Shown in pieces: positions 1-64,000 of a stretch of DNA of 64,000 bases (positions within the stretch are counted from its first letter, which is position 1; each line of letters opens with the position of its first letter). The notes beneath the pieces were generated by a model that saw only the letters and a list, made by a program, of their open reading frames with translations, had not been told where the DNA came from and searched no databases. Source of the stretch: Capsulimonadaceae bacterium. GTDB lineage: Bacteria > Armatimonadota > Armatimonadia > Armatimonadales > Capsulimonadaceae. Location of the stretch: assembly GCA_031292625.1 (NCBI GenBank), contig JARLGU010000019.1, positions 434,001 through 498,000 on the forward strand. The letters are read 5' to 3'. A program made the translations under genes and the position numbers.

Positions 1-1
1 T

Positions 2-637
2 GCGGCGCCGAACATTGGGCTGCGCGTACGCGCGCAAGGAAGCCAGAGCGTCCGCATTGTGATCGACAGCACTGCGACGCCGCTCCTTGGCGCGCCTGCT
101 GACAGCATCGTTCAGATCGTCCCAGGGCAAGCTAAGACGATCGACCTGCCCGATACGGTTACGGCATTGGGAGACAAGCCGGTCTATGCAGCTCTGGTCT
201 TTTCGGCATCGTCGGCAGGGACGCTCACGATCCGTTACCCCACCCCGCGTCCATACGTTCCTGACAAGGAAGGCTACGACGAGATTCGACGCGACCAGAT
301 TAACGAGGCGGTCGTCGCCGTGCGCGGTCCTTGCCCGCAAGCGGGAGCTATCAGATTATTACGCGAGTTCTCATCGACGACGCCTTCCGGCAAGATCACG
401 CTGACATGGAATCCAAGCGTACGGACGGGTGAGATCCAACCGCTTGTCGTTCGCAGCGTAGATCTATTGCACGACGGCGCAGCGCGGAAGACGATCGCGC
501 GGATCGCGGTTGGCGAAGGAAAGGACGGCGACGCGGCGCAAATCCCCTGGCCGGCGGACGCAATGGGCAACGTGCTCTATCTTCGCGCGATCGACGAAGC
601 CGGCAATCAGTCAGCGCCTGTAATTTTTCTTCGATAG
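2..637 (+). CDS. C-terminal part of an unknown, probably exported protein (5' truncated)
   Basis: The reading frame is already open at the first bases of the window (A-A-P-N-I-G-L-R-V-R), so the GTG at 59 is not a convincing start and the gene begins outside the window. The visible 211 residues have no motif I can name. They are rich in beta-prone Val/Ile/Thr stretches and end with a fibronectin/Ig-like pattern, with I-T-L-T-W-N near the middle and Y-L-R-A-I-D-E-A-G-N near the end. That pattern suggests a beta-sandwich from a cell-surface or secreted protein, but this is an inference from composition. The stop at 635-637 is followed within 20 bases by a strong terminator, so transcription ends here before the chemotaxis genes. 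Confidence 0.6.
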   Translation, partial: AAPNIGLRVRAQGSQSVRIVIDSTATPLLGAPADSIVQIVPGQAKTIDLPDTVTALGDKPVYAALVFSASSAGTLTIRYPTPRPYVPDKEGYDEIRRDQINEAVVAVRGPCPQAGAIRLLREFSSTTPSGKITLTWNPSVRTGEIQPLVVRSVDLLHDGAARKTIARIAVGEGKDGDAAQIPWPADAMGNVLYLRAIDEAGNQSAPVIFLR

Positions 638-653
638 GATAGTGCTTTAACCG

Positions 654-684
654 GCCGGTCCCCACTGTGGGAACCGGCTTTTTT
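654..684 (+). terminator. Rho-independent terminator after the first gene
   Basis: GCCGGT (654-659) pairs with ACCGGC (673-678), and the inner CCCA pairs with TGGG around a CTG loop. Six T residues follow (679-684). It is a classic intrinsic terminator for the gene ending at 637. Confidence 0.9.
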
Positions 685-1014
685 CTTGGCAAGCACAAAT
701 GCCGGATTATCACGGCAGTCGCAATAGATGGGAACGCTTGTCAGTGACTTGGGATTGATAAATCGTCGGGAAGGCGCCAAACATATGCGAGACGAAGCAT
801 CTGCCTCAATGGCGGCAAGAAATGGAAGAATCTAGAGCGTCGGCGTGATTACCGGCAGTTATTCCTCCTTAAGTTTTGGTCGCTTGCTTCCGACACTAAG
901 TAACGGTAATCCGCTGGCAAATGTCGCACTGTAAGCAGACAACCTCATAGAACATGCAATCCTGTTGCCAGAGGATCGACAAGTAACTCACTGACAAACG
1001 CGAGGGATCTAAGC
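685..1014 (+). promoter_or_regulatory. Leader region of the chemotaxis operon with a weak sigma-28-like promoter candidate
   Basis: No gene is visible in this 330-base gap. TTAAGTTT at 869-876 and TCCGACAC at 889-896, 12 bases apart, loosely resemble the flagellar sigma-28 consensus (TAAAGTTT and GCCGATAA, 11-base spacer). The match is imperfect and could be chance. A Shine-Dalgarno GAGGGA at 1002-1007 serves the GTG start at 1015. Confidence 0.3.
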
Positions 1015-1383
1015 GTGCCTAAGAAAATATTAATTTCCGATGACGCCATGTTCATGCGCACCATGCTGCGCAAGATTCTTGAGACCAACGGCTATGAGGT
1101 TTGCGGCGAAGCGACCAATGGGCAGGAAGCCGTTGACAAATACATTGAGCACAGTCCAGACCTCGTCTTGATGGACATAACGATGCCGGTGCTCGACGGC
1201 ATCAGCGCGGTCAAGGCGATCAAGGCTAAGGATCCTAACTGCAAGATCATCATGTGTACCGCAATGGGACAGAAAGAGATGGTCTTTGAGGCGATCCGTT
1301 CAGGCGCCAAGGACTTCATCGTAAAGCCATTCCAGGCGCCGCGCGTTCTGCAAAGTGTCGAGAAGATTTTGGGCGCCGCCTAA
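1015..1383 (+). CDS. cheY: CheY-type single-domain response regulator
   Basis: This is a 122-residue protein that is a receiver domain from end to end. The acidic pocket is D9/D10, the phosphoacceptor is D54 in L-M-D-I-T-M-P, the switch threonine is T82 in C-T-A-M-G, and the conserved lysine is K104 in V-K-P-F. There is no output domain, so it should act by binding a motor or other target when phosphorylated by CheA. The start is GTG with GAGGGA seven bases upstream. It is the first gene of a six-gene chemotaxis operon, and cheX, which encodes a CheY-P phosphatase, follows after 14 bases. Confidence 0.93.
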   Translation: MPKKILISDDAMFMRTMLRKILETNGYEVCGEATNGQEAVDKYIEHSPDLVLMDITMPVLDGISAVKAIKAKDPNCKIIMCTAMGQKEMVFEAIRSGAKDFIVKPFQAPRVLQSVEKILGAA

Positions 1384-1397
1384 AGGGGGCTGAGACA

Positions 1398-1865
1398 GTG
1401 AAATCAGAACACGTAAACGCATTTGTCACGGGTAGCTTTCGCGTCATCGAGTCGCTCTTTGGCGCGCCACCTAAACGCGGCGAACTTCAGGCAAGGCCCT
1501 CGGTCTTCACGACGGGGCAGTGCAATGTCACGATTGGCGTCACAGGCGATGTCCAGGGGATCGTGATATTCGGAATGTCGCTCGTTACGGCCGACCGGAT
1601 TGCGTCGACGATGATCGGCGCGCCGATCAAAACGTTCGACGCCCTTGCGGCGAGCGCGATCGCCGAAATGTGCAACATGATCAGCGGCAATGCGATGACA
1701 GCGCTCTCGGACGCTGGCGTCAAATGCGATATCACGCCGCCGGCGCTGATCCGGGGAACGAACACAAAGATCTCGACACTGTCTATTCCAGCAATTATCG
1801 TGCCGCTTGAACTACCGGTCGGCCCATTGGACCTGACAGTCAGCTTAGCGGAAAGAAAAAGATGA
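1398..1865 (+). CDS. cheX: CheX-family CheY-P phosphatase
   Basis: This 155-residue protein matches the CheC/CheX phosphatase fold. The helix A-E-M-C-N-M-I-S-G-N-A carries the E90-x2-N93 pair that in CheX inserts into the CheY active site to hydrolyse phospho-aspartate. Only one such E-x2-N pair is visible, as in CheX rather than the two-site CheC. The start is GTG with the purine run AAAGGGGG about nine bases upstream. Its position right after cheY suggests that it ends the signal made by CheA. A 105-base gap separates it from cheA. Confidence 0.9.
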   Translation: MKSEHVNAFVTGSFRVIESLFGAPPKRGELQARPSVFTTGQCNVTIGVTGDVQGIVIFGMSLVTADRIASTMIGAPIKTFDALAASAIAEMCNMISGNAMTALSDAGVKCDITPPALIRGTNTKISTLSIPAIIVPLELPVGPLDLTVSLAERKR

Positions 1866-1970
1866 GGGGCGGCGGGCGGCTTGGTTCAGGTTGCCCGCAT
1901 CCTCCGGCGGTACGATCCGGCGTTCCGAGGAAATACACTTCGGCATTCTAATTAAAGGTGAGAAACGACC

Positions 1971-3845
1971 ATGGGCTTCGAAACAAATGATTTGGCTCAG
2001 CTCTTTTTCGAAGAAAGCGATGAGTTCGTTGAACTGATGGAAACCTCCTTGCTCAAGGTTGAGCAAGACGGCGCGGATACGGAGACGCTGAATGCGATCT
2101 TCCGATGCGCCCACTCAATCAAGGGCGGAAGCGGCAGTATGGGCTTCTCGGAAGTCGCGATGTTCACGCACGGCCTTGAAACGCTGCTCGACAACCTTCG
2201 CAACGGGCATGTGATTGCAGACGACGATATCACTGCGCTGCTAATCGAATGCGCCGATCACCTCAAGGATTTGCTCGACGCGGCGCGGGCATCGAAACCC
2301 TACCCCAATTCATCGCCCCTCATGACGCGCCTCGAGATCATTATCGACGGCGGCGGTCCCCCTCAGGAAGAGGAGTTCGATGAGGACAAGTTCCGCGCGG
2401 AAATCGCGGCTCTGCTTGCCGAAGAAGAAGGAAAATCGGCGGAGCCCGCGAAAGTCGCGGACTTTTCCGACCTGGATGCATTAATGGACGAGCCGGTCGA
2501 AGCGGCTGCGGTCGCGGCCCCAGCGGCCGCGCCGGTCGCAGCCGCGCCAGTCGCGCCAGTCGTCGAGACCGTTGCCGCTCCTGCTCCGTCCGCCGCGCCG
2601 GGACCGGTCGCGACGGCTTCCGCCGCGGAACCGTCAAAGCGCCCAGCTGCCGCCGACAAGACAGAATCGCAGATACTGCGCATCTCGGCGGACAAGGTCG
2701 ATCGTCTGATCAACCTTGTTGGAGAACTGGTCATCCATCAGTCGATGCTCGTCGATGCCGCCGGAACTACCGCATCGCCACAGATGGCGGCAGCGGTCTC
2801 CGCAATCAGTCAGGCAACTCGCGAGCTGCAAGAGCGTGTCTTAGCCGTCCGGATGCTTCCGGTCAAACAACTCTTCGGCCGATTCCCGCGCATCGTTCGC
2901 GACTTGGGCCGAGCCTGCGGGAAGCACTGCACGCTTGAGACAAGCGGCGAAGAAACCGAGCTCGACAAAATGGTCATCGAAGGCCTGGTCGACCCGCTCA
3001 CCCACCTGATCCGCAATTCGGTGGACCACGGCATCGAAACGCCAGAGGATCGCATCGCCGCGGGCAAACCGGAATCGGGAACCGTGTGGCTGCGCGCGCG
3101 CCATGAGAGCGGCAGCATTATTCTCGAGATCGTCGACGACGGCAAGGGCTTGGACAAAGAAAAGATTGTCAAGAAGGCGATTGAGAAAGGGTTGGCCTCG
3201 CCGGAGGATCAGCTCAGCGACGAAGCCATCTACGCCATGATCTATCAGCCCGGCTTCTCTACGGCGGCCGTCGTGTCAGACGTCTCCGGACGCGGAGTCG
3301 GCATGGACATCGTCGTGCAGGCAATTCGCGGACTCGGCGGTGCCATCACGGTCACGTCGAAGCTCGGACATGGGACAACATTCCGGCTGAAGCTCCCGCT
3401 GACCATGGCAATCGTCGAAGGCCTGACGGTACGCGTTGGCAAGGAGCTTTACGTCCTGCCGTTAACAAACATAGTAGAGTGCATCAAGCCAGGCGCGGAC
3501 GATATACATACGATCGCAGGCCAGGGCGAGGTACTCAATCTGCGCGGAACAGTGCTGCCCGTCACGCGGCTGCACACGGTCTTCGGCGTGCCAAGCGATA
3601 TCACCGAATACCAAGACGGAGTTCTTGTAATCGTCGAGGATGGAGCCAAGAAGGCTGCCTTGCTTGTCGACGAGCTGGTCGGACAGAACCAGGTTGTCGT
3701 CAAGAGCCTCGAAACGAACTACGGCAACGTGGAAGCCGTTGCCGGCGCAACCATTCTCGGTGACGGGAAAGTTGCACTTATTATCGACGTCGCGGGATTG
3801 TCGATACTCAGACAGGCATCCGCTCAGTATGCGGCGGCGGCATAA
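1971..3845 (+). CDS. cheA: Chemotaxis histidine kinase CheA
   Basis: The 624-residue protein opens with an HPt domain (about 1-110) whose phosphorylated histidine is H48 in C-A-H-S-I-K-G-G-S-G. A linker rich in Ala, Pro and Val (about 175-230) follows in place of a clear P2 CheY-docking domain. Next come the P3 dimerisation helices (about 235-300), the P4 ATPase with N box H345-L-I-R-N-S-V-D-H-G, G1 box D-D-G-K-G and G2 box G-R-G-V-G-M-D, and a C-terminal CheW-like P5 domain (about 485-615). AAAGGTGAG precedes the ATG. It phosphorylates CheY and CheB in receptor arrays. The apparent lack of P2 makes it short for the family. Confidence 0.95.
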   Translation: MGFETNDLAQLFFEESDEFVELMETSLLKVEQDGADTETLNAIFRCAHSIKGGSGSMGFSEVAMFTHGLETLLDNLRNGHVIADDDITALLIECADHLKDLLDAARASKPYPNSSPLMTRLEIIIDGGGPPQEEEFDEDKFRAEIAALLAEEEGKSAEPAKVADFSDLDALMDEPVEAAAVAAPAAAPVAAAPVAPVVETVAAPAPSAAPGPVATASAAEPSKRPAAADKTESQILRISADKVDRLINLVGELVIHQSMLVDAAGTTASPQMAAAVSAISQATRELQERVLAVRMLPVKQLFGRFPRIVRDLGRACGKHCTLETSGEETELDKMVIEGLVDPLTHLIRNSVDHGIETPEDRIAAGKPESGTVWLRARHESGSIILEIVDDGKGLDKEKIVKKAIEKGLASPEDQLSDEAIYAMIYQPGFSTAAVVSDVSGRGVGMDIVVQAIRGLGGAITVTSKLGHGTTFRLKLPLTMAIVEGLTVRVGKELYVLPLTNIVECIKPGADDIHTIAGQGEVLNLRGTVLPVTRLHTVFGVPSDITEYQDGVLVIVEDGAKKAALLVDELVGQNQVVVKSLETNYGNVEAVAGATILGDGKVALIIDVAGLSILRQASAQYAAAA

Positions 3846-3871
3846 TCTATTGCTTGAAAGGATCAACGACA

Positions 3872-4366
3872 GTGAGCACAACTACTCTTGAAGCTTCTGG
3901 AACCAAGGCACAGGCGGACGATGCTAGCCAATTCTTGACTTTTCGTCTAGCGGGCGAAGAATACGGCCTGGATATCCTGACCGTTCAGGAAATCAGAGGT
4001 TTCGTGCCATCCACCAGACTTCCGAACTCGCCGGAGCATGTCACCGGCGTACTCAATCTTCGCGGAACCATCGTCCCGCTTTACGACCTCCGGAAGATGT
4101 TTCAGCTTCCCGAGATTGAATACGATCAGTTCGCGGCGATCGTCGTCGTTACCATCGGCACGCGCGTAATCGGCCTGGTTGTCGACCGCGTTTCCGAGGT
4201 AATCACCGCGTCGACCGGCGACATCCAGCCGTCGCCCAATGTCGGTGCCGCGGCGGATCAGATCTGCATTCGCGGCATTCTGCGGCACGAAGAGCATCTT
4301 GTAATTCTGCTCGATGCGGTTTCGTTGCTGAAGAACGACGATCTCGACTTGGCACTCGCCGCGTAA
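3872..4366 (+). CDS. cheW: Chemotaxis coupling protein CheW
   Basis: This 164-residue CheW domain carries the usual signatures: F-R-L-A-G-E-E-Y-G near residue 30, V-Q-E-I-R-G, and V-L-N-L-R-G-T-I-V-P around residue 65. It couples receptors to CheA. I chose the GTG at 3872 because AAAGGA sits nine bases upstream; a longer frame from a TTG at 3854 would place the ribosome binding site inside the gene. It lies 26 bases after cheA. The 233 bases between it and cheR hold no gene I can support. Confidence 0.93.
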   Translation: MSTTTLEASGTKAQADDASQFLTFRLAGEEYGLDILTVQEIRGFVPSTRLPNSPEHVTGVLNLRGTIVPLYDLRKMFQLPEIEYDQFAAIVVVTIGTRVIGLVVDRVSEVITASTGDIQPSPNVGAAADQICIRGILRHEEHLVILLDAVSLLKNDDLDLALAA

Positions 4367-4599
4367 GGCGGCGGGCCGAAGGGCGGGCTGAGATTGACCC
4401 TGCCCAAACGCCGCGCCCCGGTAAAGGCAGCCAGCGGTCGGAGCATGAGATGCGTCGATCGAACAAACTGGCTGCCAGGGGATTTACCGGGACGCGTGAC
4501 GTTATATCCGGAGACTCGACGAACAAGGGCATCTACGGCACGATGCGGCGACTACCGCACGTCAACTCACTTCGCGCATCTAGAAAGTTAGAATAGAGA

Positions 4600-5514
4600 A
4601 TGGCGCTCGCAGATCTAAGATCTCGTAAGGCGGAACTCCTCGGATCGTCCACGCTTGGCGTTACGGAATATCGCCTCGCCGATAGAGAGTTCGAGTCGTT
4701 GCGCACGCTGGTCTACGATTTGACCGGCATTACGCTCGCGGAGAACAAACGCACAATGCTCGAGGCGCGGCTATCGCGCCGCGTTCGGACCTTGGGCCTT
4801 CCTGATTTCGCGGCCTACTGCAAATTGATCGATGCGCAGATGCCGGACGGCGCTGAAATCCGGAACATGATCAATGCGGTGACGACAAACAAGACTGAGT
4901 TCTTCCGCGAACGGCATCATTTCGAGTTCGTCAAGACGAACGTACTGCCCAAAATGAGTTCCACTGCAGCCCTCGGCTTGGGCGCGCGAAAGCTGCGAGT
5001 TTGGCATGCCGGTTGCTCGACCGGCCAGGAGCCGTATTCGCTTGCAATGGTCATCAGCGATTTTCAGGCGCTCGGGCCGGGCTGGGACGTCAAGTTGCTC
5101 GCATCGGATATCGACACGAACGTCCTTCAGCTTGCCCGCGACGGCGTTTACCGCGCGGACGACATAAGTTCCGTTCCGCCGGATTTTCTGCGCCGCCATT
5201 TTCTGCGCGGCAAGGGAGAGAATGACGGCAAATACCTGGTAAAACCGGCGCTGCGCGAGATGATCGCATTTCGCCACATCAACCTTCTCGATGATCCGTG
5301 GCCGCTGAAACCGACGTCGTATTTTGATATCGTGTTTTGCAGGAACGTGGTGATCTACTTCGATAAGACCACCCAACGGAGACTCTTTCAAAGGTTCGCC
5401 AGCCGGTTGAACCCGGGCGGCTATTTATTTATAGGACATTCGGAAACGCTGCATGGGATAAGTGAAGCCTTTATCCCAATTGGCGGGACGATCTATCAAA
5501 AGCCCGTCAAATAG
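4600..5514 (+). CDS. cheR: Chemoreceptor glutamate methyltransferase CheR
   Basis: The 304-residue protein has the CheR all-alpha N-terminal domain (F-E-S-L-R-T-L-V through L-E-A-R-L-S-R-R-V) and then a SAM methyltransferase domain. The motif T-N-K-T-E-F-F-R-E marks the receptor-binding and active-site region, H-A-G-C-S-T-G-Q-E-P-Y-S is the SAM loop, A-S-D-I-D is motif II, and F-C-R-N-V-V-I-Y-F and F-I-G-H-S-E-T close the fold. It methylates glutamates of chemoreceptors for adaptation. No receptor gene is present in the window, so its substrates are encoded elsewhere. The ribosome binding site is weak (AGAATAGAGA). Confidence 0.94.
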   Translation: MALADLRSRKAELLGSSTLGVTEYRLADREFESLRTLVYDLTGITLAENKRTMLEARLSRRVRTLGLPDFAAYCKLIDAQMPDGAEIRNMINAVTTNKTEFFRERHHFEFVKTNVLPKMSSTAALGLGARKLRVWHAGCSTGQEPYSLAMVISDFQALGPGWDVKLLASDIDTNVLQLARDGVYRADDISSVPPDFLRRHFLRGKGENDGKYLVKPALREMIAFRHINLLDDPWPLKPTSYFDIVFCRNVVIYFDKTTQRRLFQRFASRLNPGGYLFIGHSETLHGISEAFIPIGGTIYQKPVK

Positions 5515-5618
5515 AAGATTGGCAGCAAGGCGAACGAGGCTGCCGCACGAATTAACTGCGACCCGGCGTATGCGGAGAACCGGCAACGCAACGCGACCGA
5601 CCGTAGAAGTAAACGATC

Positions 5619-6707
5619 ATGGCAACGCATACCACGAAGGTTCTAATCGTCGACGACAGCGCATTGATGCGCCAGATACTCACGCGCCTCCTGTCAAGCG
5701 ATCCGGAAATCGAAGTCGTAGGAACGGCCGTGGATCCGTTTTTTGCACGCGATAAGATCAAAGCCCTCCTGCCGGATGTCCTCACGCTGGATGTGGAGAT
5801 GCCTCGAATGGACGGCATTACCTTCCTCGAAAAGCTGATGAAGGCGCATCCAATGCCTGTCATCATGGTCTCGTCGATGACCAAGGCGCACTGCGATATT
5901 ACAATCCGCGCGCTCGAAATCGGCGCAGTGGATTTCGTTCAAAAACCCAATGTCGCTACGTCCGAAGCATTCGCCAAAGAGGCCGCACAGATTGTTGAGA
6001 AGGTCAAGGCCGCCGGCAGGGCGCGTATCGGACGCCCTCGCCTGCGTCCGTTAACACCGATCGCCGCGCCGTCGGCAGGAAGCAGCGTGAGCGCGGCGCC
6101 GCGCCTCAGCCGCCCAGCGCCGTCCAACGCCATCATCGCAATCGGCGCATCGACCGGGGGAACGGAAGCGATCCGTGAAGTTCTTCTGGAGCTGCCCGAA
6201 GACACCCCGCCGATCGTCATCGTTCAGCATATGCCGCCGAACTTCACCGCGTCGTTCGCAGCGCGCCTCGATCAGTGCTGTAAGATCCGCGTCAAGGAAG
6301 CCGCCGATGGCGACAAACTGGCGCGAGGGCTCGCCCTGCTTGCGCCGGGAGGCTTTCAGATGGGACTGAAGCGCACGACGACCGGCTACGCGGTCACCGT
6401 TATGGATGCTGGCGAAGTGAACCGGCACAAGCCGTCGGTCGACTATCTTTTCGACTCGATTGCGGAAATCGCGGGGAAAAACGTCACCGCCGCGATCCTG
6501 ACCGGCATGGGCGCGGACGGCGCGAACGGAATGAGACGCCTGCGCGACGCCGGCGCGCGGACGATTGCCCAGGACGCCGCAACATGCGTGGTCTTCGGGA
6601 TGCCCAAGGAAGCGATTGCCCGCGGCGGCGCGGAGTACATCCTCCCGGTCCAGGAGATCGGCGGAGCGTTGCTCGATCTCGCGTCCACGGGCGCCTACGC
6701 TGCCTAG
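5619..6707 (+). CDS. cheB: Chemotaxis methylesterase/deamidase CheB
   Basis: The 362-residue protein has a receiver domain (1-125, acidic D12/D13, phosphoacceptor D58 in T-L-D-V-E-M-P, K109 in Q-K-P), a proline-rich linker, and a CheB esterase domain. The Ser-His-Asp triad is visible: S178 in A-I-G-A-S-T-G-G, H204 in Q-H-M-P-P, and D300 in T-G-M-G-A-D-G. It removes the methyl groups added by CheR and is activated by CheA. It ends the che cluster and converges on the AAA ATPase gene, with only 127 bases between the two stops and no clear terminator. Confidence 0.95.
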   Translation: MATHTTKVLIVDDSALMRQILTRLLSSDPEIEVVGTAVDPFFARDKIKALLPDVLTLDVEMPRMDGITFLEKLMKAHPMPVIMVSSMTKAHCDITIRALEIGAVDFVQKPNVATSEAFAKEAAQIVEKVKAAGRARIGRPRLRPLTPIAAPSAGSSVSAAPRLSRPAPSNAIIAIGASTGGTEAIREVLLELPEDTPPIVIVQHMPPNFTASFAARLDQCCKIRVKEAADGDKLARGLALLAPGGFQMGLKRTTTGYAVTVMDAGEVNRHKPSVDYLFDSIAEIAGKNVTAAILTGMGADGANGMRRLRDAGARTIAQDAATCVVFGMPKEAIARGGAEYILPVQEIGGALLDLASTGAYAA

Positions 6708-6834
6708 GCGGGTGTGGCAGACGCCCTCCGGACGAGGCGAGACGGAAAGAGACGCTCGGTGAAGCGCGGCGGACCAAGAACATTTTGCCCGCCAGCCCGT
6801 CCTTGACCAATGGGCGCCCGCGGTCCCAATCCGC

Positions 6835-8496
6835 TCACGCCGCCTGTTCGGTCTCGCTTTCGGTCTCGGGTTCCGTTTCGCCGGTCACCGGCGCGGAGGC
6901 TCCTAAGGCATCAAACTCCCCGCCGTCCTCATGCCCGTCTCCTAGAGCATGGATCGCGGCCTTTTCGAGTTGCTCTGCGGCATCGTAGATGGATGCGACG
7001 GGTTCTGCCGGCGTCGACGACGCTTGCCGGGCGCGGTTTGCGGCCCAGTGGCGCAGCATCGAGATCCGTTCGGCCATTGTCACCGACAGCGGAACTTGCT
7101 GGCGCGCGGTCGCAAGGAGCGCTTCGGTCGTTATGTCGGTGTTTTCATCGAAGGCGTCGTACAAAGATGAGATGACGACCTGCTCGATCTCGGCTCCTGA
7201 AAAGCCGGGAGTGTTCTTCGCCAATTCATCCAGGTCGAATTTCTCGGGGTCGCGTTTGCGCTTCTTGAGATGGATCAGGAAGATCTCTCGCCGCTCGCCT
7301 TCACTGGGCAGATCCACGAAAAAGATCTCGTCGAAGCGGCCCTTGCGCAGCAACTCCGGCGGCAGCGCCGAGACATCGTTCGCGGTGGCAACGACGAAAC
7401 ATGGGGCGGTCTTGTCCTGCAGCCAGCTGATGAACGTCCCGAACACGCGCGCGGTCGTCCCGCCGTCGGAGATGCCCGACGACTGGGTACCCGAGAACCC
7501 TTTCTCCAGCTCATCGATCCAGACGACGTTCGGCGCCGTACTTTCGGCCATCCGAATGGCCTTGCGGATGTTTTCCTCGCTCTGCCCGACGATTCCGCCA
7601 AAAATCTTGCCGACATCCATCCGCAACAGCGGCAACCGCCAGAGCGATGCGATCGCCTTGGCGGAAAGCGACTTGCCGCAGCCCTGGACGCCGAGCATCA
7701 GGACGCCTTTCGGGTTCGGCAGTCCGAATGCGCGCGCTTTTTCCGTGAACGCCACGGTACGCTTCTCCATCCAGTCCTTGAGCGTATCCATCCCGCCGAC
7801 ATTGGAGAACGCCTCGGTGGCCGGATAGTATTCGAGGATGCCGGATTTGCGGATGATCTGCTCCTTCTCGGACAGCACGACATCCACGTCGAATTTGCGT
7901 TTTTCCACGAGGCTCTTCGCGAAGACGTTCTCCGCTTCGTTCGCGGTCAGCCCCTGCGCGGCCTTGAGGATATGTTCGCGCTCTTCGTGCGCGAGTGCGA
8001 CATCAACTTGCGGGTTGGCCTTGACGGACTGGATGATCGATTCGAGCAGATCGTCTAGATCCTCCAGACTTGGAAGCGAATATTCGACGACGGTGATCTC
8101 TTTTTCGAGTTCGAGAGGCAGCTTCAGCGTTGGCGCGAGGATGATAATCGTCTTGAAGGATTTCTTCAGCGCGAGCGTGAGATCGCGGAGGCGGCGTATG
8201 ATCGTGACGTCGTTCAGGAACGAATGAAAATCCTTGAGCAGGAAGATGGCCGGATCGCGCGACTCCATGATCGCATCCAGCGCCGCAAGCGGCTCGCGCG
8301 TCTGATCGTTGCGCGTATTTGGATTAAGGACCATCCCCTGCGTGATCGTCCATTGGAAGACCCTTTTCCCACGGTCAGCAGCGATCTTCCGTATCGCTTC
8401 CTCGACGCGTTCTTCCTCCCACGATACAACATAAATAATGGGATAGCGTGCTCGAATGAGCGTCTCGAGCTCTTGATTAATCGACGACTGCACCAT
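6835..8496 (-). CDS. Ycf46-like AAA+ ATPase
   Basis: The 553-residue protein has the two-part layout of Ycf46-type AAA proteins of cyanobacteria and plastids. A degenerate N-terminal P-loop-like domain (about 1-200, with Y-P-I-I-Y-V-V-S-W-E-E-E-R) precedes a full AAA+ module. Walker A is G-V-Q-G-C-G-K-S (269-276), Walker B is V-V-W-I-D-E-L-E (324-331), a sensor-1 region V-A-T-A-N-D-V follows, and the arginine finger lies in L-R-K-G-R-F-D. The role of the family is not settled; in cyanobacteria it has been linked to CO2 utilisation. The ATG has GAGG five bases upstream. It is monocistronic and unrelated to the che operon. Confidence 0.85.
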   Translation of the reverse strand: MVQSSINQELETLIRARYPIIYVVSWEEERVEEAIRKIAADRGKRVFQWTITQGMVLNPNTRNDQTREPLAALDAIMESRDPAIFLLKDFHSFLNDVTIIRRLRDLTLALKKSFKTIIILAPTLKLPLELEKEITVVEYSLPSLEDLDDLLESIIQSVKANPQVDVALAHEEREHILKAAQGLTANEAENVFAKSLVEKRKFDVDVVLSEKEQIIRKSGILEYYPATEAFSNVGGMDTLKDWMEKRTVAFTEKARAFGLPNPKGVLMLGVQGCGKSLSAKAIASLWRLPLLRMDVGKIFGGIVGQSEENIRKAIRMAESTAPNVVWIDELEKGFSGTQSSGISDGGTTARVFGTFISWLQDKTAPCFVVATANDVSALPPELLRKGRFDEIFFVDLPSEGERREIFLIHLKKRKRDPEKFDLDELAKNTPGFSGAEIEQVVISSLYDAFDENTDITTEALLATARQQVPLSVTMAERISMLRHWAANRARQASSTPAEPVASIYDAAEQLEKAAIHALGDGHEDGGEFDALGASAPVTGETEPETESETEQAA

Positions 8497-8618
8497 GGCG
8501 ACCTCGCTTGGGATCTAATTCGGCTTCTACATCTCTATTAAACCCCACGAACGTGCTTGAATGGCATGGCGAGCGAGAGAAGCGTTAACCGGCAAAGACG
8601 CGAATGCGACGAGGCATC

Positions 8619-11504
8619 CTACTGCGTGGCCGATGCCATCGCCTGCCCAAGCGTCATCCGCCCTCCCGCCTGACGTTCCGCCAGGTAGGCCGGTTCGGCC
8701 ATGAGCTGCCGTGCGGCCTGGTTGATGGGAAACGTACTCACGAGATCCGGTCCAAGTCCGGCGCGCTGCCGATAGGACTGTGCGGCCCCGAGGAGCAATG
8801 CTGCCTTATGCTCCATGTTCGTCAAGAGAAGAAGCCGGGCTATTCCTTCTATCGCGGCGACTGCAAGCGGACCGTCGACCCACTCTTCGGCGAGCGCCAA
8901 AGTCGCAATATACGCGCGGCGGGCCGTGTCGATATCGCCCGAGAATTCGTTAACGTTCCCCATGGTGAGCATGGCGTCGCCGGCGAGCAACTCGTCGTCG
9001 CAGGACCCGGCTATGTCCATCATCTCGTTGGCTCGGTTCAATGCGAACTCCATCCGCCCGCGCAACGCCTTGATCAGTGCAAGGACTCTGAGGGCCGGGA
9101 TGCGCTGCGGTTTCAATACAGCGCCGACCAGTTCAAGCCCCTGCTTGGTCAGGGCCTTCGCCTTGACGATCTCTCCGCGGCGCAGCAAAACAGCAGCCTG
9201 CGATGCGAGCGCCCTCCCCTGCCCTGCGGGATCCCCCAAGGTTGCGTATGCCTCCTGCGCTTGTGAGAGCGAAGCGCCAGCCGCCTCATCCTGCCCCGCC
9301 AGAAGCAAAGCCTGTCCCAACGCAAGATGCGCTTCCGCCAGCAGTTCCGGATAGCGATCGGAAGGCAGCTCCCCGATAAGCGCATCGAGACGAGCGATCG
9401 CCAGCCAAGGACGGCCCTTAATCGCCCAATAAGACGCCAAACACAGCGTGGCGTCAGCCCGCACGGGATCGACGCGAGAGGCATCGAGGCGGAGGTCCAG
9501 CGCACCCGCAACATTGTCTAACTCGGGATCGAGGGCCTGAACTCCATCGAGCAAGCGAGTCTGCCCCACGCGAAGTTGCGTGGCGCGGCAGAGCTCGATA
9601 TAGTACGATGCGAATCGGCACAACATGCGGTCAGGGATCTCCCCAGATCTCTCACTCTGCTCCAAGCAGTAGCGGCGCACGATCGGCATCAGCCGGTAGC
9701 GGACACGCCCCGCCTGCAACCATTCGACCCATACCAGCGACCGGTCCACCAACGCCGAAAGCCGATCGATTATTTCCTCGCGCGACATCTCCTCGTCCAC
9801 GCAGACGGCCTCGGCCGCATCGTGCGTCCACCCGTTAGGAAAAACGCTCAAGCGCATGAGCAGAAGACGCTCTCGATCGGACAGGCCCCGGTAACTTCCC
9901 TCAACCACGGCGCGCAAAGTTTGGTGGCGCGGCGGCACTCCTGAACCGGCCGTAAGGACGAAAAGATTGGAATCGACCCATCCGGCGATCTGCTGAACAG
10001 TTAGCAGGCTCGTCCGCGCGGCGGCCATTTCGATCGCGAGGGGATGCCCGTCGAGCAAGCGGCAAATGTGCGCGATCGAGGCAGAGTTGCCGGCATTCAG
10101 ACTGAAGCCCGGCGACACAGCGGCGGCGCGCTCGACGAACAGGCGGATCGACTCAGTATGCACTAAGCTCGGCCCGTCAGCCGCTTGAGAGTAGTGCGTC
10201 GAATCGCCCCATGCCGCGTCCGGTATCGCAAGCGGACCAACTCGGAATACAACTTCGCCCGGCACCCCAAGAGGCTGGCGACCGGTCGCCAAAATGCGAG
10301 CTTTAGGATACGCGCGCAAGAGCCCAACGACGCTAGGCGCGCAAGAAGCCGCGACGCGCTCGCCGTTATCGACAATCAGCAGGAACTGTTCCAAACGGCC
10401 GGATGCTTGCACGCGATCTACATCGCTTCCCGAGCCGCTGGCCGGTGTTGACGCCGCCTCGATTGCCGCCGCGACATCGTTGTCGTCCACGCCGCCGAGG
10501 TCGACAAAACGAACGCCGTCGCGAAAGCGGACAGCCAGATCGTGTCCGACGGCCAACGCGATGCGCGTCTTGCCGATGGCGCCGATTCCGGTGAGCGTGA
10601 CGAGGCGCGACGCCTCGAGGCGGCCTTTGACTGACGCGACGTCTCCAGCCCTGCCGACGAGCGATGTCAGGGGAAACGGAAGCATTTCGACGGCGCTAAC
10701 GCGCGGTTCTGACTGGGAGGGCTGTTCAGAAGAGCTAGAGCCCCCTTGCGGAGGGGCAACGTCGCTCGCCGTAATGCGCACCTTCGCGCTTCGCCTGATC
10801 TGCTCGTAAACCGCAACGGTTTCCGGAGCCGGGTGAGCGCGTAGATCCTGCTGAAGCCGGTTGCGTAGATCGCGATAGGCGACGTACGCCTCGGGATAGT
10901 CACCCTTTTGGGCACACAGCTTCATAAACGCCTGCACGGCGTTTTCGCGATAGGGATCCTCGGCAATCAAACGACGGTAGCAATCGATGGCGCCCGCGAG
11001 ATCGCCTGCGCTTGCGCGGTTTGCGCCGACGCCGTCGAGCGATTTGATGAATGCGAGTTCACGCCGCTCGCGTTCGTTCCAAATCGCCTCATCGGGAGAG
11101 TTAGCAAGCAATGGTCCCCGATACAGAAGAACGGCTTGTTCCAGCGACTCGGGATCGGCCCGTTCGACAGCCGCATCGAAATCGAGGACGTCCACGGAAG
11201 TCTTGCCGGGGCTAAACATAAGCGTCCGTGCGGACGGGCCCTCAATTGAAACAGCCGCGGCGCCCATCGCGCGGCGAAGATCGGCAAGCGTCTGCCGCAA
11301 GCTTGCCAAGGCCTGCGCATCCGTGCTGTCCGGCCACAAAACGCCAGCCAACCAGGCACGCTCAACGGGCTTACTAGCCCTAACAACAAGCAACGCCAGA
11401 AGGACGCGTCCCTTGCGCGAACGCAAGCGAGAGATCGGTACGCCATCGACGGTTACGTCGAAACCGCCAAGAAGATTAATGCGCCACTCGTTGGGAGGAG
11501 TCAT
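8619..11504 (-). CDS. Large SARP/BTAD transcriptional regulator with NB-ARC ATPase and TPR domains
   Basis: The 961-residue protein starts with an OmpR-like winged helix (about 8-100, L-R-S-R-K-G-R-V-L-L-A-L-L). A bacterial transcriptional activator domain (about 105-240) follows, then an NB-ARC type ATPase beginning at S-L-V-G-R near 281 with Walker A G-I-G-A-I-G-K-T (306-313). The C-terminal 350 residues are helical tetratricopeptide-like repeats. This is the AfsR-type architecture, where ATP binding and TPR contacts are thought to gate DNA binding. The target genes are not evident. Its own upstream region carries direct and inverted repeats (11540-11634), so autoregulation is possible. Confidence 0.85.
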   Translation of the reverse strand: MTPPNEWRINLLGGFDVTVDGVPISRLRSRKGRVLLALLVVRASKPVERAWLAGVLWPDSTDAQALASLRQTLADLRRAMGAAAVSIEGPSARTLMFSPGKTSVDVLDFDAAVERADPESLEQAVLLYRGPLLANSPDEAIWNERERRELAFIKSLDGVGANRASAGDLAGAIDCYRRLIAEDPYRENAVQAFMKLCAQKGDYPEAYVAYRDLRNRLQQDLRAHPAPETVAVYEQIRRSAKVRITASDVAPPQGGSSSSEQPSQSEPRVSAVEMLPFPLTSLVGRAGDVASVKGRLEASRLVTLTGIGAIGKTRIALAVGHDLAVRFRDGVRFVDLGGVDDNDVAAAIEAASTPASGSGSDVDRVQASGRLEQFLLIVDNGERVAASCAPSVVGLLRAYPKARILATGRQPLGVPGEVVFRVGPLAIPDAAWGDSTHYSQAADGPSLVHTESIRLFVERAAAVSPGFSLNAGNSASIAHICRLLDGHPLAIEMAAARTSLLTVQQIAGWVDSNLFVLTAGSGVPPRHQTLRAVVEGSYRGLSDRERLLLMRLSVFPNGWTHDAAEAVCVDEEMSREEIIDRLSALVDRSLVWVEWLQAGRVRYRLMPIVRRYCLEQSERSGEIPDRMLCRFASYYIELCRATQLRVGQTRLLDGVQALDPELDNVAGALDLRLDASRVDPVRADATLCLASYWAIKGRPWLAIARLDALIGELPSDRYPELLAEAHLALGQALLLAGQDEAAGASLSQAQEAYATLGDPAGQGRALASQAAVLLRRGEIVKAKALTKQGLELVGAVLKPQRIPALRVLALIKALRGRMEFALNRANEMMDIAGSCDDELLAGDAMLTMGNVNEFSGDIDTARRAYIATLALAEEWVDGPLAVAAIEGIARLLLLTNMEHKAALLLGAAQSYRQRAGLGPDLVSTFPINQAARQLMAEPAYLAERQAGGRMTLGQAMASATQ

Positions 11505-11539
11505 TGGCTAAATCGCCGGCAACGACAGAAAACGGACAG

Positions 11540-11634
11540 TGGTTCCCATCGTTGGGACGATTCAAACAACCATTTGGTTCCATCGTTTGATTATCCTACC
11601 AGAAACGGTTTACCCTCGCGCCACCCAACCGTTT
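11540..11634 (-). promoter_or_regulatory. Repeats upstream of the SARP-type regulator
   Basis: TGGTTCCCATCGTTG at 11540 and TGGTTCCATCGTTTG at 11575 are near-identical direct repeats 35 bases apart. AAACGGTT (11603-11610) and AACCGTTT (11627-11634) form a perfect 8-bp inverted repeat. SARP regulators are known to bind direct repeats near the -35 region, so this may be an autoregulatory site. The function is inferred from position only. Confidence 0.4.
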
Positions 11635-11714
11635 ACAAGAAGCTTGAGCGGTATTCGACGCAGAGCGCCTCCGGCGGCCGGACGGGTAGCGGAGCGCCTC
11701 TTACCGGCGCCCTC

Positions 11715-14018
11715 TCATGCCGCGCGACGCGGTTCGCTGGACACTTCTTCGAGCGGCGAATCGGAGATTGAAAGATCAAGCAGGTGGGCCACGCGGTTGC
11801 GGCCGTGCTGCTTGGACCAATAGAGGGCCTTATCGGCTTCCGAGATTAAGGAAGCGGCAGTTTGCCGAGCTGGAAGCATGGTGGTGACGCCGAAGCTTGC
11901 CGTGACGAGACGTTCCTTCCAACACGCGGTTTCGATCGCCGCGCGGAACCGCTCGGCAACCACAAGCGAGCCGGCATAATCGGTGTTCGTCAAAATGATC
12001 GCGAACTCTTCGCCGCCGTACCGCGCAACGAAATCCGTGACGCGCGCCTCGTTCTGCAGCGTCCGCGCAACGGTTTTCAGAACTTCATCGCCCGCCGGAT
12101 GACCGTAGGTGTCGTTGTACGTCTTGAACTTGTCGACGTCGAGGAAAATAAGCGACAGCGGAATATTGTATCGAGCGGCTCGCTGCTGCTCGAGGTCGAG
12201 ACGCTCCTGGAACGATCGGTGATTCTTCAGACCTGTAAGACCGTCCAGCGTCGCAAGGGCGCGAAGACGCGCGTTGGCTTCGAGCAGTTCAGCTTGCTGC
12301 ATTTCGAGCTTAGCATGCGCATCATTGAGCATGACCATCTGCTCTTTCAATTTCTTCTCATACTGCTTGCGCTGGGTTATATCGGTCACGGTGACAACGA
12401 CCGAATACGGCTCGGGATCCCCGGTGTGGAAGAGCGGCGCACAGTTCGTCGAGAGCCAAATCAACCCCCCGGGTCTTTGCAGGCCGGTGACGACTTCGTG
12501 CTGCGCGATGCCGGAGTTCAGAGAAATGCTTGCCGGCCATTGCTCCAGCGACATATCCGCGCCGTCTTCGCCAACGAACTTCCAGTTGAGCTCCTCGGCC
12601 TGACGGCCGACCAGTGTCGCGCCGTCGGTGCCAAAGATTCGTTCGGCGGCGTGGTTGCTCAATCGAACCGTGTGCTCCCGGTCGATCAGCAAAAGACCTT
12701 CCTGCATGGAGTGAATCGCTGAGCGGAAACGCTCCTCCGAATCACGGAGGTGCTCTTGAGCGCGCGTCAGATCCGTAATATCGACGTTTGCGCTGATCGC
12801 TCCCGCCACTTCGCCCTCAGCGCCGCGCAGCGGGAACATGCTGCAAAGAATGTTGCAAAGCGAACCGTCGGCTCGGACATGCGTCCATTCGACGCCCTCG
12901 ATCACCTCGCCCTCGAAGACTCGCCGCGTGATCTCCTGAACGCGTTCGGCATCTTCCGGAAGCCCCACGGCATCCCAGAGAGTTCGCTGGAACGCCTGGT
13001 CCGTCGTCAGGCCGTATTGCGTTTCAGATGTGCGGTTCCACTCGAAGATTCGTCCGGAAGCATCAAAGCAGAAGCAGGCGACCGGCAGGCTCTGAAACAG
13101 CTCCTCGAAACGATGCGACGCTTGCTGGAGAAGTTGGTTGACGTCGCTCAGGCTGTCCGCGGTCATGCTCAATTCTTCTTCGCGTCCCCGGAGTTCGTCC
13201 TTTTGTTCCTCAAGCTGCGTGTTCCGCGTTTCCAATTCATTGTTCTGCCATGCAATACGCTCCTCGACCAAACGGAGGTGCATGACGATCTTGTAGCACT
13301 TGATCAAGAAAACGATCAGACCGAACGTGCCCATGACAAGGATGATCGCGGCTTGAAACTGCAAATCATGCAAGCGACGTTTGAGCGCTCCCTCGCAGTC
13401 CAATGCGCGGGTCAGAAATCGGGCAGTCACGCGGCTGTCAGCGGGAACGCCCGCCGCCCAAGCGTCGTTGAAGGCCTTCCAGGCAGGAGCGATCTGCGCG
13501 GTTCCCACCCGATCACGAGCCTCGAGAGCCCGGACGGATACGCCGATGCGCCCCAACGTCGCCGTGCGCGCGGCCGGCGCCTGACCGGCATTGGATGCGA
13601 GCATGGCGGCGTCCGCACGGATGGAATAGACGAGCTCGACATCGGTAATCTTTTGCATCGCCACGCGTGTTTCCACCGTCGCGAATATCAGCAAAAGGAT
13701 CGGGATCGACGTAATCGCGGCGATGATGCGCAGCAGGTCGCTCGAACGCAGCGAGGACGACGCTTCCGGCGCCGTGGACGCGACGAGCCAGCCGTATGCG
13801 GAAAGCAGCGGCGCAAGATCGGCGTACCAAAGGGCCGTAACGTGCACTTGAGTCTGGAGGATGGCGTGAAGCGTTAACGGGCCTTCTTGAAGGCAATAGG
13901 TCAGCGTGCCGGCCACCGGCACCAAAAGCCCAATAAGCGCGCCAATTGTAAGCCGTTTTAGCAAAGCGGTTGTTGCTACCTGTATCCACAACGCATGCGT
14001 GCACGCTGTGGTCTTCAC
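11715..14018 (-). CDS. Membrane-bound PAS-GGDEF diguanylate cyclase
   Basis: The 767-residue protein has two N-terminal membrane segments (about 20-45 and 95-115), an extracytoplasmic helical region of about 110 residues, a further membrane segment near 222-245, a coiled coil (E-T-R-N-T-Q-L-E-E-Q-K), two or three PAS domains (about 305-600), and a C-terminal GGDEF domain. The catalytic motif is GGEEF at 668-672. The product-inhibition site RxxD (R-V-T-D, 659-662) lies the canonical five residues upstream, so the enzyme should make c-di-GMP with feedback control. The start is GTG without a clear ribosome binding site. It is transcribed alone; no EAL or HD-GYP partner lies nearby. Confidence 0.9.
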   Translation of the reverse strand: MKTTACTHALWIQVATTALLKRLTIGALIGLLVPVAGTLTYCLQEGPLTLHAILQTQVHVTALWYADLAPLLSAYGWLVASTAPEASSSLRSSDLLRIIAAITSIPILLLIFATVETRVAMQKITDVELVYSIRADAAMLASNAGQAPAARTATLGRIGVSVRALEARDRVGTAQIAPAWKAFNDAWAAGVPADSRVTARFLTRALDCEGALKRRLHDLQFQAAIILVMGTFGLIVFLIKCYKIVMHLRLVEERIAWQNNELETRNTQLEEQKDELRGREEELSMTADSLSDVNQLLQQASHRFEELFQSLPVACFCFDASGRIFEWNRTSETQYGLTTDQAFQRTLWDAVGLPEDAERVQEITRRVFEGEVIEGVEWTHVRADGSLCNILCSMFPLRGAEGEVAGAISANVDITDLTRAQEHLRDSEERFRSAIHSMQEGLLLIDREHTVRLSNHAAERIFGTDGATLVGRQAEELNWKFVGEDGADMSLEQWPASISLNSGIAQHEVVTGLQRPGGLIWLSTNCAPLFHTGDPEPYSVVVTVTDITQRKQYEKKLKEQMVMLNDAHAKLEMQQAELLEANARLRALATLDGLTGLKNHRSFQERLDLEQQRAARYNIPLSLIFLDVDKFKTYNDTYGHPAGDEVLKTVARTLQNEARVTDFVARYGGEEFAIILTNTDYAGSLVVAERFRAAIETACWKERLVTASFGVTTMLPARQTAASLISEADKALYWSKQHGRNRVAHLLDLSISDSPLEEVSSEPRRAA

Positions 14019-14253
14019 ATAGCTTATCGGGCAATTTAACCAGGTTCTTGAGATGTTCTATTAAAAGAAACGACCGTCATTTCCCTTTTGGGCCGTCAAA
14101 CGACCAAAACGCCGGCAACACCGGGATGTTCCGGGCCCATAGAACGTGCTGAAACGGTTGAGATAACGATGGCGACATGTCGTACAATCGAGTTTTACGG
14201 CATTTGCCTTAAGATCGACCGGACGGCATGCCGCGGCGAACGACAAGGTTGCG

Positions 14254-14946
14254 CTAAACAAGCGCCTTGGCAAACCTCGCCGCAATTTGCTGAGGCCGGG
14301 TGATCGCGCCGCCGACGATAACGGCACGCGCGCCAGCGACCAGCGCTGCTCGCGCTTGCTCCGGCGTCGCGATGCGACCTTCCGCGATAAGGACGCGCAC
14401 TCGCCCGGCAAGCTCGCGCACGAGTTCGAGGTCGGGGCCGTCCAGTTGCGGGCTGTAAGGCGTATAGCCCGACATGGTTGTCGAGACGAACTCCGCGCCT
14501 GCAAGGTCTGCCGCAACCCCTTCGTCGAACGTCGAGATGTCGGCCAATACGGGCAAGCCGGTCGCATGCCGCACAGCCGCAATGTATTCGGCAACGTCGC
14601 CTCCCGGATGAGGGCGCGCGGTCGCGTCAAGGGCGATCACGTCCGCGCCAGCCTTCGCAAGCGCCTCCGCATGGGCGACGCGCGGGGTGATATATACGTC
14701 GTAACCGGGTTCGACGACCTTCCATAAACCGATCACCGGCAAGGTGGTCGCATCGCGGATCGCTGCGACATCTTCCGGCGTGTTCGCCCGGATTGCGCGC
14801 GCCCCTCCCTGCTGGGCGGCGACGGCCATTCGCGCCATAATCGCGCTGCCGTGCAAAGGTTCGTCAGGCAAAGCCTGGCAAGAAACGATGAGTCCGCCCG
14901 AAATCTGGTCTATAATGTGCTCAACGGAAAATCTGTTGGTTTCCAT
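14254..14946 (-). CDS. nanE: N-acetylmannosamine-6-phosphate 2-epimerase (NanE family)
   Basis: This is a 230-residue TIM barrel. It has the family pattern G-G-L-I-V-S-C-Q-A near the start, [13 protein letters not shown] for the catalytic lysine strand, V-Y-I-T-P, and a phosphate-binding end with A-E-G-R-I and [10 protein letters not shown]. It converts ManNAc-6-P to GlcNAc-6-P in sialic acid use. The ATG at 14946 was chosen because G-G-L-I-V-S falls at the expected distance and AGGATCAGGG lies just upstream; the longer frame adds 28 unlikely residues. No nanA or nanK is adjacent, but a sialidase-like gene lies at 31871-32977. Confidence 0.88.
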
Positions 14947-15130
14947 ACCCTGATCCTGATTGGTGTGGCCTGGCGTCCTGTCTCGCGCGACGCCCAACCG
15001 GCTGTCGCGGAGCCCGGCCACGGAGTTCAATTCATGGTAGGGTAACGATCAGCCTGGTTAGGATACGCGGCGCAAGGCGAATGTGTCAATATCCTGCCAT
15101 GAGCGATTGCGATGGCAATGTGAGGGGTGA

Positions 15131-15877
15131 ATGACTTACTGCTTGGGAATAATCACGGCGCAAGGGCTCGTGTTGGCTTCGGATTCGCGCACGAATGCCG
15201 GCTACGATCAGGTTAACATTTGTCGAAAAATGCATCTGTTCGTAAAACCCGGCGAACGCTGCTTTGTTGTATTGACCAGCGGCAGCTTATCGGTCAGCCA
15301 ATCGGTTCTGACCCTGCTGCACCAGGATTTCGATGCCGGCGCGGGCTTGGCGGAGGCCGTGACATTCTACGACGCGGCGAGGGTTGTCGGCGCCTGCGTC
15401 CGTAAGGTCGCCAAGATCGACCGGGAAGCGCTTGAGGAGGATGATTACAAGTTCAACATCAACGTCATCCTCGGCGGGCAGATTGCGGGAAGCCCGCACG
15501 ACCTCTACATGATCTATCCGCAGGGCAATCCCCTGCGCGCGACGGAAGAATCGCCGTTCCTGCAGATCGGCGAAACCAAATACGGCCGCCCGATCCTCGA
15601 CCGCGGCATCCAATACCGCCAGACGACGCTCGAACAAGCCGCTAAGTTTTCGATGATCTCGTTCGACTCGACGATGCGCTCTAACGTCACGGTCGGCCCT
15701 CCTATCGATATGGTCATGTACACGAAAGACGACCTGAAGATTAAGCAGTTCCGCCGGTTTAAAGACAAAGACCCTGACCTGATCGCAATCCACGGTCAAT
15801 GGGAACAGGCCCTGCGCCGAGCCATCATCGAACTTCCGCCGATCCGCTTCGACGAGATCGAAAGCAAGTTTCCATAG
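15131..15877 (+). CDS. Anbu-type proteasome-like peptidase
   Basis: The 248-residue protein begins M-T-Y-C-L-G, then G-L-V-L-A-S-D-S-R-T-N-A-G, which is the hallmark of Anbu (ancestral beta subunit) N-terminal nucleophile hydrolases. T2 would be the catalytic residue after Met removal, with D17 and the R-K-M/H stretch around residue 33 completing the site. GAGGGG precedes the ATG. Anbu usually sits in an operon with an alpha-E protein, a transglutaminase-like protein and an ATP-grasp protein. None of these is adjacent here, since neighbours on both sides are convergent or unrelated, so it is an orphan copy in this window. Confidence 0.9.
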   Translation: MTYCLGIITAQGLVLASDSRTNAGYDQVNICRKMHLFVKPGERCFVVLTSGSLSVSQSVLTLLHQDFDAGAGLAEAVTFYDAARVVGACVRKVAKIDREALEEDDYKFNINVILGGQIAGSPHDLYMIYPQGNPLRATEESPFLQIGETKYGRPILDRGIQYRQTTLEQAAKFSMISFDSTMRSNVTVGPPIDMVMYTKDDLKIKQFRRFKDKDPDLIAIHGQWEQALRRAIIELPPIRFDEIESKFP

Positions 15878-15916
15878 GCTTCGCAAACGGCGACGGACGG
15901 CCCTGAGAAGAAGTCC

Positions 15917-15942
15917 GCCCCCTTGGCCGTTCGAGAGGGGGC
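15917..15942. terminator. GC-rich hairpin between convergent genes
   Basis: GCCCCCTT (15917-15924) pairs with AGAGGGGGC (15934-15942). There is no clean T-run on either side, so it is only a possible bidirectional terminator for the Anbu gene and the mutarotase-like gene. Confidence 0.3.
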
Positions 15943-15976
15943 AGGAAAAGCTCACGGCCCCCTCCCAAGTCCAGCG

Positions 15977-17131
15977 CTAACCCTTCAGGAAATCCACGTC
16001 AACCGCCGTCGTCACGCTCGCGCCGGAATCGGCGGTAAGCTTAACGCCGCCGTCGATGCGTTCGATCTTCGCGACGCGGTCGAAATCCGGGCCGATCGCA
16101 GCGACGCCCTGGATGTAGTTGACGACGAGCGGCTTCTCGGGATCGAGGTTGACGCTCGTCACGAAGCCCTTTTCGGTCAGAGGATTGGGATTGGCGGAGT
16201 CCGCGATGCCAAAGTGAAAATTGGACGTGGTCTCTTCAATGCCGAGAACGCTGACGTGGCGGCTGCTCCACGGCGCGTAATGGCGTCCCCGGTTGGAAAG
16301 CCACAAGATGGTGTCGCGCAGCACGGCGGGATCCTTGAGGGCGAACCAGCAGTAGCCGTGCGAAGCAACAGCGGCAGCGCTCCACGCGAACTCGGAGCCC
16401 TGCTCGTTGATCATGGTCAGAAGATCCTCGAATCCAAGCCGCGCCGGATACGTTGTCAGGTCCGCAAACTCGCCGGAGATCATCGGAACGCGCTCAAGCG
16501 ACGTGAACTCCGCCGCCTGACGCAAGGACTGGTAACCGCCCAGTTCCGCAAGCTCGAACGGCTTCGCACAAACCTGCCCATAAACGAACGGGCTCGTCGA
16601 GATGCGCGCGCAGCCCGGCGTACCGGGGAACTTGAGCGTCGCATGATGGCCGTAGTCCATCGGTCCGCTTGCGCCGCTGATCTTGTTGCGCGAGTAGACG
16701 ACGGTTTGGCCGGTTCTCAATTCGAGGCGCTTCTCAAAGTGCGCCTTGCGCGCCTGACCATCGAGGCTCAGGCGTATGACCGATCCCGCGGACGTGACCG
16801 AGAGTTCGTCGAGCGTCCAATCCAGATTCGCCGTCTCGCCGTGCGCGGGATACTGAACGCCGTCATACGGCTCGTCGTTTCCGCCGAACGGCGCGCAGAA
16901 GAAGTCGCCGCGCAAGGTGTTGATCATGACAGGGTTTGCAGGATCGCGCGGTTCCTCCGCCCAAGGCGCAATCGAATACGGCTGCACCGTCCGCTCGCCA
17001 AGCCGGAACGTGACCGGCGCGAGCATTCCGGCGGTGCGGGTGACATAGGCTTCGACAAGATCGGATTGAAACTTCCAAGACGGCTGTCCGGCGACAACCT
17101 GGGGCGCGTAGGCTCCCTCATTCAGCGACAT
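15977..17131 (-). CDS. Protein of unknown function, possible sugar-mutarotase-like beta-sandwich
   Basis: The 384-residue cytoplasmic protein has no signal peptide. The start is the ATG at 17131, preceded by the strong site GGGAGGAGA seven bases upstream; a longer open frame adds 40 residues and no better start. The chain is rich in beta strands and aromatic residues, for example G-D-F-F-C-A-P-F-G-G-N-D-E near residue 75 and Y-P-A-H-G-E near 92. The pattern of an early H-G-E with surrounding strands recalls the galactose-mutarotase superfamily fold, but I do not recognise a specific family. It lies downstream of repeat element A in transcription direction and stands alone. Confidence 0.6.
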   Translation of the reverse strand: MSLNEGAYAPQVVAGQPSWKFQSDLVEAYVTRTAGMLAPVTFRLGERTVQPYSIAPWAEEPRDPANPVMINTLRGDFFCAPFGGNDEPYDGVQYPAHGETANLDWTLDELSVTSAGSVIRLSLDGQARKAHFEKRLELRTGQTVVYSRNKISGASGPMDYGHHATLKFPGTPGCARISTSPFVYGQVCAKPFELAELGGYQSLRQAAEFTSLERVPMISGEFADLTTYPARLGFEDLLTMINEQGSEFAWSAAAVASHGYCWFALKDPAVLRDTILWLSNRGRHYAPWSSRHVSVLGIEETTSNFHFGIADSANPNPLTEKGFVTSVNLDPEKPLVVNYIQGVAAIGPDFDRVAKIERIDGGVKLTADSGASVTTAVDVDFLKG

Positions 17132-17296
17132 AAAGGCATCTCCTCCCATTGGGGAAAGTGGAGCGCGGGAGAATCGATCGACCGCGCGCACCCTGCAGTT
17201 AACCGGCCACCGCCCAAATCCCTGTACGATTTGACATTTCCGGCGACGCAAGAGATTTTATTAGATACGCTTGAGCGCACCGCCGTATATTCTTTC

Positions 17297-17833
17297 AGAA
17301 CGTTTGTAAGAAATTGAAAGGTCTTGTAAGACGGCTCCCCGGCCGCCGTGGCCGTTTTTGAAAAAGGGCCGGCACGGCAATCCTCCTACTTCACGATGTG
17401 CGCTGGGATTGGACGATGGCGGCAAGAGGCCGTACGCGTGTTGACGAGGCATCGTAAATCACCGCCATGAACGAGGCGCGGGCAAGACCGGTCCGTGACC
17501 GGCGGACGATGGCGGCAAGAGGCCGTACGCGTGTTGACGAAGCATCGTAAATCACCGGCGTGAACGAGGCGCGGGCAAAACCGGTCCGTGACCGGCGGAC
17601 GATGGCGGCAAGAGGCCGTACGCGTGTTGACGAAGCATCGTAAATCACCGGCGTGAACTAGGCGCGAGCAAGACCGGTCCGTGACCGGCGGACGATGGCG
17701 GCAAAAGGCCGTACGCGGGTTGACGAAGCATTGTCAATCACCGCAGCGAACGAGGCGCGGGCAAAAAAGTGCCCCGGCGGCACGAGCCGTCCTGAATCTT
17801 TCTCGCAATAAGCCAGCTTATTACACGCGCTCT
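17297..17833 (+). mobile_element. MITE-like intergenic element, copy A (expanded)
   Basis: The 537-bp element is bounded by imperfect terminal inverted repeats: AGAACGTTTGTAA (17297-17309) and TTACACGCGCTCT (17821-17833), 10 of 13 positions matching. Its body shares long near-identical stretches with copies at 41644, 55613 and 55870, such as GACGGCTCCCCGGCCGCCG, TTCACGATGTGCGCTG and CCTGAATCTTTCTCGC. The extra length over the 257-bp copy C is 280 bp, that is three more 93-bp internal units plus one base. There is no transposase gene, so it would have to be mobilised in trans if it is mobile at all. It fills most of the gap between the genes at 17131 and 17882. Confidence 0.75.
17411..17766 (+). 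repeat. 93-bp tandem repeat, about 3.8 units, inside copy A
   Basis: Units begin GGACGATGGCGGCAA at 17411, 17504, 17597 and 17690, exactly 93 bases apart; the last is partial. Copies differ at only a few positions. Because 93 is divisible by three, the minus strand stays open across the array and would encode a 31-residue repeat, but I see no start site or other sign that it is translated. Confidence 0.9.
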
Positions 17834-17860
17834 CAGCGATCGTCCAAGCGCGTGTAATAA
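17818..17860. repeat. Perfect 14-bp inverted repeat at the right end of copy A
   Basis: TTATTACACGCGCT (17818-17831) is the exact reverse complement of AGCGCGTGTAATAA (17847-17860), with a 15-base loop. The left arm is the right terminus of element A. The right arm looks like the left terminus of another copy, so this may be the scar of a second, lost element. It also lies just downstream of the gene ending at 17882 and could act in termination, although a T-run is lacking. Confidence 0.7.
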
Positions 17861-17881
17861 ACGCATTCCATTTGCGCCAAG

Positions 17882-20482
17882 CTATTTCCCATCCGGCTCC
17901 TTCAGCTCGACGATGCCCACATCGACAGCTTGACCGCCGACGGTCTGGCGGCAGTGCGCAGCGATCAGGACGGTTGCGCCGGGTTTCAAGAGGGCCTGCG
18001 CTTTGGGCGTCAGGTCGAGTTCGACATACTGCGAATCGTAGCTGCTCGCGCTCGCAGCCGGTATTCCGTCGATGTACACCTCGATATCCTCGTCGTGATA
18101 GACGCGCGCCGCCAGGTTATCGAACTTGCCATCTGGAATCGTCACGGTCCTGCGGATCCAAATGTCGTCGGTTTTCCACACGGTTCCAATCACCGCATTC
18201 GGCGTTCCATGGGTCCCGAATCCGCCGGGGCCTTCAGCCCACGATGAATCGTCGAAGCCGGGCTTGTTCCAGCCGGCGGGCGGCGCCGTGGTGGTATAGC
18301 GCCAGATCCGCGGTTGCAGTTCCGACGTTGGCACAACGGGCACGGTCACAGGCGGCGTTGGCAGCGGAGCCCAATTCGCCGCCTTTACCATGTCTCGGGA
18401 GGACCACTTCTTCCAGATTGCGCGGTCGGTAAGCATCTTGATAAAGAGCCCGCCGACGACGGGACGAGCGTGCATGCCGCCGCTGTGGACATTATTGGTC
18501 ACGTACGAGTCGGCCAGCGGATCTCGCGCGGTTGTCTCGTTAAGGTAATCGTAGATTGGGCTCACAATCGCCTCGAAGTCGGACTGATTATCGGCGAGCG
18601 ATGCGCTCCAAACAGACCAGTCGGTTTTCGTCAACTTTGTCCGTGAATCGAGCGGCACGCCATATGGCTGCAGCTGGCTCTTATAGAACGCAACTTCGCT
18701 CCTCGCGACGGATGCCGGGAACACGTTCAGGCCGAGGATCTTGTCCCACACGAGATTGTACTTCTGGCTCCAGGTTCCTGGCTTGTCGAACGCCAGCCGG
18801 AAGCGGCCATCGTCCGCCGCCGCCTCGGCCCAGTGCGCCGCATCGGTCTTCGCAAGCTCCGCGTAGCGCTCCGCGTTCGCTTTATCGCCTCGGATACGGC
18901 ACAGATCGCCGTAGGCCGCGAGAGCCAGAACGGCCTTGACCGATAGGTTGGCGTTATGCGCGAGGTGGCCCATGAAATCGTCGGTGCACAGTTGGTTCTC
19001 CGGATCCAGGCCGAACTGCTCCAGGAACTTCGCCCAAGCTGTCAGTTGCGTCCAGTAAGGGGTGACAAAATCGGCGTTGCCTTCGGATTGGGCGATCGCA
19101 TCGCAAAGGATCAGCACGTTGCCGCTCTCCTCCACGGGCATCGCCTCGCCGCCGTCGTCGCGTCCCCTGGCGATCGGGTAAGTTCCCAGATCGTGCGGCG
19201 CGCAGGGGAATTTCCAGTGATCGGAAGCTGCGTAGGCGAGTATGGGCGCGAGGGTCGCCTTCGCAAGCGACGGGCTAAAGAAGACCATGATCGGATCCAT
19301 CGGGAAGATAACGTCCACCGTGGCCAGGTCCCCGTTGCTCGTATTCTCCTTGGTCAGCAAGAGCGGCTGTTGGTTCGCATCGGCAACGAGACCGCAGCCA
19401 GCGAACGTCTGCCGGAACGCGAGCGCCGCAATTTGAGCGTACTTCTCGCCGCCTGCTTTGACGAGGTCCGCCATGATATCTTTGTCGAACTGCGCGCATC
19501 TCTTGTCGAGAGATGCGTAATCGCGCTCGGCGGCCGCGAGCATATCGGCGGGCTCAGCACCGTTGCGCCGCCAATAAGGCCTCAGTTTCTTGCCGAACCA
19601 GCGGATTGAGTAGATCTCATCGTACGCCACGATCAAATGTCGCGAAACCGGCTTTACGCCGATTTTGCCGAGGTCGAACGCAAAGGCGAGCGACGGAGTG
19701 TCGTCGCTTGCGGCGCGCGGCTGGCGCGTGTCGTCGGTGGCGGGAAGTCCTCCGCCCGATGTGAACGCAGACGTCAACGCGCTGGTCGAGGCGATAGCGG
19801 CCTGAGCCTGATCCGAGCGGGCGGCCGCATAGGCATAGCCCCAGTCAATTCTCGTATCGTCCCCGGCCGGCGTCAGCAACGGTTGATCCGCCGTGCCCGC
19901 CTTCAGCGCGGTCAGCGGTCCGGCGGTCTCGCGCGTCCAGACGACAGGCTGATCGGGAGTGTTGACGGTCAGCAAAACGCTGGTCGAGTCGAAGATCTGG
20001 ACGGCGTGCGACGCTCCGTCGACGGCCCGGACATCCCACGTCAGATAGGAAAGAGGCCTGGAAAGCGCGTCCAGATCGTTGGGCAGCGCTGGGGCCATGA
20101 ACGTTAACGTTACATGCACGTGTCCATCGTCGAAATCGTAGATCGAGCGGGTCGGCAAAACGCTAAGATGCGTTTGCGGAAACGCCGGCGTATCGGCGGG
20201 ATCCGTACCCATCAAGCGGTACACCTTGCCGTCAATGCGGATCAAGCTAATCAGGGGATGCGGATGTTTTGTCCAGTGACGCGTCTGACTATCGGTAAGA
20301 CGGTCGGACGGCGACCAAATGCTCAGGTACGGATCGTTCGTGACGAGGGGAACGGCTGGCGGTCGAAATGCGCCAGGCTCCGGCCCCGCCCAAGCAATCG
20401 TCCCAGCGGCCAGGACGACCGCAAACAACAGGGGTGCAAAGTGCAACCAGCCGGAGAGCCGCAAGAAAATGCCTATCTGCAT
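17882..20482 (-). CDS. Secreted glutaminase-A-like protein with C-terminal carbohydrate-binding-like domain
   Basis: The 866-residue protein has a signal peptide (about 1-32, L-L-F-A-V-V-L-A-A-G). The body shows the order of the DUF5127, DUF4965 and DUF1793 glutaminase-A family: R-P-P-A-V-P-L-V-T-N-D-P-Y-L-S-I-W-S near residue 40, an alpha/alpha toroid-like region with P-H-D-L-G-T-Y-P and E-E-S-G-N-V-L-I near 450-470, and G-T-W-S-Q-K-Y-N-L-V-W-D-K-I-L-G near 600. About 130 C-terminal residues form a beta-galactosidase-like jelly roll with P-G-F-D-D-S-S-W and V-Y-I-D-G-I. The family is named after fungal GtaA; real substrates in bacteria are mostly untested. The ATG has GAGGT upstream. Confidence 0.82.
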   Translation of the reverse strand: MQIGIFLRLSGWLHFAPLLFAVVLAAGTIAWAGPEPGAFRPPAVPLVTNDPYLSIWSPSDRLTDSQTRHWTKHPHPLISLIRIDGKVYRLMGTDPADTPAFPQTHLSVLPTRSIYDFDDGHVHVTLTFMAPALPNDLDALSRPLSYLTWDVRAVDGASHAVQIFDSTSVLLTVNTPDQPVVWTRETAGPLTALKAGTADQPLLTPAGDDTRIDWGYAYAAARSDQAQAAIASTSALTSAFTSGGGLPATDDTRQPRAASDDTPSLAFAFDLGKIGVKPVSRHLIVAYDEIYSIRWFGKKLRPYWRRNGAEPADMLAAAERDYASLDKRCAQFDKDIMADLVKAGGEKYAQIAALAFRQTFAGCGLVADANQQPLLLTKENTSNGDLATVDVIFPMDPIMVFFSPSLAKATLAPILAYAASDHWKFPCAPHDLGTYPIARGRDDGGEAMPVEESGNVLILCDAIAQSEGNADFVTPYWTQLTAWAKFLEQFGLDPENQLCTDDFMGHLAHNANLSVKAVLALAAYGDLCRIRGDKANAERYAELAKTDAAHWAEAAADDGRFRLAFDKPGTWSQKYNLVWDKILGLNVFPASVARSEVAFYKSQLQPYGVPLDSRTKLTKTDWSVWSASLADNQSDFEAIVSPIYDYLNETTARDPLADSYVTNNVHSGGMHARPVVGGLFIKMLTDRAIWKKWSSRDMVKAANWAPLPTPPVTVPVVPTSELQPRIWRYTTTAPPAGWNKPGFDDSSWAEGPGGFGTHGTPNAVIGTVWKTDDIWIRRTVTIPDGKFDNLAARVYHDEDIEVYIDGIPAASASSYDSQYVELDLTPKAQALLKPGATVLIAAHCRQTVGGQAVDVGIVELKEPDGK

Positions 20483-20661
20483 CGAATCTACCTCATGCGA
20501 ATTTGCGTGATGGTCCTATTGTAACAAAGCGCCAGAATTGCGTCCATCGGAGAAAGACACAAGGTCATTCGTGAAACGCACATTGGCGGCGTTGACGCCG
20601 AACACGCGCGCCAGCGAGTCGCCGGGATCTAAAGGACCGCGACTTGCGGTAGAATAGCAGC

Positions 20662-21516
20662 ATGTATTCGCGGTATTCAAGCGGCGGCTCTGGCCTTCAG
20701 CAGTTCTTCGTGCGAGGACGCATTCCGGTCACGACTATTTTGCTCACCGCGACCGTCCTGCATTTTGTCATCAATTTCTATTTTGGCCATGAAATCGTCG
20801 AGTGGGTGGCCTGCGTCTTGCCATCGCTTCATCCCTTCGGTTCACCGCGCATTTGGACGCTGCTCACCTATCCCATTGCGCAAACCGATGTATTGGGGAC
20901 GCTGTTTCTCGGTTTCTGGCTCTGGTGGGTCGGCGGCTCGCTAGAGCGCGCATGGGGCTCCGAGGGCTTTGCGAAGTTTCTTTTCGTGCAGACGATCGGC
21001 ACGAGCCTGATGCTCTTGTTTGGTTCGCACGTCGTTGGAGAGCCCTTCATAATTGCGGGCCTGGCCCTGCCGGTCGTCGGCATGACCGCGGCGTGGGCGG
21101 CGATCAACCCGTACGAGGAGATCTTGTTCTGGATGGTGATCCGGATGCAAGCCTGGGTGCTTGCGGTCGGGATCATCGCGCTGATGTTGTTCGTCGACTT
21201 CGCCAGTGCGCCGTTTCTCGGTTTGTTTGCCCTCGTCAACCCGCTTATCGGGTACATTTGGGTTCGCGGCATTCGATTAGGTCCCTCGACCGGGGTCTTT
21301 CGCAGTCCGCGCACGGCGGCGCGGCGCGGGCCGGATTTGCGGCTCGTCGATACCGATCGGCCCAAACGCAAGCAGCCTCTCGATGATTTGCGCGGAACAT
21401 CGCGCAGAGGTCCGATTGGCGCGTTTCAGGACTGGCGGCAGCGGCGCCGGCTTGAAAAGCTCTGGAAGGCGAGCGGTCTGACCGACGATGATGACGACCC
21501 AAAGCGCCGCGGATAA
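20662..21516 (+). CDS. Rhomboid-fold membrane protein lacking catalytic residues
   Basis: The 284-residue protein has six hydrophobic segments up to about residue 200 and a basic, disordered tail. The loop L-E-R-A-W-G-S-E-G-F-A-K-F-L-F after the second segment is typical of rhomboids. At the place of the active-site G-x-S-G the sequence reads G140-M-T-A, and the helix that should carry the catalytic histidine reads A-L-V-N-P-L-I-G, so neither Ser nor His is present. It is therefore probably a pseudoprotease that binds membrane proteins rather than cutting them. No partner gene is apparent: the neighbour upstream is divergent and the one downstream encodes a secreted propeller. Confidence 0.75.
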   Translation: MYSRYSSGGSGLQQFFVRGRIPVTTILLTATVLHFVINFYFGHEIVEWVACVLPSLHPFGSPRIWTLLTYPIAQTDVLGTLFLGFWLWWVGGSLERAWGSEGFAKFLFVQTIGTSLMLLFGSHVVGEPFIIAGLALPVVGMTAAWAAINPYEEILFWMVIRMQAWVLAVGIIALMLFVDFASAPFLGLFALVNPLIGYIWVRGIRLGPSTGVFRSPRTAARRGPDLRLVDTDRPKRKQPLDDLRGTSRRGPIGAFQDWRQRRRLEKLWKASGLTDDDDDPKRRG

Positions 21517-21664
21517 AGCGCCAATGAGCGAGAATGTTTGAAGCCCTGGGCTTTCGGCGATCTCTATACTGTGGACACTGATGAAGGCCCTTAGCCCCCG
21601 ATTAGTCTGGACGACGGGAGGCGAAGATACCACGAAACAGGAGTGCGACGCCGAGAGGCATCGC

Positions 21665-23566
21665 ATGAAGCCAACTTATATGACGTTACCTTGCAGGCGA
21701 CACTACGTTCGAGTTGCGATTGCCCTTATTGCATCTTTCAACATGGGGCTCATGCTCCCTGGCGGCGCTCGCGCGGCCGCGGCGGAGGAGTTCAACGCGT
21801 TCCGCGGCAACTCACAGCATACCGGCTTTACCGATTTTGCGATTCCTCAAAACATGGGTCTGGCGTGGCAGAATTCCCAGCCGCGCGTCCTTGGCAACGT
21901 TTCATCGCCTGTCGTTGCCGCTAAGACAATCTTCTACGGCCAGGGACCGCATCTCTTCGCGCTTGACGTGGATACCGGCGCTCCCAAATGGCAGTATCCC
22001 ACCGACCCCACGACGCCGATCAGCGCGTTCAACAGCCCGCTTGCCATGAACGGCAAGCACATCTACGCAGGCAACGACGATGGCAATCTTTATTGCTTTG
22101 ATGCGGATACGGGCAGCGTAATCTGGAAAACCAAGACGCCCGGCAATGTTCACGTCGCTCCGGTCGATCGCGACGGAGTCGTCTACTTTGCCGCACAAAA
22201 CCAGCTATTCGCGGCCGACGATTCGACGGGGCAACCAGTCTGGTCCCATCCATTCGTATTTAACAGCGCCGTTGTCGCGTCGCCCGTACTGGGCGATGAA
22301 ACGTTGTACGCGGTCACCGGCAACGGCATTATCTGGGCGATCAAGCTTGGCAGCGGAACGGCGTCCTGGCAGTCCCAAACATCCACGTCCCCCACGGTCG
22401 GAGGCTGTCTTGTCGCTGACCGCGACCTCATTTATATCGTTAACGGCCGCTCGATCGACACGATCAGCGAGCGAATCGGCGATGTCAGAGGCGCGATCGG
22501 TTGTTCCGCGCAGGTCACGCAGCCGCCAACGGTTACGGACGACGGAACAATTTTCGTCGCAACGTCCGACGGCAACGTCACCGGGTTTACGAACCGCGGC
22601 AAGATTGTGTGGCGCACACCTCTGACCGACTATATCTCTGCCCCGCTTCTCGTTACGCACGATATCGTGGTTGCCTGCACGCAAAGCGGCGTGATCTATC
22701 TGCTGAGCCGCGATACGGGAGCGAAGGTTTGGTCGTACACAATTCAACCGACCGTGGCCGTGGGCGATACGCCGCCGCCGTCGGTTCCTATTCTGGCGTC
22801 GCCCATAGTCGCAAACGGCTCGCTGTACATCCTGTCGGATGATGGCACGCTTTCCGCGTTCCGGGCGAATACGGCGGACAACACCAGCCCGGTCGTTATG
22901 GCGCTTTATCCCGCGCCTGACTCGGTCATTTCCGGTGAACAGATCCCCTGGCAGATCGTCGTCACGGATATTGGCTCTGGAATAAATCCCGCGTCGGCCG
23001 GCTTGAATGTCGATGGGCACGATGTCCCGGTCGAGTACAATCACAGGTCGAACTCAATCCACGTCAAGCTGCTCCCTGGCGCCGCGGTTCGATCGACAAT
23101 GACCCCGATTTCGCTCGATACTCTTCCGGACGGCGTTCACAAGGCCACGGTGACGGCAAGCGACTGGCGAGGCAACAAACTTAAGAAATCCTGGTCGTTC
23201 AAGGTCGATAAAACTTCCGCGCCCCCATCGATGGCCGTAACGACGCCGCAACAGATCACCAACTCGCCGATTACCGATGAAGCGAATGCCTCGGGTTCCA
23301 TTACGGCTCCTCCAGGCACGGCGTCAATCGGAGGCGGAGGCGCCTTTACTCCGGCAGGCAAGTCTGCTGGAACGTCCACGAGCGGTGGCGGCGGCGGGAC
23401 GGGCGGCGGAGGAGGAGGCGGGACGACCACTGTAAGCGGAAACGCTGGTGGAACGACGGCTGGCACGACAACAGGCGGAACGACCACTGGAGGCACAACC
23501 GGAGGCGGCGGGACGGGCGGCGGCGCGGCTCCCGGAGGTCCGCCTCCTCTCCCTCCTGGTCTTTAG
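21665..23566 (+). CDS. Secreted PQQ-type beta-propeller protein with glycine-rich tail
   Basis: I chose the ATG at 21665 because it opens a clean signal peptide (hydrophobic V-A-I-A-L-I-A-S-F, cleavage near A-R-A-A-A). The 633-residue protein then carries about seven PQQ/WD-like blades with repeats such as L-F-A-L-D-V-D-T-G and L-Y-C-F-D-A-D-T-G (residues 50-420). An Ig-like domain follows (about 425-530), and then a low-complexity tail rich in Gly, Thr and Pro (550-633). The blades lack the quinoprotein dehydrogenase active-site signature, so it is more likely a binding or scaffold protein. A strong terminator follows the stop. Confidence 0.85.
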   Translation: MKPTYMTLPCRRHYVRVAIALIASFNMGLMLPGGARAAAAEEFNAFRGNSQHTGFTDFAIPQNMGLAWQNSQPRVLGNVSSPVVAAKTIFYGQGPHLFALDVDTGAPKWQYPTDPTTPISAFNSPLAMNGKHIYAGNDDGNLYCFDADTGSVIWKTKTPGNVHVAPVDRDGVVYFAAQNQLFAADDSTGQPVWSHPFVFNSAVVASPVLGDETLYAVTGNGIIWAIKLGSGTASWQSQTSTSPTVGGCLVADRDLIYIVNGRSIDTISERIGDVRGAIGCSAQVTQPPTVTDDGTIFVATSDGNVTGFTNRGKIVWRTPLTDYISAPLLVTHDIVVACTQSGVIYLLSRDTGAKVWSYTIQPTVAVGDTPPPSVPILASPIVANGSLYILSDDGTLSAFRANTADNTSPVVMALYPAPDSVISGEQIPWQIVVTDIGSGINPASAGLNVDGHDVPVEYNHRSNSIHVKLLPGAAVRSTMTPISLDTLPDGVHKATVTASDWRGNKLKKSWSFKVDKTSAPPSMAVTTPQQITNSPITDEANASGSITAPPGTASIGGGGAFTPAGKSAGTSTSGGGGGTGGGGGGGTTTVSGNAGGTTAGTTTGGTTTGGTTGGGGTGGGAAPGGPPPLPPGL

Positions 23567-23573
23567 GCATTGC

Positions 23574-23613
23574 AAGGCGCGATCCGACAACCCGGATCGC
23601 GCCTTTGTTTTAT
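23574..23613 (+). terminator. Rho-independent terminator after the propeller gene
   Basis: AAGGCGCGATCCG (23574-23586) and CGGATCGCGCCTT (23593-23605) form a perfect 13-bp stem with a 6-base loop, followed by a T-rich tract. It is one of the clearest terminators in the window. Confidence 0.95.
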
Positions 23614-23774
23614 TACGCGCTGGCCCCCAGCGAAAGTGGCGCCTCGCGGTAACGACAATGCACCTGCAACAGGCGCAGGCGGCACGCGCTCTCAACCCCT
23701 ATTCAAGCGGTGGCTGATCGCCCGGCCCATTTGAGGCACGAGTCGCGGGCGGCGCGTGTTAAACTGGAATAGCC

Positions 23775-24068
23775 ATGATCGCGACATATTACCATCCCAA
23801 CAATCTGGCGACGGGACACGCGCCGGGCCACGTGCGATATTGTGCAATGCACGGCCATATGGGCGAGACGGTCACGATGACGTACCACGGGCGCGCGGTG
23901 CGTTACGTCGTGCTCGATCATTGCCCGCGCACCGGGGTTATCGATCTGCCTGCGCGCGAGTTTCGCGCGAGGTTCGGCCGCAAGGCAATGCATGCCGGTC
24001 GTATTCCCGTGCGTGTCCGCTTCGAGCATAGGCGGCCGAAACGGCGACACCATCCTCATCGTGGATAA
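23775..24068 (+). CDS. Small double-psi beta-barrel (RlpA-like) protein
   Basis: The 97-residue protein matches the core of RlpA/expansin-type double-psi barrels: A-T-Y-Y-H near the start, G-E-T-V-T-M, and V-V-L-D-H-C-P-R-T-G-V-I-D-L-P in the middle with the usual aspartate, ending with G-R-I-P-V-R-V-R-F. It lacks a signal peptide and is shorter than secreted RlpA proteins. It may be an isolated domain, a tail-associated remnant of a phage, or a truncated gene. The C-terminus is a run of Arg and His. It is alone between two strong gene boundaries. Confidence 0.6.
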   Translation: MIATYYHPNNLATGHAPGHVRYCAMHGHMGETVTMTYHGRAVRYVVLDHCPRTGVIDLPAREFRARFGRKAMHAGRIPVRVRFEHRRPKRRHHPHRG

Positions 24069-24381
24069 CCGCGAGCCACCTGTTCGCCCGCACGCTCTCG
24101 GCAACCGGCTCGCCGAACTTAGTCCGCCACGCGGGTGAGCAGGAAGCAATCGGCTGACTACCCGGCGAGGTCCTCACGGAACTATTCGTGGAGACCTTCG
24201 CCCGTCGCCGAACCGGCCTCTCCTACCGCCGCATGCAGTTCAAGCACGCGATCGGCAGGCGTAAGACTGACGAGTGGAGTGAGCATTCCCTTTCCCACTC
24301 ACGTGATCGTAGGCGGGATTATTTATAGGGAAGCAATAGCTACTAAGGGGTGTCGCCTTGCTGTAGAGCGCGGCCTTTAGC
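24069..24381 (+). other. Gap with a short unassigned coding-like remnant
   Basis: There is no complete gene in this 313-base gap. One plus-strand frame from about 24161 to 24328 reads E-L-F-V-E-T-F-A-R-R-R-T-G-L-S-Y-R-R and ends at a stop. It has no start codon with a ribosome site and looks like the tail of a lost gene. I cannot name the family. Confidence 0.25.
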
Positions 24382-24930
24382 TTACCGCTTAGGCGCACTA
24401 TCGTTCCGATGTGTGAGAAGAGGGATGATAGGCATAGCGAGCGATTGATCAGTCATCGGCACTGTCCCACCGCGAAACACAGCCACGACAATACCATTGG
24501 GATCGATCACGTACGTAACCGGTAGTACGTGCGGCGCGCTGAAGCCATTTATGGTCGAGTCCGCGAGAAGGCCACATGGATACGTAAATGGCTCCATTGC
24601 CTTGCGTACACTTGAGCGCTCACGCCGCGAGTCGATGCTCATCGCTATGATATCCACGCCATCGTTATGGCGCCGCAGGTAAAACGCGTCGAGGACCGGC
24701 ATCTCCTGACGACACGGCAAGCACCAACTTGCCCAGAAGGTGACGACTACCACGCGGCCATTGTCTGCTGCCAGATCGAATTTCGCGCCATTCAGGTCCT
24801 TTACGACAAGCGCAGGCGCCCGTTGACCAACGTGTGGATCGACAGATGCGCCGCTCGCGACAGGAAGCGCTAGCGCGACGCTAGCCCCAATAACGGCTCT
24901 GATAATCGAGCGGCCCATCTGCCTGAGCAT
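24382..24930 (-). CDS. TlpA/ResA-type periplasmic thioredoxin
   Basis: The 182-residue exported protein has a signal peptide (about 1-28, I-G-A-S-V-A-L-A-L-P-V-A-S-G-A) and a thioredoxin fold whose redox site is W-C70-L-P-C73. The pattern V-G-Q-R-A-P-A-L at the start of the mature domain and L-P-V-T-Y-V-I-D-P-N-G near residue 138 (cis-proline strand) identify the TlpA/ResA/AhpC-TSA group. It reduces disulfides in the periplasm. Its start lies two bases after the stop of the upstream outer-membrane gene, so the two are translationally linked and the partner with its CACGCG cluster is a reasonable substrate. Confidence 0.9.
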   Translation of the reverse strand: MLRQMGRSIIRAVIGASVALALPVASGASVDPHVGQRAPALVVKDLNGAKFDLAADNGRVVVVTFWASWCLPCRQEMPVLDAFYLRRHNDGVDIIAMSIDSRRERSSVRKAMEPFTYPCGLLADSTINGFSAPHVLPVTYVIDPNGIVVAVFRGGTVPMTDQSLAMPIIPLLTHRNDSAPKR

Positions 24931-24932
24931 TT

Positions 24933-25916
24933 CTAGAACTCCCTGCCGACATTCACCTTGATCGCGTCGGCAGCGGTCAGCTGACCACCGCCGCTACCGT
25001 TATAGTTCTGCCAGACTGGGAACTCTACGTCGGCATAAATCCGGTAGTTGGCTGCATGGATCTCAACTCCGGGGGAAAGGATAAGTCGCGCGTAGCCGCT
25101 GTCTGCTGAGTCGGCGGCAGATAACGAGTCTCGCCAGCGCTGCGATCCCAACACCTGTACCAGTGGAGCGATTTTGGCGTTCCCGCTCGTCCAGGAATTG
25201 TAGTACAGCCCAATGGCCCCATCAAGCTCAGCGCCTGGTTTATAGCTGTAGGCGTGCAATATGGGCTGATCCAACTGGCCATTGGTAAACCATAAGAAAG
25301 CCCCGTTAGCATCAAGTTGCCCCGTGTGATATCCGCCCAGGAGAAGGTCCGTGCTCCCTGTCCCGATCTCCGTATCCGGATCGAAGTTCGGATAGGTGCT
25401 GTCGCCGGTCGGCAGCTTGGCGCCAAACGTCAGTCCGGTCGACATGTCGGGCGAGAAGCCAGAGTAGACGGCCTTCAGGCGAATGTCGCCAATGGCCCCG
25501 TGCGTGAAATCAACGATGTCTCCACTGTCGTCGGTCGTCCTGAAGTCGCGGTTCCAGTATGGCGCCTCAATCATTCCGCCCCATTTGCGGTTGAACATAT
25601 ACTGAATACCAGCGGTATAAAAGCTCGTGCGGATCTCCTTGTCGGAGTTGTTCGCTGCTGGAGCCTGCTTAGTCCCGCTCCAGTTCTTTGTCTGATCCAT
25701 GTAATCATATTCGAGATAAGCAAAACCTCCGGCGTGGTTAGCCATCAGTGCGCTCGTCCCGACATCGAATACGCCGCAGCCGCAAGCGCAACTCCACGCT
25801 GATCGCGTCGAGATCAACAAGATCGTCACCGCAATGACAGCCTCCAGGACACAGAAACCTTTCTTCTGATCGCCAAAAACATCAGATCGCATATAACTAT
25901 ATTTCTCCGTTGACAT
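24933..25916 (-). CDS. Outer-membrane beta-barrel protein with an N-terminal CACGCG cysteine motif
   Basis: The 327-residue protein has a hydrophobic leader (about 20-41), then C43-A-C-G-C-G-V-F-D-V-G and a long stretch of alternating beta strands with frequent aromatic residues (Y-L-E-Y-D-Y-M-D, G-I-Q-Y-M-F-N). It ends in a C-terminal phenylalanine (V-G-R-E-F), as outer-membrane barrels do. I read it as a porin/transporter-like barrel whose four cysteines may bind metal or be a target for the linked TlpA protein. The leader reads K-K-G-F-C-V-L-E-A-V-I-A, which resembles a pseudopilin cleavage site. An alternative start is the ATG at 25892 with GGAGAAA upstream. Confidence 0.7.
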   Translation of the reverse strand: MSTEKYSYMRSDVFGDQKKGFCVLEAVIAVTILLISTRSAWSCACGCGVFDVGTSALMANHAGGFAYLEYDYMDQTKNWSGTKQAPAANNSDKEIRTSFYTAGIQYMFNRKWGGMIEAPYWNRDFRTTDDSGDIVDFTHGAIGDIRLKAVYSGFSPDMSTGLTFGAKLPTGDSTYPNFDPDTEIGTGSTDLLLGGYHTGQLDANGAFLWFTNGQLDQPILHAYSYKPGAELDGAIGLYYNSWTSGNAKIAPLVQVLGSQRWRDSLSAADSADSGYARLILSPGVEIHAANYRIYADVEFPVWQNYNGSGGGQLTAADAIKVNVGREF

Positions 25917-26067
25917 ATTGTCGCCAGTTTACCTAAACGGGGATGCCGCTGTAAACGATGCGGCAACAGCTTGTGTAAATCGTTACGACCCGACTGGGAC
26001 GGCAATCACGCTTACCTGGAACACTTAGATGTTCAGATGTTACCGTGCGAGCGCACGAAGGGAGTTC

Positions 26068-26108
26068 ACGCGTGTCCAGTCGAACCAACCAGTCTAGGAC
26101 ACGCGTGC
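26068..26108. repeat. Perfect 11-bp inverted repeat after tonB
   Basis: CACGCGTGTCC (26068-26078) and GGACACGCGTG (26098-26108) are exact reverse complements with a 19-base loop, starting 18 bases beyond the tonB stop. No U-rich tail follows on the minus strand. It may help end the TonB operon transcript or be a protein-binding site. Confidence 0.5.
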
Positions 26109-26125
26109 TTGCCGATGCGCGACGC

Positions 26126-27013
26126 TCAATTCACCTCGAACTCGAACCGGAAGTAGGCCGTGCTTTCCACGGGCTTGCCTTCACTCAGCGCCGCCTTCCA
26201 CGTCCACTTCCTGAGCGCATCCAGCACCCGCCGATCGATCTCGGCGTTCCCCGACGACGTACGCAGCACGGGCGAGAAGCTACCGTCCGGCTCCACGACG
26301 ACCTTGACACGCACGAACGACTTGTACTGCTGCTGCTTTAGATCGTCCGGGATCTCGGGCTTCACCTGGTTGCCAGGTTGCGCGTCCCGAGTCGGCCCTG
26401 GGGGCGGCGCGGGCGCGGGCTCGGGAGCCGGTTTTGGTGTGGGCGGAGGTGGCGCGGGCGTGACCAGCTCAGGTTTGGGCGCGGGCGCAGGAGCGGGCGC
26501 GGGCGGCGGAGGCGCTGACTGCTCTCCGGCACCCTCGTGCTCGACCGGCGTACCTGGCGTCAGGTGCCCTCCGGGCGTCGCAGGCGGCTCCTCAGGCGTC
26601 GCCCGGCCTGTTGGCTTCGCGGCCATGACGTGAACGTGCGGCGCAGGCGGTGGGGGCGGCGTGTGCTCGACCTTGCGCTGAACGACCGGCTTTGGCGGCA
26701 GCATCTTCGGTTTGGGCCTGGGGAGCACCTTTGGTTTGAGCTTGACTGGGACGATTTTCTTGTCCTTGCGCAGAATCACCCGCTGAACCTCAATTGGGGC
26801 GGGAGGAGCAATAAGGTGGCCTTTCACAAAGCCGGACATCGTCCACCAGAGCAGCGCATTTACGAGCAGCGACACCGCGAGCCCAGTGCCCAGGCGAGGC
26901 GCAATTCGGTCGTCGCCGAGCAAGAACGTTTCCGAGCGCGTAACGCGTACGGTATCCGGTGGACGAATTGGCGGCCCGGCGGCGGGCGGGCTTTTGAGAT
27001 TGGCTGTTCCCAT
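26126..27013 (-). CDS. tonB: Energy transducer TonB
   Basis: The 295-residue protein has one membrane segment (about 43-62, L-A-V-S-L-L-V-N-A-L-L-W-W). A very long Pro/Ala/Lys-rich periplasmic spacer (about 75-215, with P-P-P-P-P-A-P and A-P-A-P-A-P runs) leads to a C-terminal TonB fold with V-V-V-E-P-D-G-S-F and V-L-D-A-L-R-K-W-T-W. It passes proton-motive energy from ExbB/ExbD to outer-membrane receptors. The ATG at 27013 has GGAGGA six bases upstream and lies one base after the exbD stop; a longer frame of 20 residues lacks such a site. The receptor, exbB and exbD precede it in the same operon. Confidence 0.92.
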   Translation of the reverse strand: MGTANLKSPPAAGPPIRPPDTVRVTRSETFLLGDDRIAPRLGTGLAVSLLVNALLWWTMSGFVKGHLIAPPAPIEVQRVILRKDKKIVPVKLKPKVLPRPKPKMLPPKPVVQRKVEHTPPPPPAPHVHVMAAKPTGRATPEEPPATPGGHLTPGTPVEHEGAGEQSAPPPPAPAPAPAPKPELVTPAPPPPTPKPAPEPAPAPPPGPTRDAQPGNQVKPEIPDDLKQQQYKSFVRVKVVVEPDGSFSPVLRTSSGNAEIDRRVLDALRKWTWKAALSEGKPVESTAYFRFEFEVN

Positions 27014-27014
27014 G

Positions 27015-27431
27015 TCAATCCTCCGCCGCGGTCGCGATCGCGAAATGGCTGATGCCTGCCTGGCGCGCGGCATCCATGCAATGGACGACCAGCCCGTGAG
27101 GCACGCTCAGGTCCGCGTTTATAACCACGGATTGGTCAGCAATATCGCCGCCAGGACCGACTTCGTCCGCTAGGTCTTGCGCCAGATCGGCGATATTCAC
27201 CAGCTTCTTGTTGACGTAGACCCGTTGCGCCTTGTCCACCGTGATCGTGAGGTCCTTGGTCTGCTGGCGAACCGCCGTGGCCGCAGTGGGTAGGTTTACC
27301 GGCAAGCCGTTGAGCTTGACGAGCGCGAGCGACGACAGCATGAAGAAGACGAGCAAGAAGAAGATCGTGTCGATCATCGGGATGATCTCAATCTTCGTCC
27401 GCTTAAGCTCGCGATGGCGCTTGAACTCCAT
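27015..27431 (-). CDS. exbD: Biopolymer transport protein ExbD
   Basis: The 138-residue protein starts M-E-F-K-R-H-R-E-L-K, then I-I-P-M-I-D-T-I-F-F-L-L-V-F-F-M, the single membrane helix with the essential aspartate (about residue 19). A periplasmic domain follows (about 45-138) with D-L-T-I-T-V and V-V-I-N-A-D. It forms the proton channel with ExbB. GGAGAGGAGA precedes the ATG at 27431. The gene overlaps exbB by 29 bases, a sign of coupled translation. Confidence 0.93.
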   Translation of the reverse strand: MEFKRHRELKRTKIEIIPMIDTIFFLLVFFMLSSLALVKLNGLPVNLPTAATAVRQQTKDLTITVDKAQRVYVNKKLVNIADLAQDLADEVGPGGDIADQSVVINADLSVPHGLVVHCMDAARQAGISHFAIATAAED

Positions 27432-28113
27432 GGTTCTTCTCCTCTCCAACGATCGGCGCCGCATGGTTGTCCAGCGTGATGCCGCCCCGATGGGCGTGTC
27501 CGCGCTCGTTCAGCACGTTGATGAGCTTGGTCGCCCCCTGTTCCGTCTCGGCCGTGATGTAGCGCAACCTCGCCGCGAAGTAGTTGTACGCCGCGAAGCA
27601 GACCACGGCGATGACCAGGCCCGTGGCCGTCGCGTAGAGCGCCTCGCCCACTCCCGCGAGCACCGCATCGTTGTTGCCGTGATGGATCGTCGAGGCAATA
27701 GCATTGAACGCGCCGATCATGCCGACGATCGTGCCAAGAAGACCTAGAAGAGGCGAAATGGTCGTCGTAGTGTCGAGAATGGGCAGGAACCTTTCGAGAC
27801 GAATGAAGAACTCCTGGCCCGTCTCCTCGACGCGGCGCTCGACCTCGCGCGACGGGCACTCGCGGTGCCGAAGCACCGTTCCCAAGCACGCCGCGAGCGG
27901 CCCGGACAGGGCCTCGCAGCGATCGATCGCCTCGTCGAAACGGCCGTCCCGGGTCTGCGCGATCACGATGCCGAGCAGTCCCATCGGCACCTGGCCGTAC
28001 TGGTTAAACGCAACCAGGCGTTCGACGATCACGACGATCGCCGCGATCGAGAGAAGCAGCAGCGGGTACATCACGAACCCGCCGCCGTGGATGAAGTGAA
28101 CGATGTTTGACAT
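27403..28113 (-). CDS. exbB: MotA/TolQ/ExbB proton channel protein
   Basis: The 236-residue protein has three membrane segments: Y-P-L-L-L-L-S-I-A-A-I-V-V-I near residue 15, I-S-P-L-L-G-L-L-G-T-I-V-G-M-I near 120, and A-T-G-L-V-I-A-V-V near 165. The spacing is that of ExbB. The motif L-G-T-V-L-R and the G-L-L-G-T-V/I-x-G-M are family signatures. Start ATG 28113 has GGAG eight bases upstream. It lies 99 bases after the receptor and overlaps exbD, which places it in the TonB operon. Confidence 0.93.
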   Translation of the reverse strand: MSNIVHFIHGGGFVMYPLLLLSIAAIVVIVERLVAFNQYGQVPMGLLGIVIAQTRDGRFDEAIDRCEALSGPLAACLGTVLRHRECPSREVERRVEETGQEFFIRLERFLPILDTTTTISPLLGLLGTIVGMIGAFNAIASTIHHGNNDAVLAGVGEALYATATGLVIAVVCFAAYNYFAARLRYITAETEQGATKLINVLNERGHAHRGGITLDNHAAPIVGEEKNHGVQAPSRA

Positions 28114-28212
28114 TGCCTTACTCCAGCGGCATTTTGCCGCAGCGATTTCTTCTATCGGGATTAAGCCGTTCGTCCCCGCCAGCAAGCTCGCGGGGACACG
28201 CGGTCTGGTTGC

Positions 28213-30798
28213 CTAGAAGTGCTCGGTCACGGAGACCAAGACCGTCCGGCCCTGCTGGAACCTGGTCCCGCTGTAGCCGGAGTTGTAGTTGATCACATCC
28301 CGCTCGTCGAAGATGTTCTCGACGTCCAGCCTCATCGATCCGAACCCGAGCATCTTCGGACTGCTCTCCAGCCTGGCGTTGTAGTACTTGCGCGGATGGC
28401 GGTTGAGGTCGGTGAGTTGGCTGGTGGTCTCCCCGCTGCCGTAGTAGCCGAGAAGGGCCGCCTGCGCTTGCGAGGCCCAGGTGTAGTTCGCGCCTGCAGA
28501 CAGCGTGTTGCGCTGGTCGTGGTCGTTCCAGATGGGGGCCGGGTTGCCGGACTGGTCTAGGCCGCCCGGCTTTGCGGTGCTGTAGGAGTACGCCGTGTAC
28601 GCGCCCCATCCCACGTTGTTGTGTGGGCTAAGCGTATAGGAGAGCTCCGCGCCGTGCACGCTGGCGTATTGGTACTGGAACGTGGTGTAGACGCCAATCT
28701 GGGTGTTCGGGATCAGAATGCCTGTATCGAACTCGTTGCGGATGTTCTTGTAGTAGTACGCGAGCTTCACGGTTTGGTCCGTCTTGAACTGCCGTTCGAT
28801 GCTGGCGTCGTACTGGTCGGTCTTCTGGGGCTTCAGGGCGTCCGAGCCGAGGGTCGCCGTCTGGGCCAGCGGGGGCTGCGAGACAAGGCGGTTATAGGAC
28901 AGCCGCAGCACCGTCGTCGGAACGAACGCATAGGCCATGTTAAGACGGGGCGAAAGCTCCGTCGAGTTGATGCCGGTCGTGCTGCCGTCGCTGACGTCGT
29001 AACGCTGCTGATAGCTGTCAACTCGGAGGCCGTAGTTGACCGCGAGCTTGGAGGTCATCTTCCAGGCGTCCTGGGCGTAGACCGCGCCGTAGTAGCCCTG
29101 CTTGTGAATGCTCAGAGTTGGCGCTACGGAGTCCGAGTGCGTCGTGACGACCGGGTTCCCGTAGACGTCGGTGGACGTGGAGCTTACCGACGAGTCGCTC
29201 GGCAGGAGCTGCGGGGCGGCCGAAGCGAGGGCGTCGAGGGCGAGCTGGCTGCCCGGCGTGAACTGAAACGACTCGTCGCCTACCTGCCGGTCCGCCACGA
29301 ATCCGGTCTTGTAGGTATGCCGGTTCTCCGACTGCGTGATGCTCCCTTGAAGCTGAGTCTGGGTGTAGCTCCGGTTGACGTTCGGGACGTACTCGATCGC
29401 GCTGTCCACGGGAAGAGCGTTGGGGTCGCTCGGATCGGTCGACAGGTCCGACGCCGCGCCGTTCTTCGCGGTGATTTTGATGCCCGACCTCGACATGCCG
29501 CCGGACAGCAGGCCGCTCGTCTTCGTGCCGAACTCGTGGCGCAGCGTGCCGAAAACGAACGTGTTGGAGTCGTCCTGCGTGATGTCCTGCCCGGCCGACT
29601 GCTGCGAGGCGAGCTTCTCGGCCTGCGCGCCCAGCGCGTTCGGGTCCGGGTTGACGACCGCGTTCGTCGCCACGGTCCCGTCCGCGTCGCGGAACCCGCC
29701 GTAACCGTAGCCCTGGCCGCTGGGTTCGAGGAAGCTCGGGAGCCCCGCGCGGTTCGCGATCTCGGTGGAGGCGGGCGACGTGTTGACGAACAGGTTCAGG
29801 GTGTTCTTCGCGTCGAGGACATAGTCGAAGTTGCCAAACACCGTAGCGGAATTGCCCGCGTTGTGGGCGGTCTGGTTGTCGGGCTGGGGCGGTTCGACCG
29901 AGTTGGCCGTCGTTCGGTCGCTCATGTCGAGGAAGTAGCGAAACCGCCGGGGAACCGGCCCGCTTTCGACGGTTTCCAGAGGGCTTCCAAGCTGGCCGCC
30001 CATCGTCAGTTCTCCGTAGGCGGTCGAGAAGGAGCCGACTTGTTCGGTCAGGTCCAGGAACGGCTTGACCGGCCCCGAACGAAGCGAACCGTTCAGGATA
30101 GCGGCCGTTTCGCTGCCATATTCCGGCGCGTATCCGCCCGTCTGTATATCGACGCTCTGGAGAATCTCGGGGCTGAAGAGCTGCCCGGCCCTTCCCTGAA
30201 GCGCGCCCGGGATCTCGACGCCGCCTACGTTGAACGTAGTGGACGCGTGCTCGCCGCGCGGATGGACGACGTTGACCGACGACTGGACGAACCCAGGGTT
30301 CGTGGTGACGAAGCTCGGCAGGCTTTGCGGGTTGCCGGCCGTCGACGGGTACTTGCTGAGGTCGGCGCTCGTGCGGGTCGTGGACTCGGTCGCGTTCGTC
30401 GCCTTGGTCTGGTTTACGGACCCCTTGATGACGATCACCTTCTCAGGCTTCTCAAGCTCGACGTCTACCTGGGTCGTAACATCCGCGAGGACGCTTTGGG
30501 TGACAGTCGCTGCCTTGTAGCCATTGGCCGAGATTGTCGCGGACCATGTGTGGTTTTCGAGCGGCGGGGTCGTCGCCTGGCCATCGCTCCCGGCCGTGAC
30601 GGGAGCGTCCGGGTGGACGTTCGTCACGTCGTGTAGGACGATCTTCGCCGAGGCGATCGGTTTCTCGGTGTCGATGTCCCGGACGGAGAAATGCAGGCGC
30701 CCGAAAACGTCGGACCATGCGGGCGACGAAACGAGGCATGCGCATAAGACGGTGACAACGCACCGCCATAGAGTTGACGTAGTACTGCGTGTATACAC
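28213..30798 (-). CDS. TonB-dependent outer-membrane receptor with N-terminal CarboxypepD-like domain
   Basis: The 861-residue protein has a signal peptide (about 1-29, V-L-C-A-C-L-V-S-S-P-A-W-S), a carboxypeptidase-regulatory-like beta-sandwich (about 32-115, G-R-L-H-F-S-V-R-D), a plug domain with F-N-V-G-G-V-E-I-P-G near residue 190 and Q-T-G-G-Y-A-P-E-Y-G-S, and a 22-strand-type barrel ending in phenylalanine (V-T-E-H-F). Substrate cannot be read from the sequence. The start is GTG with GGGAG upstream and sits in a 12-bp palindrome (30788-30799). It heads an operon with exbB, exbD and tonB. Confidence 0.9.
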   Translation of the reverse strand: MYTRSTTSTLWRCVVTVLCACLVSSPAWSDVFGRLHFSVRDIDTEKPIASAKIVLHDVTNVHPDAPVTAGSDGQATTPPLENHTWSATISANGYKAATVTQSVLADVTTQVDVELEKPEKVIVIKGSVNQTKATNATESTTRTSADLSKYPSTAGNPQSLPSFVTTNPGFVQSSVNVVHPRGEHASTTFNVGGVEIPGALQGRAGQLFSPEILQSVDIQTGGYAPEYGSETAAILNGSLRSGPVKPFLDLTEQVGSFSTAYGELTMGGQLGSPLETVESGPVPRRFRYFLDMSDRTTANSVEPPQPDNQTAHNAGNSATVFGNFDYVLDAKNTLNLFVNTSPASTEIANRAGLPSFLEPSGQGYGYGGFRDADGTVATNAVVNPDPNALGAQAEKLASQQSAGQDITQDDSNTFVFGTLRHEFGTKTSGLLSGGMSRSGIKITAKNGAASDLSTDPSDPNALPVDSAIEYVPNVNRSYTQTQLQGSITQSENRHTYKTGFVADRQVGDESFQFTPGSQLALDALASAAPQLLPSDSSVSSTSTDVYGNPVVTTHSDSVAPTLSIHKQGYYGAVYAQDAWKMTSKLAVNYGLRVDSYQQRYDVSDGSTTGINSTELSPRLNMAYAFVPTTVLRLSYNRLVSQPPLAQTATLGSDALKPQKTDQYDASIERQFKTDQTVKLAYYYKNIRNEFDTGILIPNTQIGVYTTFQYQYASVHGAELSYTLSPHNNVGWGAYTAYSYSTAKPGGLDQSGNPAPIWNDHDQRNTLSAGANYTWASQAQAALLGYYGSGETTSQLTDLNRHPRKYYNARLESSPKMLGFGSMRLDVENIFDERDVINYNSGYSGTRFQQGRTVLVSVTEHF

Positions 30799-30799
30799 G
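30788..30799. promoter_or_regulatory. Perfect 12-bp palindrome over the receptor start codon
   Basis: CGTGTATACACG is its own reverse complement and covers the GTG start at 30796-30798. Its core TGTATACA resembles GntR-family half-sites, so it might be an operator. It could also be chance. Confidence 0.3.
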
Positions 30800-31231
30800 A
30801 TGATTGTATCTCCCTTTGTTCGTCAAGACGGAGAGCGGGTTGGAGGTTCAAAGCAACCCGCTTCCGCCGCATTGCGTCGCAAGCGACGCCAACTAGACGA
30901 AAGGACCATGCGCGTGATACAATCACCACTGCCGACAGGGGTGATTCGTCACGCTTGTCCAGCGCGTGGGTGTTACCAGCACCCGCGCGCTTTTTTATCG
31001 TCCAGCCCCAGTGTCCACGCCGCTATTGCAAGCCAAGCGTTCTTCGCAAAGCAAGCAATGACACTGCGGGACACCTGCCACAGCGCAACTTACGGCGCGG
31101 TGGACATCATGAGCCGCTCCAACCCGGCACGTCCAGCGCCACGAAACACGGACGCCTAAGCACGGGCGAAACGAACGATTATTCAAGTTATCGAAGTGTG
31201 AAATTGACGTCTGCCGAGCGGCAGACAGGGA
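30799..31231. other. Gap between receptor and small exported protein; no CDS
   Basis: No gene is supported in this 433-base stretch. It holds the receptor's upstream region on the minus strand and the possible small RNA at 30929-30996 on the plus strand. The remainder (30997-31231) shows nothing I can interpret. Confidence 0.5.
30929..30996 (+). ncRNA. Candidate small RNA divergent from the TonB receptor
   Basis: An extended -10 element TGATACAAT (30915-30923) stands on the plus strand ahead of two hairpins. The first is AATCACC (30921-30927) with GGTGATT (30940-30946). The second is AGCGCGTGGGTG (30961-30972) with CACCCGCGCGCT (30980-30991), followed by six T residues. The second is a strong intrinsic terminator, yet no plus-strand gene lies upstream for it to end. 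A short untranslated transcript of roughly 65 bases would explain it. No -35 box is convincing, so this remains a candidate. Confidence 0.35.
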
Positions 31232-31609
31232 TTACGCAGCTGGGGGGCCGCGCGACATCGCGCCGGCGGACGGCAGCGAATGCAAGGTGACCGCACTCGT
31301 TGGGATGGTGATTGCGGCCGCTGGAAATTGCGGCAGGACAAACGCTGAAATAGCGCCTGAAACACATGCGGCATCGTACGAGCAAGCGGGACAGATATCG
31401 TTATCAACCGCGCTCGCAACTACGGATACTGGAGCGTACTGCGGGACTGGGGACCTCGAAGCAACGTCATGCAGCGACGGCGATCCCACGTCCGCGACCA
31501 AATCATGGTTGTGCGTAGAGATGCCTACGGTGTTCCAGAAGACGCAGCAAACGAGCGTTAACAGTGCGAACACGCGAGCGGTTCGATTGAATCGAGACCT
31601 AATAAACAC
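31232..31609 (-). CDS. Small exported protein with HNHD and CPAC motifs
   Basis: The 125-residue product starts at a GTG (31609) with the excellent ribosome site AAGGGAGGTGA seven bases upstream; a longer frame from a TTG is less likely. The first 30 residues are a signal peptide or anchor (A-L-L-T-L-V-C-C-V-F-W). The mature part has H-N-H-D and, later, C-P-A-C-S-Y-D-A-A-C. The combination of a His cluster and CPxC recalls small metal-related exported proteins (DUF2946-like), but I cannot assign a family. It sits upstream of the TonB receptor on the same strand, 433 bases away. Confidence 0.55.
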   Translation of the reverse strand: MFIRSRFNRTARVFALLTLVCCVFWNTVGISTHNHDLVADVGSPSLHDVASRSPVPQYAPVSVVASAVDNDICPACSYDAACVSGAISAFVLPQFPAAAITIPTSAVTLHSLPSAGAMSRGPPAA

Positions 31610-31870
31610 TCGTTCACCTCCCTTCTTGAATCGCAATCAAGTACGACAGCCGAATTATAGCATGGAGCAGAAAACAGCGCAAGCACACGAGCGTTCAACG
31701 CACGTGCTCAAGAACCAGTACGGTCGTATTCTCCAGCTTGTTCCCAACAACATGGATTTTTCATGAAATTATGGCGGCTCAGCCATCGCGGACGAGCGAC
31801 GGCGGCCGCCGAATGATCGCCCCTGCAGAGGCGAACGGCGTCAAGAAGCCGACCGGTCGACGCGATCGGT

Positions 31871-32977
31871 TCACGCCAGCGAGTCGTGCCGCGTGCGAAA
31901 GTTAGTGATCCTGTGGAACGTAAGGAAATTCGCGTCGTGGAAGGAATGAGCGCCGCCAACGCCATCGTCGTAAGCCGTACGGGACAAGGCGATGATGTCG
32001 TCGCCGTCGAATTGCCAGTCGACATACTGAAAGGCGTGGTACCCGGCGTCCGGATGGCTAAGGATCAGGGACCTGATCGACCAGTCGCGCAGATTGCGGG
32101 ATGCGCTCAGAGCGAGCGTATTGCGGTTCGTCCCGCTGCGCGCCTCGTTGACGAGCGACCAGTACAGCCCTGACACGCTGTCATGCCGGATCGTAAACTT
32201 CGTCCCGGCCCCAGGAAAATCGAAGAAACCGCGTTCGGGGTCGAAGGAAGCATGCGACAGGTCTTCGCTGAGCTCGACAACGGCAGCCTTCTGGATCAAT
32301 CCAGGACTTTCGACGCGCAGTATATCGACAAGGCGACCCTGGGGGGTGACGACGGCATTCCCCTCCAACCAGCCGCCAAACTTGCCGCCCATCCACGCCC
32401 CGTCGCGCGCAAGGCGGTTCGAGCGCGTCCAATTGTCTGCCCGCAGCAAATCGGCATCCGAGGGGACAGACATCACAAACGCCTCGAACCCGGTCGCCCA
32501 CGCTGGCGGGGCGCTCATGAACTCCATGCCGCGCACGAGACGCCCCTGGTGCGCAATCACCGGGACCGGCGCGCAGTGATACATGCCGTCGCCAAGCAAC
32601 AACCCCGTCGCCGAATCCTTGGGCTCGGTCCAACAATGGCCCCCATCGTCCGAGCGGCGGATCACCGCGCTTCCGTACTCGCGCGACGTGCCTAAAATAT
32701 AGAGCGCGCCGCCGTGAACAAACAGCGTCGACCACCACTGCCCCCGCAAGAAGGCGATGCGCCGCCAACTTTCGCCAAAGTCGGTAGATGCATAAACGAC
32801 CGTCTCGTTGTTCGGACAGCCGGGACCAAAATAGTCGTGACTAGCGACATAGCTTCCATTGGGAAGGATCACGATACTTGGCGACCCGATATACGCGCGC
32901 GACGAAGCCGGCGAATGCGCGAGGACGACGCCTGGGACGATTTTGGACGAGGGCGGAAGCTCGATTGTGCGGTTCAT
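31871..32977 (-). CDS. Sialidase-like six-bladed propeller protein (putative exo-glycosidase)
   Basis: The 368-residue protein carries two Asp boxes of the S-x-D-x-G-x-x-W type: S-T-D-F-G-E-S-W (64-71) and S-D-D-G-G-H-C-W (109-116). It opens with a Y-I-G-S-P-S-I block like the arginine-containing first blade of BNR/sialidase proteins. There is no signal peptide. The ATG at 32977 was chosen since the frame upstream (56 residues) overlaps the promoter and regulatory palindromes. A textbook promoter lies at 33027-33055. It is divergent from a LacI gene. Sialic acid is not proven as substrate; many family members act on other sugars. Confidence 0.75.
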   Translation of the reverse strand: MNRTIELPPSSKIVPGVVLAHSPASSRAYIGSPSIVILPNGSYVASHDYFGPGCPNNETVVYASTDFGESWRRIAFLRGQWWSTLFVHGGALYILGTSREYGSAVIRRSDDGGHCWTEPKDSATGLLLGDGMYHCAPVPVIAHQGRLVRGMEFMSAPPAWATGFEAFVMSVPSDADLLRADNWTRSNRLARDGAWMGGKFGGWLEGNAVVTPQGRLVDILRVESPGLIQKAAVVELSEDLSHASFDPERGFFDFPGAGTKFTIRHDSVSGLYWSLVNEARSGTNRNTLALSASRNLRDWSIRSLILSHPDAGYHAFQYVDWQFDGDDIIALSRTAYDDGVGGAHSFHDANFLTFHRITNFRTRHDSLA

Positions 32978-33001
32978 AAAACTCTCTAGATTGGCAAGTG
33001 T

Positions 33002-33029
33002 TGGTATACCATTGGCATACAAGTGTATG
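33002..33029 (-). promoter_or_regulatory. Operator-like palindromes over the sialidase promoter
   Basis: TGGTATACCA (33002-33011) is a perfect 10-bp palindrome. ATACA-AG-TGTAT (33018-33029) is an imperfect one that overlaps the -10 box and likely start of transcription. A repressor bound here would block the sialidase-like gene. The neighbouring LacI protein or the GntR-LacI fusion at 34476 are candidates. Confidence 0.5.
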
Positions 33030-33055
33030 ATAATCATTTTGGCCAGGTCTGTCAA
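33027..33055 (-). promoter_or_regulatory. Sigma-70-type promoter for the sialidase-like gene
   Basis: Read on the minus strand, TTGACA (33055-33050) and TATCAT (33032-33027) are separated by exactly 17 bases. Transcription would start near 33019, 42 bases before the ATG at 32977. Confidence 0.75.
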
Positions 33056-33130
33056 CAACGGCGCGCAAAGCGGTCGCAGCCAATTTGCCCTGGACACAAT
33101 TCGGCCAACCCCCTGTCCTTCCAGTTCGCC

Positions 33131-33159
33131 TTGACATCGCCGCAAGAGAATGATAACAT
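33131..33159 (+). promoter_or_regulatory. Sigma-70-type promoter for the LacI-family gene
   Basis: TTGACA (33131-33136) and TAACAT (33154-33159) are 17 bases apart. The start codon of the regulator is 30 bases further on. Together with the minus-strand promoter it makes a divergent pair. Confidence 0.75.
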
Positions 33160-33188
33160 AGGTTCACTTAACTAATTAAGTCGATACA

Positions 33189-34214
33189 ATGGCAACAATC
33201 GCTGACATCGCTAAAGCATCGGGAGTTTCGACCGCTTCCGTCTCATATGTGCTCAACAACCGCCATGGAGCTGTCAGCGCCGGAACCCGCGAGCGTGTTT
33301 TACAGGCGATGCGCGATCTGAACTACCGCCCAAGCCCGCTCTTTATGCGGAAGCACGCAAGAAAGTCCGAAGTCCTTGGGATCGCGTTTACCCATCCGTC
33401 CCTGATGATGCTGACAGAGAACCCCTATTTCACCTTGATCATCGATGGCATCCTTTCAGTAACCACGGCAATCGGTTGGGATCTGATCTTCTTTACGACG
33501 ACGAGTTGGACCGACTTTCACAAGGCGATGCGCGCCAAGTGCGACGGCCGATGCGACGGAGTCGCGCTGATCGGCCCCGATAGCAACCTGGGCCTTATAG
33601 AAGTGTTCAAGGAGCGCGGCATGCCTTTCATCTGCATTAACGCGGGCAAGGATCTCGAAGGCGCGAGCACGGTTGACATCGACAACGAAGCCGCCGCGCG
33701 CGCCATGACCGAATATCTGTTGTCGCTCGGCCATAAACGGGTCGCGCTTCTGCCAGGACACCGCAACTACCCTACATCGAGCGCGCGGATCCAGGGGTAT
33801 CTTGCGGCGATGGCGGCGAGCCGGCCGTTCGACCCGGAGCTGATCATCGACGGAACTTACGAGCGCAACTCGGGTTACGAACGAGCGCGCGGGCTATTGT
33901 CGCGTCCCGCCAGCCAACGACCAACCGCGCTCTTCTGTGGAAGCGACAGGATCGCCTTTGGCGCGATGGACGCCGCGAAGGAACTTGGCGTCCGCATCCC
34001 GCAGGATCTGTCGATCGCCGGGTTCGACGATATTCCGCAGGCAGCGTCCACGGATCCGCCACTCACGACGATGCGGCAACCGCTCACGGAGTTCGGCAAG
34101 ACGGCGGCTGAAGTTTTGCTCAGCCATATTAATGACTTCACGGAAATGGGACAAAAAACGATCCTGCCGCACGAGCTGATCGTGCGTTCTTCGACGGCTG
34201 CCATCGGCACTTGA
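33189..34214 (+). CDS. LacI-family transcriptional regulator
   Basis: The 341-residue protein has the LacI helix-turn-helix at 2-25 (A-T-I-A-D-I-A-K-A-S-G-V-S-T-A-S-V-S), the hinge helix region up to 60 (Y-R-P-S-P-L), and a periplasmic-binding-protein-like sugar sensor with G-V-A-L-I-G-P, D-N-E-A-A-A, L-G-H-K-R-V-A-L and S-I-A-G-F-D-D-I. It is divergent from the sialidase-like gene with paired promoters, so it probably represses that gene until a ligand binds. The ligand is unknown. Confidence 0.92.
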   Translation: MATIADIAKASGVSTASVSYVLNNRHGAVSAGTRERVLQAMRDLNYRPSPLFMRKHARKSEVLGIAFTHPSLMMLTENPYFTLIIDGILSVTTAIGWDLIFFTTTSWTDFHKAMRAKCDGRCDGVALIGPDSNLGLIEVFKERGMPFICINAGKDLEGASTVDIDNEAAARAMTEYLLSLGHKRVALLPGHRNYPTSSARIQGYLAAMAASRPFDPELIIDGTYERNSGYERARGLLSRPASQRPTALFCGSDRIAFGAMDAAKELGVRIPQDLSIAGFDDIPQAASTDPPLTTMRQPLTEFGKTAAEVLLSHINDFTEMGQKTILPHELIVRSSTAAIGT

Positions 34215-34242
34215 AAGGACTTCACACAAGCAAGGACAAAAC

Positions 34243-34404
34243 GGATATATTTTGGTCGACTTGATTGTTGCTATCGCTATATTTGCTACTCTGCGATTCC
34301 CCGTATTTGCGAGCGCACGAGAGAATGCCCGGCAGGCGGCTTGCCAAGATCCCCTGCCAGACCCAAACGTCGCGCAAAAAGAGTTCTTGACAGAGCGAAC
34401 ATAA
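34243..34404 (+). pseudogene. Relic of a pseudopilin gene
   Basis: The frame reads G-Y-I-L-V-D-L-I-V-A-I-A-I-F and then F-P-V-F-A-S-A-R-E-N-A-R-Q-A-A-C. The intact pseudopilin at 35863 has [14 protein letters not shown] and [16 protein letters not shown]. About 54 codons remain before a TAA; the rest of the usual 250 residues is gone. No in-frame ATG with a ribosome site precedes it, and the cleavage-site glutamate has become aspartate. I infer an old duplicate of the downstream gene that decayed. A small living gene cannot be excluded. Confidence 0.65.
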
Positions 34405-34475
34405 CGCAGTAGAATGTAGATGCGTCACGATCGTGCAGTAGTTACTGCACAGCCGTTTATTCAGAGCTGTTTGTC

Positions 34476-35828
34476 ATGTCAACATTTGCGTCAAAACAAG
34501 TCGACCGCCCAAAGTCGGTTTCATCGATCGAAGCCGAGATCGTACGGCGTATCGAGTTGGAGAGCCTGGGAGCGGGAGCGATGCTGCCCGGATTCAACGA
34601 ACTCGCCCGCCAGCTTCACGCAGCGCCGAAGACGGTTCAGCGCGCCGTCGCGAATCTCGTTGCGAAAGGCATCCTCCGTTCGGAGATTCGGCGAGGGACG
34701 TTTGTAATGAGCGCGCACGGCGAATCCGCGACCGGCGACGCGAGCAACGGAAGCTCATCCCACCCGCTTCCTGACGCGCCGCGGGCACGCGAAAACGACC
34801 GTATCGCACTGCCATACCTCGCGTCCTCGCAAGCGGCGCAGATTGCTCTGCCGATCGAACGGCCAATGAAGTTCGTATTGCTGGCTGGCGTAACGCCGCT
34901 AAGAGAAATCCCCAAGTCGAACGAACTGTGGAGCAGAAGGGCGTCGTCAACCTTCGAGCGGTACGTGCAAAATCGGGGACATTCGACGCACACGGTCAAC
35001 CTGATGGACCGGCCGGTGGACGATGCGATTGTCGAGTTCAACACGGTCCTTCGCCAGGGAGCGGACGTCATCGCGTGCTTCGACACGGGCTCTTACACGC
35101 AGCTTGAACAAGCCATCATGCAGCGGCAAATCGCGAGATTGCTTCGCCAGGACGAATTCGCGAACGTGTCGCTGATCCGTATTGCGTTTGACCAGAATTC
35201 CTCCATCGCGACCGATCGGGTCACGTTCGATGGCCGCCTTGGCAGCTATATGGCGACCGCGCATTTGCTAAGCCTGGGACATCGGGACATTATGTTCCTC
35301 GGGCCTCATATCGATCCGCGCAACCCGTTATCCGTTTGGCCAATCGAGCGACTGCGCGCATTTTACTGGGCCTTTTTCGATGCCGGCGAAGAGTGGGCGG
35401 GACCAGATCGCGATCCGTGCGAACCGGAGGCGTGGAGCAAGGCGGTTTTCGGCGACCCCGTCAAGCAGGGGCAAGACATGTGGTTCGACAGCGGCGTCAT
35501 GGCTTGGCGTAATCTTATCGCGCGCCGCACGCCCCCCAGTGCGATTGTGGCCGTGAACGACGAGTTCGCCTGCTCGGTTATCTCCGAGGCGCGGAAGATG
35601 GGTTACGATGTGCCGGGCGATATCTCGGTGGTCGGCTACGACGATTACAATTGCGGCGCCGCAATGCACCTAACAACCGTACACGTGCCCATGGAAGAAA
35701 TGGGCGTCGCCGCGGCGCAGGCCGCGCTGGCCCGCAAGAGGCAACCGGAGATCGGCAAATGGAGCGAGGAGATTTTATCGCCCAGCCTCGTCATACGAGG
35801 AACGACTCGTGAATGGAACGCAACCTGA
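34476..35828 (+). CDS. GntR-type winged helix fused to a LacI-like sensor domain
   Basis: The 450-residue protein has an N-terminal GntR winged helix (about 16-76, with [12 protein letters not shown] and [16 protein letters not shown]). A disordered linker (78-125) leads to a LacI/GalR-type periplasmic-binding fold (about 128-450, with [12 protein letters not shown] and I-S-V-V-G-Y-D-D-Y). This is the AraR-like architecture used for sugar-responsive repression. It lies 34 bases before a pseudopilin gene and upstream of a GH2-like gene on the same strand, which are its likely targets. The ribosome site is weak. Confidence 0.88.
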
Positions 35829-35862
35829 TATCCCGAGCGCGCTCGGGCTGAGGAAAACACAG

Positions 35863-36606
35863 ATGAATTACACATTAAAGCCTGCACAAACAAGAAGGAC
35901 GGCCGTGCGAATCAAAGGCTTCACGCTTATTGAATTGCTAGTCGTTATCGCAATTATTGCGATTCTCGCTGCAATTTTATTTCCGGTATTTGCCACGGCG
36001 CGCGAGAAGGCGCGACAGTCGACGTGCGCCAGCAATCTCAAACAAATTGGGATGGCTACTCAACAGTATCTGCAGGATTACGATGAGTGCTACCCAGATG
36101 TCTACAACGTTGGCGCACCTTCGTGGACGTGGATGCCCAATGGGGCAGCTTCCGTCGCGACAATGCTCTATCCCTATGTTAAGTCGACCAATGTCTGGCT
36201 CTGCCCGTCGGTCACGCCGACCAACGTTTACTGCTATTGGTCCGTCAACGGCGCCACATATATCGACCAGTATGCATTCAACGAATACTATCTCTCTCGA
36301 TCCGACAAGACGCCGCCGACGTCGCCGGTGCAATTGTCGTCGGTCACTAGTTCGGCGACGATCTTTGAATTCGCGGACCTTGGCCCGGTAAACTGGGCGA
36401 CCAATACCGGGCAGACGACGGCCGTCGCCGACAGTTGGTACGATAATACAACTGGCCGTATGGGCTATCCGCACTCAGCGGGAGCGAACTGGTGCTATGG
36501 CGACGGACACGTTAAATGGGTTGCCGAGTCTTATGGACTGGGTACCGGCTCATGGGTGTCGTACGGTCAATCGAGCCAGTACGGCAGCTTTGTGTTTGCA
36601 AATTAG
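35863..36606 (+). CDS. Pseudopilin with H-X9-DG C-terminal motif (DUF1559-like)
   Basis: The 247-residue protein begins with a basic leader and the prepilin cleavage and methylation site [15 protein letters not shown], followed by a hydrophobic helix. The C-terminal motif [12 protein letters not shown] fits H-X9-DG exactly. Such proteins are abundant in Planctomycetes, Verrucomicrobia and Armatimonadota and are thought to be processed by a prepilin peptidase and used in pseudopilus or secretion systems. The ATG at 35863 has GAGGA upstream; the longer frame starts inside the preceding gene. The GH2-like gene begins 55 bases later. Confidence 0.88.
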
Positions 36607-36661
36607 TCGTTGAGGAACGACAAGTCGCCCGATTTGTCCGAATGGTGAGACCTTAGATATT

Positions 36662-39600
36662 ATGAACACAATACGTTTGGCCGGCAGGGTCGCTACATCG
36701 TCGCTGTTGGCACTTCATTGCGGCACGTGTCTTTGCATTGCGGCGCCGCATTCGACAACGGAGAGCCTGTCCTTGCCGTCCACCTGGCAGATCCAGCCCG
36801 CCTCCGATCCGTCAGTTCCTCCCGCTGACGATCGTTGGGGCAAGATCGACGCGAGCAACGGCGACTGGCGCTGGTCCCCGCTCGTTGGCGAGAAGCCTTC
36901 GTGGGCGAATGTCAAGCGCGACACGGTCAACTCGCTCTGGTATCAACAGGCATTCGCGCTTCCCGCCGACTGGAGCGATCGCAAGATCGTCGCCGATTTC
37001 CGCCGTATCCAGGGCGACGCCATCGTGTATGTCAACGGCAAGCGCGTTCAAGAGTTGCTGCGGCCAGGCGGCGAGATCGATCTAACGCCCCTCGCGCATC
37101 CTAACGAGCCCAACACCCTGCAGGTATTCGTAACGCGCGACTACACGGGGATCTCGCGAGGATTCAAGCAAGACCCCCTGCGCTTCACGGCGCGCGGCGG
37201 CGACAATCCGCTGCACACGTCCCAATGGGGCCTCGGTCTGACGGGTCCCGTCACGCTCATCGGCAGACCGCGGCCTGCCGCCATATCTGACGTATACGTA
37301 AAGCCAAGTTGGCGGACGAAGTCTTTGTCCCTCGATGTCGAAACCGACGCATCAACGGATACGGCGGATCTAGCGGCTGTCGCCGACATTATCGACTCCG
37401 CCGGGAAGACCGTGCTCACCGTGCGCGGAAAGCCGTTCACGACAGCCGCCGGGATTTCGACACGGACGATAACCGCGGCGTGGGCAAATCCTATCCCGTG
37501 GGAGCTTGACGGCCCGTACCTGTACACGGCGCGCGTGCGCTTGATTCACGGCGGCGCTGTAGTCGCCCAGTATCCGGACGTTTCGTTCGGTTTCCGCGAG
37601 GTCTGGACATCCGGACGCCAGATCATTATGAACGGACACGCCTCGCGATGGCGTTTGTCGAGTTTGGCCGAAGGGGCCGATACCTGCGAAGGCGGGCTGC
37701 AGTTCTTCCGCCTTCTCGGATACAACGTCATGCTCGACCAGAACAATCCATCGGCCTGGTGGCGCGACTGGGCCGAGACGCCGAAGCTGGACGATGCGAT
37801 CCTCGATAAGATGGACAGAATGGGCATGGGCCTCTCCGCCGCCGCTCCTTCCGTAAACTGGCTTCGCAACGGAATCCTACGCGACCCGCAAGCCCGTGCG
37901 GACTACGAACGTGAGATGGCCCTGTACCTCCGCCGCTACAGGAACCATCCATGTATCGTCGCTTGGACAGTCGGCATGAACGCCTACAACCCGATGACGG
38001 CGATCTGGCCGCAAGGAATGGGCCGCCGTGAGACGTCGCCGCAGCCGATCGCCAAGGCGCTGGAATGCGCGGGCGCAATCGCCAGAAAGATTGCGCCGGT
38101 GCAACTGGCGTACTCGCATGCGGATGGCGGCGAGCTCGACATCTGTACATCGAACACGTATCTCAACTTCGCACCGCTGCAAGAACGCGAAGAGTGGCCA
38201 TCCCTGTGGGCGACCACCGGCGATATGCCCGCCCAGGCTGCAGAGTTCGGCCAGCCTGGCACAATGAACTTCTGGAAAGGCAAGCGCAGCTTCTTCACGG
38301 AGTACATGGCTATGTACCTGGGAGACAAAGCGTACACATCCGAGCATGCGGACGCCTTGCGCGATGTAATAGACGCCGGTCTCAGCAACAAGGACGGATT
38401 TGGCGATTTCTGGAAAATTAATCTCGATGACTACCCGGCGTACTGGGATTTCCAGCGTCTCTTCGTACGCAACACCAATCGCGCGTGGCGAACCTGGGGC
38501 GTGAACGGCGGCTGGTCCTATTGGACGCTCGATTCAGGCTACGGCGATCCGCCCACGTGGAAGCCCGGCAGCAACGTATTCAACCGCTACCGGAACCTGG
38601 CGGCACCGATTACCGCCAAGCCGTCGTGGGCCAATCCCAACTTCGACATCCATAGCGCGGAAAACCAGCCCCTGCTCGCCTATATCGCCGGCGATCCCGT
38701 CGCCACGGATAAGACGCACGCCTTCTACGCTGGCGAAACCGTCAAGAAGAACATCGCGATCGTCTGGGATGGTCCCGGATCGCGAACGCTGTCGATCTCC
38801 TGCGCGCTTCAGGGCATTGGCGCCATTGCGCCGAAGACGCTTACCGTTACGCTGCAGCCCGGCGACATAAGGCTCGTTCCCGTCACGTTCCAAATGCCGC
38901 CGGTCCCGGCGCGGACAGAGGCGAAGATTACGATGACCGCCCGCGATTCGGCCGTAGTGGCAGCGAAGGACGAGTTTGCGATCGAAGTCTTTCCGCGCCC
39001 CACCCCGCTTAAGACCGCCGCGCGCGTCGCGTTGTTCGACCCGAGAGGATACACGCGCCCTATTCTGACCTGCCTGAACGTCGACGCCCGCGACTGGAAG
39101 CCAGGCGATTCCCTGAATGATATCGACCTCCTCGTGATCGGACGCGAAGCTCTGACGCCGGGGCTCCGCCCCTTGTACACTCCTCAGAACATTGCCCATG
39201 GTTTGCGCGCCATCGTTATGGAACAGAAGCCGGAGATCTGGAAAGGGCTTGGATTTAAGCTGACCGACACAATGCCTCGGTACGTGTTCCCGCGAGACAT
39301 CGCCAGCCCGATCGTCTCGGGCGTTCAGCCCGCCGATCTGATCAACTGGCGCGGAAGCCCGGACTTGCTGCCCGAAGGGATCTCCCTCTCGCACGACGTC
39401 ACGCACGCGCCGAAGTGGACAAACCGGCATGCGGTCGCATCGGTCGCACTCCAGATCCCGGAGGTTGCCGGGTTTACGCCCATACTCTCATGCGAATTCG
39501 ACAACAACTACACCCCTCTGCTGCAATGCCGCTACGGCGCGGGCGAGGTGACGTTCTGTTCTCTCGACCTAACGCACCGCGTGGGAATCGATCCGGCGGC

Positions 39601-40825
39601 GTCGTTGATCGCACGCAATCTCATCGCCTACGAAACGAGGGCGCCGCAAAAATCGCGCGTTATTGCCTCGGTGGGCGACATGGGATCATTGGCGACGGAT
39701 TTGAAACTGCCGATCTCGACTGAAACCAACTGGACGAATGCCGGCATTGTTCTCGTGGGAAGCGGACTCGATGAACCGGCCGAAACAAAGCTCAGCGAGT
39801 TTGTCCGCGCCGGTGGAACCGCGGTCTGCTTACCCTCGACCACCCCGGTTCTTACGAGACGTCAATATGCGCTCGCGCCAATTTCGCTCTACCAGGCCGT
39901 TCCGGATGCGTCGCCAATCATGGACGCGATCGGTCCCGGTTTGCTTCGCTGGCGTGACCATCTCGACGTCGATGGCTTCGCGGCAAGCGGCCAGCCTGAA
40001 GGCAGCACGGTGCATGCGGGCGGACTTGTCCTCACACGGCGCGAAGGAAAGGGGCAGTGGATATTCTGCCAGGCGCAACCTGCTCTGCTTGCAACGCGCT
40101 ACGCGGCGGACGCGGACCGAGCGATGGCCATTCAAACAAGCGTTCAGCGCCTCTATCAGCTGACATCGCAGGTGCTTACAAACGCGGGAGTTGACGCATC
40201 CCAAGCCGTCATGACGCGCTTGACGCATCTCGATCTTGGCCCCGCTTACGAAATTCTCGGACAGTGGCAGGAACTCGGCCCGTTTCCCGTCGAGCACGAC
40301 GACGGCGATGCGATGCTTGCCAAGGCGTTTCCGGGCGAAGAGTCCGCAATCGCTGGCGATACGAATCCTAATATCAACTACACGCGCTCCGATGGCGTCC
40401 AGCTCAACTGGCGGCAGACGGTGAAGGCGGATGCCGCCGGGCACGTCGACCTTTCCGGGCAGTTGGGTCCATCGGGTCTCGCGGTCGCCTATCTCGTCAA
40501 GACCATTCACAGTGACAGCAAGCGAACGGCAACCCTCAGGCTCGGCGTGGATTTTCGCATCCAAGTATGGGTGAACGGCGTCCTGGCATTCCGAACGGCC
40601 AATGGCCGCGCGCGTCCAAGCGCGTTCCACGTGAACATACCTCTCAATGCGGGAAACAACATCATAACGATCAAGGTCGGCTCGGGAAGCAAGGGGTTTG
40701 GCATCTGGTCAGATTTATCGTCCGAAACGCCACCATCGGACGGCAGCGCGGATGATTCTCCCGTCGCGGAGTTGTATCATCCATTAACGCCTGATTTTGA
40801 TCCGTACGAATTTCACTATTGGTGA
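36662..40825 (+). CDS. Large secreted GH2-like protein with extra beta and amidotransferase-like domains
   Basis: The 1387-residue protein has a signal peptide (about 1-28). A sugar-binding jelly roll follows (about 90-200, Y-Q-Q-A-F-A-L-P-A-D-W and V-Y-V-N-G-K-R-V), then an Ig-like domain (210-320) and a TIM barrel (about 320-650). The nucleophile strand F-F-T-E547-Y is present. At the acid/base strand H-P-C-I-V-A-W-T-V-G-M-N-A441 the usual N-E is N-A. Further on are a beta domain (about 660-790), a class-I amidotransferase-like Rossmann region (about 800-1000) and a second jelly roll (about 1220-1360). It probably acts on a beta-linked polysaccharide, or only binds it if catalysis is lost. 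Confidence 0.8.
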   Translation: MNTIRLAGRVATSSLLALHCGTCLCIAAPHSTTESLSLPSTWQIQPASDPSVPPADDRWGKIDASNGDWRWSPLVGEKPSWANVKRDTVNSLWYQQAFALPADWSDRKIVADFRRIQGDAIVYVNGKRVQELLRPGGEIDLTPLAHPNEPNTLQVFVTRDYTGISRGFKQDPLRFTARGGDNPLHTSQWGLGLTGPVTLIGRPRPAAISDVYVKPSWRTKSLSLDVETDASTDTADLAAVADIIDSAGKTVLTVRGKPFTTAAGISTRTITAAWANPIPWELDGPYLYTARVRLIHGGAVVAQYPDVSFGFREVWTSGRQIIMNGHASRWRLSSLAEGADTCEGGLQFFRLLGYNVMLDQNNPSAWWRDWAETPKLDDAILDKMDRMGMGLSAAAPSVNWLRNGILRDPQARADYEREMALYLRRYRNHPCIVAWTVGMNAYNPMTAIWPQGMGRRETSPQPIAKALECAGAIARKIAPVQLAYSHADGGELDICTSNTYLNFAPLQEREEWPSLWATTGDMPAQAAEFGQPGTMNFWKGKRSFFTEYMAMYLGDKAYTSEHADALRDVIDAGLSNKDGFGDFWKINLDDYPAYWDFQRLFVRNTNRAWRTWGVNGGWSYWTLDSGYGDPPTWKPGSNVFNRYRNLAAPITAKPSWANPNFDIHSAENQPLLAYIAGDPVATDKTHAFYAGETVKKNIAIVWDGPGSRTLSISCALQGIGAIAPKTLTVTLQPGDIRLVPVTFQMPPVPARTEAKITMTARDSAVVAAKDEFAIEVFPRPTPLKTAARVALFDPRGYTRPILTCLNVDARDWKPGDSLNDIDLLVIGREALTPGLRPLYTPQNIAHGLRAIVMEQKPEIWKGLGFKLTDTMPRYVFPRDIASPIVSGVQPADLINWRGSPDLLPEGISLSHDVTHAPKWTNRHAVASVALQIPEVAGFTPILSCEFDNNYTPLLQCRYGAGEVTFCSLDLTHRVGIDPAASLIARNLIAYETRAPQKSRVIASVGDMGSLATDLKLPISTETNWTNAGIVLVGSGLDEPAETKLSEFVRAGGTAVCLPSTTPVLTRRQYALAPISLYQAVPDASPIMDAIGPGLLRWRDHLDVDGFAASGQPEGSTVHAGGLVLTRREGKGQWIFCQAQPALLATRYAADADRAMAIQTSVQRLYQLTSQVLTNAGVDASQAVMTRLTHLDLGPAYEILGQWQELGPFPVEHDDGDAMLAKAFPGEESAIAGDTNPNINYTRSDGVQLNWRQTVKADAAGHVDLSGQLGPSGLAVAYLVKTIHSDSKRTATLRLGVDFRIQVWVNGVLAFRTANGRARPSAFHVNIPLNAGNNIITIKVGSGSKGFGIWSDLSSETPPSDGSADDSPVAELYHPLTPDFDPYEFHYW

Positions 40826-40838
40826 TTGCGAGGAAATT

Positions 40839-41582
40839 ATGAAAATGAAAACTTTCCTTCCTATTTTAGCCTGCGCCCTGGCAACCGTGCTTCAATTCGG
40901 TCCATTGCGGAGCATCGTCAACGCGGACTCGACGGCAAACCCGCCGCTTCTCACGCAGAACTTCGACGAGCAGGTCCCTGGAGATACGCCTTCCGGCTGG
41001 TCGAAACTGTGGGGTGAGCAAGGGGATGACACATTCGTCATCGATAACCAATACGCGGTCTCCGGCAAGCAGTGCCTGTTGCTTGACCGGCAGAGCGGTA
41101 CGAACGTCAAGATGTGGGGTTTCGGGAAACCGCTGCCCTCAATCGACGATGGATGGTACGTGACGCAATTCGACTTGCTTGTCGACGGAGCCGGATCAGA
41201 TATCGCCGCCGGCTTCGAGCTGCGCCAGAAGGGCGGCGGCAACGACAAAGCGTTCGCGGTCGAGCTCAACGGCTTCGATCTGAAGCTGTGCAGTTCGGAT
41301 TGGAAACAAACGGTTACCCTCGCCAAAATCGACGCCAAGACGTGGTACCGCGTGACCGTATGGGCTCCGACCGCCAACGGGAAGCAGGATACAGCATACG
41401 CCACTATCGAGAGCCGCAGCGGTGCGGATTGGAAAGCGTTGGGGCCGTCACAGAGCGTGCACTCGGCGGTCCCGAAGGACGGCTACGGTTACCTCGAAGT
41501 CAATACAGCGCCAAATAAGCGGAACTTTCGCCTCTACATCGACGACTTGAGCGTGCAGTGCCGGACAGGCAACCACCCGTAG
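40839..41582 (+). CDS. Secreted beta-jelly-roll protein, function unknown
   Basis: The 247-residue protein starts at the ATG 40839 with GAGGAA seven bases upstream and a signal peptide (about 1-25, F-L-P-I-L-A-C-A-L-A-T-V). The mature part is almost all beta: N-F-D-E-Q-V-P-G-D-T-P-S-G-W near the start, F-E-L-R-Q-K in the middle, and L-Y-I-D-D-L-S-V near the end, which fits a LamG/concanavalin-like sandwich. It lies 13 bases after the GH2-like gene, so it should be made with it; a carbohydrate-binding accessory role is plausible. Repeat element B follows. Confidence 0.7.
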   Translation: MKMKTFLPILACALATVLQFGPLRSIVNADSTANPPLLTQNFDEQVPGDTPSGWSKLWGEQGDDTFVIDNQYAVSGKQCLLLDRQSGTNVKMWGFGKPLPSIDDGWYVTQFDLLVDGAGSDIAAGFELRQKGGGNDKAFAVELNGFDLKLCSSDWKQTVTLAKIDAKTWYRVTVWAPTANGKQDTAYATIESRSGADWKALGPSQSVHSAVPKDGYGYLEVNTAPNKRNFRLYIDDLSVQCRTGNHP

Positions 41583-41643
41583 CCGGTCTCGCGCGGCGTC
41601 ACGTCCGCCAGGATCGGGCCGTGCGTTGGTCCGCGAACGCGCA

Positions 41644-41863
41644 AGAGCGTCCACGAAGAGGGGGAAAGAAAGAGATGCCCTCTGCGGCCGGGCTGGCCGT
41701 TTTTGAAAAAGGGCCGGCACAGCGGTTTGACTGCTTCACGATGTGCGCTGGAATCGGACGATGACGGCAAGAGGCCGTACGTGTGTTGGCGCGGCCTTGT
41801 CGATCGACGCCGTGAACGAGCCCTCCTGAATCTTTCTCGCGACGCCGATTAATTGCGCGCTCT
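41644..41863 (+). mobile_element. MITE-like intergenic element, copy B (degenerate)
   Basis: The 220-bp copy has a partial left end AGAGCGT (41644) and a right end AATTGCGCGCTCT (41851-41863). It shares the body segments GGCCGTTTTTGAAAAAGGGCC, CTTCACGATGTGCGCTG and CCTGAATCTTTCTCGC with copies A and C but lacks part of the internal unit. It lies between the convergent genes ending at 41582 and 41982. The rest of the 399-base gap holds nothing I can assign. Confidence 0.65.
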
Positions 41864-41981
41864 CAGGAAAATACAGCTCATTTTGAGCGTGGTTCGCCAG
41901 AAGAGCCCCCTCTTCCCCAGGATGGGGCCTATCGTCCTCGACGGGAAGGAAGGTTTCGCTCGAAGCGGGGCGAGACGAACG

Positions 41982-43031
41982 CTAGCCGGGACGCTGGCAG
42001 TACTTGTCCAAGAATTTGAAGTAGGCCAACGCGTTTTCCAGCGGAATGTTCGCAGGGAAATGGTTGCCGCAGCCGAAGAAGAATCCTGGACACTTCATCG
42101 CGAGCGCGGCCTTTTTGCGCACTTCTTCTTCGATCTCTGGGATCGATTTGAACGTCAGCACCCGGCAGTCGACGCCGCCAAACAGCGAGTGCGTTTGGCC
42201 ATATTTATTAACAATCATTTCGAGATCGTTGCACGGCTCGAAGATCAATCCATCCGCGCCTGCTTCCACGATGTCGTCCATGAAGAAATCGTAGAGCCCA
42301 TCGGCGGTGTAGAGCACCTTCTTGCCAGCATCGTGGAGCATCTTCCACAGCTCTTTATAGCGTGGAAAAATGTACGTGCGGTAAAACGACGGCCGCATGA
42401 ACGCCCCGGATGTCCACACCATGTCGTCGTGACACATGTAGTATTCGATCGACGTTTGCGCCCAGGCTTTCGCGTGATGCATCGTCTGCTCGAAGATCGA
42501 ACCGAGCACCTTGTCGCCAAAGGTATCGGGATCGTCGCCAGCCGCCTCCAAGAGACGATCCCAACCGAAGATCTGGATCGCGCCCGACACCACTGTATTG
42601 TAGTATCCGCCAGTGACGACCTGCTCGGGATTCCTGCGCTTCGTCTCCTGGTGGAACGCTTCGTAGAACGCGACGAGCTCGTCCATCGGCGTAAGGCCGT
42701 ATTCGGCGACGGCATCGAACGCCAGCACGTCCGCGCTTGAGGCAAACGGCGATGCGACAGGCGCGCGAAAATCGGAGCCATCCTCCATGTATTCGGCGTG
42801 CCCCATATCGGTGACGCGCCCACGCTTTCCCCAGCCGACCGGACCATCGTTGACCACCCAGCAGAAGTCCATTTTCGCCCAGTCGTTGAATTGACGGCCG
42901 GCATCCGGGTCCTTGCGGGGATCTTTCCCGGTGACGTGGCGCACGATCTCCCAGTTGTCGTTGTATTCCACGCGCGCCATTCGTTCGCGCGGGATGAGAT
43001 TGAGAGCGTCGTGACCGATTGAATAGCTCAT
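41982..43031 (-). CDS. URO-D family protein, module 1
   Basis: The 349-residue TIM barrel belongs to the uroporphyrinogen decarboxylase / corrinoid methyltransferase superfamily. It starts M-S-Y-S-I-G-H-D-A-L-N, with G-A-D-G-L-I-F-E-P near residue 260 and a C-terminal G-C-G-N-H-F-P-A-N-I-P-L-E-N. In place of the zinc-binding H-x-C-G of MtaA-type methyltransferases it has Y-T-A-D-G, so one part of the metal site is missing. AGAGGA precedes the ATG at 43031. It follows a PhyH dioxygenase gene by 74 bases and both diverge from an AraC gene. The substrate is unknown; true heme synthesis is unlikely. Confidence 0.8.
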   Translation of the reverse strand: MSYSIGHDALNLIPRERMARVEYNDNWEIVRHVTGKDPRKDPDAGRQFNDWAKMDFCWVVNDGPVGWGKRGRVTDMGHAEYMEDGSDFRAPVASPFASSADVLAFDAVAEYGLTPMDELVAFYEAFHQETKRRNPEQVVTGGYYNTVVSGAIQIFGWDRLLEAAGDDPDTFGDKVLGSIFEQTMHHAKAWAQTSIEYYMCHDDMVWTSGAFMRPSFYRTYIFPRYKELWKMLHDAGKKVLYTADGLYDFFMDDIVEAGADGLIFEPCNDLEMIVNKYGQTHSLFGGVDCRVLTFKSIPEIEEEVRKKAALAMKCPGFFFGCGNHFPANIPLENALAYFKFLDKYCQRPG

Positions 43032-43105
43032 TCTGTTCCTCTTTCCGTGGAGATGTTCAGGATAAGATGCCTCCGGAGCGACATACACCGGAGGCATCCA
43101 ATCTT

Positions 43106-44002
43106 TTAGTCGTCTTGATCCACCTCAAACTTGCGGTATCCCCGCACCATTAAGCCGCGCTGTTCGCTCTTGCGCGCCTCTTCCGCCCGCTTCTCGGCAG
43201 CCGCGCGTCCTTCCGCGCTGGTCGCGCCGACGGTGACGTAGTCGTCGACGCGCCGGTAGCGGTTGATGAACACCGGTCGCGGCTTGGCGGAGCGATTTGT
43301 CTGCGAGCCGTGGATAGTCCGGTAGTGGAAGAAGATCGAATCGCCCGCTTGTCCGGTTACGGGAAGCGCCTGCTCCCACGACCACTGCGCCGGATCCAAA
43401 CCGAGGTGCGACGAAGTATCGATATGCGGCAGCGTCCCGAGCCGGTGCGATCCGGGGACAACGTAGAGCGCCCCATTCACAAGATCCGTGTCCACAACGT
43501 AGTTGAGCGACGCCACCGGTCCCTCAAAGCGATGCTCAAAGTAGGCGGAATCCTGATGCAATTCCTTTGCGTGGCCGCCGACCGGTTCCTTGTAGAGGCA
43601 CTGCCCGTCCATGAAGAGCTCGATGTTCGGCCCAAGGATCGCCTCGACGATATTAACGGCGTCGTCATCGAAAGCAGAGCGGAAAAACGCCGCGCTGGTT
43701 TGGTAGCCGACGCCAAGGACCATAATCTGCTTATCGCGTTCAAAACCCGCTGGCGCAGGGATAAACAGGGTCCCGTTTGGAGTCGTCCAGCCTTCCGGCC
43801 GTTTGACGGCCAGGGGCAATAGCGCGAGCGATTCGCGCGCCGTGTTCTCGATGTCCCGGACGATGTCCGCCAGGTACTTCTTGGTGAGCCCGCGCACGAC
43901 AAGCGCGCCGTGCCGCTTAAAGATGGACGCGGCTTGCGCAACATCCAGCGAGTCCGCGAACACTTCGATATCCTCAACCGTCATATTGCTTACAGTAACC
44001 AT
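43106..44002 (-). CDS. PhyH-type Fe(II)/2-oxoglutarate dioxygenase, module 1
   Basis: The 298-residue protein has the phytanoyl-CoA dioxygenase layout: the iron triad H149-x-D151 (L-H-Q-D-S-A-Y) and H231 (T-I-H-G-S-Q), and R242 for 2-oxoglutarate in K-P-R-P-V-F-I. Members hydroxylate many small molecules. AAGGAG lies nine bases before the ATG. It is first in a two-gene unit with a URO-D-like gene and divergent from an AraC regulator, so I expect it to be induced by the same ligand. Confidence 0.88.
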   Translation of the reverse strand: MVTVSNMTVEDIEVFADSLDVAQAASIFKRHGALVVRGLTKKYLADIVRDIENTARESLALLPLAVKRPEGWTTPNGTLFIPAPAGFERDKQIMVLGVGYQTSAAFFRSAFDDDAVNIVEAILGPNIELFMDGQCLYKEPVGGHAKELHQDSAYFEHRFEGPVASLNYVVDTDLVNGALYVVPGSHRLGTLPHIDTSSHLGLDPAQWSWEQALPVTGQAGDSIFFHYRTIHGSQTNRSAKPRPVFINRYRRVDDYVTVGATSAEGRAAAEKRAEEARKSEQRGLMVRGYRKFEVDQDD

Positions 44003-44151
44003 TCTCTCGTCTCCTTAGGTGCACTCCGCCAGGATAGTGGGAGCATGTTGATGAGGTTATTGTAACGGAGAAGCGGCCGGGTAAACTATCCAAAATCGCG
44101 CGCAGTTTGTATCTTATTACGCGACAACATTGTTAAGGCGACTGATATTCG

Positions 44152-44997
44152 ATGAAGACGTTCCTGGTAGACAGCTTGAGTGTCCGCCTATTTGAGAGCG
44201 GATCACTGACGATCGACACAAGTTGGCGAGCGCCTAACGTACAAAGCACTTACTGGCGTTTGTATCTTAACGATCGCGACGGAGCGGGGCTGATTCTGGG
44301 CGGACAGCTTTATCCGCTTCGCGGCGGGCGTCTCTACTTCGTACCTCCCGGCGTCAAGTTCTCCTGCACGAACAGCACGCAGCTAACGCACTTCTATATC
44401 CACTTCGACCTTCTCGGCCTCCCGAAGACCGCAATGAGAGCGCTGTTCTCTCAGCCAATTCGCCTGGAGCACGCGGGATTTATCGAAGAAGAAGCAAGAT
44501 CGACCAGCCGTGCGCTGAGGGACACCCCTTTCCGCGACATAATCATGCACTGCCGGCTGGAGGCGCTCATCTGCGAGGGTCTGGCGCGCTATCTCGAACA
44601 GATACCGGAAGAGAGCTACCAGGAGCTTGAGCGGATGACGAATGCGACCGCGCCGATCCAACCGGCGCTCGAAGCGATCGAGCGCGAACTGGCGACGCCT
44701 CTCCGCAACCCGGATCTAGCGGCGCTTTGCAGCTTGAGCACGGACCACTTCACGCGAGTCTTTCACCAGTGCATGAATCAGACGCCGGCGCAATATGTCC
44801 AGGAACGGCGCGTCATGCAAGCTGCGCAGCGCCTGCTCTACACGAACGCATCCATCGACGCGATTGCCGCCGATAGCGGGTTTGCCAACCGCTACTACTT
44901 TACGCGCGTCTTCACGCGTCACATTGGCATCGGTCCCGCCGCATACCGCAACCTATCGCGCTCGACACCGAGTGGGCGTCGCAAGTGGCGGGAATGA
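44152..44997 (+). CDS. AraC-family regulator, module 1
   Basis: The 281-residue protein has an N-terminal cupin-like sensor (about 1-150, with G-G-R-L-Y-F-V-P-P-G-V-K-F) and two C-terminal helix-turn-helix units (about 180-280, L-A-A-L-C-S-L-S-T-D-H-F-T-R-V-F-H and I-A-A-D-S-G-F-A-N-R-Y-Y-F-T-R-V-F). The intergenic 149 bases to the divergent PhyH gene should hold its sites, though no clear repeat stands out. It probably activates the PhyH-URO-D pair. Confidence 0.9.
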   Translation: MKTFLVDSLSVRLFESGSLTIDTSWRAPNVQSTYWRLYLNDRDGAGLILGGQLYPLRGGRLYFVPPGVKFSCTNSTQLTHFYIHFDLLGLPKTAMRALFSQPIRLEHAGFIEEEARSTSRALRDTPFRDIIMHCRLEALICEGLARYLEQIPEESYQELERMTNATAPIQPALEAIERELATPLRNPDLAALCSLSTDHFTRVFHQCMNQTPAQYVQERRVMQAAQRLLYTNASIDAIAADSGFANRYYFTRVFTRHIGIGPAAYRNLSRSTPSGRRKWRE

Positions 44998-45171
44998 GCC
45001 CATGCGACGGCAGGCGCCGAAACGGGAGGAACTTAGGAGCGCTTGGCAATGCGGCCAACAGTCTCTCCGTTTCGGAGAGAAGGGGACCCCATTCCGATGT
45101 GGTAGAGAGGTCTCCAAACGCGCGAACCACGCTCAAATTGAGCTATATTTTCATAAGATCGAACTAACGCT

Positions 45172-46236
45172 CTACTGCTGAACCAGAACGAGATGCGCCG
45201 TGCCGGCCGGATGGCGTACGATGCCGAACAACACGTACTTGCCATTGATCGTATTCTCCACGAATACGGCATTCGCCGAGCCGCCGGCCGTGTAGGTAAT
45301 CGTCGCCGTCAACTGTCCTGGGCTTGGCTGGCCCGTGAAGGTGATCGTTCCGTAGTTGGGGTTCTGCGAGTTGGTTTCGAGGCTGCTAAATGTCCCAAGG
45401 CTTATCCCGCTCGATCCGGCCGCCCCGTAAACCATAAAGGTCCCGTCCGTTGGATTGTAGTGGATGCCGCGGTAGGTTGCCGCTGAGATCGCGTTGATAT
45501 CGACGGGGCTGGCCGCGGCCTGTACCGCCGCCATGCCGCCAAGGTTCGGACCGTAATCCAAGATAGCCACCCCGGACGCCGTGATGCCGCCGGTAACGGC
45601 GCCTCCGCTCAGCAGACCGTTGTTGCAGGTCAGCGAATACGGCACGGTCGCCGGGTTAAGTGCGGTTCCCGTAATGTTGAAGCGAGACTGGGTTCCGGTG
45701 AAGGCGTTGCCGGATATGACAAAGTCCAATGTGCCGAAGGCATCGCCGCTATCTGGAGCATAATTCACTTCGGGAATGTGAATATAGTTATAGGTGACAT
45801 CCGGACCGGCGGGAGCCGTTCCAAGCGCCGCGCACATAATGGGCTTCGTGTTCGCGCCGACGGGCTTGGCGATGAACATCGTGTTCGGCACCTCGAGTCC
45901 ATACATCACGGTCGGCACGGTGACATTCGTATCGGTGGATTTCTTGATCGTTAGCCTGATATAGCCGCTGCTCACGCTTGCCCAGGTCCCCGAGTACGTA
46001 TTCCCCGTCGCGGCGTTCGTGGCGCTGAATGTCGACGAGCTAGTGGTAATCGTCCAGCTCCATGCGTCTCCCGTAGAAGACGATCCTTGATAGACCCGGG
46101 TGTTGGCGGTTGCGCTCGTCGAGCCCCCGAGGCTCCTCGGCGAGCCTTCTCCGCCGCCGCAACCAACAAGAATTAGGGCAATGAGCGCCGCAAGGGAGGC
46201 CGCCGCAGCAGCGGCAACCATATTCTTCTTACTCAT
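45172..46236 (-). CDS. Putative lipoprotein of unknown function
   Basis: The 354-residue protein has a lipoprotein signal (A-L-I-A-L-I-L-V-G-C26) with the lipobox L-V-G-C. After a Gly/Ser-rich spacer the rest is repetitive beta structure with many Thr, Ser and Gly (S-S-T-F-S-A-T-N, G-T-L-D-F-V-I-S-G-N-A-F-T-G-T) and no catalytic motif. It is probably surface- or membrane-tethered. It lies alone, convergent with the AraC gene. Confidence 0.7.
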   Translation of the reverse strand: MSKKNMVAAAAAASLAALIALILVGCGGGEGSPRSLGGSTSATANTRVYQGSSSTGDAWSWTITTSSSTFSATNAATGNTYSGTWASVSSGYIRLTIKKSTDTNVTVPTVMYGLEVPNTMFIAKPVGANTKPIMCAALGTAPAGPDVTYNYIHIPEVNYAPDSGDAFGTLDFVISGNAFTGTQSRFNITGTALNPATVPYSLTCNNGLLSGGAVTGGITASGVAILDYGPNLGGMAAVQAAASPVDINAISAATYRGIHYNPTDGTFMVYGAAGSSGISLGTFSSLETNSQNPNYGTITFTGQPSPGQLTATITYTAGGSANAVFVENTINGKYVLFGIVRHPAGTAHLVLVQQ

Positions 46237-46521
46237 TCGTAAGGAACTCCTTTATCGCGGCGGCATCCGCCACGACGAAATTCGGATTCGAGAAATCGTG
46301 CTAAGTGTAGCGACCGGGAGATTTTCATCAAACTCACATTAATCGCTGATCGACAACGCGTCGTCCGCTCGAACAGTCCATATGGTTAGTATAGGATGAG
46401 AGTATTCAGCCTATTTTGCCTAAAAACCTAGAGTATTATTGGAAATTCGATGATTGTTTCTCAGAGCAATTTAGGTGTAAATGTTTGGCTGCTACAGTGC
46501 ATTCATTGCCCCGGCGGCATA
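46237..46521. other. Gap with no assignable gene
   Basis: This AT-richer stretch lies between the lipoprotein gene and the flavoprotein promoter. I see no open frame with a start and ribosome site, and no strong repeat. Confidence 0.5.
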
Positions 46522-46550
46522 TTTACAACGCTTACGCCGCACGGTATGAT
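46522..46550 (+). promoter_or_regulatory. Sigma-70-type promoter for the iron-sulfur flavoprotein
   Basis: TTTACA (46522-46527) and TATGAT (46545-46550) are 17 bases apart, each one base off consensus. The start codon follows at 46583 with AGGAGA as ribosome site. Confidence 0.6.
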
Positions 46551-46582
46551 CAAAGCAAGCAAACAGCCAGGAGATTACAAAC

Positions 46583-47155
46583 ATGAAGGTAATACTAATT
46601 AGCGGCAGCCCCAATGCCAATGGCAACACCGCGCAACTAATGGACCTCGCCGCGTCCGCGATTCGTGAGAGCGGTGTCGACGCCGAAGTCGTTTCCTTTG
46701 CGGGCAAGAAGATCGAGGCGTGCATTGCGTGCCGCCACTGCAGCAAACACGGCGAATGCGGCCTCAAGGACGGTCTTAACGAGATCATCGACAAGATCCG
46801 GCATGCGGATGGGCTCATTGTCGGAGCGCCCGTCTATTTCGGAACCGCGCGAGGCGACGTCATGTGTGCGCTTCAGCGGATCGGCTCGGTTTCTCGAAAC
46901 TCCGACAACTTTCTGACGGGCAAAGTTGGCGGCCCTGTTGCCGTCGCGCGGCGCGGGGGACAGACGCTCTCGTTGCAGGAAATGCTCATGTTCTTCCTCA
47001 TCAACGACATGATCGTGCCCGGTTCGACATACTGGAACATGGTTTTCGGCCGGACGCCGGGAGAGGCGCTTGAGGATGAAGAGGGAGTGGCAACGGTAAA
47101 GCACTTCGCATCGAACGTCGCAAACCTCGTCAAGCGACTGAGCGCGTCCGCCTAA
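46583..47155 (+). CDS. Iron-sulfur flavoprotein / NAD(P)H-dependent FMN reductase
   Basis: The 190-residue flavodoxin-like protein opens with the FMN phosphate loop S-G-S-P-N-A-N-G-N-T. C47-x2-C50-x2-C53-x5-C59 matches the compact 4Fe-4S motif of Isf-type iron-sulfur flavoproteins. G-A-P-V-Y-F-G-T-A holds the second FMN loop. It transfers electrons in the cytoplasm, often in redox or oxidative-stress contexts. It lies 98 bases before a GH31 gene on the same strand, but they may have separate promoters. Confidence 0.85.
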   Translation: MKVILISGSPNANGNTAQLMDLAASAIRESGVDAEVVSFAGKKIEACIACRHCSKHGECGLKDGLNEIIDKIRHADGLIVGAPVYFGTARGDVMCALQRIGSVSRNSDNFLTGKVGGPVAVARRGGQTLSLQEMLMFFLINDMIVPGSTYWNMVFGRTPGEALEDEEGVATVKHFASNVANLVKRLSASA

Positions 47156-47253
47156 GCACGCTGCGCATTCGGAACGAGATAGGAATTGATGGAGGTGTTT
47201 TGTCGCGGCTGGCGAAACATCATCCATCACGACAGCCAGGATAGATTTCCCCC

Positions 47254-49518
47254 ATGTCACAACACCGCGTCATCGTTCGTCCCCTGAGCATCGGCGGACA
47301 TGTCAAGATTGAGATCGTCGCGCCGCATACCTTCCGCCTCCGATACAGCCCCGGCGTGAACTTCACGGAGCCATCGCTCATTCGCTATGGCATCATCCGC
47401 GGCGAGTGGCCGAATACGCCCTTCGAGTTGCACGAAGCCGGCAGCGAGCTGACAATCGTGACGACGGATGCAACTCTGGCGGTCAATCTGCTCGACGGAG
47501 GGGTGACGCTACGCAACGCCGCTCACGAAAGGCTCACGACATCCGCCAAAGCGCCGTATTGCAGTCCGAGCGACGGGTTCGGCGCTGACTTCGCCATCGA
47601 GGACGACGAGAAGTTTTACGGCCTCGGAGATGTCACGCGTGACCGCCTGCAGATGCGCGGGCTCCGCGCCGAAATCTGGGTGCGCAACGTAAGATCTTAC
47701 GTGCCAAACCCGTTTTTGATGAGCGACCGGGGCTGGGGTCTATTCGTCAACTCGACCTGGCGGCACGTCATCGACATCGCATCCGAGACGCTTCCTCAGG
47801 TGGATGGCAAGTCCGTCCTGCATTTCGGCGGCAGGCAAGGAGATCTGGATTTCTATCTATTCGCGGGCGAAAACCTTCCGGCCCTTTTGGATCGCTATAC
47901 CACACTCGCCGGTAAGCCCGCCCTGCTCCCGAAATGGGCGTACGGGTTGACATTCGTTTGTAACCAGCAGGCCAACGCGCGCGAGATGATCGACGACTGC
48001 CTCAGCTTCCGCCGCGCCGGAATCCCCTGTGACACGATCGGGCTCGAACCCGGCTGGATGGAAAAGTATTACGACTATTCGACAAAAAAGAAGTGGCATC
48101 CCGAACGGTTCTACATCCCGCCCTGGATTGAAAACGGCGCCGATGGCGTCCCGTCGCCTGACACGTTTATCAGCGCCGCGCGGCGTCTCGGATTTAAGCT
48201 GAGCTTATGGCTCTGCTCCGATTACGACCTGCTCTACGAGGAAGAACGGCGCGTTGCAGCGGAAACGGTCGCCGTCCCGGAAATCGCAGCGCCGCCCCAC
48301 CCTGACGACTTCGAGCGCGACGACCACTTCGGGCACGGCCCGCTTCGCCAGGATACGCTAACCGATCCTGAGGAGGGCTGGTTCGAGCATCTGAAGAAGT
48401 TCGTCGACCAGGGCGCGTGCGCGTTCAAGATGGACGGCGCAAACCAGGTCAACGAACACCCGGATCGCAAGTGGGGCTACGGACTGCCGCGCGGTCCGAT
48501 GGACGACGACGAGATGCACAATCTCTATCCGATTTTGCTCAACAAGCAGATGAGCACTGGCTTCTCGGAACACACCGGACGGCGCTCGATGATCTACAGT
48601 TCGGGCGGCTACGTTGGCATTCAGCAATTCGCCGCCACGTGGGCGGGGGACACCGGCGGAGGTCAGAAGCCCCTCGTCTCGTTGCTTAACCACGGGCTGT
48701 CCGGTCACTCCAACACGAGTTGCGACATGAACTGCTATTCGGCTACCGCTATCCACTTCGGATTCACCATGCCGTGGCCGCAAGTTTGTTCGTGGGCCTA
48801 CTGGCGCCATCCGTGGCTCCTCGGCACTGAGCTTGAGGCGGTGTTCAAGTTCTACGCTCGTCTTCGCTACCGGCTGATGCCCTACATCTACTCAATGGCG
48901 CACGTTGCAAACCAAACCGGGATGCCGATCATGCGCGCTATCCCGCTCGCTTTCCCGGAGCAACCAGGCGGCGACGAAATGATGGATCACTACATGTTGG
49001 GCGATGCGTTCTTGACGGCCGCGTTCACGAACCGGCTCCATGTCCCGGCTGGAGAGTGGGTCGATTTCTGGACGGGAGAAGTAATCACCGGCCCATGCGA
49101 AATCGACACGCCTCCGCCGGCGTATGCGGGAGGACCGCTGCTCGTTCGCGCCGGAAGCATCGTGCCGTTGGGCCCGCTCATGAACTTTACGGGCGAGAAG
49201 CCAGTGGACGTTATCGACCTTCACATCTTCGGTGGATCGCAGGGCGAGTTCATTCTGTGGGAAGACGATGGCGAAACGCTTTCGTATCGCGAAGGCATCA
49301 CCGCACGCACGAAGATCGCGTTCTCCGCGGCCAGCGACGCAATCGACGTGACAATCGGCCAGCCGGAAGCCGACTACGACGGCGTGCCGCGAAACCGCAC
49401 CTACCGCGTCAAAATACACGCGCCGAAGAAACCGTCAACGGTCACGGTCAACGGCAATGCGGCCGTCGATTGGGCGTGGCATGCGCCAGGAGAAGCGTGG
49501 ATCGAACAGGCGGGATAA
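47254..49518 (+). CDS. GH31 alpha-glucosidase/alpha-xylosidase family protein
   Basis: The 754-residue protein has no signal peptide. It carries an N-terminal beta domain (about 1-215, F-Y-G-L-G-D at 121), the GH31 TIM barrel with the nucleophile D394 (F-K-M-D-G) and acid/base D466 (A-G-D-T-G), and two C-terminal beta domains. GH31 enzymes release alpha-linked glucose or xylose; the W-M-E-K-Y-Y-D-Y region and the long W-H-P-E-R-F insertion could be substrate determinants, but I cannot choose between them. It is likely cytoplasmic, acting on imported oligosaccharides. Confidence 0.9.
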   Translation: MSQHRVIVRPLSIGGHVKIEIVAPHTFRLRYSPGVNFTEPSLIRYGIIRGEWPNTPFELHEAGSELTIVTTDATLAVNLLDGGVTLRNAAHERLTTSAKAPYCSPSDGFGADFAIEDDEKFYGLGDVTRDRLQMRGLRAEIWVRNVRSYVPNPFLMSDRGWGLFVNSTWRHVIDIASETLPQVDGKSVLHFGGRQGDLDFYLFAGENLPALLDRYTTLAGKPALLPKWAYGLTFVCNQQANAREMIDDCLSFRRAGIPCDTIGLEPGWMEKYYDYSTKKKWHPERFYIPPWIENGADGVPSPDTFISAARRLGFKLSLWLCSDYDLLYEEERRVAAETVAVPEIAAPPHPDDFERDDHFGHGPLRQDTLTDPEEGWFEHLKKFVDQGACAFKMDGANQVNEHPDRKWGYGLPRGPMDDDEMHNLYPILLNKQMSTGFSEHTGRRSMIYSSGGYVGIQQFAATWAGDTGGGQKPLVSLLNHGLSGHSNTSCDMNCYSATAIHFGFTMPWPQVCSWAYWRHPWLLGTELEAVFKFYARLRYRLMPYIYSMAHVANQTGMPIMRAIPLAFPEQPGGDEMMDHYMLGDAFLTAAFTNRLHVPAGEWVDFWTGEVITGPCEIDTPPPAYAGGPLLVRAGSIVPLGPLMNFTGEKPVDVIDLHIFGGSQGEFILWEDDGETLSYREGITARTKIAFSAASDAIDVTIGQPEADYDGVPRNRTYRVKIHAPKKPSTVTVNGNAAVDWAWHAPGEAWIEQAG

Positions 49519-49572
49519 GTCCTCATGGATACTGCGAAGAGGGCTACCTTCCGAACGGGAACGGAGTGACCT

Positions 49573-49603
49573 AAGAAATGCGAGCCGAGCGCTCTCATTT
49601 CTT
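49573..49603. terminator. Possible bidirectional terminator
   Basis: AAGAAATG (49573-49580) and CATTTCTT (49596-49603) pair around a GC core with one mismatch. It lies between the convergent GH31 and AraC genes and overlaps the AraC stop codon. Confidence 0.35.
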
Positions 49604-50425
49604 CACCGCGCGCCGGTACTCCATTGGAGAATGCCCGGTGGCAAGTTTGAAGCGCTTCGAAAAATAGTAGGCATCGCAAAAGCCGGTTGCCTCGGCGATC
49701 TGGGATGCCGTCATAAACGTGTATCGAAGCAGCCCTGCGGCGGCGTCGATCCGGCGCTCCAGCCGGTAGCGCATCGGCGGCGTCCCCGTCGCCTGCTCGA
49801 ATCTGCGGCGAAACGTTTCGTAGCTCATACCCACTTTTCCCGCCACTTCGCCCGGTTCGATCTGCTCCGCAAGGGCTCCGCCAAGCAAGGATGTTGCCAA
49901 GGTAAGCCAGTTTGGCGGGCCGGTCTTCGGGGCATCTAAAGATAGAAGCATTTCTGTAAGCACGTCGAGAAACCGTGAAAACTGCCGCAGCCTCCCGGCC
50001 CTTCCCGGCGGATAGAGTCCGTTGAACGCCTCCTGCAGCCGCTCAATCCAATCCGTACCGGGGCCGGGACGGATAACCGGCCGCGCGGGATCGATCAGTC
50101 CCGCTTGCCGGATCGCCTCGATCGCGGGACCGTCGAAAACGAAATAGACCTCGCTCCAGAGCGTCCCCGGCGATGGGCCATAAGTATGTGGCAGCTCAGG
50201 AAACACTACGATGGCATCGCCGGCGCTGACCGGTTGGCGGCGGATGTTGACGTCCCGGTAGACGCCCGCGCCGTCGATAATGAACACGATGGCGAAGCTT
50301 CCGTAAACGCGCAACGGATACGCGGGGACCACCCCGTCACCTCCGCAGATCCATCCTGCGACACGCAGGTGGCCAATCGGCGTCGCTTCCAGGTTTGCGA
50401 CGAAATCGGCTTGAAGATAGGGCAT
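49595..50425 (-). CDS. AraC-family regulator, module 2
   Basis: The 276-residue protein has a cupin sensor (about 1-150, Y-G-S-F-A-I-V-F-I-I-D-G and D-A-I-V-V-F-P-E-L-P-H-T-Y) and C-terminal HTH units (Y-E-T-F-R-R-R-F-E-Q-A-T-G and I-A-E-A-T-G-F-C-D-A-Y-Y-F-S-K-R-F). I chose the ATG at 50425 because it opens the cupin without the extra hydrophobic residues; the ribosome site is weak. It diverges from the URO-D gene at 50596 with 170 bases between and is convergent with the GH31 gene. Confidence 0.88.
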   Translation of the reverse strand: MPYLQADFVANLEATPIGHLRVAGWICGGDGVVPAYPLRVYGSFAIVFIIDGAGVYRDVNIRRQPVSAGDAIVVFPELPHTYGPSPGTLWSEVYFVFDGPAIEAIRQAGLIDPARPVIRPGPGTDWIERLQEAFNGLYPPGRAGRLRQFSRFLDVLTEMLLSLDAPKTGPPNWLTLATSLLGGALAEQIEPGEVAGKVGMSYETFRRRFEQATGTPPMRYRLERRIDAAAGLLRYTFMTASQIAEATGFCDAYYFSKRFKLATGHSPMEYRRAVKK

Positions 50426-50595
50426 TGTCAGGTTTCCATACAGTACTTGGAATACGCAATAGTTTACCAAGAAACACAAGGATCTGCCAATGAGTCTATT
50501 TCATGGCGCACCATCCATGACTACAATGGAGGCACAGATGCCGTGAAGTACAGCCGGCAGGCGCAACGCCAATCTATTGGAGCAAACCAACCATC

Positions 50596-51624
50596 ATGCG
50601 ACGTGATCGCGACTTTTCTGAGTTCCTTAAAATCCTGCGGCGCGAGGGAAAACCGCGCTATCTGCCATTCTTTGAGTTGTTGGCTTCGCCAGGTTTCATC
50701 GCACGGCGCACCAATACGCCCTTCGACAAAATGCGCTGGACCGACGACGGCTACTGGCAGATCTACGTCGATTTCTGGCTGGGCATGGGCTATGATAACG
50801 TCCCGTTCGAGGCTCCGTTAAGGTGTCCGTTACCCGCGGGGCATGGGGGAACCACCGAGGAAAGCGAAGCGCGCGTCGTCTTCCGCAGCCTTGAGGATTA
50901 TGAAAAGTACGCTTGGCCCGACGAAAACAACGCGGTCGACCTAGCGCCATACGAAGCGATCGCGAAGCTTCTGCCGCCCGGCGTCAAGATGATCGCCGGA
51001 GTAGGAGGCGGGCCGTACGAATGGGCGGCCCGGATGCTCGGCACGGTCGGCCTTGCCTATGCGCTCGCCGACGAGCCCACGCTTGTCGAGCTGGTCTTCG
51101 AGCGCCTCGGCAAGCTTCACCTGAGCGGTCTCAAGCAGATCGCCGCGATGGACGGCGTCGGCGCGCTACGGCAGGGCGACGATCTTGGTTTCAAGACGTC
51201 GACATTCATCAGTCCCGCGCAACTCCGGCATTATGTGTTCCCAATCTATACCCGCATGGTCGAAGCCTCGCACGCCGCCGGGAAGCCGTTCATCCTGCAC
51301 TCGTGCGGCAACCTGAGCAAGGTCTACGACGACCTGATCGACACCTGTCACATCGACGCCAAGCACTCGTTCGAGGAGACGATCACGCCCGTCGAGGACT
51401 TTAAAGCCCAATACGGCAAGCGCGTCACCCCTCTCGGCGGCCTCGACGTGGACCTGATCTGTCGCGGGACGCCAGAGGAAATCCGCGCCTACACGCGCGA
51501 CAAGATCGCCAAGTGCTTCGACGACGGATATTGGGCGCTCGGCACCGGCAACTCGCTGACGAACTACATGCCGGTCGAGAACTACATGATCGTCATCGAA
51601 GAAGGTCTAACTGTCGGCAATTAA
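50596..51624 (+). CDS. URO-D family protein, module 2
   Basis: The 342-residue URO-D/methyltransferase-like barrel starts M-R-R-D-R-D-F-S-E-F. It keeps the H-x-C-G element of zinc-dependent corrinoid methyltransferases (L-H-S-C-G-N near residue 237), but at the usual C-terminal cysteine position reads G-T-G-N-S, so the site is only half conserved. It is divergent from an AraC gene. No corrinoid protein gene is nearby, so a methyl-transfer role is inferred from the family only. Confidence 0.82.
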   Translation: MRRDRDFSEFLKILRREGKPRYLPFFELLASPGFIARRTNTPFDKMRWTDDGYWQIYVDFWLGMGYDNVPFEAPLRCPLPAGHGGTTEESEARVVFRSLEDYEKYAWPDENNAVDLAPYEAIAKLLPPGVKMIAGVGGGPYEWAARMLGTVGLAYALADEPTLVELVFERLGKLHLSGLKQIAAMDGVGALRQGDDLGFKTSTFISPAQLRHYVFPIYTRMVEASHAAGKPFILHSCGNLSKVYDDLIDTCHIDAKHSFEETITPVEDFKAQYGKRVTPLGGLDVDLICRGTPEEIRAYTRDKIAKCFDDGYWALGTGNSLTNYMPVENYMIVIEEGLTVGN

Positions 51625-51708
51625 GCAAGAGGCCCGTTCTTTTTCGGGCAATCACCGCCCCCAGAGCCCACAGGTCGAACGGTGGGGAACAGCTGTGGCA
51701 CTCTTACG

Positions 51709-52248
51709 TCACGTTTCCGCGCGCTCAACGATTGCCTTGAGCGTGCGGCGGGCGCGGTAATGCAGCGACTTTGTTGCGGTCAGTCCGCGGCCCATGATCG
51801 CCGCGGCCTCGGCGGCGCTATAGCCCTCGATATCGCACAAAGTTAAAACCAGGCGCTGCGGATCCGGCAACTGGGCGACCGCATCGAAAATGCCGTACCG
51901 GTCGCCTGCCGACGGCGCATGAGAGTCTTCGATGCCGTCGAGCGAGAGAGTCGGCAGCCGCGGCTGACGAAGCCGCTCGATGCAAACGTTCGCGGCAATC
52001 TTCAGCACCCAGGTTCGAAAGGACGATTCCCCCCGGAACTGACCAGCGCGCAGGGACCGGAAGACGCGGACGAACGTTTCCGACGCAGCTTCCTCCGCGT
52101 CCTCGCGTGCATGAAAATAGCGGCGAGCAAGCGAATAGGCGGCCGGCAGGTGTCGACGAAACAACGTCTCCATCGCCCGTTCGCTCCGGTAGTCGTTGAA
52201 CAATTTTGCGAGCTGCTCATCGCTATAGGCGTCGATCGATCCGCTCAC
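51709..52248 (-). CDS. ECF-type RNA polymerase sigma factor
   Basis: The 179-residue protein has sigma-70 region 2 (about 20-90, F-R-R-H-L-P-A-A-Y-S-L-A-R-R-Y-F and F-R-S-L-R-A-G-Q-F-R-G-E-S-S-F-R-T-W) and region 4 (about 125-178, Q-L-P-D-P-Q-R-L-V-L-T-L and Y-S-A-A-E-A-A-A-I-M-G). The start is the GTG at 52248 with AGAGG six bases upstream rather than a TTG two codons earlier. No anti-sigma gene is next to it. Its role is unknown; it is transcribed with the glycyl radical genes or separately from a gap of 152 bases. Confidence 0.88.
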   Translation of the reverse strand: MSGSIDAYSDEQLAKLFNDYRSERAMETLFRRHLPAAYSLARRYFHAREDAEEAASETFVRVFRSLRAGQFRGESSFRTWVLKIAANVCIERLRQPRLPTLSLDGIEDSHAPSAGDRYGIFDAVAQLPDPQRLVLTLCDIEGYSAAEAAAIMGRGLTATKSLHYRARRTLKAIVERAET

Positions 52249-52400
52249 GCGCAACCTCTCGCACCCGGTACAAGGCGCCCGCGATAAACTGTCCGGATGA
52301 TCGGCATGCCCAAAGCTTCGTCACAAGCAAGCGGAATTCCTTGCAAAGACGGCTTGCGGACGGATTCAGGCCGGCAGAGTCCCACTGTCGCGCGGGCTTC

Positions 52401-53309
52401 CTACCCCGAAACCAAGCGTACCCCCATGGCGCGCAGCTTCTGGCGCCACTCGACCACCTGAGCGTCGCTTGCGGATTCGCGGCCGTCCAATGGATTTGCG
52501 AGGCCAAGACCACGCCACTTCGCACGGCCGAGATCGTGAAACGGCATCACCTCAACGCCGGCGAGCTCTGGATGCTCGACCGATAGGGCCGCGATCGCCG
52601 CGAGGTGCCTATCGTCGTCGTTGACGCCGGGAACAAGCGGGCAGCGCAAAAGGACGGACGCGCCCTCCGCAAGAAGCGCGCGCAGATTAGCGGCGATACG
52701 CCGATTGGGCACGCCGGTGAGCGCACGGTGCTTGTCGGGGGCGGTTGCCTTGTAGTCGAAGAGAAACAGGTCGACGAACGGCAGGATCTCACGAAATCGT
52801 GAGAAGGGCGCGTAGCCCGTCGTATCGAGGCACGTGTGGATTCGCGCGGATTTAGCCGCAACGAGCAGGGCCTTCGTAAAAGCAAACTGCTGCATCGGCT
52901 CCCCGCCGGAGATCGTCATGCCGCCCCCAGAGCTCTCGTAGAACGGCCGATCCTCGGCTACCTCCCGCATAACGCTTTCGACATCGCGGTTCGCGCCAAC
53001 CACGCGCACAGCGCTTCGCGGACAAGCCGATGGCTCGATTCGCTCACCACGCGTGCGATCGTGCGCAACATCATCGCCACGCAGTTGGACGCCGAACGGA
53101 CAATCGACGCCGTCGCGCAGACAATCGCCGCACCTGTCGTACTGGTACAACCGTTCTGGAAAAGCCTCAACGGATTCGGGATTGTGGCACCAAATGCACC
53201 GAAGCGGACAGCCTTTCAAGAATACGGTCGTGCGTATGCCGGGACCGTCATGCAAGGCGAACCGCTCCACATCCATCACGACCCCGATCGTTTGCCCGTC
53301 GTTATCCAT
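52401..53309 (-). CDS. Glycyl-radical-enzyme activating enzyme (radical SAM)
   Basis: The 302-residue protein has the radical SAM cysteine motif C34-x3-C38-x2-C41 (G-C-P-L-R-C-I-W-C) and I-S-G-G-E-P near residue 133 for SAM. Extra cysteines C60, C63, C70 and C96 could bind one further iron-sulfur cluster, fewer than the two of many dehydratase activases. It installs the glycyl radical on the partner enzyme, whose gene it overlaps by 8 bases. Confidence 0.92.
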   Translation of the reverse strand: MDNDGQTIGVVMDVERFALHDGPGIRTTVFLKGCPLRCIWCHNPESVEAFPERLYQYDRCGDCLRDGVDCPFGVQLRGDDVAHDRTRGERIEPSACPRSAVRVVGANRDVESVMREVAEDRPFYESSGGGMTISGGEPMQQFAFTKALLVAAKSARIHTCLDTTGYAPFSRFREILPFVDLFLFDYKATAPDKHRALTGVPNRRIAANLRALLAEGASVLLRCPLVPGVNDDDRHLAAIAALSVEHPELAGVEVMPFHDLGRAKWRGLGLANPLDGRESASDAQVVEWRQKLRAMGVRLVSG

Positions 53310-55512
53310 AGAGTGTCCGGCTCAAAATCTCTCGCTGAACATCCCTCGGCAGGTCGACAAACCGGGCGCTGAAGCCGCCGACGCGCACGAAGAGATTGGG
53401 ATACAACTCGGGATGCTCCATCGCGCGCTCGAGCTCGCCCCGATCGATCGCCGTAATCATCGCCTGCGTGCCCCCCGTCGCGAAATAGGCATCGAGAACG
53501 CCCTGCAGCTTGGGACGCTGCGACCGGAACATTTCCTTCGTAAACTTCATGTTCTGAACGACGCCCGCATGGATGTCCGGCGAGAGTTTCACGAGAGAGT
53601 GGATCAGCGCCGTCAGCCCCTTCCGGTCGCTGCCGCCCGACGGCGCGTTGGCGTTCGCCATCGGCTGGCGTGCCCGGCGGCCGTCGGCGGACGCCCCGGT
53701 GTATCGCCCAAGCGACGTATTGGCGGAGTTGTTAATAACTACGGTCAAGTAGCTGTCCATGCCCACTTTTGCCGCCTGCGCCCGCACAGTACAACAAAAG
53801 TGTTCGTGAACGCGCACAGCCATGGCATCGGCTCCGGCATCGTTGTTCCCGTATTTGGGCGCGGCAACGAGAGCGTCGCGCAATTCGTCAGTCCCCGCGA
53901 AATCCGCATCCAGGGCGGCGACGAGTGCCGGCAGCGAAACGCGGCGATCGTCATACACAACGCTCTTGATCGCGGTCAAACTATCGGCAGTGTTCGTGTT
54001 TCCATACGCTTCCAACGTCCCGCCAAGATGACGGACGCCGCCGGACAGCAACGCCTTGCCGCGCGCGATGCAATCATCGTAGAGCACGCTAATGAACAGG
54101 AACGCAGCCTGCTCGCCCGCGACCCGGTATTCCAGCGCCTCCTGTTCGGCCAGCGCCTCGATATACGGTTCCGACGTCCGCCGATAGGCATCGAATAGCT
54201 CTTCAAACGTTTCGATGGATCCAACACTGGTCTCGGGTCCTTTGCGCAAGCCCGTCAGCGGGTCGATGCCATCGTGCAGAGTCACCTCGAGCGCTTTGAG
54301 AAGATTCATTACGCCGCTTGGCGTCCCGATGCTCCCGTGGTCGAGCACATACTCGCCGCAGCCGAATGGAACGTATTGCTTCGCCATTTCCAGGTCCACG
54401 CCAAACGCCTTCGCAGCTGCGGGAACGTTAACGTCGTCGTTGTACAGCATCGGAAACGTGCGCCCTTCGCCGAGAACGTCAAGCGCCTTGTCCATAAGCG
54501 CCGGGCTCATCCCCTGGTGCCACCTGAGCGTGAGTTGCGGATCGCTGCCAGGGACGCGGCGCGTCGCCTCTATCGCCAGCAACGCGAAACGATCCGCCGC
54601 ATCCGGATCGGGACGCCCCATTCCGCCGACAACTACCCGTCCATCCCAGATTGTGCAGCGATCCGCCATTAAGCGCCAAATGCCGACGACTAGGTCAAGC
54701 GCGCTTTCGTCCGTAAGGACGCCTGACGCAAGGTCGCGTTTCAAGAACGGCCCCAGGAAAATATCCATCCGGCCGTAGTTGCGAACGTTGGCGGATGCGA
54801 TAAACAGCCAGCAAAGCTGGATTGCCTCCCGAAAGCTCTCCGGCGGCGACCCGGCCAGCTTGTCGAGAACGGAGGCCATCGTCGCGAGTTCGGCGCGTCT
54901 CGCGGTGCAGGCGGTCGCTGCTGCCGTGCGCGCCATCGATGCGTACTGCCGGCAAAGATCCTTCTGCAGCGCGAGGATGTCCAGCATGGCGGCAAGAACC
55001 GGGTTGCCGCCGCTCGCTTGATCCGAACGGCCGCGCACTTCATCCTCGAGGCCGGTTAAGCCCAGGCGGAGCAGCTTCTCGAAATCAAGGTAGGCCCCGC
55101 CGAGCCGATAAAGCGGGAATGCGACGCCGGATGTCCCGAACGCATCGTCGTCCGGCAGCATGTGCGCGAGATGCGGCGGATAGGCGCTGCGGACGCGGGA
55201 GTTCGTGTTTTCCATCCGCCAATATTCGAGAAGGTAGGCCGCTCGATCCCGTATCGCGGCATCCAGCGCATCGTCCGCCGCCATCCGTGCGAGAAGATGC
55301 GCGTTGCGGCGGTATCCCATCCCGCCGTCCTGCGTCGTGAACTTCACCGCCATATCGCCCACTCGTCCGCAGTAGAGGTCGTCCCCACGCGGGGGCTCAA
55401 GGAGCGCTGGAAGTTGCACGCGCAAACACGCCGCCTCCCGCGTTGCGGGGTGTGCGTTCCGGTAGCGGTCATATGTCTCGGTGAATGCCAGTTCTAACGT
55501 CAGGTCAGTCAT
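53302..55512 (-). CDS. Glycyl radical enzyme of the pyruvate formate-lyase superfamily
   Basis: The 736-residue protein has the thiyl cysteine C385 with E387 (V-P-F-G-C-G-E-Y) and the glycyl radical loop with G713 (R-V-G-G-F-S-A-R-F). The C-x-E pair is shared with diol dehydratases and related eliminases, not with PFL itself, which uses two adjacent cysteines. The substrate cannot be read. Such enzymes need anoxic conditions, which hints at an anaerobic or microaerobic niche in an otherwise oxygenase-containing region. GGAG precedes the ATG, and the activase gene overlaps its end. Confidence 0.9.
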   Translation of the reverse strand: MTDLTLELAFTETYDRYRNAHPATREAACLRVQLPALLEPPRGDDLYCGRVGDMAVKFTTQDGGMGYRRNAHLLARMAADDALDAAIRDRAAYLLEYWRMENTNSRVRSAYPPHLAHMLPDDDAFGTSGVAFPLYRLGGAYLDFEKLLRLGLTGLEDEVRGRSDQASGGNPVLAAMLDILALQKDLCRQYASMARTAAATACTARRAELATMASVLDKLAGSPPESFREAIQLCWLFIASANVRNYGRMDIFLGPFLKRDLASGVLTDESALDLVVGIWRLMADRCTIWDGRVVVGGMGRPDPDAADRFALLAIEATRRVPGSDPQLTLRWHQGMSPALMDKALDVLGEGRTFPMLYNDDVNVPAAAKAFGVDLEMAKQYVPFGCGEYVLDHGSIGTPSGVMNLLKALEVTLHDGIDPLTGLRKGPETSVGSIETFEELFDAYRRTSEPYIEALAEQEALEYRVAGEQAAFLFISVLYDDCIARGKALLSGGVRHLGGTLEAYGNTNTADSLTAIKSVVYDDRRVSLPALVAALDADFAGTDELRDALVAAPKYGNNDAGADAMAVRVHEHFCCTVRAQAAKVGMDSYLTVVINNSANTSLGRYTGASADGRRARQPMANANAPSGGSDRKGLTALIHSLVKLSPDIHAGVVQNMKFTKEMFRSQRPKLQGVLDAYFATGGTQAMITAIDRGELERAMEHPELYPNLFVRVGGFSARFVDLPRDVQREILSRTLYG

Positions 55513-55612
55513 TAGTGCGGCGCTCCTGTACGGCCGCGAAACTTACGATGCTCGCCACGTAAGCGATGAACGAAAGCAAAGGACGCCCTCAATACGGTTG
55601 CCCCTATTTCTA

Positions 55613-55869
55613 AGAGCGTGTGTAAAAGATCGAGATGGTTTGTAAGACGGCTCCCCGGCCGCCGTGGCCGTTTTTGAAAAGGGCCGTCACAGCGGTTTCT
55701 CTGCTTCACGATGTGCGCTGGGATCGGACGCTGGCGGCAAAAGGCCGTACGCGGGTCGACGAGGCATCGTAAATCACCGCCGTGAACGAGGCGCGGGCAA
55801 AAAAATGCCCCGGCGGCACGAGCCGTCCTGAATCTTTCTCGCAATACGCCAGTTTATTACACACACTCT
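55613..55869 (+). mobile_element. MITE-like intergenic element, copy C (complete, single unit)
   Basis: The 257-bp element is framed by AGAGCGTGTGTAA (55613-55625) and TTACACACACTCT (55857-55869), a 12 of 13 match as inverted repeats. It shares the whole body with copy A but has only one 93-bp-type unit. It stands upstream of the glycyl radical enzyme gene. No protein gene is inside; a frame on the minus strand exists only by virtue of the repeat. Confidence 0.8.
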
Positions 55870-56090
55870 AGTAATCCGAGATGCCTTGTAGGACGGCTCC
55901 GCGGCCGCCGTGGCCGTTGTTGGCAAAGGGCCGACGCATCGATTTCACTGCTTCACGATGTGCGCTGTAATCGGACGTTGGCGGCAAAACGCCGTACGCG
56001 TGTTTACTGAGCCTTGCCGATTGCCGCCCTGAACGAAGTGCGAGAGAAAAAAAACATACTTTCTGCGCCCCGATCAATTGCACACGCTCT
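55870..56090 (+). mobile_element. MITE-like intergenic element, copy D (left end lost)
   Basis: Copy D directly follows copy C. The body from GTAATCCGAGATG on is homologous but diverged, and it ends at TTGCACACGCTCT (56078-56090). The left terminal repeat is missing, as if copy C had inserted at or replaced it. The right terminus overlaps the TAG stop codon (56089-56091) of the URO-D gene, so that gene's last codons may have been altered by the element. Confidence 0.6.
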
Positions 56091-57186
56091 AATACGCGCA
56101 CTCCCGGCAGGCTTGAGCGAAAGCACGGACGTTTTCGGGGTCGCCGTCGAAGAAATGATCCGACGGACAGCAGATATAGCCCGCGTGGTCCCGCGTCGCT
56201 TCAAAGCACTCGAGCACAAGCTTGCGCGCTGTTTCCGGAGTGCTCGTAAAGCCCCGGTTCTGGTCGAAGCCGCCGATGAAAAAGAGCTTGCCGCCAACCC
56301 GGCGGGACGCCTCCGCGAGATCGCAGTCGCCGCCCATCGCAGGGGGCGTCATCGTCTCCAAGCCGTCCGCGCCGCTTTCGACGACCAGATCCAGCATCGG
56401 CATGAGGCCGCCGCAGAAATGGTTGACGACCTTAAGGCCGATGTCGTGGAACAGCTCGTTCTGCTGCTGATCGTACGGCAATCCAAACTCGCGGTAGAAC
56501 GACGGACTGATCACCGTACTGCTGCCCGCGCCGCCGCCAACTTCCACCATATCGGATGGAATCCCCTCCCACATCCGGGTAACCTGCAGCGTCTTTTGGA
56601 GAATGGCGTCAAGGTAATGGTGCAACAGGTCCGGGTTATCGCAGCCAAGCATGATCGCATCCTGAATTTCGTGAAGACAAGTAAAGCTCTGCCACGGACT
56701 ACCCTGTCCAAAGCTAAAGGGATGGGAGCGAATGATCCCGCGATCGCCGAGGCGATCCTTGGCCTTCTGAATCTCCGAGAAATCGACGCTAACCGGCAAC
56801 GGCTGGAATTCGTTCCACAGCTCAAAATCCGCCTCGTTCTTAATCAGGTGCTCGGTGACCCAACCTGTTATCCGATTGTAAGCGCCCTTGCTCTGCAGCG
56901 TTCCCTTGGGAGTCGTGATCGTGCTCGCCCACGGATGGTTGCCATCGGCATCGACCGGAAACACCTTACGGTCTTCGACCCACCGGCTCAGGCTACGTTC
57001 GTCGTAGCGGTACGTGGGGCTGACGTAGATCGCGAAATCCAAATCGAACATCTCGAACGCTTCCCACTGGTCGATGCCGTTGAGGAAGGTCTCTAAATAG
57101 TAGTTCATCCAGCCGTGCACCTGACATGGCAGCCGATCCGGCCGTCCGTTCGCGAGGGCCGTCAACATTCGTTCGCGCGATGTCAT
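56089..57186 (-). CDS. URO-D family protein, module 3
   Basis: The 365-residue barrel starts M-T-S-R-E-R-M-L-T-A-L, the classic opening of corrinoid methyltransferase-type URO-D proteins. It keeps both elements of the zinc site: N-H-F-C-G-G near 260 and Y-I-C-C-P-S-D-H near 342. It is thus the best candidate of the three for an active methyltransferase. It diverges from an AraC gene 129 bases away. Its stop codon lies in the end of repeat D. Confidence 0.85.
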   Translation of the reverse strand: MTSRERMLTALANGRPDRLPCQVHGWMNYYLETFLNGIDQWEAFEMFDLDFAIYVSPTYRYDERSLSRWVEDRKVFPVDADGNHPWASTITTPKGTLQSKGAYNRITGWVTEHLIKNEADFELWNEFQPLPVSVDFSEIQKAKDRLGDRGIIRSHPFSFGQGSPWQSFTCLHEIQDAIMLGCDNPDLLHHYLDAILQKTLQVTRMWEGIPSDMVEVGGGAGSSTVISPSFYREFGLPYDQQQNELFHDIGLKVVNHFCGGLMPMLDLVVESGADGLETMTPPAMGGDCDLAEASRRVGGKLFFIGGFDQNRGFTSTPETARKLVLECFEATRDHAGYICCPSDHFFDGDPENVRAFAQACRECAY

Positions 57187-57315
57187 AACTACAAATCCTT
57201 TTGCGTTCGCAGATTGGCTTAATTATAGTGTGTGCATCCGCTGCGGACTTGCACGACTAGCGCGCATTATTGCACCATGATGATCTAGAGAGCTGGAATC
57301 GTGCGATAATGCTAT

Positions 57316-58173
57316 ATGCGAATGAAGCGACTGTACATCGACGAGTTTACGGAGGGGCGTCCCTTCCACGCCGCCGAGATCAACGGTCCGCGTGCGCCGG
57401 GAGGCGAGTTCCACGACCACGACTTTTACGAGGTCATGTACGTTCATCAGGGCCGGGTTCGCCACGTGCTACCCGACCGCGCCGACATACTCCAAACTGG
57501 CGACCTCGTCCTGGTTCGTCCCCAGGACGCGCATTCCGTTCGCAGCAAACCAGGCGAACCGGCGTTGATATTTAACGTCGCTTTTCCCGCGATTTCCTGG
57601 AGAGATTACTGCCGCTTGATCCGGATCGACGCGGACCGCCCATGGCCGTCGTCGGGCGTCGGTCCGCGACGAAGCGCGATCTCCCCACAGGCAATGCCAG
57701 CATGCGCGGACGCCTTCGAGCGAGTGCTTGAGGCGTATCGCGGAGAACCGAGCCATCTTCATTTGTGCGTCTTCTGGTGCAGCTTGCTCACCTGCATCGG
57801 CGGATACGAGTCTGAGGATCGTACGGCAGCTTCCAATGCCCCCGAATGGCTCAAGCAGGCATGCCGCGAAATGAGCGCGCCATCAAACCTGCAGGGCGGC
57901 ATCACTCGCCTCGTTGAACTGGCAGGCGTAAGCGGCGCGCACCTCTCGCGCTGCATGCGCGCCGCGATGGGAGTGACGCCCACGGACTACATCAACGAGC
58001 AACGCCTCCGCCGCTCCGCCGCGCTGCTTGTCTCGTCGCCCGCCGACATCACGGAGATCGCACTCGACTGCGGATACGATAACCTCTCGTACTTTTACCG
58101 CCTCTTCCGCGCACGATACGGCATGACTCCCAGAGCCTATCGCATGAAGAACAGCCGCTCGATCGTCCCGTAG
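57316..58173 (+). CDS. AraC-family regulator, module 3
   Basis: The 285-residue protein has a cupin sensor (H-D-H-D-F-Y-E-V-M-Y-V-H-Q-G at about 33) and C-terminal HTH units (V-S-G-A-H-L-S-R-C-M-R-A-A and I-A-L-D-C-G-Y-D-N-L-S-Y-F-Y-R-L-F). The H-D-H motif is like metal-binding cupins. It is divergent from the URO-D gene and precedes a PhyH gene on its own strand. Confidence 0.9.
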   Translation: MRMKRLYIDEFTEGRPFHAAEINGPRAPGGEFHDHDFYEVMYVHQGRVRHVLPDRADILQTGDLVLVRPQDAHSVRSKPGEPALIFNVAFPAISWRDYCRLIRIDADRPWPSSGVGPRRSAISPQAMPACADAFERVLEAYRGEPSHLHLCVFWCSLLTCIGGYESEDRTAASNAPEWLKQACREMSAPSNLQGGITRLVELAGVSGAHLSRCMRAAMGVTPTDYINEQRLRRSAALLVSSPADITEIALDCGYDNLSYFYRLFRARYGMTPRAYRMKNSRSIVP

Positions 58174-58272
58174 TGCCTCAGGGAAACGCAAGATTCCATC
58201 AAAGCAGTGCAAGACTCGCGTCCGCCGGCCGTGGTTAAATGACGCCCATCCGAAACCGCAAAGGAGTCTTAA

Positions 58273-59022
58273 ATGAGTATCGTTATCCAAAAAGCAAGAA
58301 GATTATCGACAGAACAGGTGAGCCAGTACGAGAACGACGGCTACACGCTTTACAACGCGCCCGTCTTCGCGCCGGACGAATTCGCACGGCTCAAGGCGAT
58401 CTTCGAGGAGGATCTCGCCCGCTACGGCGACGAGGACCTGGACAGGATCCACTTCCGCGACAAACGGTTACTCCCGTTCTTGCTCAGCGATGCGGTGCTG
58501 GATCTTGTAGAACCTTTGGCCGGTCCCAATATCGGTCTCTGGAGCAGTCACTTCATCTCAAAAGCGCCGCGCACGGGAAAGGCGACGCCCTGGCACGAGG
58601 ATTCGGCGTACTGGAACGGCCGCATATCGACCATGGCGGGAATCTGCACCGTCTGGCTCGCGATCGATGAAGCGACGCCGGAAAACGGCAGCATGGCCGT
58701 GATCCCCGGAACGCATAGAAACGGCTTCTCGCAATACGCGCCCGTTGACACGGCAGAGAACATTTTTGGCAGCGAGATCAAGCCGGAATTGATCGATGAG
58801 TCAAAGGCTGTATATTTCTCGTTGAAACCCAACGAGTGCAGTCTGCACGAAGCGCGAATCATCCACGGCGCGAAAGCCAACACATCCGGCAAGCGCCGCG
58901 CAGGATACACGATGCGCTATTTCCCGACGTCAAGCAAGGTCTTTCCCGAGAAGAACCAGGGGCATCATCTCTGGCTTGCACGCGGCCGCGATCTCGCAGG
59001 AAACGTTTACATGAACGGTTGA
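58273..59022 (+). CDS. PhyH-type Fe(II)/2-oxoglutarate dioxygenase, module 3
   Basis: The 249-residue protein has iron ligands H108 and D110 (P-W-H-E-D-S-A-Y-W) and H198 (I-I-H-G-A-K), and a basic R-R-A-G-Y-T-M-R-Y stretch for 2-oxoglutarate. AAAGGAG stands seven bases before the ATG. It is the second dioxygenase of the region and not a close copy of the one at 43106, since the spacing and ligand context differ (H-E-D versus H-Q-D). It is convergent with the LacI gene. Confidence 0.87.
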   Translation: MSIVIQKARRLSTEQVSQYENDGYTLYNAPVFAPDEFARLKAIFEEDLARYGDEDLDRIHFRDKRLLPFLLSDAVLDLVEPLAGPNIGLWSSHFISKAPRTGKATPWHEDSAYWNGRISTMAGICTVWLAIDEATPENGSMAVIPGTHRNGFSQYAPVDTAENIFGSEIKPELIDESKAVYFSLKPNECSLHEARIIHGAKANTSGKRRAGYTMRYFPTSSKVFPEKNQGHHLWLARGRDLAGNVYMNG

Positions 59023-59073
59023 CGGAAGACGCCGCGCAAATCGGGCCTGTCCGGATGGCGTTCTTCGCGAACG

Positions 59074-60165
59074 TCACCCGTTGGCAGGCTCGATAGCGGC
59101 GGTTGAGGAGCGAACCATGAGTTCGCCGACATAAGCGATGTCGCGGCGGTGGATCCCGGCGGCGAAAGAGCCGTCCGTGGAGGCCTGGTCGTGCATGGAG
59201 TAGAGCTGAGCGATGGCGCTGGTCGCGATCTGCAGCATCGGCGGACGGATGGTCGTCAACGGCGGCGCAAGAGCCTCGGCTCCGCCTGGCGAATCGCCAA
59301 ACGTCACCACGGACACCTGCCTGGGCACCGAAAGTCCGCGCGCGAGGACCGCTTGCAGGAGAAATGTGGCGACGGACTCGTTAAAACAAACGAACGCCGT
59401 CACTTTTCCGGCATCGATCAGCGCATCCGCCATCTTGTGCACCTGCTCGCGGAACGATAGGTTGCGAAATGTGTCGTAGGGCGCCGGGACGCAGAAATCG
59501 GCAGGCGTGCCGTGATCGACCCACGATGATTGGAGGCCCTGCCAGCGTTGACGCGTGACGCGAGCGCGCGGCTTGGCGCTTGGACCGACAAACGCGACGT
59601 GACGATGACCGAGGCTCCACAGATGATCCCCAAGGCTTCGTCCAGCCGCAAAGTTGTCGAGGTGTACGGTCACCATTTCGCGCGGGGATTCGTCGGCCTC
59701 GCCGAGCATCACGGTCGGGATCGTCGCCGCGGCCGCCGAGCGGGGGAGAAGCGTATCGCCGAGTACGATGAGGCCCATCAGAGCGAGCATATCGAGCTTG
59801 GGCAAGTCCGCCTCGGTGAGCATCCGGAAGCCGTAGTCGTAATCATCGCCGGCGGCGGGCGTTTGCTGAGCCGCATGACGCGTCAACGCCTTCTGGAGCG
59901 CGTTGAGTGCAATTGCGCCCGTTGCGTCCATATCGGGCGACCAGATGCCAATAAACTGCTCGACGCGTTGACGCCTCAGACGACGGCTCCCGCGAGGCCG
60001 TCCTGAACGAACTGGCGTGTAGTTCAGCTGTTCCGCAACGCGGAGAACTCTCTCGCGCGTATCCTTACTGACGAACGTCCCGTTATCTCTTCCGCTGAGC
60101 ACGGTTGACACCACGCTCGGTGAGACTCCCGTCTGATCGGCAATGTCCTTGAGGGTGACAGGCAT
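59074..60165 (-). CDS. LacI-family transcriptional regulator
   Basis: The 363-residue protein opens with the LacI HTH (M-P-V-T-L-K-D-I-A-D-Q-T-G-V-S-P-S-V-V-S) and hinge, then a basic R-P-R-G-S-R-R-L-R-R stretch and a sugar-sensor fold with L-W-S-L-G-H-R-H-V-A-F-V-G and V-S-V-V-T-F-G-D-S. It diverges from the propeller gene at 60360. The gap between contains an AAGCGCTT palindrome that fits a LacI-type half-site pair. Confidence 0.92.
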   Translation of the reverse strand: MPVTLKDIADQTGVSPSVVSTVLSGRDNGTFVSKDTRERVLRVAEQLNYTPVRSGRPRGSRRLRRQRVEQFIGIWSPDMDATGAIALNALQKALTRHAAQQTPAAGDDYDYGFRMLTEADLPKLDMLALMGLIVLGDTLLPRSAAAATIPTVMLGEADESPREMVTVHLDNFAAGRSLGDHLWSLGHRHVAFVGPSAKPRARVTRQRWQGLQSSWVDHGTPADFCVPAPYDTFRNLSFREQVHKMADALIDAGKVTAFVCFNESVATFLLQAVLARGLSVPRQVSVVTFGDSPGGAEALAPPLTTIRPPMLQIATSAIAQLYSMHDQASTDGSFAAGIHRRDIAYVGELMVRSSTAAIEPANG

Positions 60166-60253
60166 GCCAGCTTCCTTCCGGCCAAAGTAAAATCATTGCT
60201 GTTTATCCATTATTCATCAGATTCGTCGCAAAAGTCAACAAGACAGGCCAGTA

Positions 60254-60261
60254 AAGCGCTT
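60254..60261. promoter_or_regulatory. AAGCGCTT palindrome, possible LacI operator
   Basis: The perfect 8-bp palindrome with a CG centre lies 89 bases before the LacI start and 99 bases before the propeller start. LacI-type operators usually carry a central CG, so this is a reasonable site. Confidence 0.4.
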
Positions 60262-60359
60262 ATGGGTAATCCAAACGATCGCTTGCCACGGGACGAGTTT
60301 GGCCACAATCGCTTGGAGACGAGGTATAACTACCTACGATCGACCGGCTAATTATCCTC

Positions 60360-62714
60360 ATGGGGCTCGTATTTCGCAATTCTCTTCGTTATTCCGCGCT
60401 GCTCGCGGGGCTTCTTCTCACATCGACACACGCGGGATTGGCTAAAGGAGCTGCCGTGCGCGCCGTCGGGCATAATAGCCTGTCGCGCCAACCGCATCCC
60501 GCACCGGCGCCGCCTGCCGCGACCATCGAGTTCACGCTTGTTGACGAAGGGCGAGTCTCCCTTAACATCTACAATTCAGACGGACGAATCGTTCGCGAAC
60601 TCATGCACGCCACGCCGCGACCGGCGGGTTCCTTCCGGATTCCGTGGGATGGCAGGGATTTTGCGGACCGTCCCCTACCCCCAGGCGAGTACACCTGGAA
60701 ACTGCTTTCCACACGCGGCCTGCACGCTCACTTCGTGACCGCCCTCGGAACCAGCCCAAACCCGGCTTGGGAGTTATGGCCTGGCAACTACGGCGGCATA
60801 TTCGCCTTGTGCTACGATGGCGGGTCGTTGTTCTTCGGCAGCTATGGCGCGGGCACGATTGCGCTGGTGAAGCAAAGCCTTTCTGGAAAGCGCGACTGGG
60901 TCGTGCCGACGGCGTTCGAGCCCTGGCAGGGTCCGATCGCGCTCGCCCGCACATCCGACAAGCTCTATTCGCTCCAGCCAAACGGCATGGTCTACCGGCT
61001 CGATGCCGATACGTCCGAAATGCTCGGGCGGTTCGATGTGCGCTGGCGAGATGACAAGGGCGCAACGAAAAGCTCGGTCAGTCCGCGTGCGCGCGCGGAC
61101 CTCCGGCCGCAGCTTTCTCCTTACAGCCAGCCGGCGGACATGGCATGTTTCGGCGACCAAATCGCGATCAGCGATTACGTTCACGATGAAATCCGCTGGT
61201 ACCAGGCATCCACCGGTCTGCAACTCGACAAGGTCACGATCCTGCGCCCGCTCGGCATCGCATTCGCCAAGGATGGGAAGCTCTTAGTGATCACCGACGG
61301 TACGATTGCCCAGCTGTCTCCGATCAGCAAAAAACTCCAGCCGGTCGTCACCGGCATCCCGGATGCTTACCGTATTGCGGTCGATACGAGCAGCGGCGAT
61401 ATGCTGATCGGCGAACAAGGCGCTTCGCAGCAGGTCCTTCGCTACTCGATAGACGGCAAGCTGGTCAAAACCTATGGCGCGCGCGGCGGACGACGGCCGG
61501 GACGTTACAATCCGGCCGACTTTTGCAATATAACATCGATCACGCCGGATGCTTCGGCGGGCTTCTGCGTCGCGGAAGCGTCCGCCCCTCGCCGCATCGC
61601 CCGTTTCGATTTCAACGGAAACCTCGTACACGAATGGATCGGTCCGCAGCCGCCCGAACCCTTCGCGGTTATAGACGCCGACGATCCCACGTCCGCTTGG
61701 GGCGAAAGCTCGGAGGCGCGTCTGCTGCACTATCGCCTCGACCTCAAGTCGCAATCGTGGACGATCGAGGACGTTTACGATATTCCGCAGGTTGCCGCCG
61801 AGCGGCAACGCCAACAGCCTAGCGGTCCGCGTCACTGGCTCGTCCGCCGCCACGGCGACAACACCTATCTCTGCACCGACCGTCCGCTGCGCATCCTGCG
61901 CGTCGATGAGCTACAGGGCCGGCTTATCCCCATGGTCGCGGTGATGACCGTCGACCCCGTTTCAGACATCAAAGGGACGGCAATCGGCCTCTCCAATAAC
62001 CACGCGTCGCATGCTCGCATACTCTGGACAGACCTGAACGGCGACGGAACCATCGATGCTCAAGAGGTCGTGCCCGCTGACGGCGATGCATGGACGGCGA
62101 CATCGCCCGTTGCCATCGATCGCGATCTCGGTTTATGCGCAACCGCCGGTGAAACCGCGCATAAACTCACGGTAAAGGATTGGTCTGCCTCCGGCGCTCC
62201 CGAGTACGGCCCCGAAAAGACGGTCACATTTGATCGCGGCGATGAACCCGAACTGAAGCTGATCGACACGGAGTTCGACGCATCGGGCGAGATCTGGTCG
62301 CTCTGCGCGGCCGATGTCGGAGGCGGACACGTGCTCAGGGGATTGGTCAAATGGATGCCGGACGGGAAGATTCGCTTCGCGGCGGGAGTGACCCAAGAGT
62401 ACGCTCGCATGGACGAGCTTGTCGGCATCGCACACGGCTGCATCGCGGTCGCGGACCCCGCCGAGGGCGACGTGGACGTGTGGGACCCTGACGGCCTCTG
62501 GGTGGGCCAATTTCTCGAACAGCCCGATCTCTCCGCCGCCCCCCGGACCGCTTATCGCCTACCCGACCGAACCGCGAGCGGCTCGGTCTACACAGACCCG
62601 CGCTCGGAGGACGTCTACTTCGTCGCGCAGGGGATCAACAACAACCCGGTGCTCCGAATCGGCGGTTGGACCGGCTGGGAGCGGCACTCAGGCGGGATAT
62701 CGCTGCGCAAGTAA
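60360..62714 (+). CDS. Secreted beta-propeller protein with FlgD-like Ig domain
   Basis: The 784-residue protein has a signal peptide (about 1-28), then an Ig-like domain of the FlgD/FN3 type (about 53-115, V-S-L-N-I-Y-N-S-D-G-R and L-P-P-G-E-Y-T-W-K). The long beta-propeller body carries repeats such as N-G-M-V-Y-R-L-D, I-A-I-S-D-Y-V and D-G-K-L-L-V-I-T-D. D-L-N-G-D-G-T-I-D-A-Q-E near 560 looks like a calcium-binding dockerin/EF-hand-like loop. It is a candidate cell-surface or extracellular binding protein. It is divergent from a LacI regulator. Confidence 0.8.
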   Translation: MGLVFRNSLRYSALLAGLLLTSTHAGLAKGAAVRAVGHNSLSRQPHPAPAPPAATIEFTLVDEGRVSLNIYNSDGRIVRELMHATPRPAGSFRIPWDGRDFADRPLPPGEYTWKLLSTRGLHAHFVTALGTSPNPAWELWPGNYGGIFALCYDGGSLFFGSYGAGTIALVKQSLSGKRDWVVPTAFEPWQGPIALARTSDKLYSLQPNGMVYRLDADTSEMLGRFDVRWRDDKGATKSSVSPRARADLRPQLSPYSQPADMACFGDQIAISDYVHDEIRWYQASTGLQLDKVTILRPLGIAFAKDGKLLVITDGTIAQLSPISKKLQPVVTGIPDAYRIAVDTSSGDMLIGEQGASQQVLRYSIDGKLVKTYGARGGRRPGRYNPADFCNITSITPDASAGFCVAEASAPRRIARFDFNGNLVHEWIGPQPPEPFAVIDADDPTSAWGESSEARLLHYRLDLKSQSWTIEDVYDIPQVAAERQRQQPSGPRHWLVRRHGDNTYLCTDRPLRILRVDELQGRLIPMVAVMTVDPVSDIKGTAIGLSNNHASHARILWTDLNGDGTIDAQEVVPADGDAWTATSPVAIDRDLGLCATAGETAHKLTVKDWSASGAPEYGPEKTVTFDRGDEPELKLIDTEFDASGEIWSLCAADVGGGHVLRGLVKWMPDGKIRFAAGVTQEYARMDELVGIAHGCIAVADPAEGDVDVWDPDGLWVGQFLEQPDLSAAPRTAYRLPDRTASGSVYTDPRSEDVYFVAQGINNNPVLRIGGWTGWERHSGGISLRK

Positions 62715-62733
62715 GCGCGGCGGGCAAGAACTG

Positions 62734-63696
62734 CTACATGATGCTGAACGTCGCCGCAGCTCCGCTATACTGCGTACCGGCCGCTTCGCCATAGGTTGCG
62801 CTTCCCGCGTAAGATGACGACGCCGGCGAGTATCCGGCGGAGACCAGCGCCGGCGAAAGCCATTTCACATGGCCATCGCCGAGGATAAAATTCGATCCGC
62901 CAGAGTGCCGTCCCGCCGTTGACGTAAAGAGCGGCACTGTAATCGTGATATATCCCGCATTCGCGACAGCGGAGTCGTTCGAGTTCTGCATCACGCCAGT
63001 CGCGTAGCGGAGTACATCCGTCGCGGTCGTCGTAGGGTAAGTGCCCGCCCCCTGCAATTCGTACTGCTGCCCCCCGATCCCATGCCCTGCCGGAGAGTTC
63101 GACGACATCCCATTCGACGCCAGGCAAATGTCCGGCCTCGGCGTAACGGTGTAGCAACTTCCGTACAACGGTCCGGACGCAAGTGAATAAGCTGGCGACG
63201 AAGGCTGCCCGTTGTTGGCGACCTCGAACAGAATTACCGTCTTACCTGGAGCAGTGAACTTGCCGAGGTTCACTCCCGCCGGCGTGTAGGGAGAAGCTGA
63301 GCCGTTGAGGACGACGCAGTTAGCATTGTAGCCGAACGAGACGATCGAACCAACATTGGACGTAATATCGTCGGGACAGAGGAAAGCCTGTGTACTCTTG
63401 ACATAGGGATAAATCTGCCCCGCCCACCCACAGCCTTGACCAAACCAATTGACGCCTCCGCCGGATGGTTCGGTTTCGTCATAATCCTGCGTATACTGCA
63501 CGATCGCGAGGCCGAGTTGCTTTGCGTTGCTCAGGCAGGCCGTTTGCCTCGCCTTTTCCCGCGCTGTCGCGAAAACAGGAAAGAGAATTGCCGCAAGAAT
63601 TGAGATAATTGCGATCACAACAAGAAGTTCAATAAGAGTGAATGCGCCATAGCTCTTGGCGCGAGCCTGCATCGATAATGTTCGTATTGTTGCCAT
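62734..63696 (-). CDS. Pseudopilin with H-X9-DG C-terminal motif
   Basis: The 320-residue protein starts at ATG 63696 with AAGGAGCGAG upstream; a much longer frame has no such site. The leader ends [16 protein letters not shown], so residue -1 is Ala where Gly is usual, though alanine is tolerated. [12 protein letters not shown] fits H-X9-DG. It follows a GH10-like gene by 50 bases on the same strand, as the other pseudopilin is paired with a GH2-like gene. Confidence 0.87.
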
Positions 63697-63746
63697 TTTC
63701 TCGCTCCTTGTACGCAGCGGCGTCCCACAGCCCCTGCTCATCCAAT

Positions 63747-64000
63747 TCAGTCGAGCACGATCGTCGCCGTCGAGCCGGCCTCCCCCGTAACAACCTGACG
63801 TGTGCGTGACTTGCCCTTGTACGTTACAGTCACCTCGTATGTGCCCTGGTATCCACGGAACGCATATCGCCCTTTTGCGTCGCTGTTTCCACTTGCGTTC
63901 GTCCACCACTTGTTGTAAACGAGGTCCATGTACGCCTTGCCCGACGGCTTCAGCGTCCAATCCTTGTTGTAGATTGGGGCGTCATGCAGCCAGTGCGAGC
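63747..64000 (-). CDS. C-terminal part of a GH10-like hydrolase with Ig-like tail (5' part outside window)
   Basis: The frame is open to the right edge of the window. The visible 84 residues read [19 protein letters not shown], the typical last barrel part of GH10 xylanases (D-A-P-L-L-F-D-x-x-Y-x-P-K-P-A), and then a short beta-rich tail with Y-E-V-T-V-T-Y-K-G. The catalytic residues lie outside, so the family is a likely but unconfirmed call. Confidence 0.5.

Follow-up and report, generated by a model that had tools for sequence, protein, structure and literature searches.

The window, that is, the whole stretch of DNA that was analysed, comprises 64,000 nt of a Capsulimonadaceae bacterium (GCA_031292625.1, contig JARLGU010000019.1, positions 434,001-498,000, forward strand). 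All features of positions 24382-31609 lie on the minus strand and are given here in their reading order:

31232..31609, minus strand: leader ORF, 125 aa, GTG start, with GGAGGTGA just 5' of the start
31513-31502, minus strand: HNHD, leader residues 33-36
31393-31382, minus strand: CPAC, leader residues 73-76
31241..31375, minus strand: C-rich, G-poor leader end, a possible Rho-utilisation region (composition profile)
31252-31241, minus strand: RGPP, leader residues 120-123, two residues ahead of the stop
31209..31226, minus strand: perfect hairpin GTCTGCC-GCTC-GGCAGAC just 3' of the leader stop, with a putative function
30799..31231, minus strand: strongly structured leader-receptor intergenic region, 433 nt (fold z -5.44; 0/100 shuffles equally stable)
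28213..30798, minus strand: TonB-dependent receptor, 861 aa (PF00593 TonB_dep_Rec, 3.6e-27)
27403..28113, minus strand: ExbB (PF01618 MotA_ExbB, 6.4e-25), ATG at 28113 likely, TTG at 28185 listed
27015..27431, minus strand: ExbD (PF02472, 7.7e-28), ATG at 27431 likely
26126..27013, minus strand: proline-rich TonB (PF03544 TonB_C, 8.4e-9), ATG at 27013 likely
26068..26106, minus strand: long inverted repeat ACGCGTGTCC...GGACACGCGT in the TonB-to-barrel gap, lacking a T-run
25926..25955, minus strand: promoter-like site TTTACA-18-TAAACT 5' of the barrel gene (consensus match only)
24933..25916, minus strand: outer-membrane barrel of about 12 strands (AlphaFold2 model, pLDDT 72)
25790-25773, minus strand: CACGCG, barrel residues 43-48, the likely mature N-terminus
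24382..24930, minus strand: TlpA/ResA-like thioredoxin, 2 bases after the barrel ORF (Pfam AhpC-TSA, 3e-18)
24723-24712, minus strand: CLPC, residues 70-73 of the TlpA-like protein

The original prediction had described one metal-related island, and the elements it named (the small H-N-H-D/C-P-A-C protein, a full TonB system, the CACGCG barrel and TlpA behind a 2-base gap) are all present among the ORFs and Pfam matches. Metal handling is also supported, with copper genes beside the barrel family and zinc-type ZnuABC operons under the leader family of the TonB unit. The unity of the island did not hold, since the modules occur separately in relatives: a single-contig relative keeps the TonB operon and lacks barrel and TlpA, and the two modules adjoin each other only in the window. 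It is therefore probable that two separable modules lie side by side, a leader-switched TonB uptake unit (31609-26126), serving zinc more likely than copper, and a copper channel with its TlpA (25916-24382). The inverted repeat at 26068..26106 may end the first transcription unit.

The barrel of the second module matches no Pfam or NCBIfam model up to E 1, nor the COG4313/Phenol_MetA profile. Its model nevertheless resembles the COG4313 channel 4rl8 (Z 22.0 over 246 residues) and FapF (Z 21.4 over 236 residues), although identity is 9-12% and the window protein differs from both in its CACGCG N-terminus and in the copper-gene neighbourhood of its family. By modelled fold, not by sequence profile, it would thus work like a COG4313/Phenol_MetA channel. 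Eleven barrel sequences, which come from several phyla, all contain CACGC without variation. Elsewhere, a leader-like ORF lies 5' of the barrel in 12/13 loci, and SCO1 or PCuAC is found nearby in 4/13, a lower bound because only 10 chosen barrel neighbours were scanned with Pfam; on these two grounds the barrel-TlpA pair likely handles copper. Two barrel loci (L023 and L024) have no DNA 5' of the barrel, and L011 and L094 are one locus. DUF2946-like leaders also occur among the barrel neighbours. No leader of its own was found for the barrel at the window locus, which counts against our reading. The TlpA-like protein matches NCBIfam ResA at 4.1e-24, below that model's cut-off. We propose a 12-stranded outer-membrane channel for copper whose mature CACGCG N-terminus would face the periplasm, where the neighbouring thioredoxin would keep the cysteines reduced; the barrel is a specific candidate for a copper channel of the outer membrane that works independently of TonB energy. 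Spread of the barrel by plasmids was considered and rejected, as the plasmid collection gave no match. Within the proteobacterial order to which G296 belongs, 2/150 genomes carried barrel loci, both already known.

In the first module, all four Pfam matches (TonB, ExbB, ExbD and receptor) are above cut-off. The operon is headed by the 125-aa leader, which has a hydrophobic N-terminal stretch, seen by eye, and is putatively exported. This anatomy recalls CruR of Bordetella pertussis, a DUF2946 copper-responsive upstream ORF of the operon cruR-crtA(bfrG)-bp2921 that is described as acting through CXXC...RAPP arrest and Rho (PMC9426467). As described for CruR, the window leader comes first in its operon, bears CXXC and a C-terminal RxPP, has a C>G bubble, and is separated by a long gap (162 nt in CruR, 433 nt here) from a TonB-dependent receptor (PMC9426467). 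Its CxxC-to-RGPP spacing of 43 residues, against about 45 in CruR, fits the CruR-type rule of CXXC plus R[AG]PP at 45 +/- 2. The differences are RGPP in place of RAPP, a full ExbB-ExbD-TonB set, the absence of PepSY_TM from the genes of the island (ORFs, Pfam), and a leader family that also heads ZnuABC operons. Pfam DUF2946 (PF11162) does not match the window leader up to E 1, a further point against our reading.

The published filters for CutF-like proteins are fewer than 150 aa, a proline pair in the last 15 residues, a putative signal sequence and a same-strand gene at most 1000 nt downstream (PMC9973294). The window leader fits those on length, prolines and distance with its 125 aa, its RGPP two residues from the stop and its 433 nt to the receptor; its hydrophobic N-terminal stretch may be a signal sequence. 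It differs from CutF of Rhodobacter capsulatus, described as combining export delay with a hairpin over the ribosome site of the next gene (PMC9973294), in having a long structured gap. A 2025 EMBO J survey presents RGPP as the strongest arrest sequence and as the tetrapeptide most strongly excluded in many bacterial phyla, and small secretory proteins with RAPP or RGPP near the C-terminus, upstream of TonB-related genes, as a class found throughout Gram-negative bacteria (PMC12992588). The window leader, small, putatively secreted and with RGPP near its C-terminus upstream of TonB-related genes, resembles that class; zinc, ZnuA and ABC transporters, on the other hand, are absent from the main text of that survey (PMC12992588).

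Within the window, a leave-one-out HMM built from relatives recovers the leader at E 2.4e-17, against 0.029 for the next best of 352 ORFs. The CxxC-RxPP-stop pattern was found in 26 ORFs, one of them a duplicate locus (L056 duplicates L091), against 0.35 expected from shuffling, and the spacing is 43-45 in all pattern members but one, though 36-52 was permitted. R-x-P-P and CxxC are invariant in the 25 diverged members, whereas the remaining sequence shows little conservation (mean column identity 26%). The alignment retains one His, both Cys and R-x-P-P, with only one His at 90%; HxH as a universal ligand was accordingly rejected, occurring in 12/28 TonB-class and 16/23 Znu-class leaders. Fourteen of the 25 members match Pfam DUF2946 within an E limit of 1, the strongest at 3.6e-6.

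The small protein had been taken for a part of metal uptake. It does look exported and carries His and Cys motifs, as expected of a functional carrier or chaperone for metal in the periplasm whose RGPP is incidental; but the invariance of two motifs at near-fixed spacing in an otherwise hardly conserved protein, and the described role of RGPP as an arrest sequence and its exclusion in many phyla (PMC12992588), make such a carrier very improbable. Judged by its anatomy, the protein looks like a metal-responsive ribosome-arrest leader of the CruR/CutF class, and the uptake role was not borne out. The earlier reading had overlooked the C-terminal RGPP and the 433-nt gap 5' of the receptor.

The end of the leader ORF has the C>G bubble expected for Rho use. 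Over the last 120 nt, C minus G is +0.125 in the window leader, +0.177 on average in 62 leaders and -0.026 in 161 operon genes; values of at least 0.10 occur in 92% of those leaders and 4% of those genes. The bubble is visible at third codon positions too, and the C-rich stretch also stems partly from amino-acid make-up. A riboswitch was rejected, as Rfam gave only two matches, far below the gathering score. A search 5' of the leaders for a shared operator gave no enriched dyad, a result that decides nothing. We propose that the leader is a short exported protein of the CruR/CutF kind heading the operon of receptor, ExbB, ExbD and TonB. Under metal limitation, a ribosome would stall at RGPP of the nascent leader and cover its C-rich end, and transcription would continue into the receptor gene. 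Metal bound at a His/CxxC site of the nascent chain would release the stall, and Rho would then stop transcription within the long intergenic region.

Which metal would be sensed is suggested by relatives. From 77 leader matches, 64 were examined (E up to 3.4e-4, minus one partial match, G168; 12 weaker ones were omitted), all in Armatimonadota: the leader heads TonB-system operons in 29/64 of these loci and porin-ZnuABC operons in 23/64. The profile of each class finds all leaders of the other (22/22 and 28/28), and the leader tree needs 6 changes between classes versus 16.6 when shuffled, its clades being unresolved and its branches long. H58, H137 and H201, a three-histidine zinc-type ligand set, are invariant in the ZnuA-like proteins. 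One relative carries, in a row, a Fur-family gene, a leader, the receptor, TonB, a second leader, a porin and ZnuABC. ZnuA was not found in the window's own genome, which thus differs from the ZnuABC and Fur-family arrangement that suggests the metal class of the first module. Because of these four observations (ZnuABC under the leader family, three-histidine ZnuA-like proteins, the Fur-leader-receptor-ZnuABC locus and the missing ZnuA), zinc is more likely than copper for the TonB unit, though not proven. ZnuA occurs in 4/24 TonB-leader genomes versus 164/267 others; this scarcity is uncorrected for shared ancestry, which counts against the zinc reading.

The copper proposed originally is supported for the barrel-TlpA pair, with SCO1, PCuAC and DUF2946-like leaders nearby, and not for the TonB unit. 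Copper throughout, with a CruR-like sensor, a CrtA-like receptor and a barrel-TlpA pair continuing the route to cytochrome oxidase, is possible but rather unlikely. CruR/CrtA is the studied paradigm and answers to copper, and some crtA operons contain ExbBD and TonB (PMC9426467, PMC12914433). The DUF2946 relation of the leader family, the barrel's SCO1 and PCuAC neighbours, COX1 in the window's own genome and the adjoining of the TonB unit to a copper-type module point the same way. The ZnuABC operons under one mutually recognised leader family speak against it, as do the one locus where a Fur-family gene accompanies a receptor operon directly adjoining ZnuABC, the replacement of C-x-x-C by C-x-x-H in two relatives, the different, cysteine-rich C-x-x-C-H-M motif of pre-barrel leaders in two Armatimonadota, and the lack of PepSY_TM, reported in >75% of crtA loci (PMC12914433).

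The receptor itself has a plug motif, HPRGEH, whose H179, R181, E183 and H184 are invariant in 19 aligned receptors. A single-sequence search of solved structures gave no match for its substrate, and the alignment profile matched only the plugs of PqqU and YncD, neither a metal receptor, which counts against our reading. These plugs would suit import of an organic ligand (e.g., PQQ, or a nickel, cobalt or iron metallophore), with the leader responding to that metal or to a different stress. One relative has a HupE/UreJ gene close to its operon, and such genes are preceded by His-only CutF-like leaders in the published survey, where most cysteine-motif leaders come before copper genes (PMC9973294). 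As the leader family here bears cysteines and precedes zinc-type genes, an organic ligand is improbable.

The leader's distribution is uneven: it heads the receptor operon in 19/34 loci with intact upstream DNA (L095, L045 and L106, with the operon start cut off, were excluded). The share is 19/21 outside family f15, which favours our explanation, and 0/13 within it; these 13 operons have no leader at all and count against it. In literature searches on zinc with DUF2946 or arrest peptides, the only relevant item was a Caulobacter Zur paper, which lists a DUF2946 gene just before the RND gene czrC. Copper sensing by nascent peptides has been shown for CruR and CutF in Proteobacteria (PMC9426467, PMC9973294).

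A wider reading, plausible but tentative, is that an Armatimonadota family of zinc-sensing arrest leaders switches either ZnuABC or a self-contained TonB system, these replacing each other between lineages, and that the latter is joined in the window to an unnamed copper channel (CACGCG barrel plus TlpA) which has its own leader elsewhere. We know of no earlier nascent-chain zinc switch; if true, this would be the first, extending nascent-peptide sensing to a second metal in a second phylum. With one leader family controlling transporters of two unrelated types, the arrest-peptide switch would then be a general plug-in with a retunable metal site. DUF1559 occurs in 9/64 of the leader loci.

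All features named in the original prediction were recovered from the sequence and by Pfam on the minus strand of the window, whose parent draft genome comprises 5.77 Mb. They are arranged as follows:

31609-31232, minus strand, small (leader) ORF, first in the series
433-nt gap between the leader and the receptor, minus strand
30798-28213, minus strand, TonB-dependent receptor
ExbB, ExbD and TonB, in this order after the receptor, TonB ending at 26126, minus strand
209-nt gap between TonB and the barrel gene, containing a long inverted repeat, minus strand
25916-24933, minus strand, barrel gene
24930-24382, minus strand, TlpA-like gene, 2 bases after the barrel gene

These genes had been read as a single TonB island. 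Two observations speak against that view: the relative G021, with a single-contig genome, keeps the receptor operon without the barrel, and at barrel loci elsewhere nothing matched the TonB proteins of the window. Among the genomes seen, the two modules adjoin only in the window, and a promoter-like site lies 5' of the barrel gene. On sequence grounds, the first module is predicted to be a dedicated TonB system under a switch of the CruR class, zinc being the favoured metal; the second would be a channel associated with copper, together with its thioredoxin. The leader class is already known; what is new is the proposed connection to zinc and the barrel, which has no name yet.

The small exported protein was originally proposed to be a part of metal uptake. 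Its end, in which CPAC is followed after 43 residues by RGPP (S-RGPP-AA at the C-terminus), matches the anatomy of arrest leaders instead, and the protein belongs, as far as its sequence tells, to an established class of regulatory leaders. In CruR of Bordetella pertussis, CXXC is followed by 45 residues, RAPP, three residues and a stop; copper is sensed through CXXC, the ribosome stalls at RAPP, and once the stall is relieved Rho terminates transcription ahead of the receptor gene (PMC9426467). The window leader has a similar spacing (43 versus 45 residues) and carries RGPP in place of RAPP. A 2025 survey gives RGPP as the most stable arrest sequence and reports TonB-related genes with RAPP/RGPP leaders throughout Gram-negative bacteria (PMC12992588).

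The search for CxxC followed after 36-52 residues by RxPP near the end was run on the window plus 54 loci, some of which overlap; together they comprise 743,559 bases and 2,243 ORFs with lengths of 70-190 aa. It returned 26 ORFs, one of them from a duplicate locus, versus 0.35 expected from shuffled ORFs; the spacing was 43-45 in 25 and 48 in the remaining one. In the 25-member alignment, full invariance is confined to C73, C76, R120, P122 and P123; H33 is conserved in at least 90%. A profile built without the window member recovered the window leader at E 2.4e-17, whereas the second-best of the 352 ORFs in the window scored 0.029. Pfam DUF2946 is touched by 14 of the 25 leaders (best 3.6e-6), unlike the window leader, which gave no match. 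The 25-member profile matched 61 of the 291 phylum genomes (phylum taken as Armatimonadota) at E up to 0.01. The window's own genome carries a second leader of this family (L143, G000:C21:57000-68000, ORF 58823-59164), heading another receptor (670 aa), ExbB, ExbD and TonB.

The 3' ends of the leaders are rich in C. Over the last 120 nt, C minus G averages +0.177 in 62 leaders versus -0.026 in 161 operon genes, and reaches 0.10 or more in 92% versus 4%; the window leader has +0.125. The excess persists but shrinks at third codon positions (0.151 versus 0.053, p 2e-4). The intergenic RNA between leader and receptor in the window has an exceptionally stable predicted fold (z -5.44).

Of the 291 genomes, 45 encode homologues of the receptor (E up to 1e-20). 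Thirty-seven loci were fetched, 34 with intact upstream DNA, and in 19 of these the operon begins with a leader: 19/21 outside family f15 and 0/13 inside it, where receptor and ExbB/ExbD are nevertheless conserved (L078, L083, L089, L092, L097-L099, L101-L103, L105, L107, L109). In two of the 19 (L076 and L077, genus g3), C-x-x-H replaces C-x-x-C with RAPP retained, which would be a naturally occurring substitution at a putative metal ligand. The gene order is leader-receptor-ExbB-ExbD-TonB in the window's family and leader-ExbB-ExbD-TonB-receptor in family f8.

The operons were examined for 64 of the 65 best leader-profile matches. TonB systems follow 29 leaders; a porin gene follows 23, in most cases with genes for a ZnuA-like binding protein, ABC ATPase and ABC-3 permease behind it (ZnuA 4.2e-54, ABC_tran 8.8e-26 and ABC-3 1.2e-48 by Pfam at one such locus); other genes follow 10, and two loci are cut off. 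Profiles of the TonB-class and Znu-class leaders recover each other (22/22 and 28/28 scored). A His-His-His set marks zinc among cluster A-I binding proteins; an alignment of 13 ZnuA-like proteins shows H58, H137 and H201 in every member, and in the HMMER alignments H201 pairs with His of 3gi1 and 3cx3 and with Glu of the iron-binding YfeA. At locus L081, a Fur-family gene (PF01475, 3.1e-23) is followed in turn, all in the same orientation, by leader, receptor, TonB, another leader, porin, ZnuA, ABC ATPase and ABC-3 permease. ZIP genes adjoin a second type of leader-TonB operon at L157 and two receptors at L083, which also carries a metal-sensitive repressor gene (PF02583). ZnuA was not found in the window's own genome, and it occurs in 4/24 genomes with TonB-class leaders versus 164/267 others (Fisher p 4e-5, ancestry uncorrected). 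Because of the Znu operons, the His set, L081, the ZIP neighbours and the ZnuA distribution, zinc appears more likely than copper for the first module.

Among the 10 loci with other genes, a DUF1559 gene lies downstream within 5.5 kb of the leader at nine (L151, L159, L171, L173, L174, L177-L179, L181; 9/64 loci) and an RND efflux set at one (1/64). In eight of the nine, this prepilin-like gene is at most 400 nt away; such genes are abundant here, and the proximity may reflect either chance or regulation. At the RND locus, L176 (G054:C1), the leader heads an RND pump gene (ACR_tran, confirmed by Pfam) and genes resembling an outer-membrane efflux protein and an adaptor. A Caulobacter Zur study lists a DUF2946 gene directly 5' of the RND gene czrC (PMC4176598).

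The barrel is rare: the 291 genomes hold three strong matches (own included) and four weak ones, and a species-genome collection holds 14 loci. The latter include Oligoflexia, Caulobacterales and Gammaproteobacteria MAGs (47-53% identity), as well as an Armatimonadetes MAG (L011), which is the same locus as one in a same-family genome and is the basis for taking the phylum as Armatimonadota; in one order of the proteobacterial MAGs, 2/150 genomes have the barrel. This patchy distribution suggests lateral transfer. The predicted model (pLDDT 72, about 12 strands, low confidence for the N-terminal residues ahead of the barrel) best matches the COG4313 channel 4rl8 (Z 22.0, rmsd 3.1, 246 residues), followed by FapF (Z 21.4). 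All 11 aligned sequences share CACGC, which by eye appears to lie at the expected signal-peptide cleavage position. In the window barrel, the signal region (25916-25773) reads KKG-FCVLE; this resembles the cleavage site of type IV prepilins and is absent from aligned relatives.

Outside the window, 12/13 loci, several being close relatives of one another, have a short ORF 65-145 nt 5' of the barrel that starts with hydrophobic residues and carries a proline pair close to its end. Nine of the 12 look DUF2946-like by eye; Pfam, applied to two of these nine, scored both under cut-off. A cysteine-rich leader with C-x-x-C-H-M precedes the barrel in two Armatimonadota loci. SCO1 (L014, L020, L015) or PCuAC (L018) lies near the barrel in at least 4/13 loci, a lower bound since the Pfam scan covered 10 chosen neighbours. 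TlpA lies 3' of the barrel in 3/13 loci, plus the window. SCO1 was not found in the window's own genome, and COX1 is present. The SCO1, PCuAC and leader-like neighbours point to copper for the barrel. The copper of the original prediction, offered there as a guess, is retained for the barrel-TlpA pair but not for the TonB unit, for which the Znu operons favour zinc. At L012 (9101-9517) and L020 (9081-9515), a Cys/His-rich exported protein, with a DUF326 match under cut-off at L020, lies just 5' of the barrel's leader and resembles the copper storage protein Csp1.
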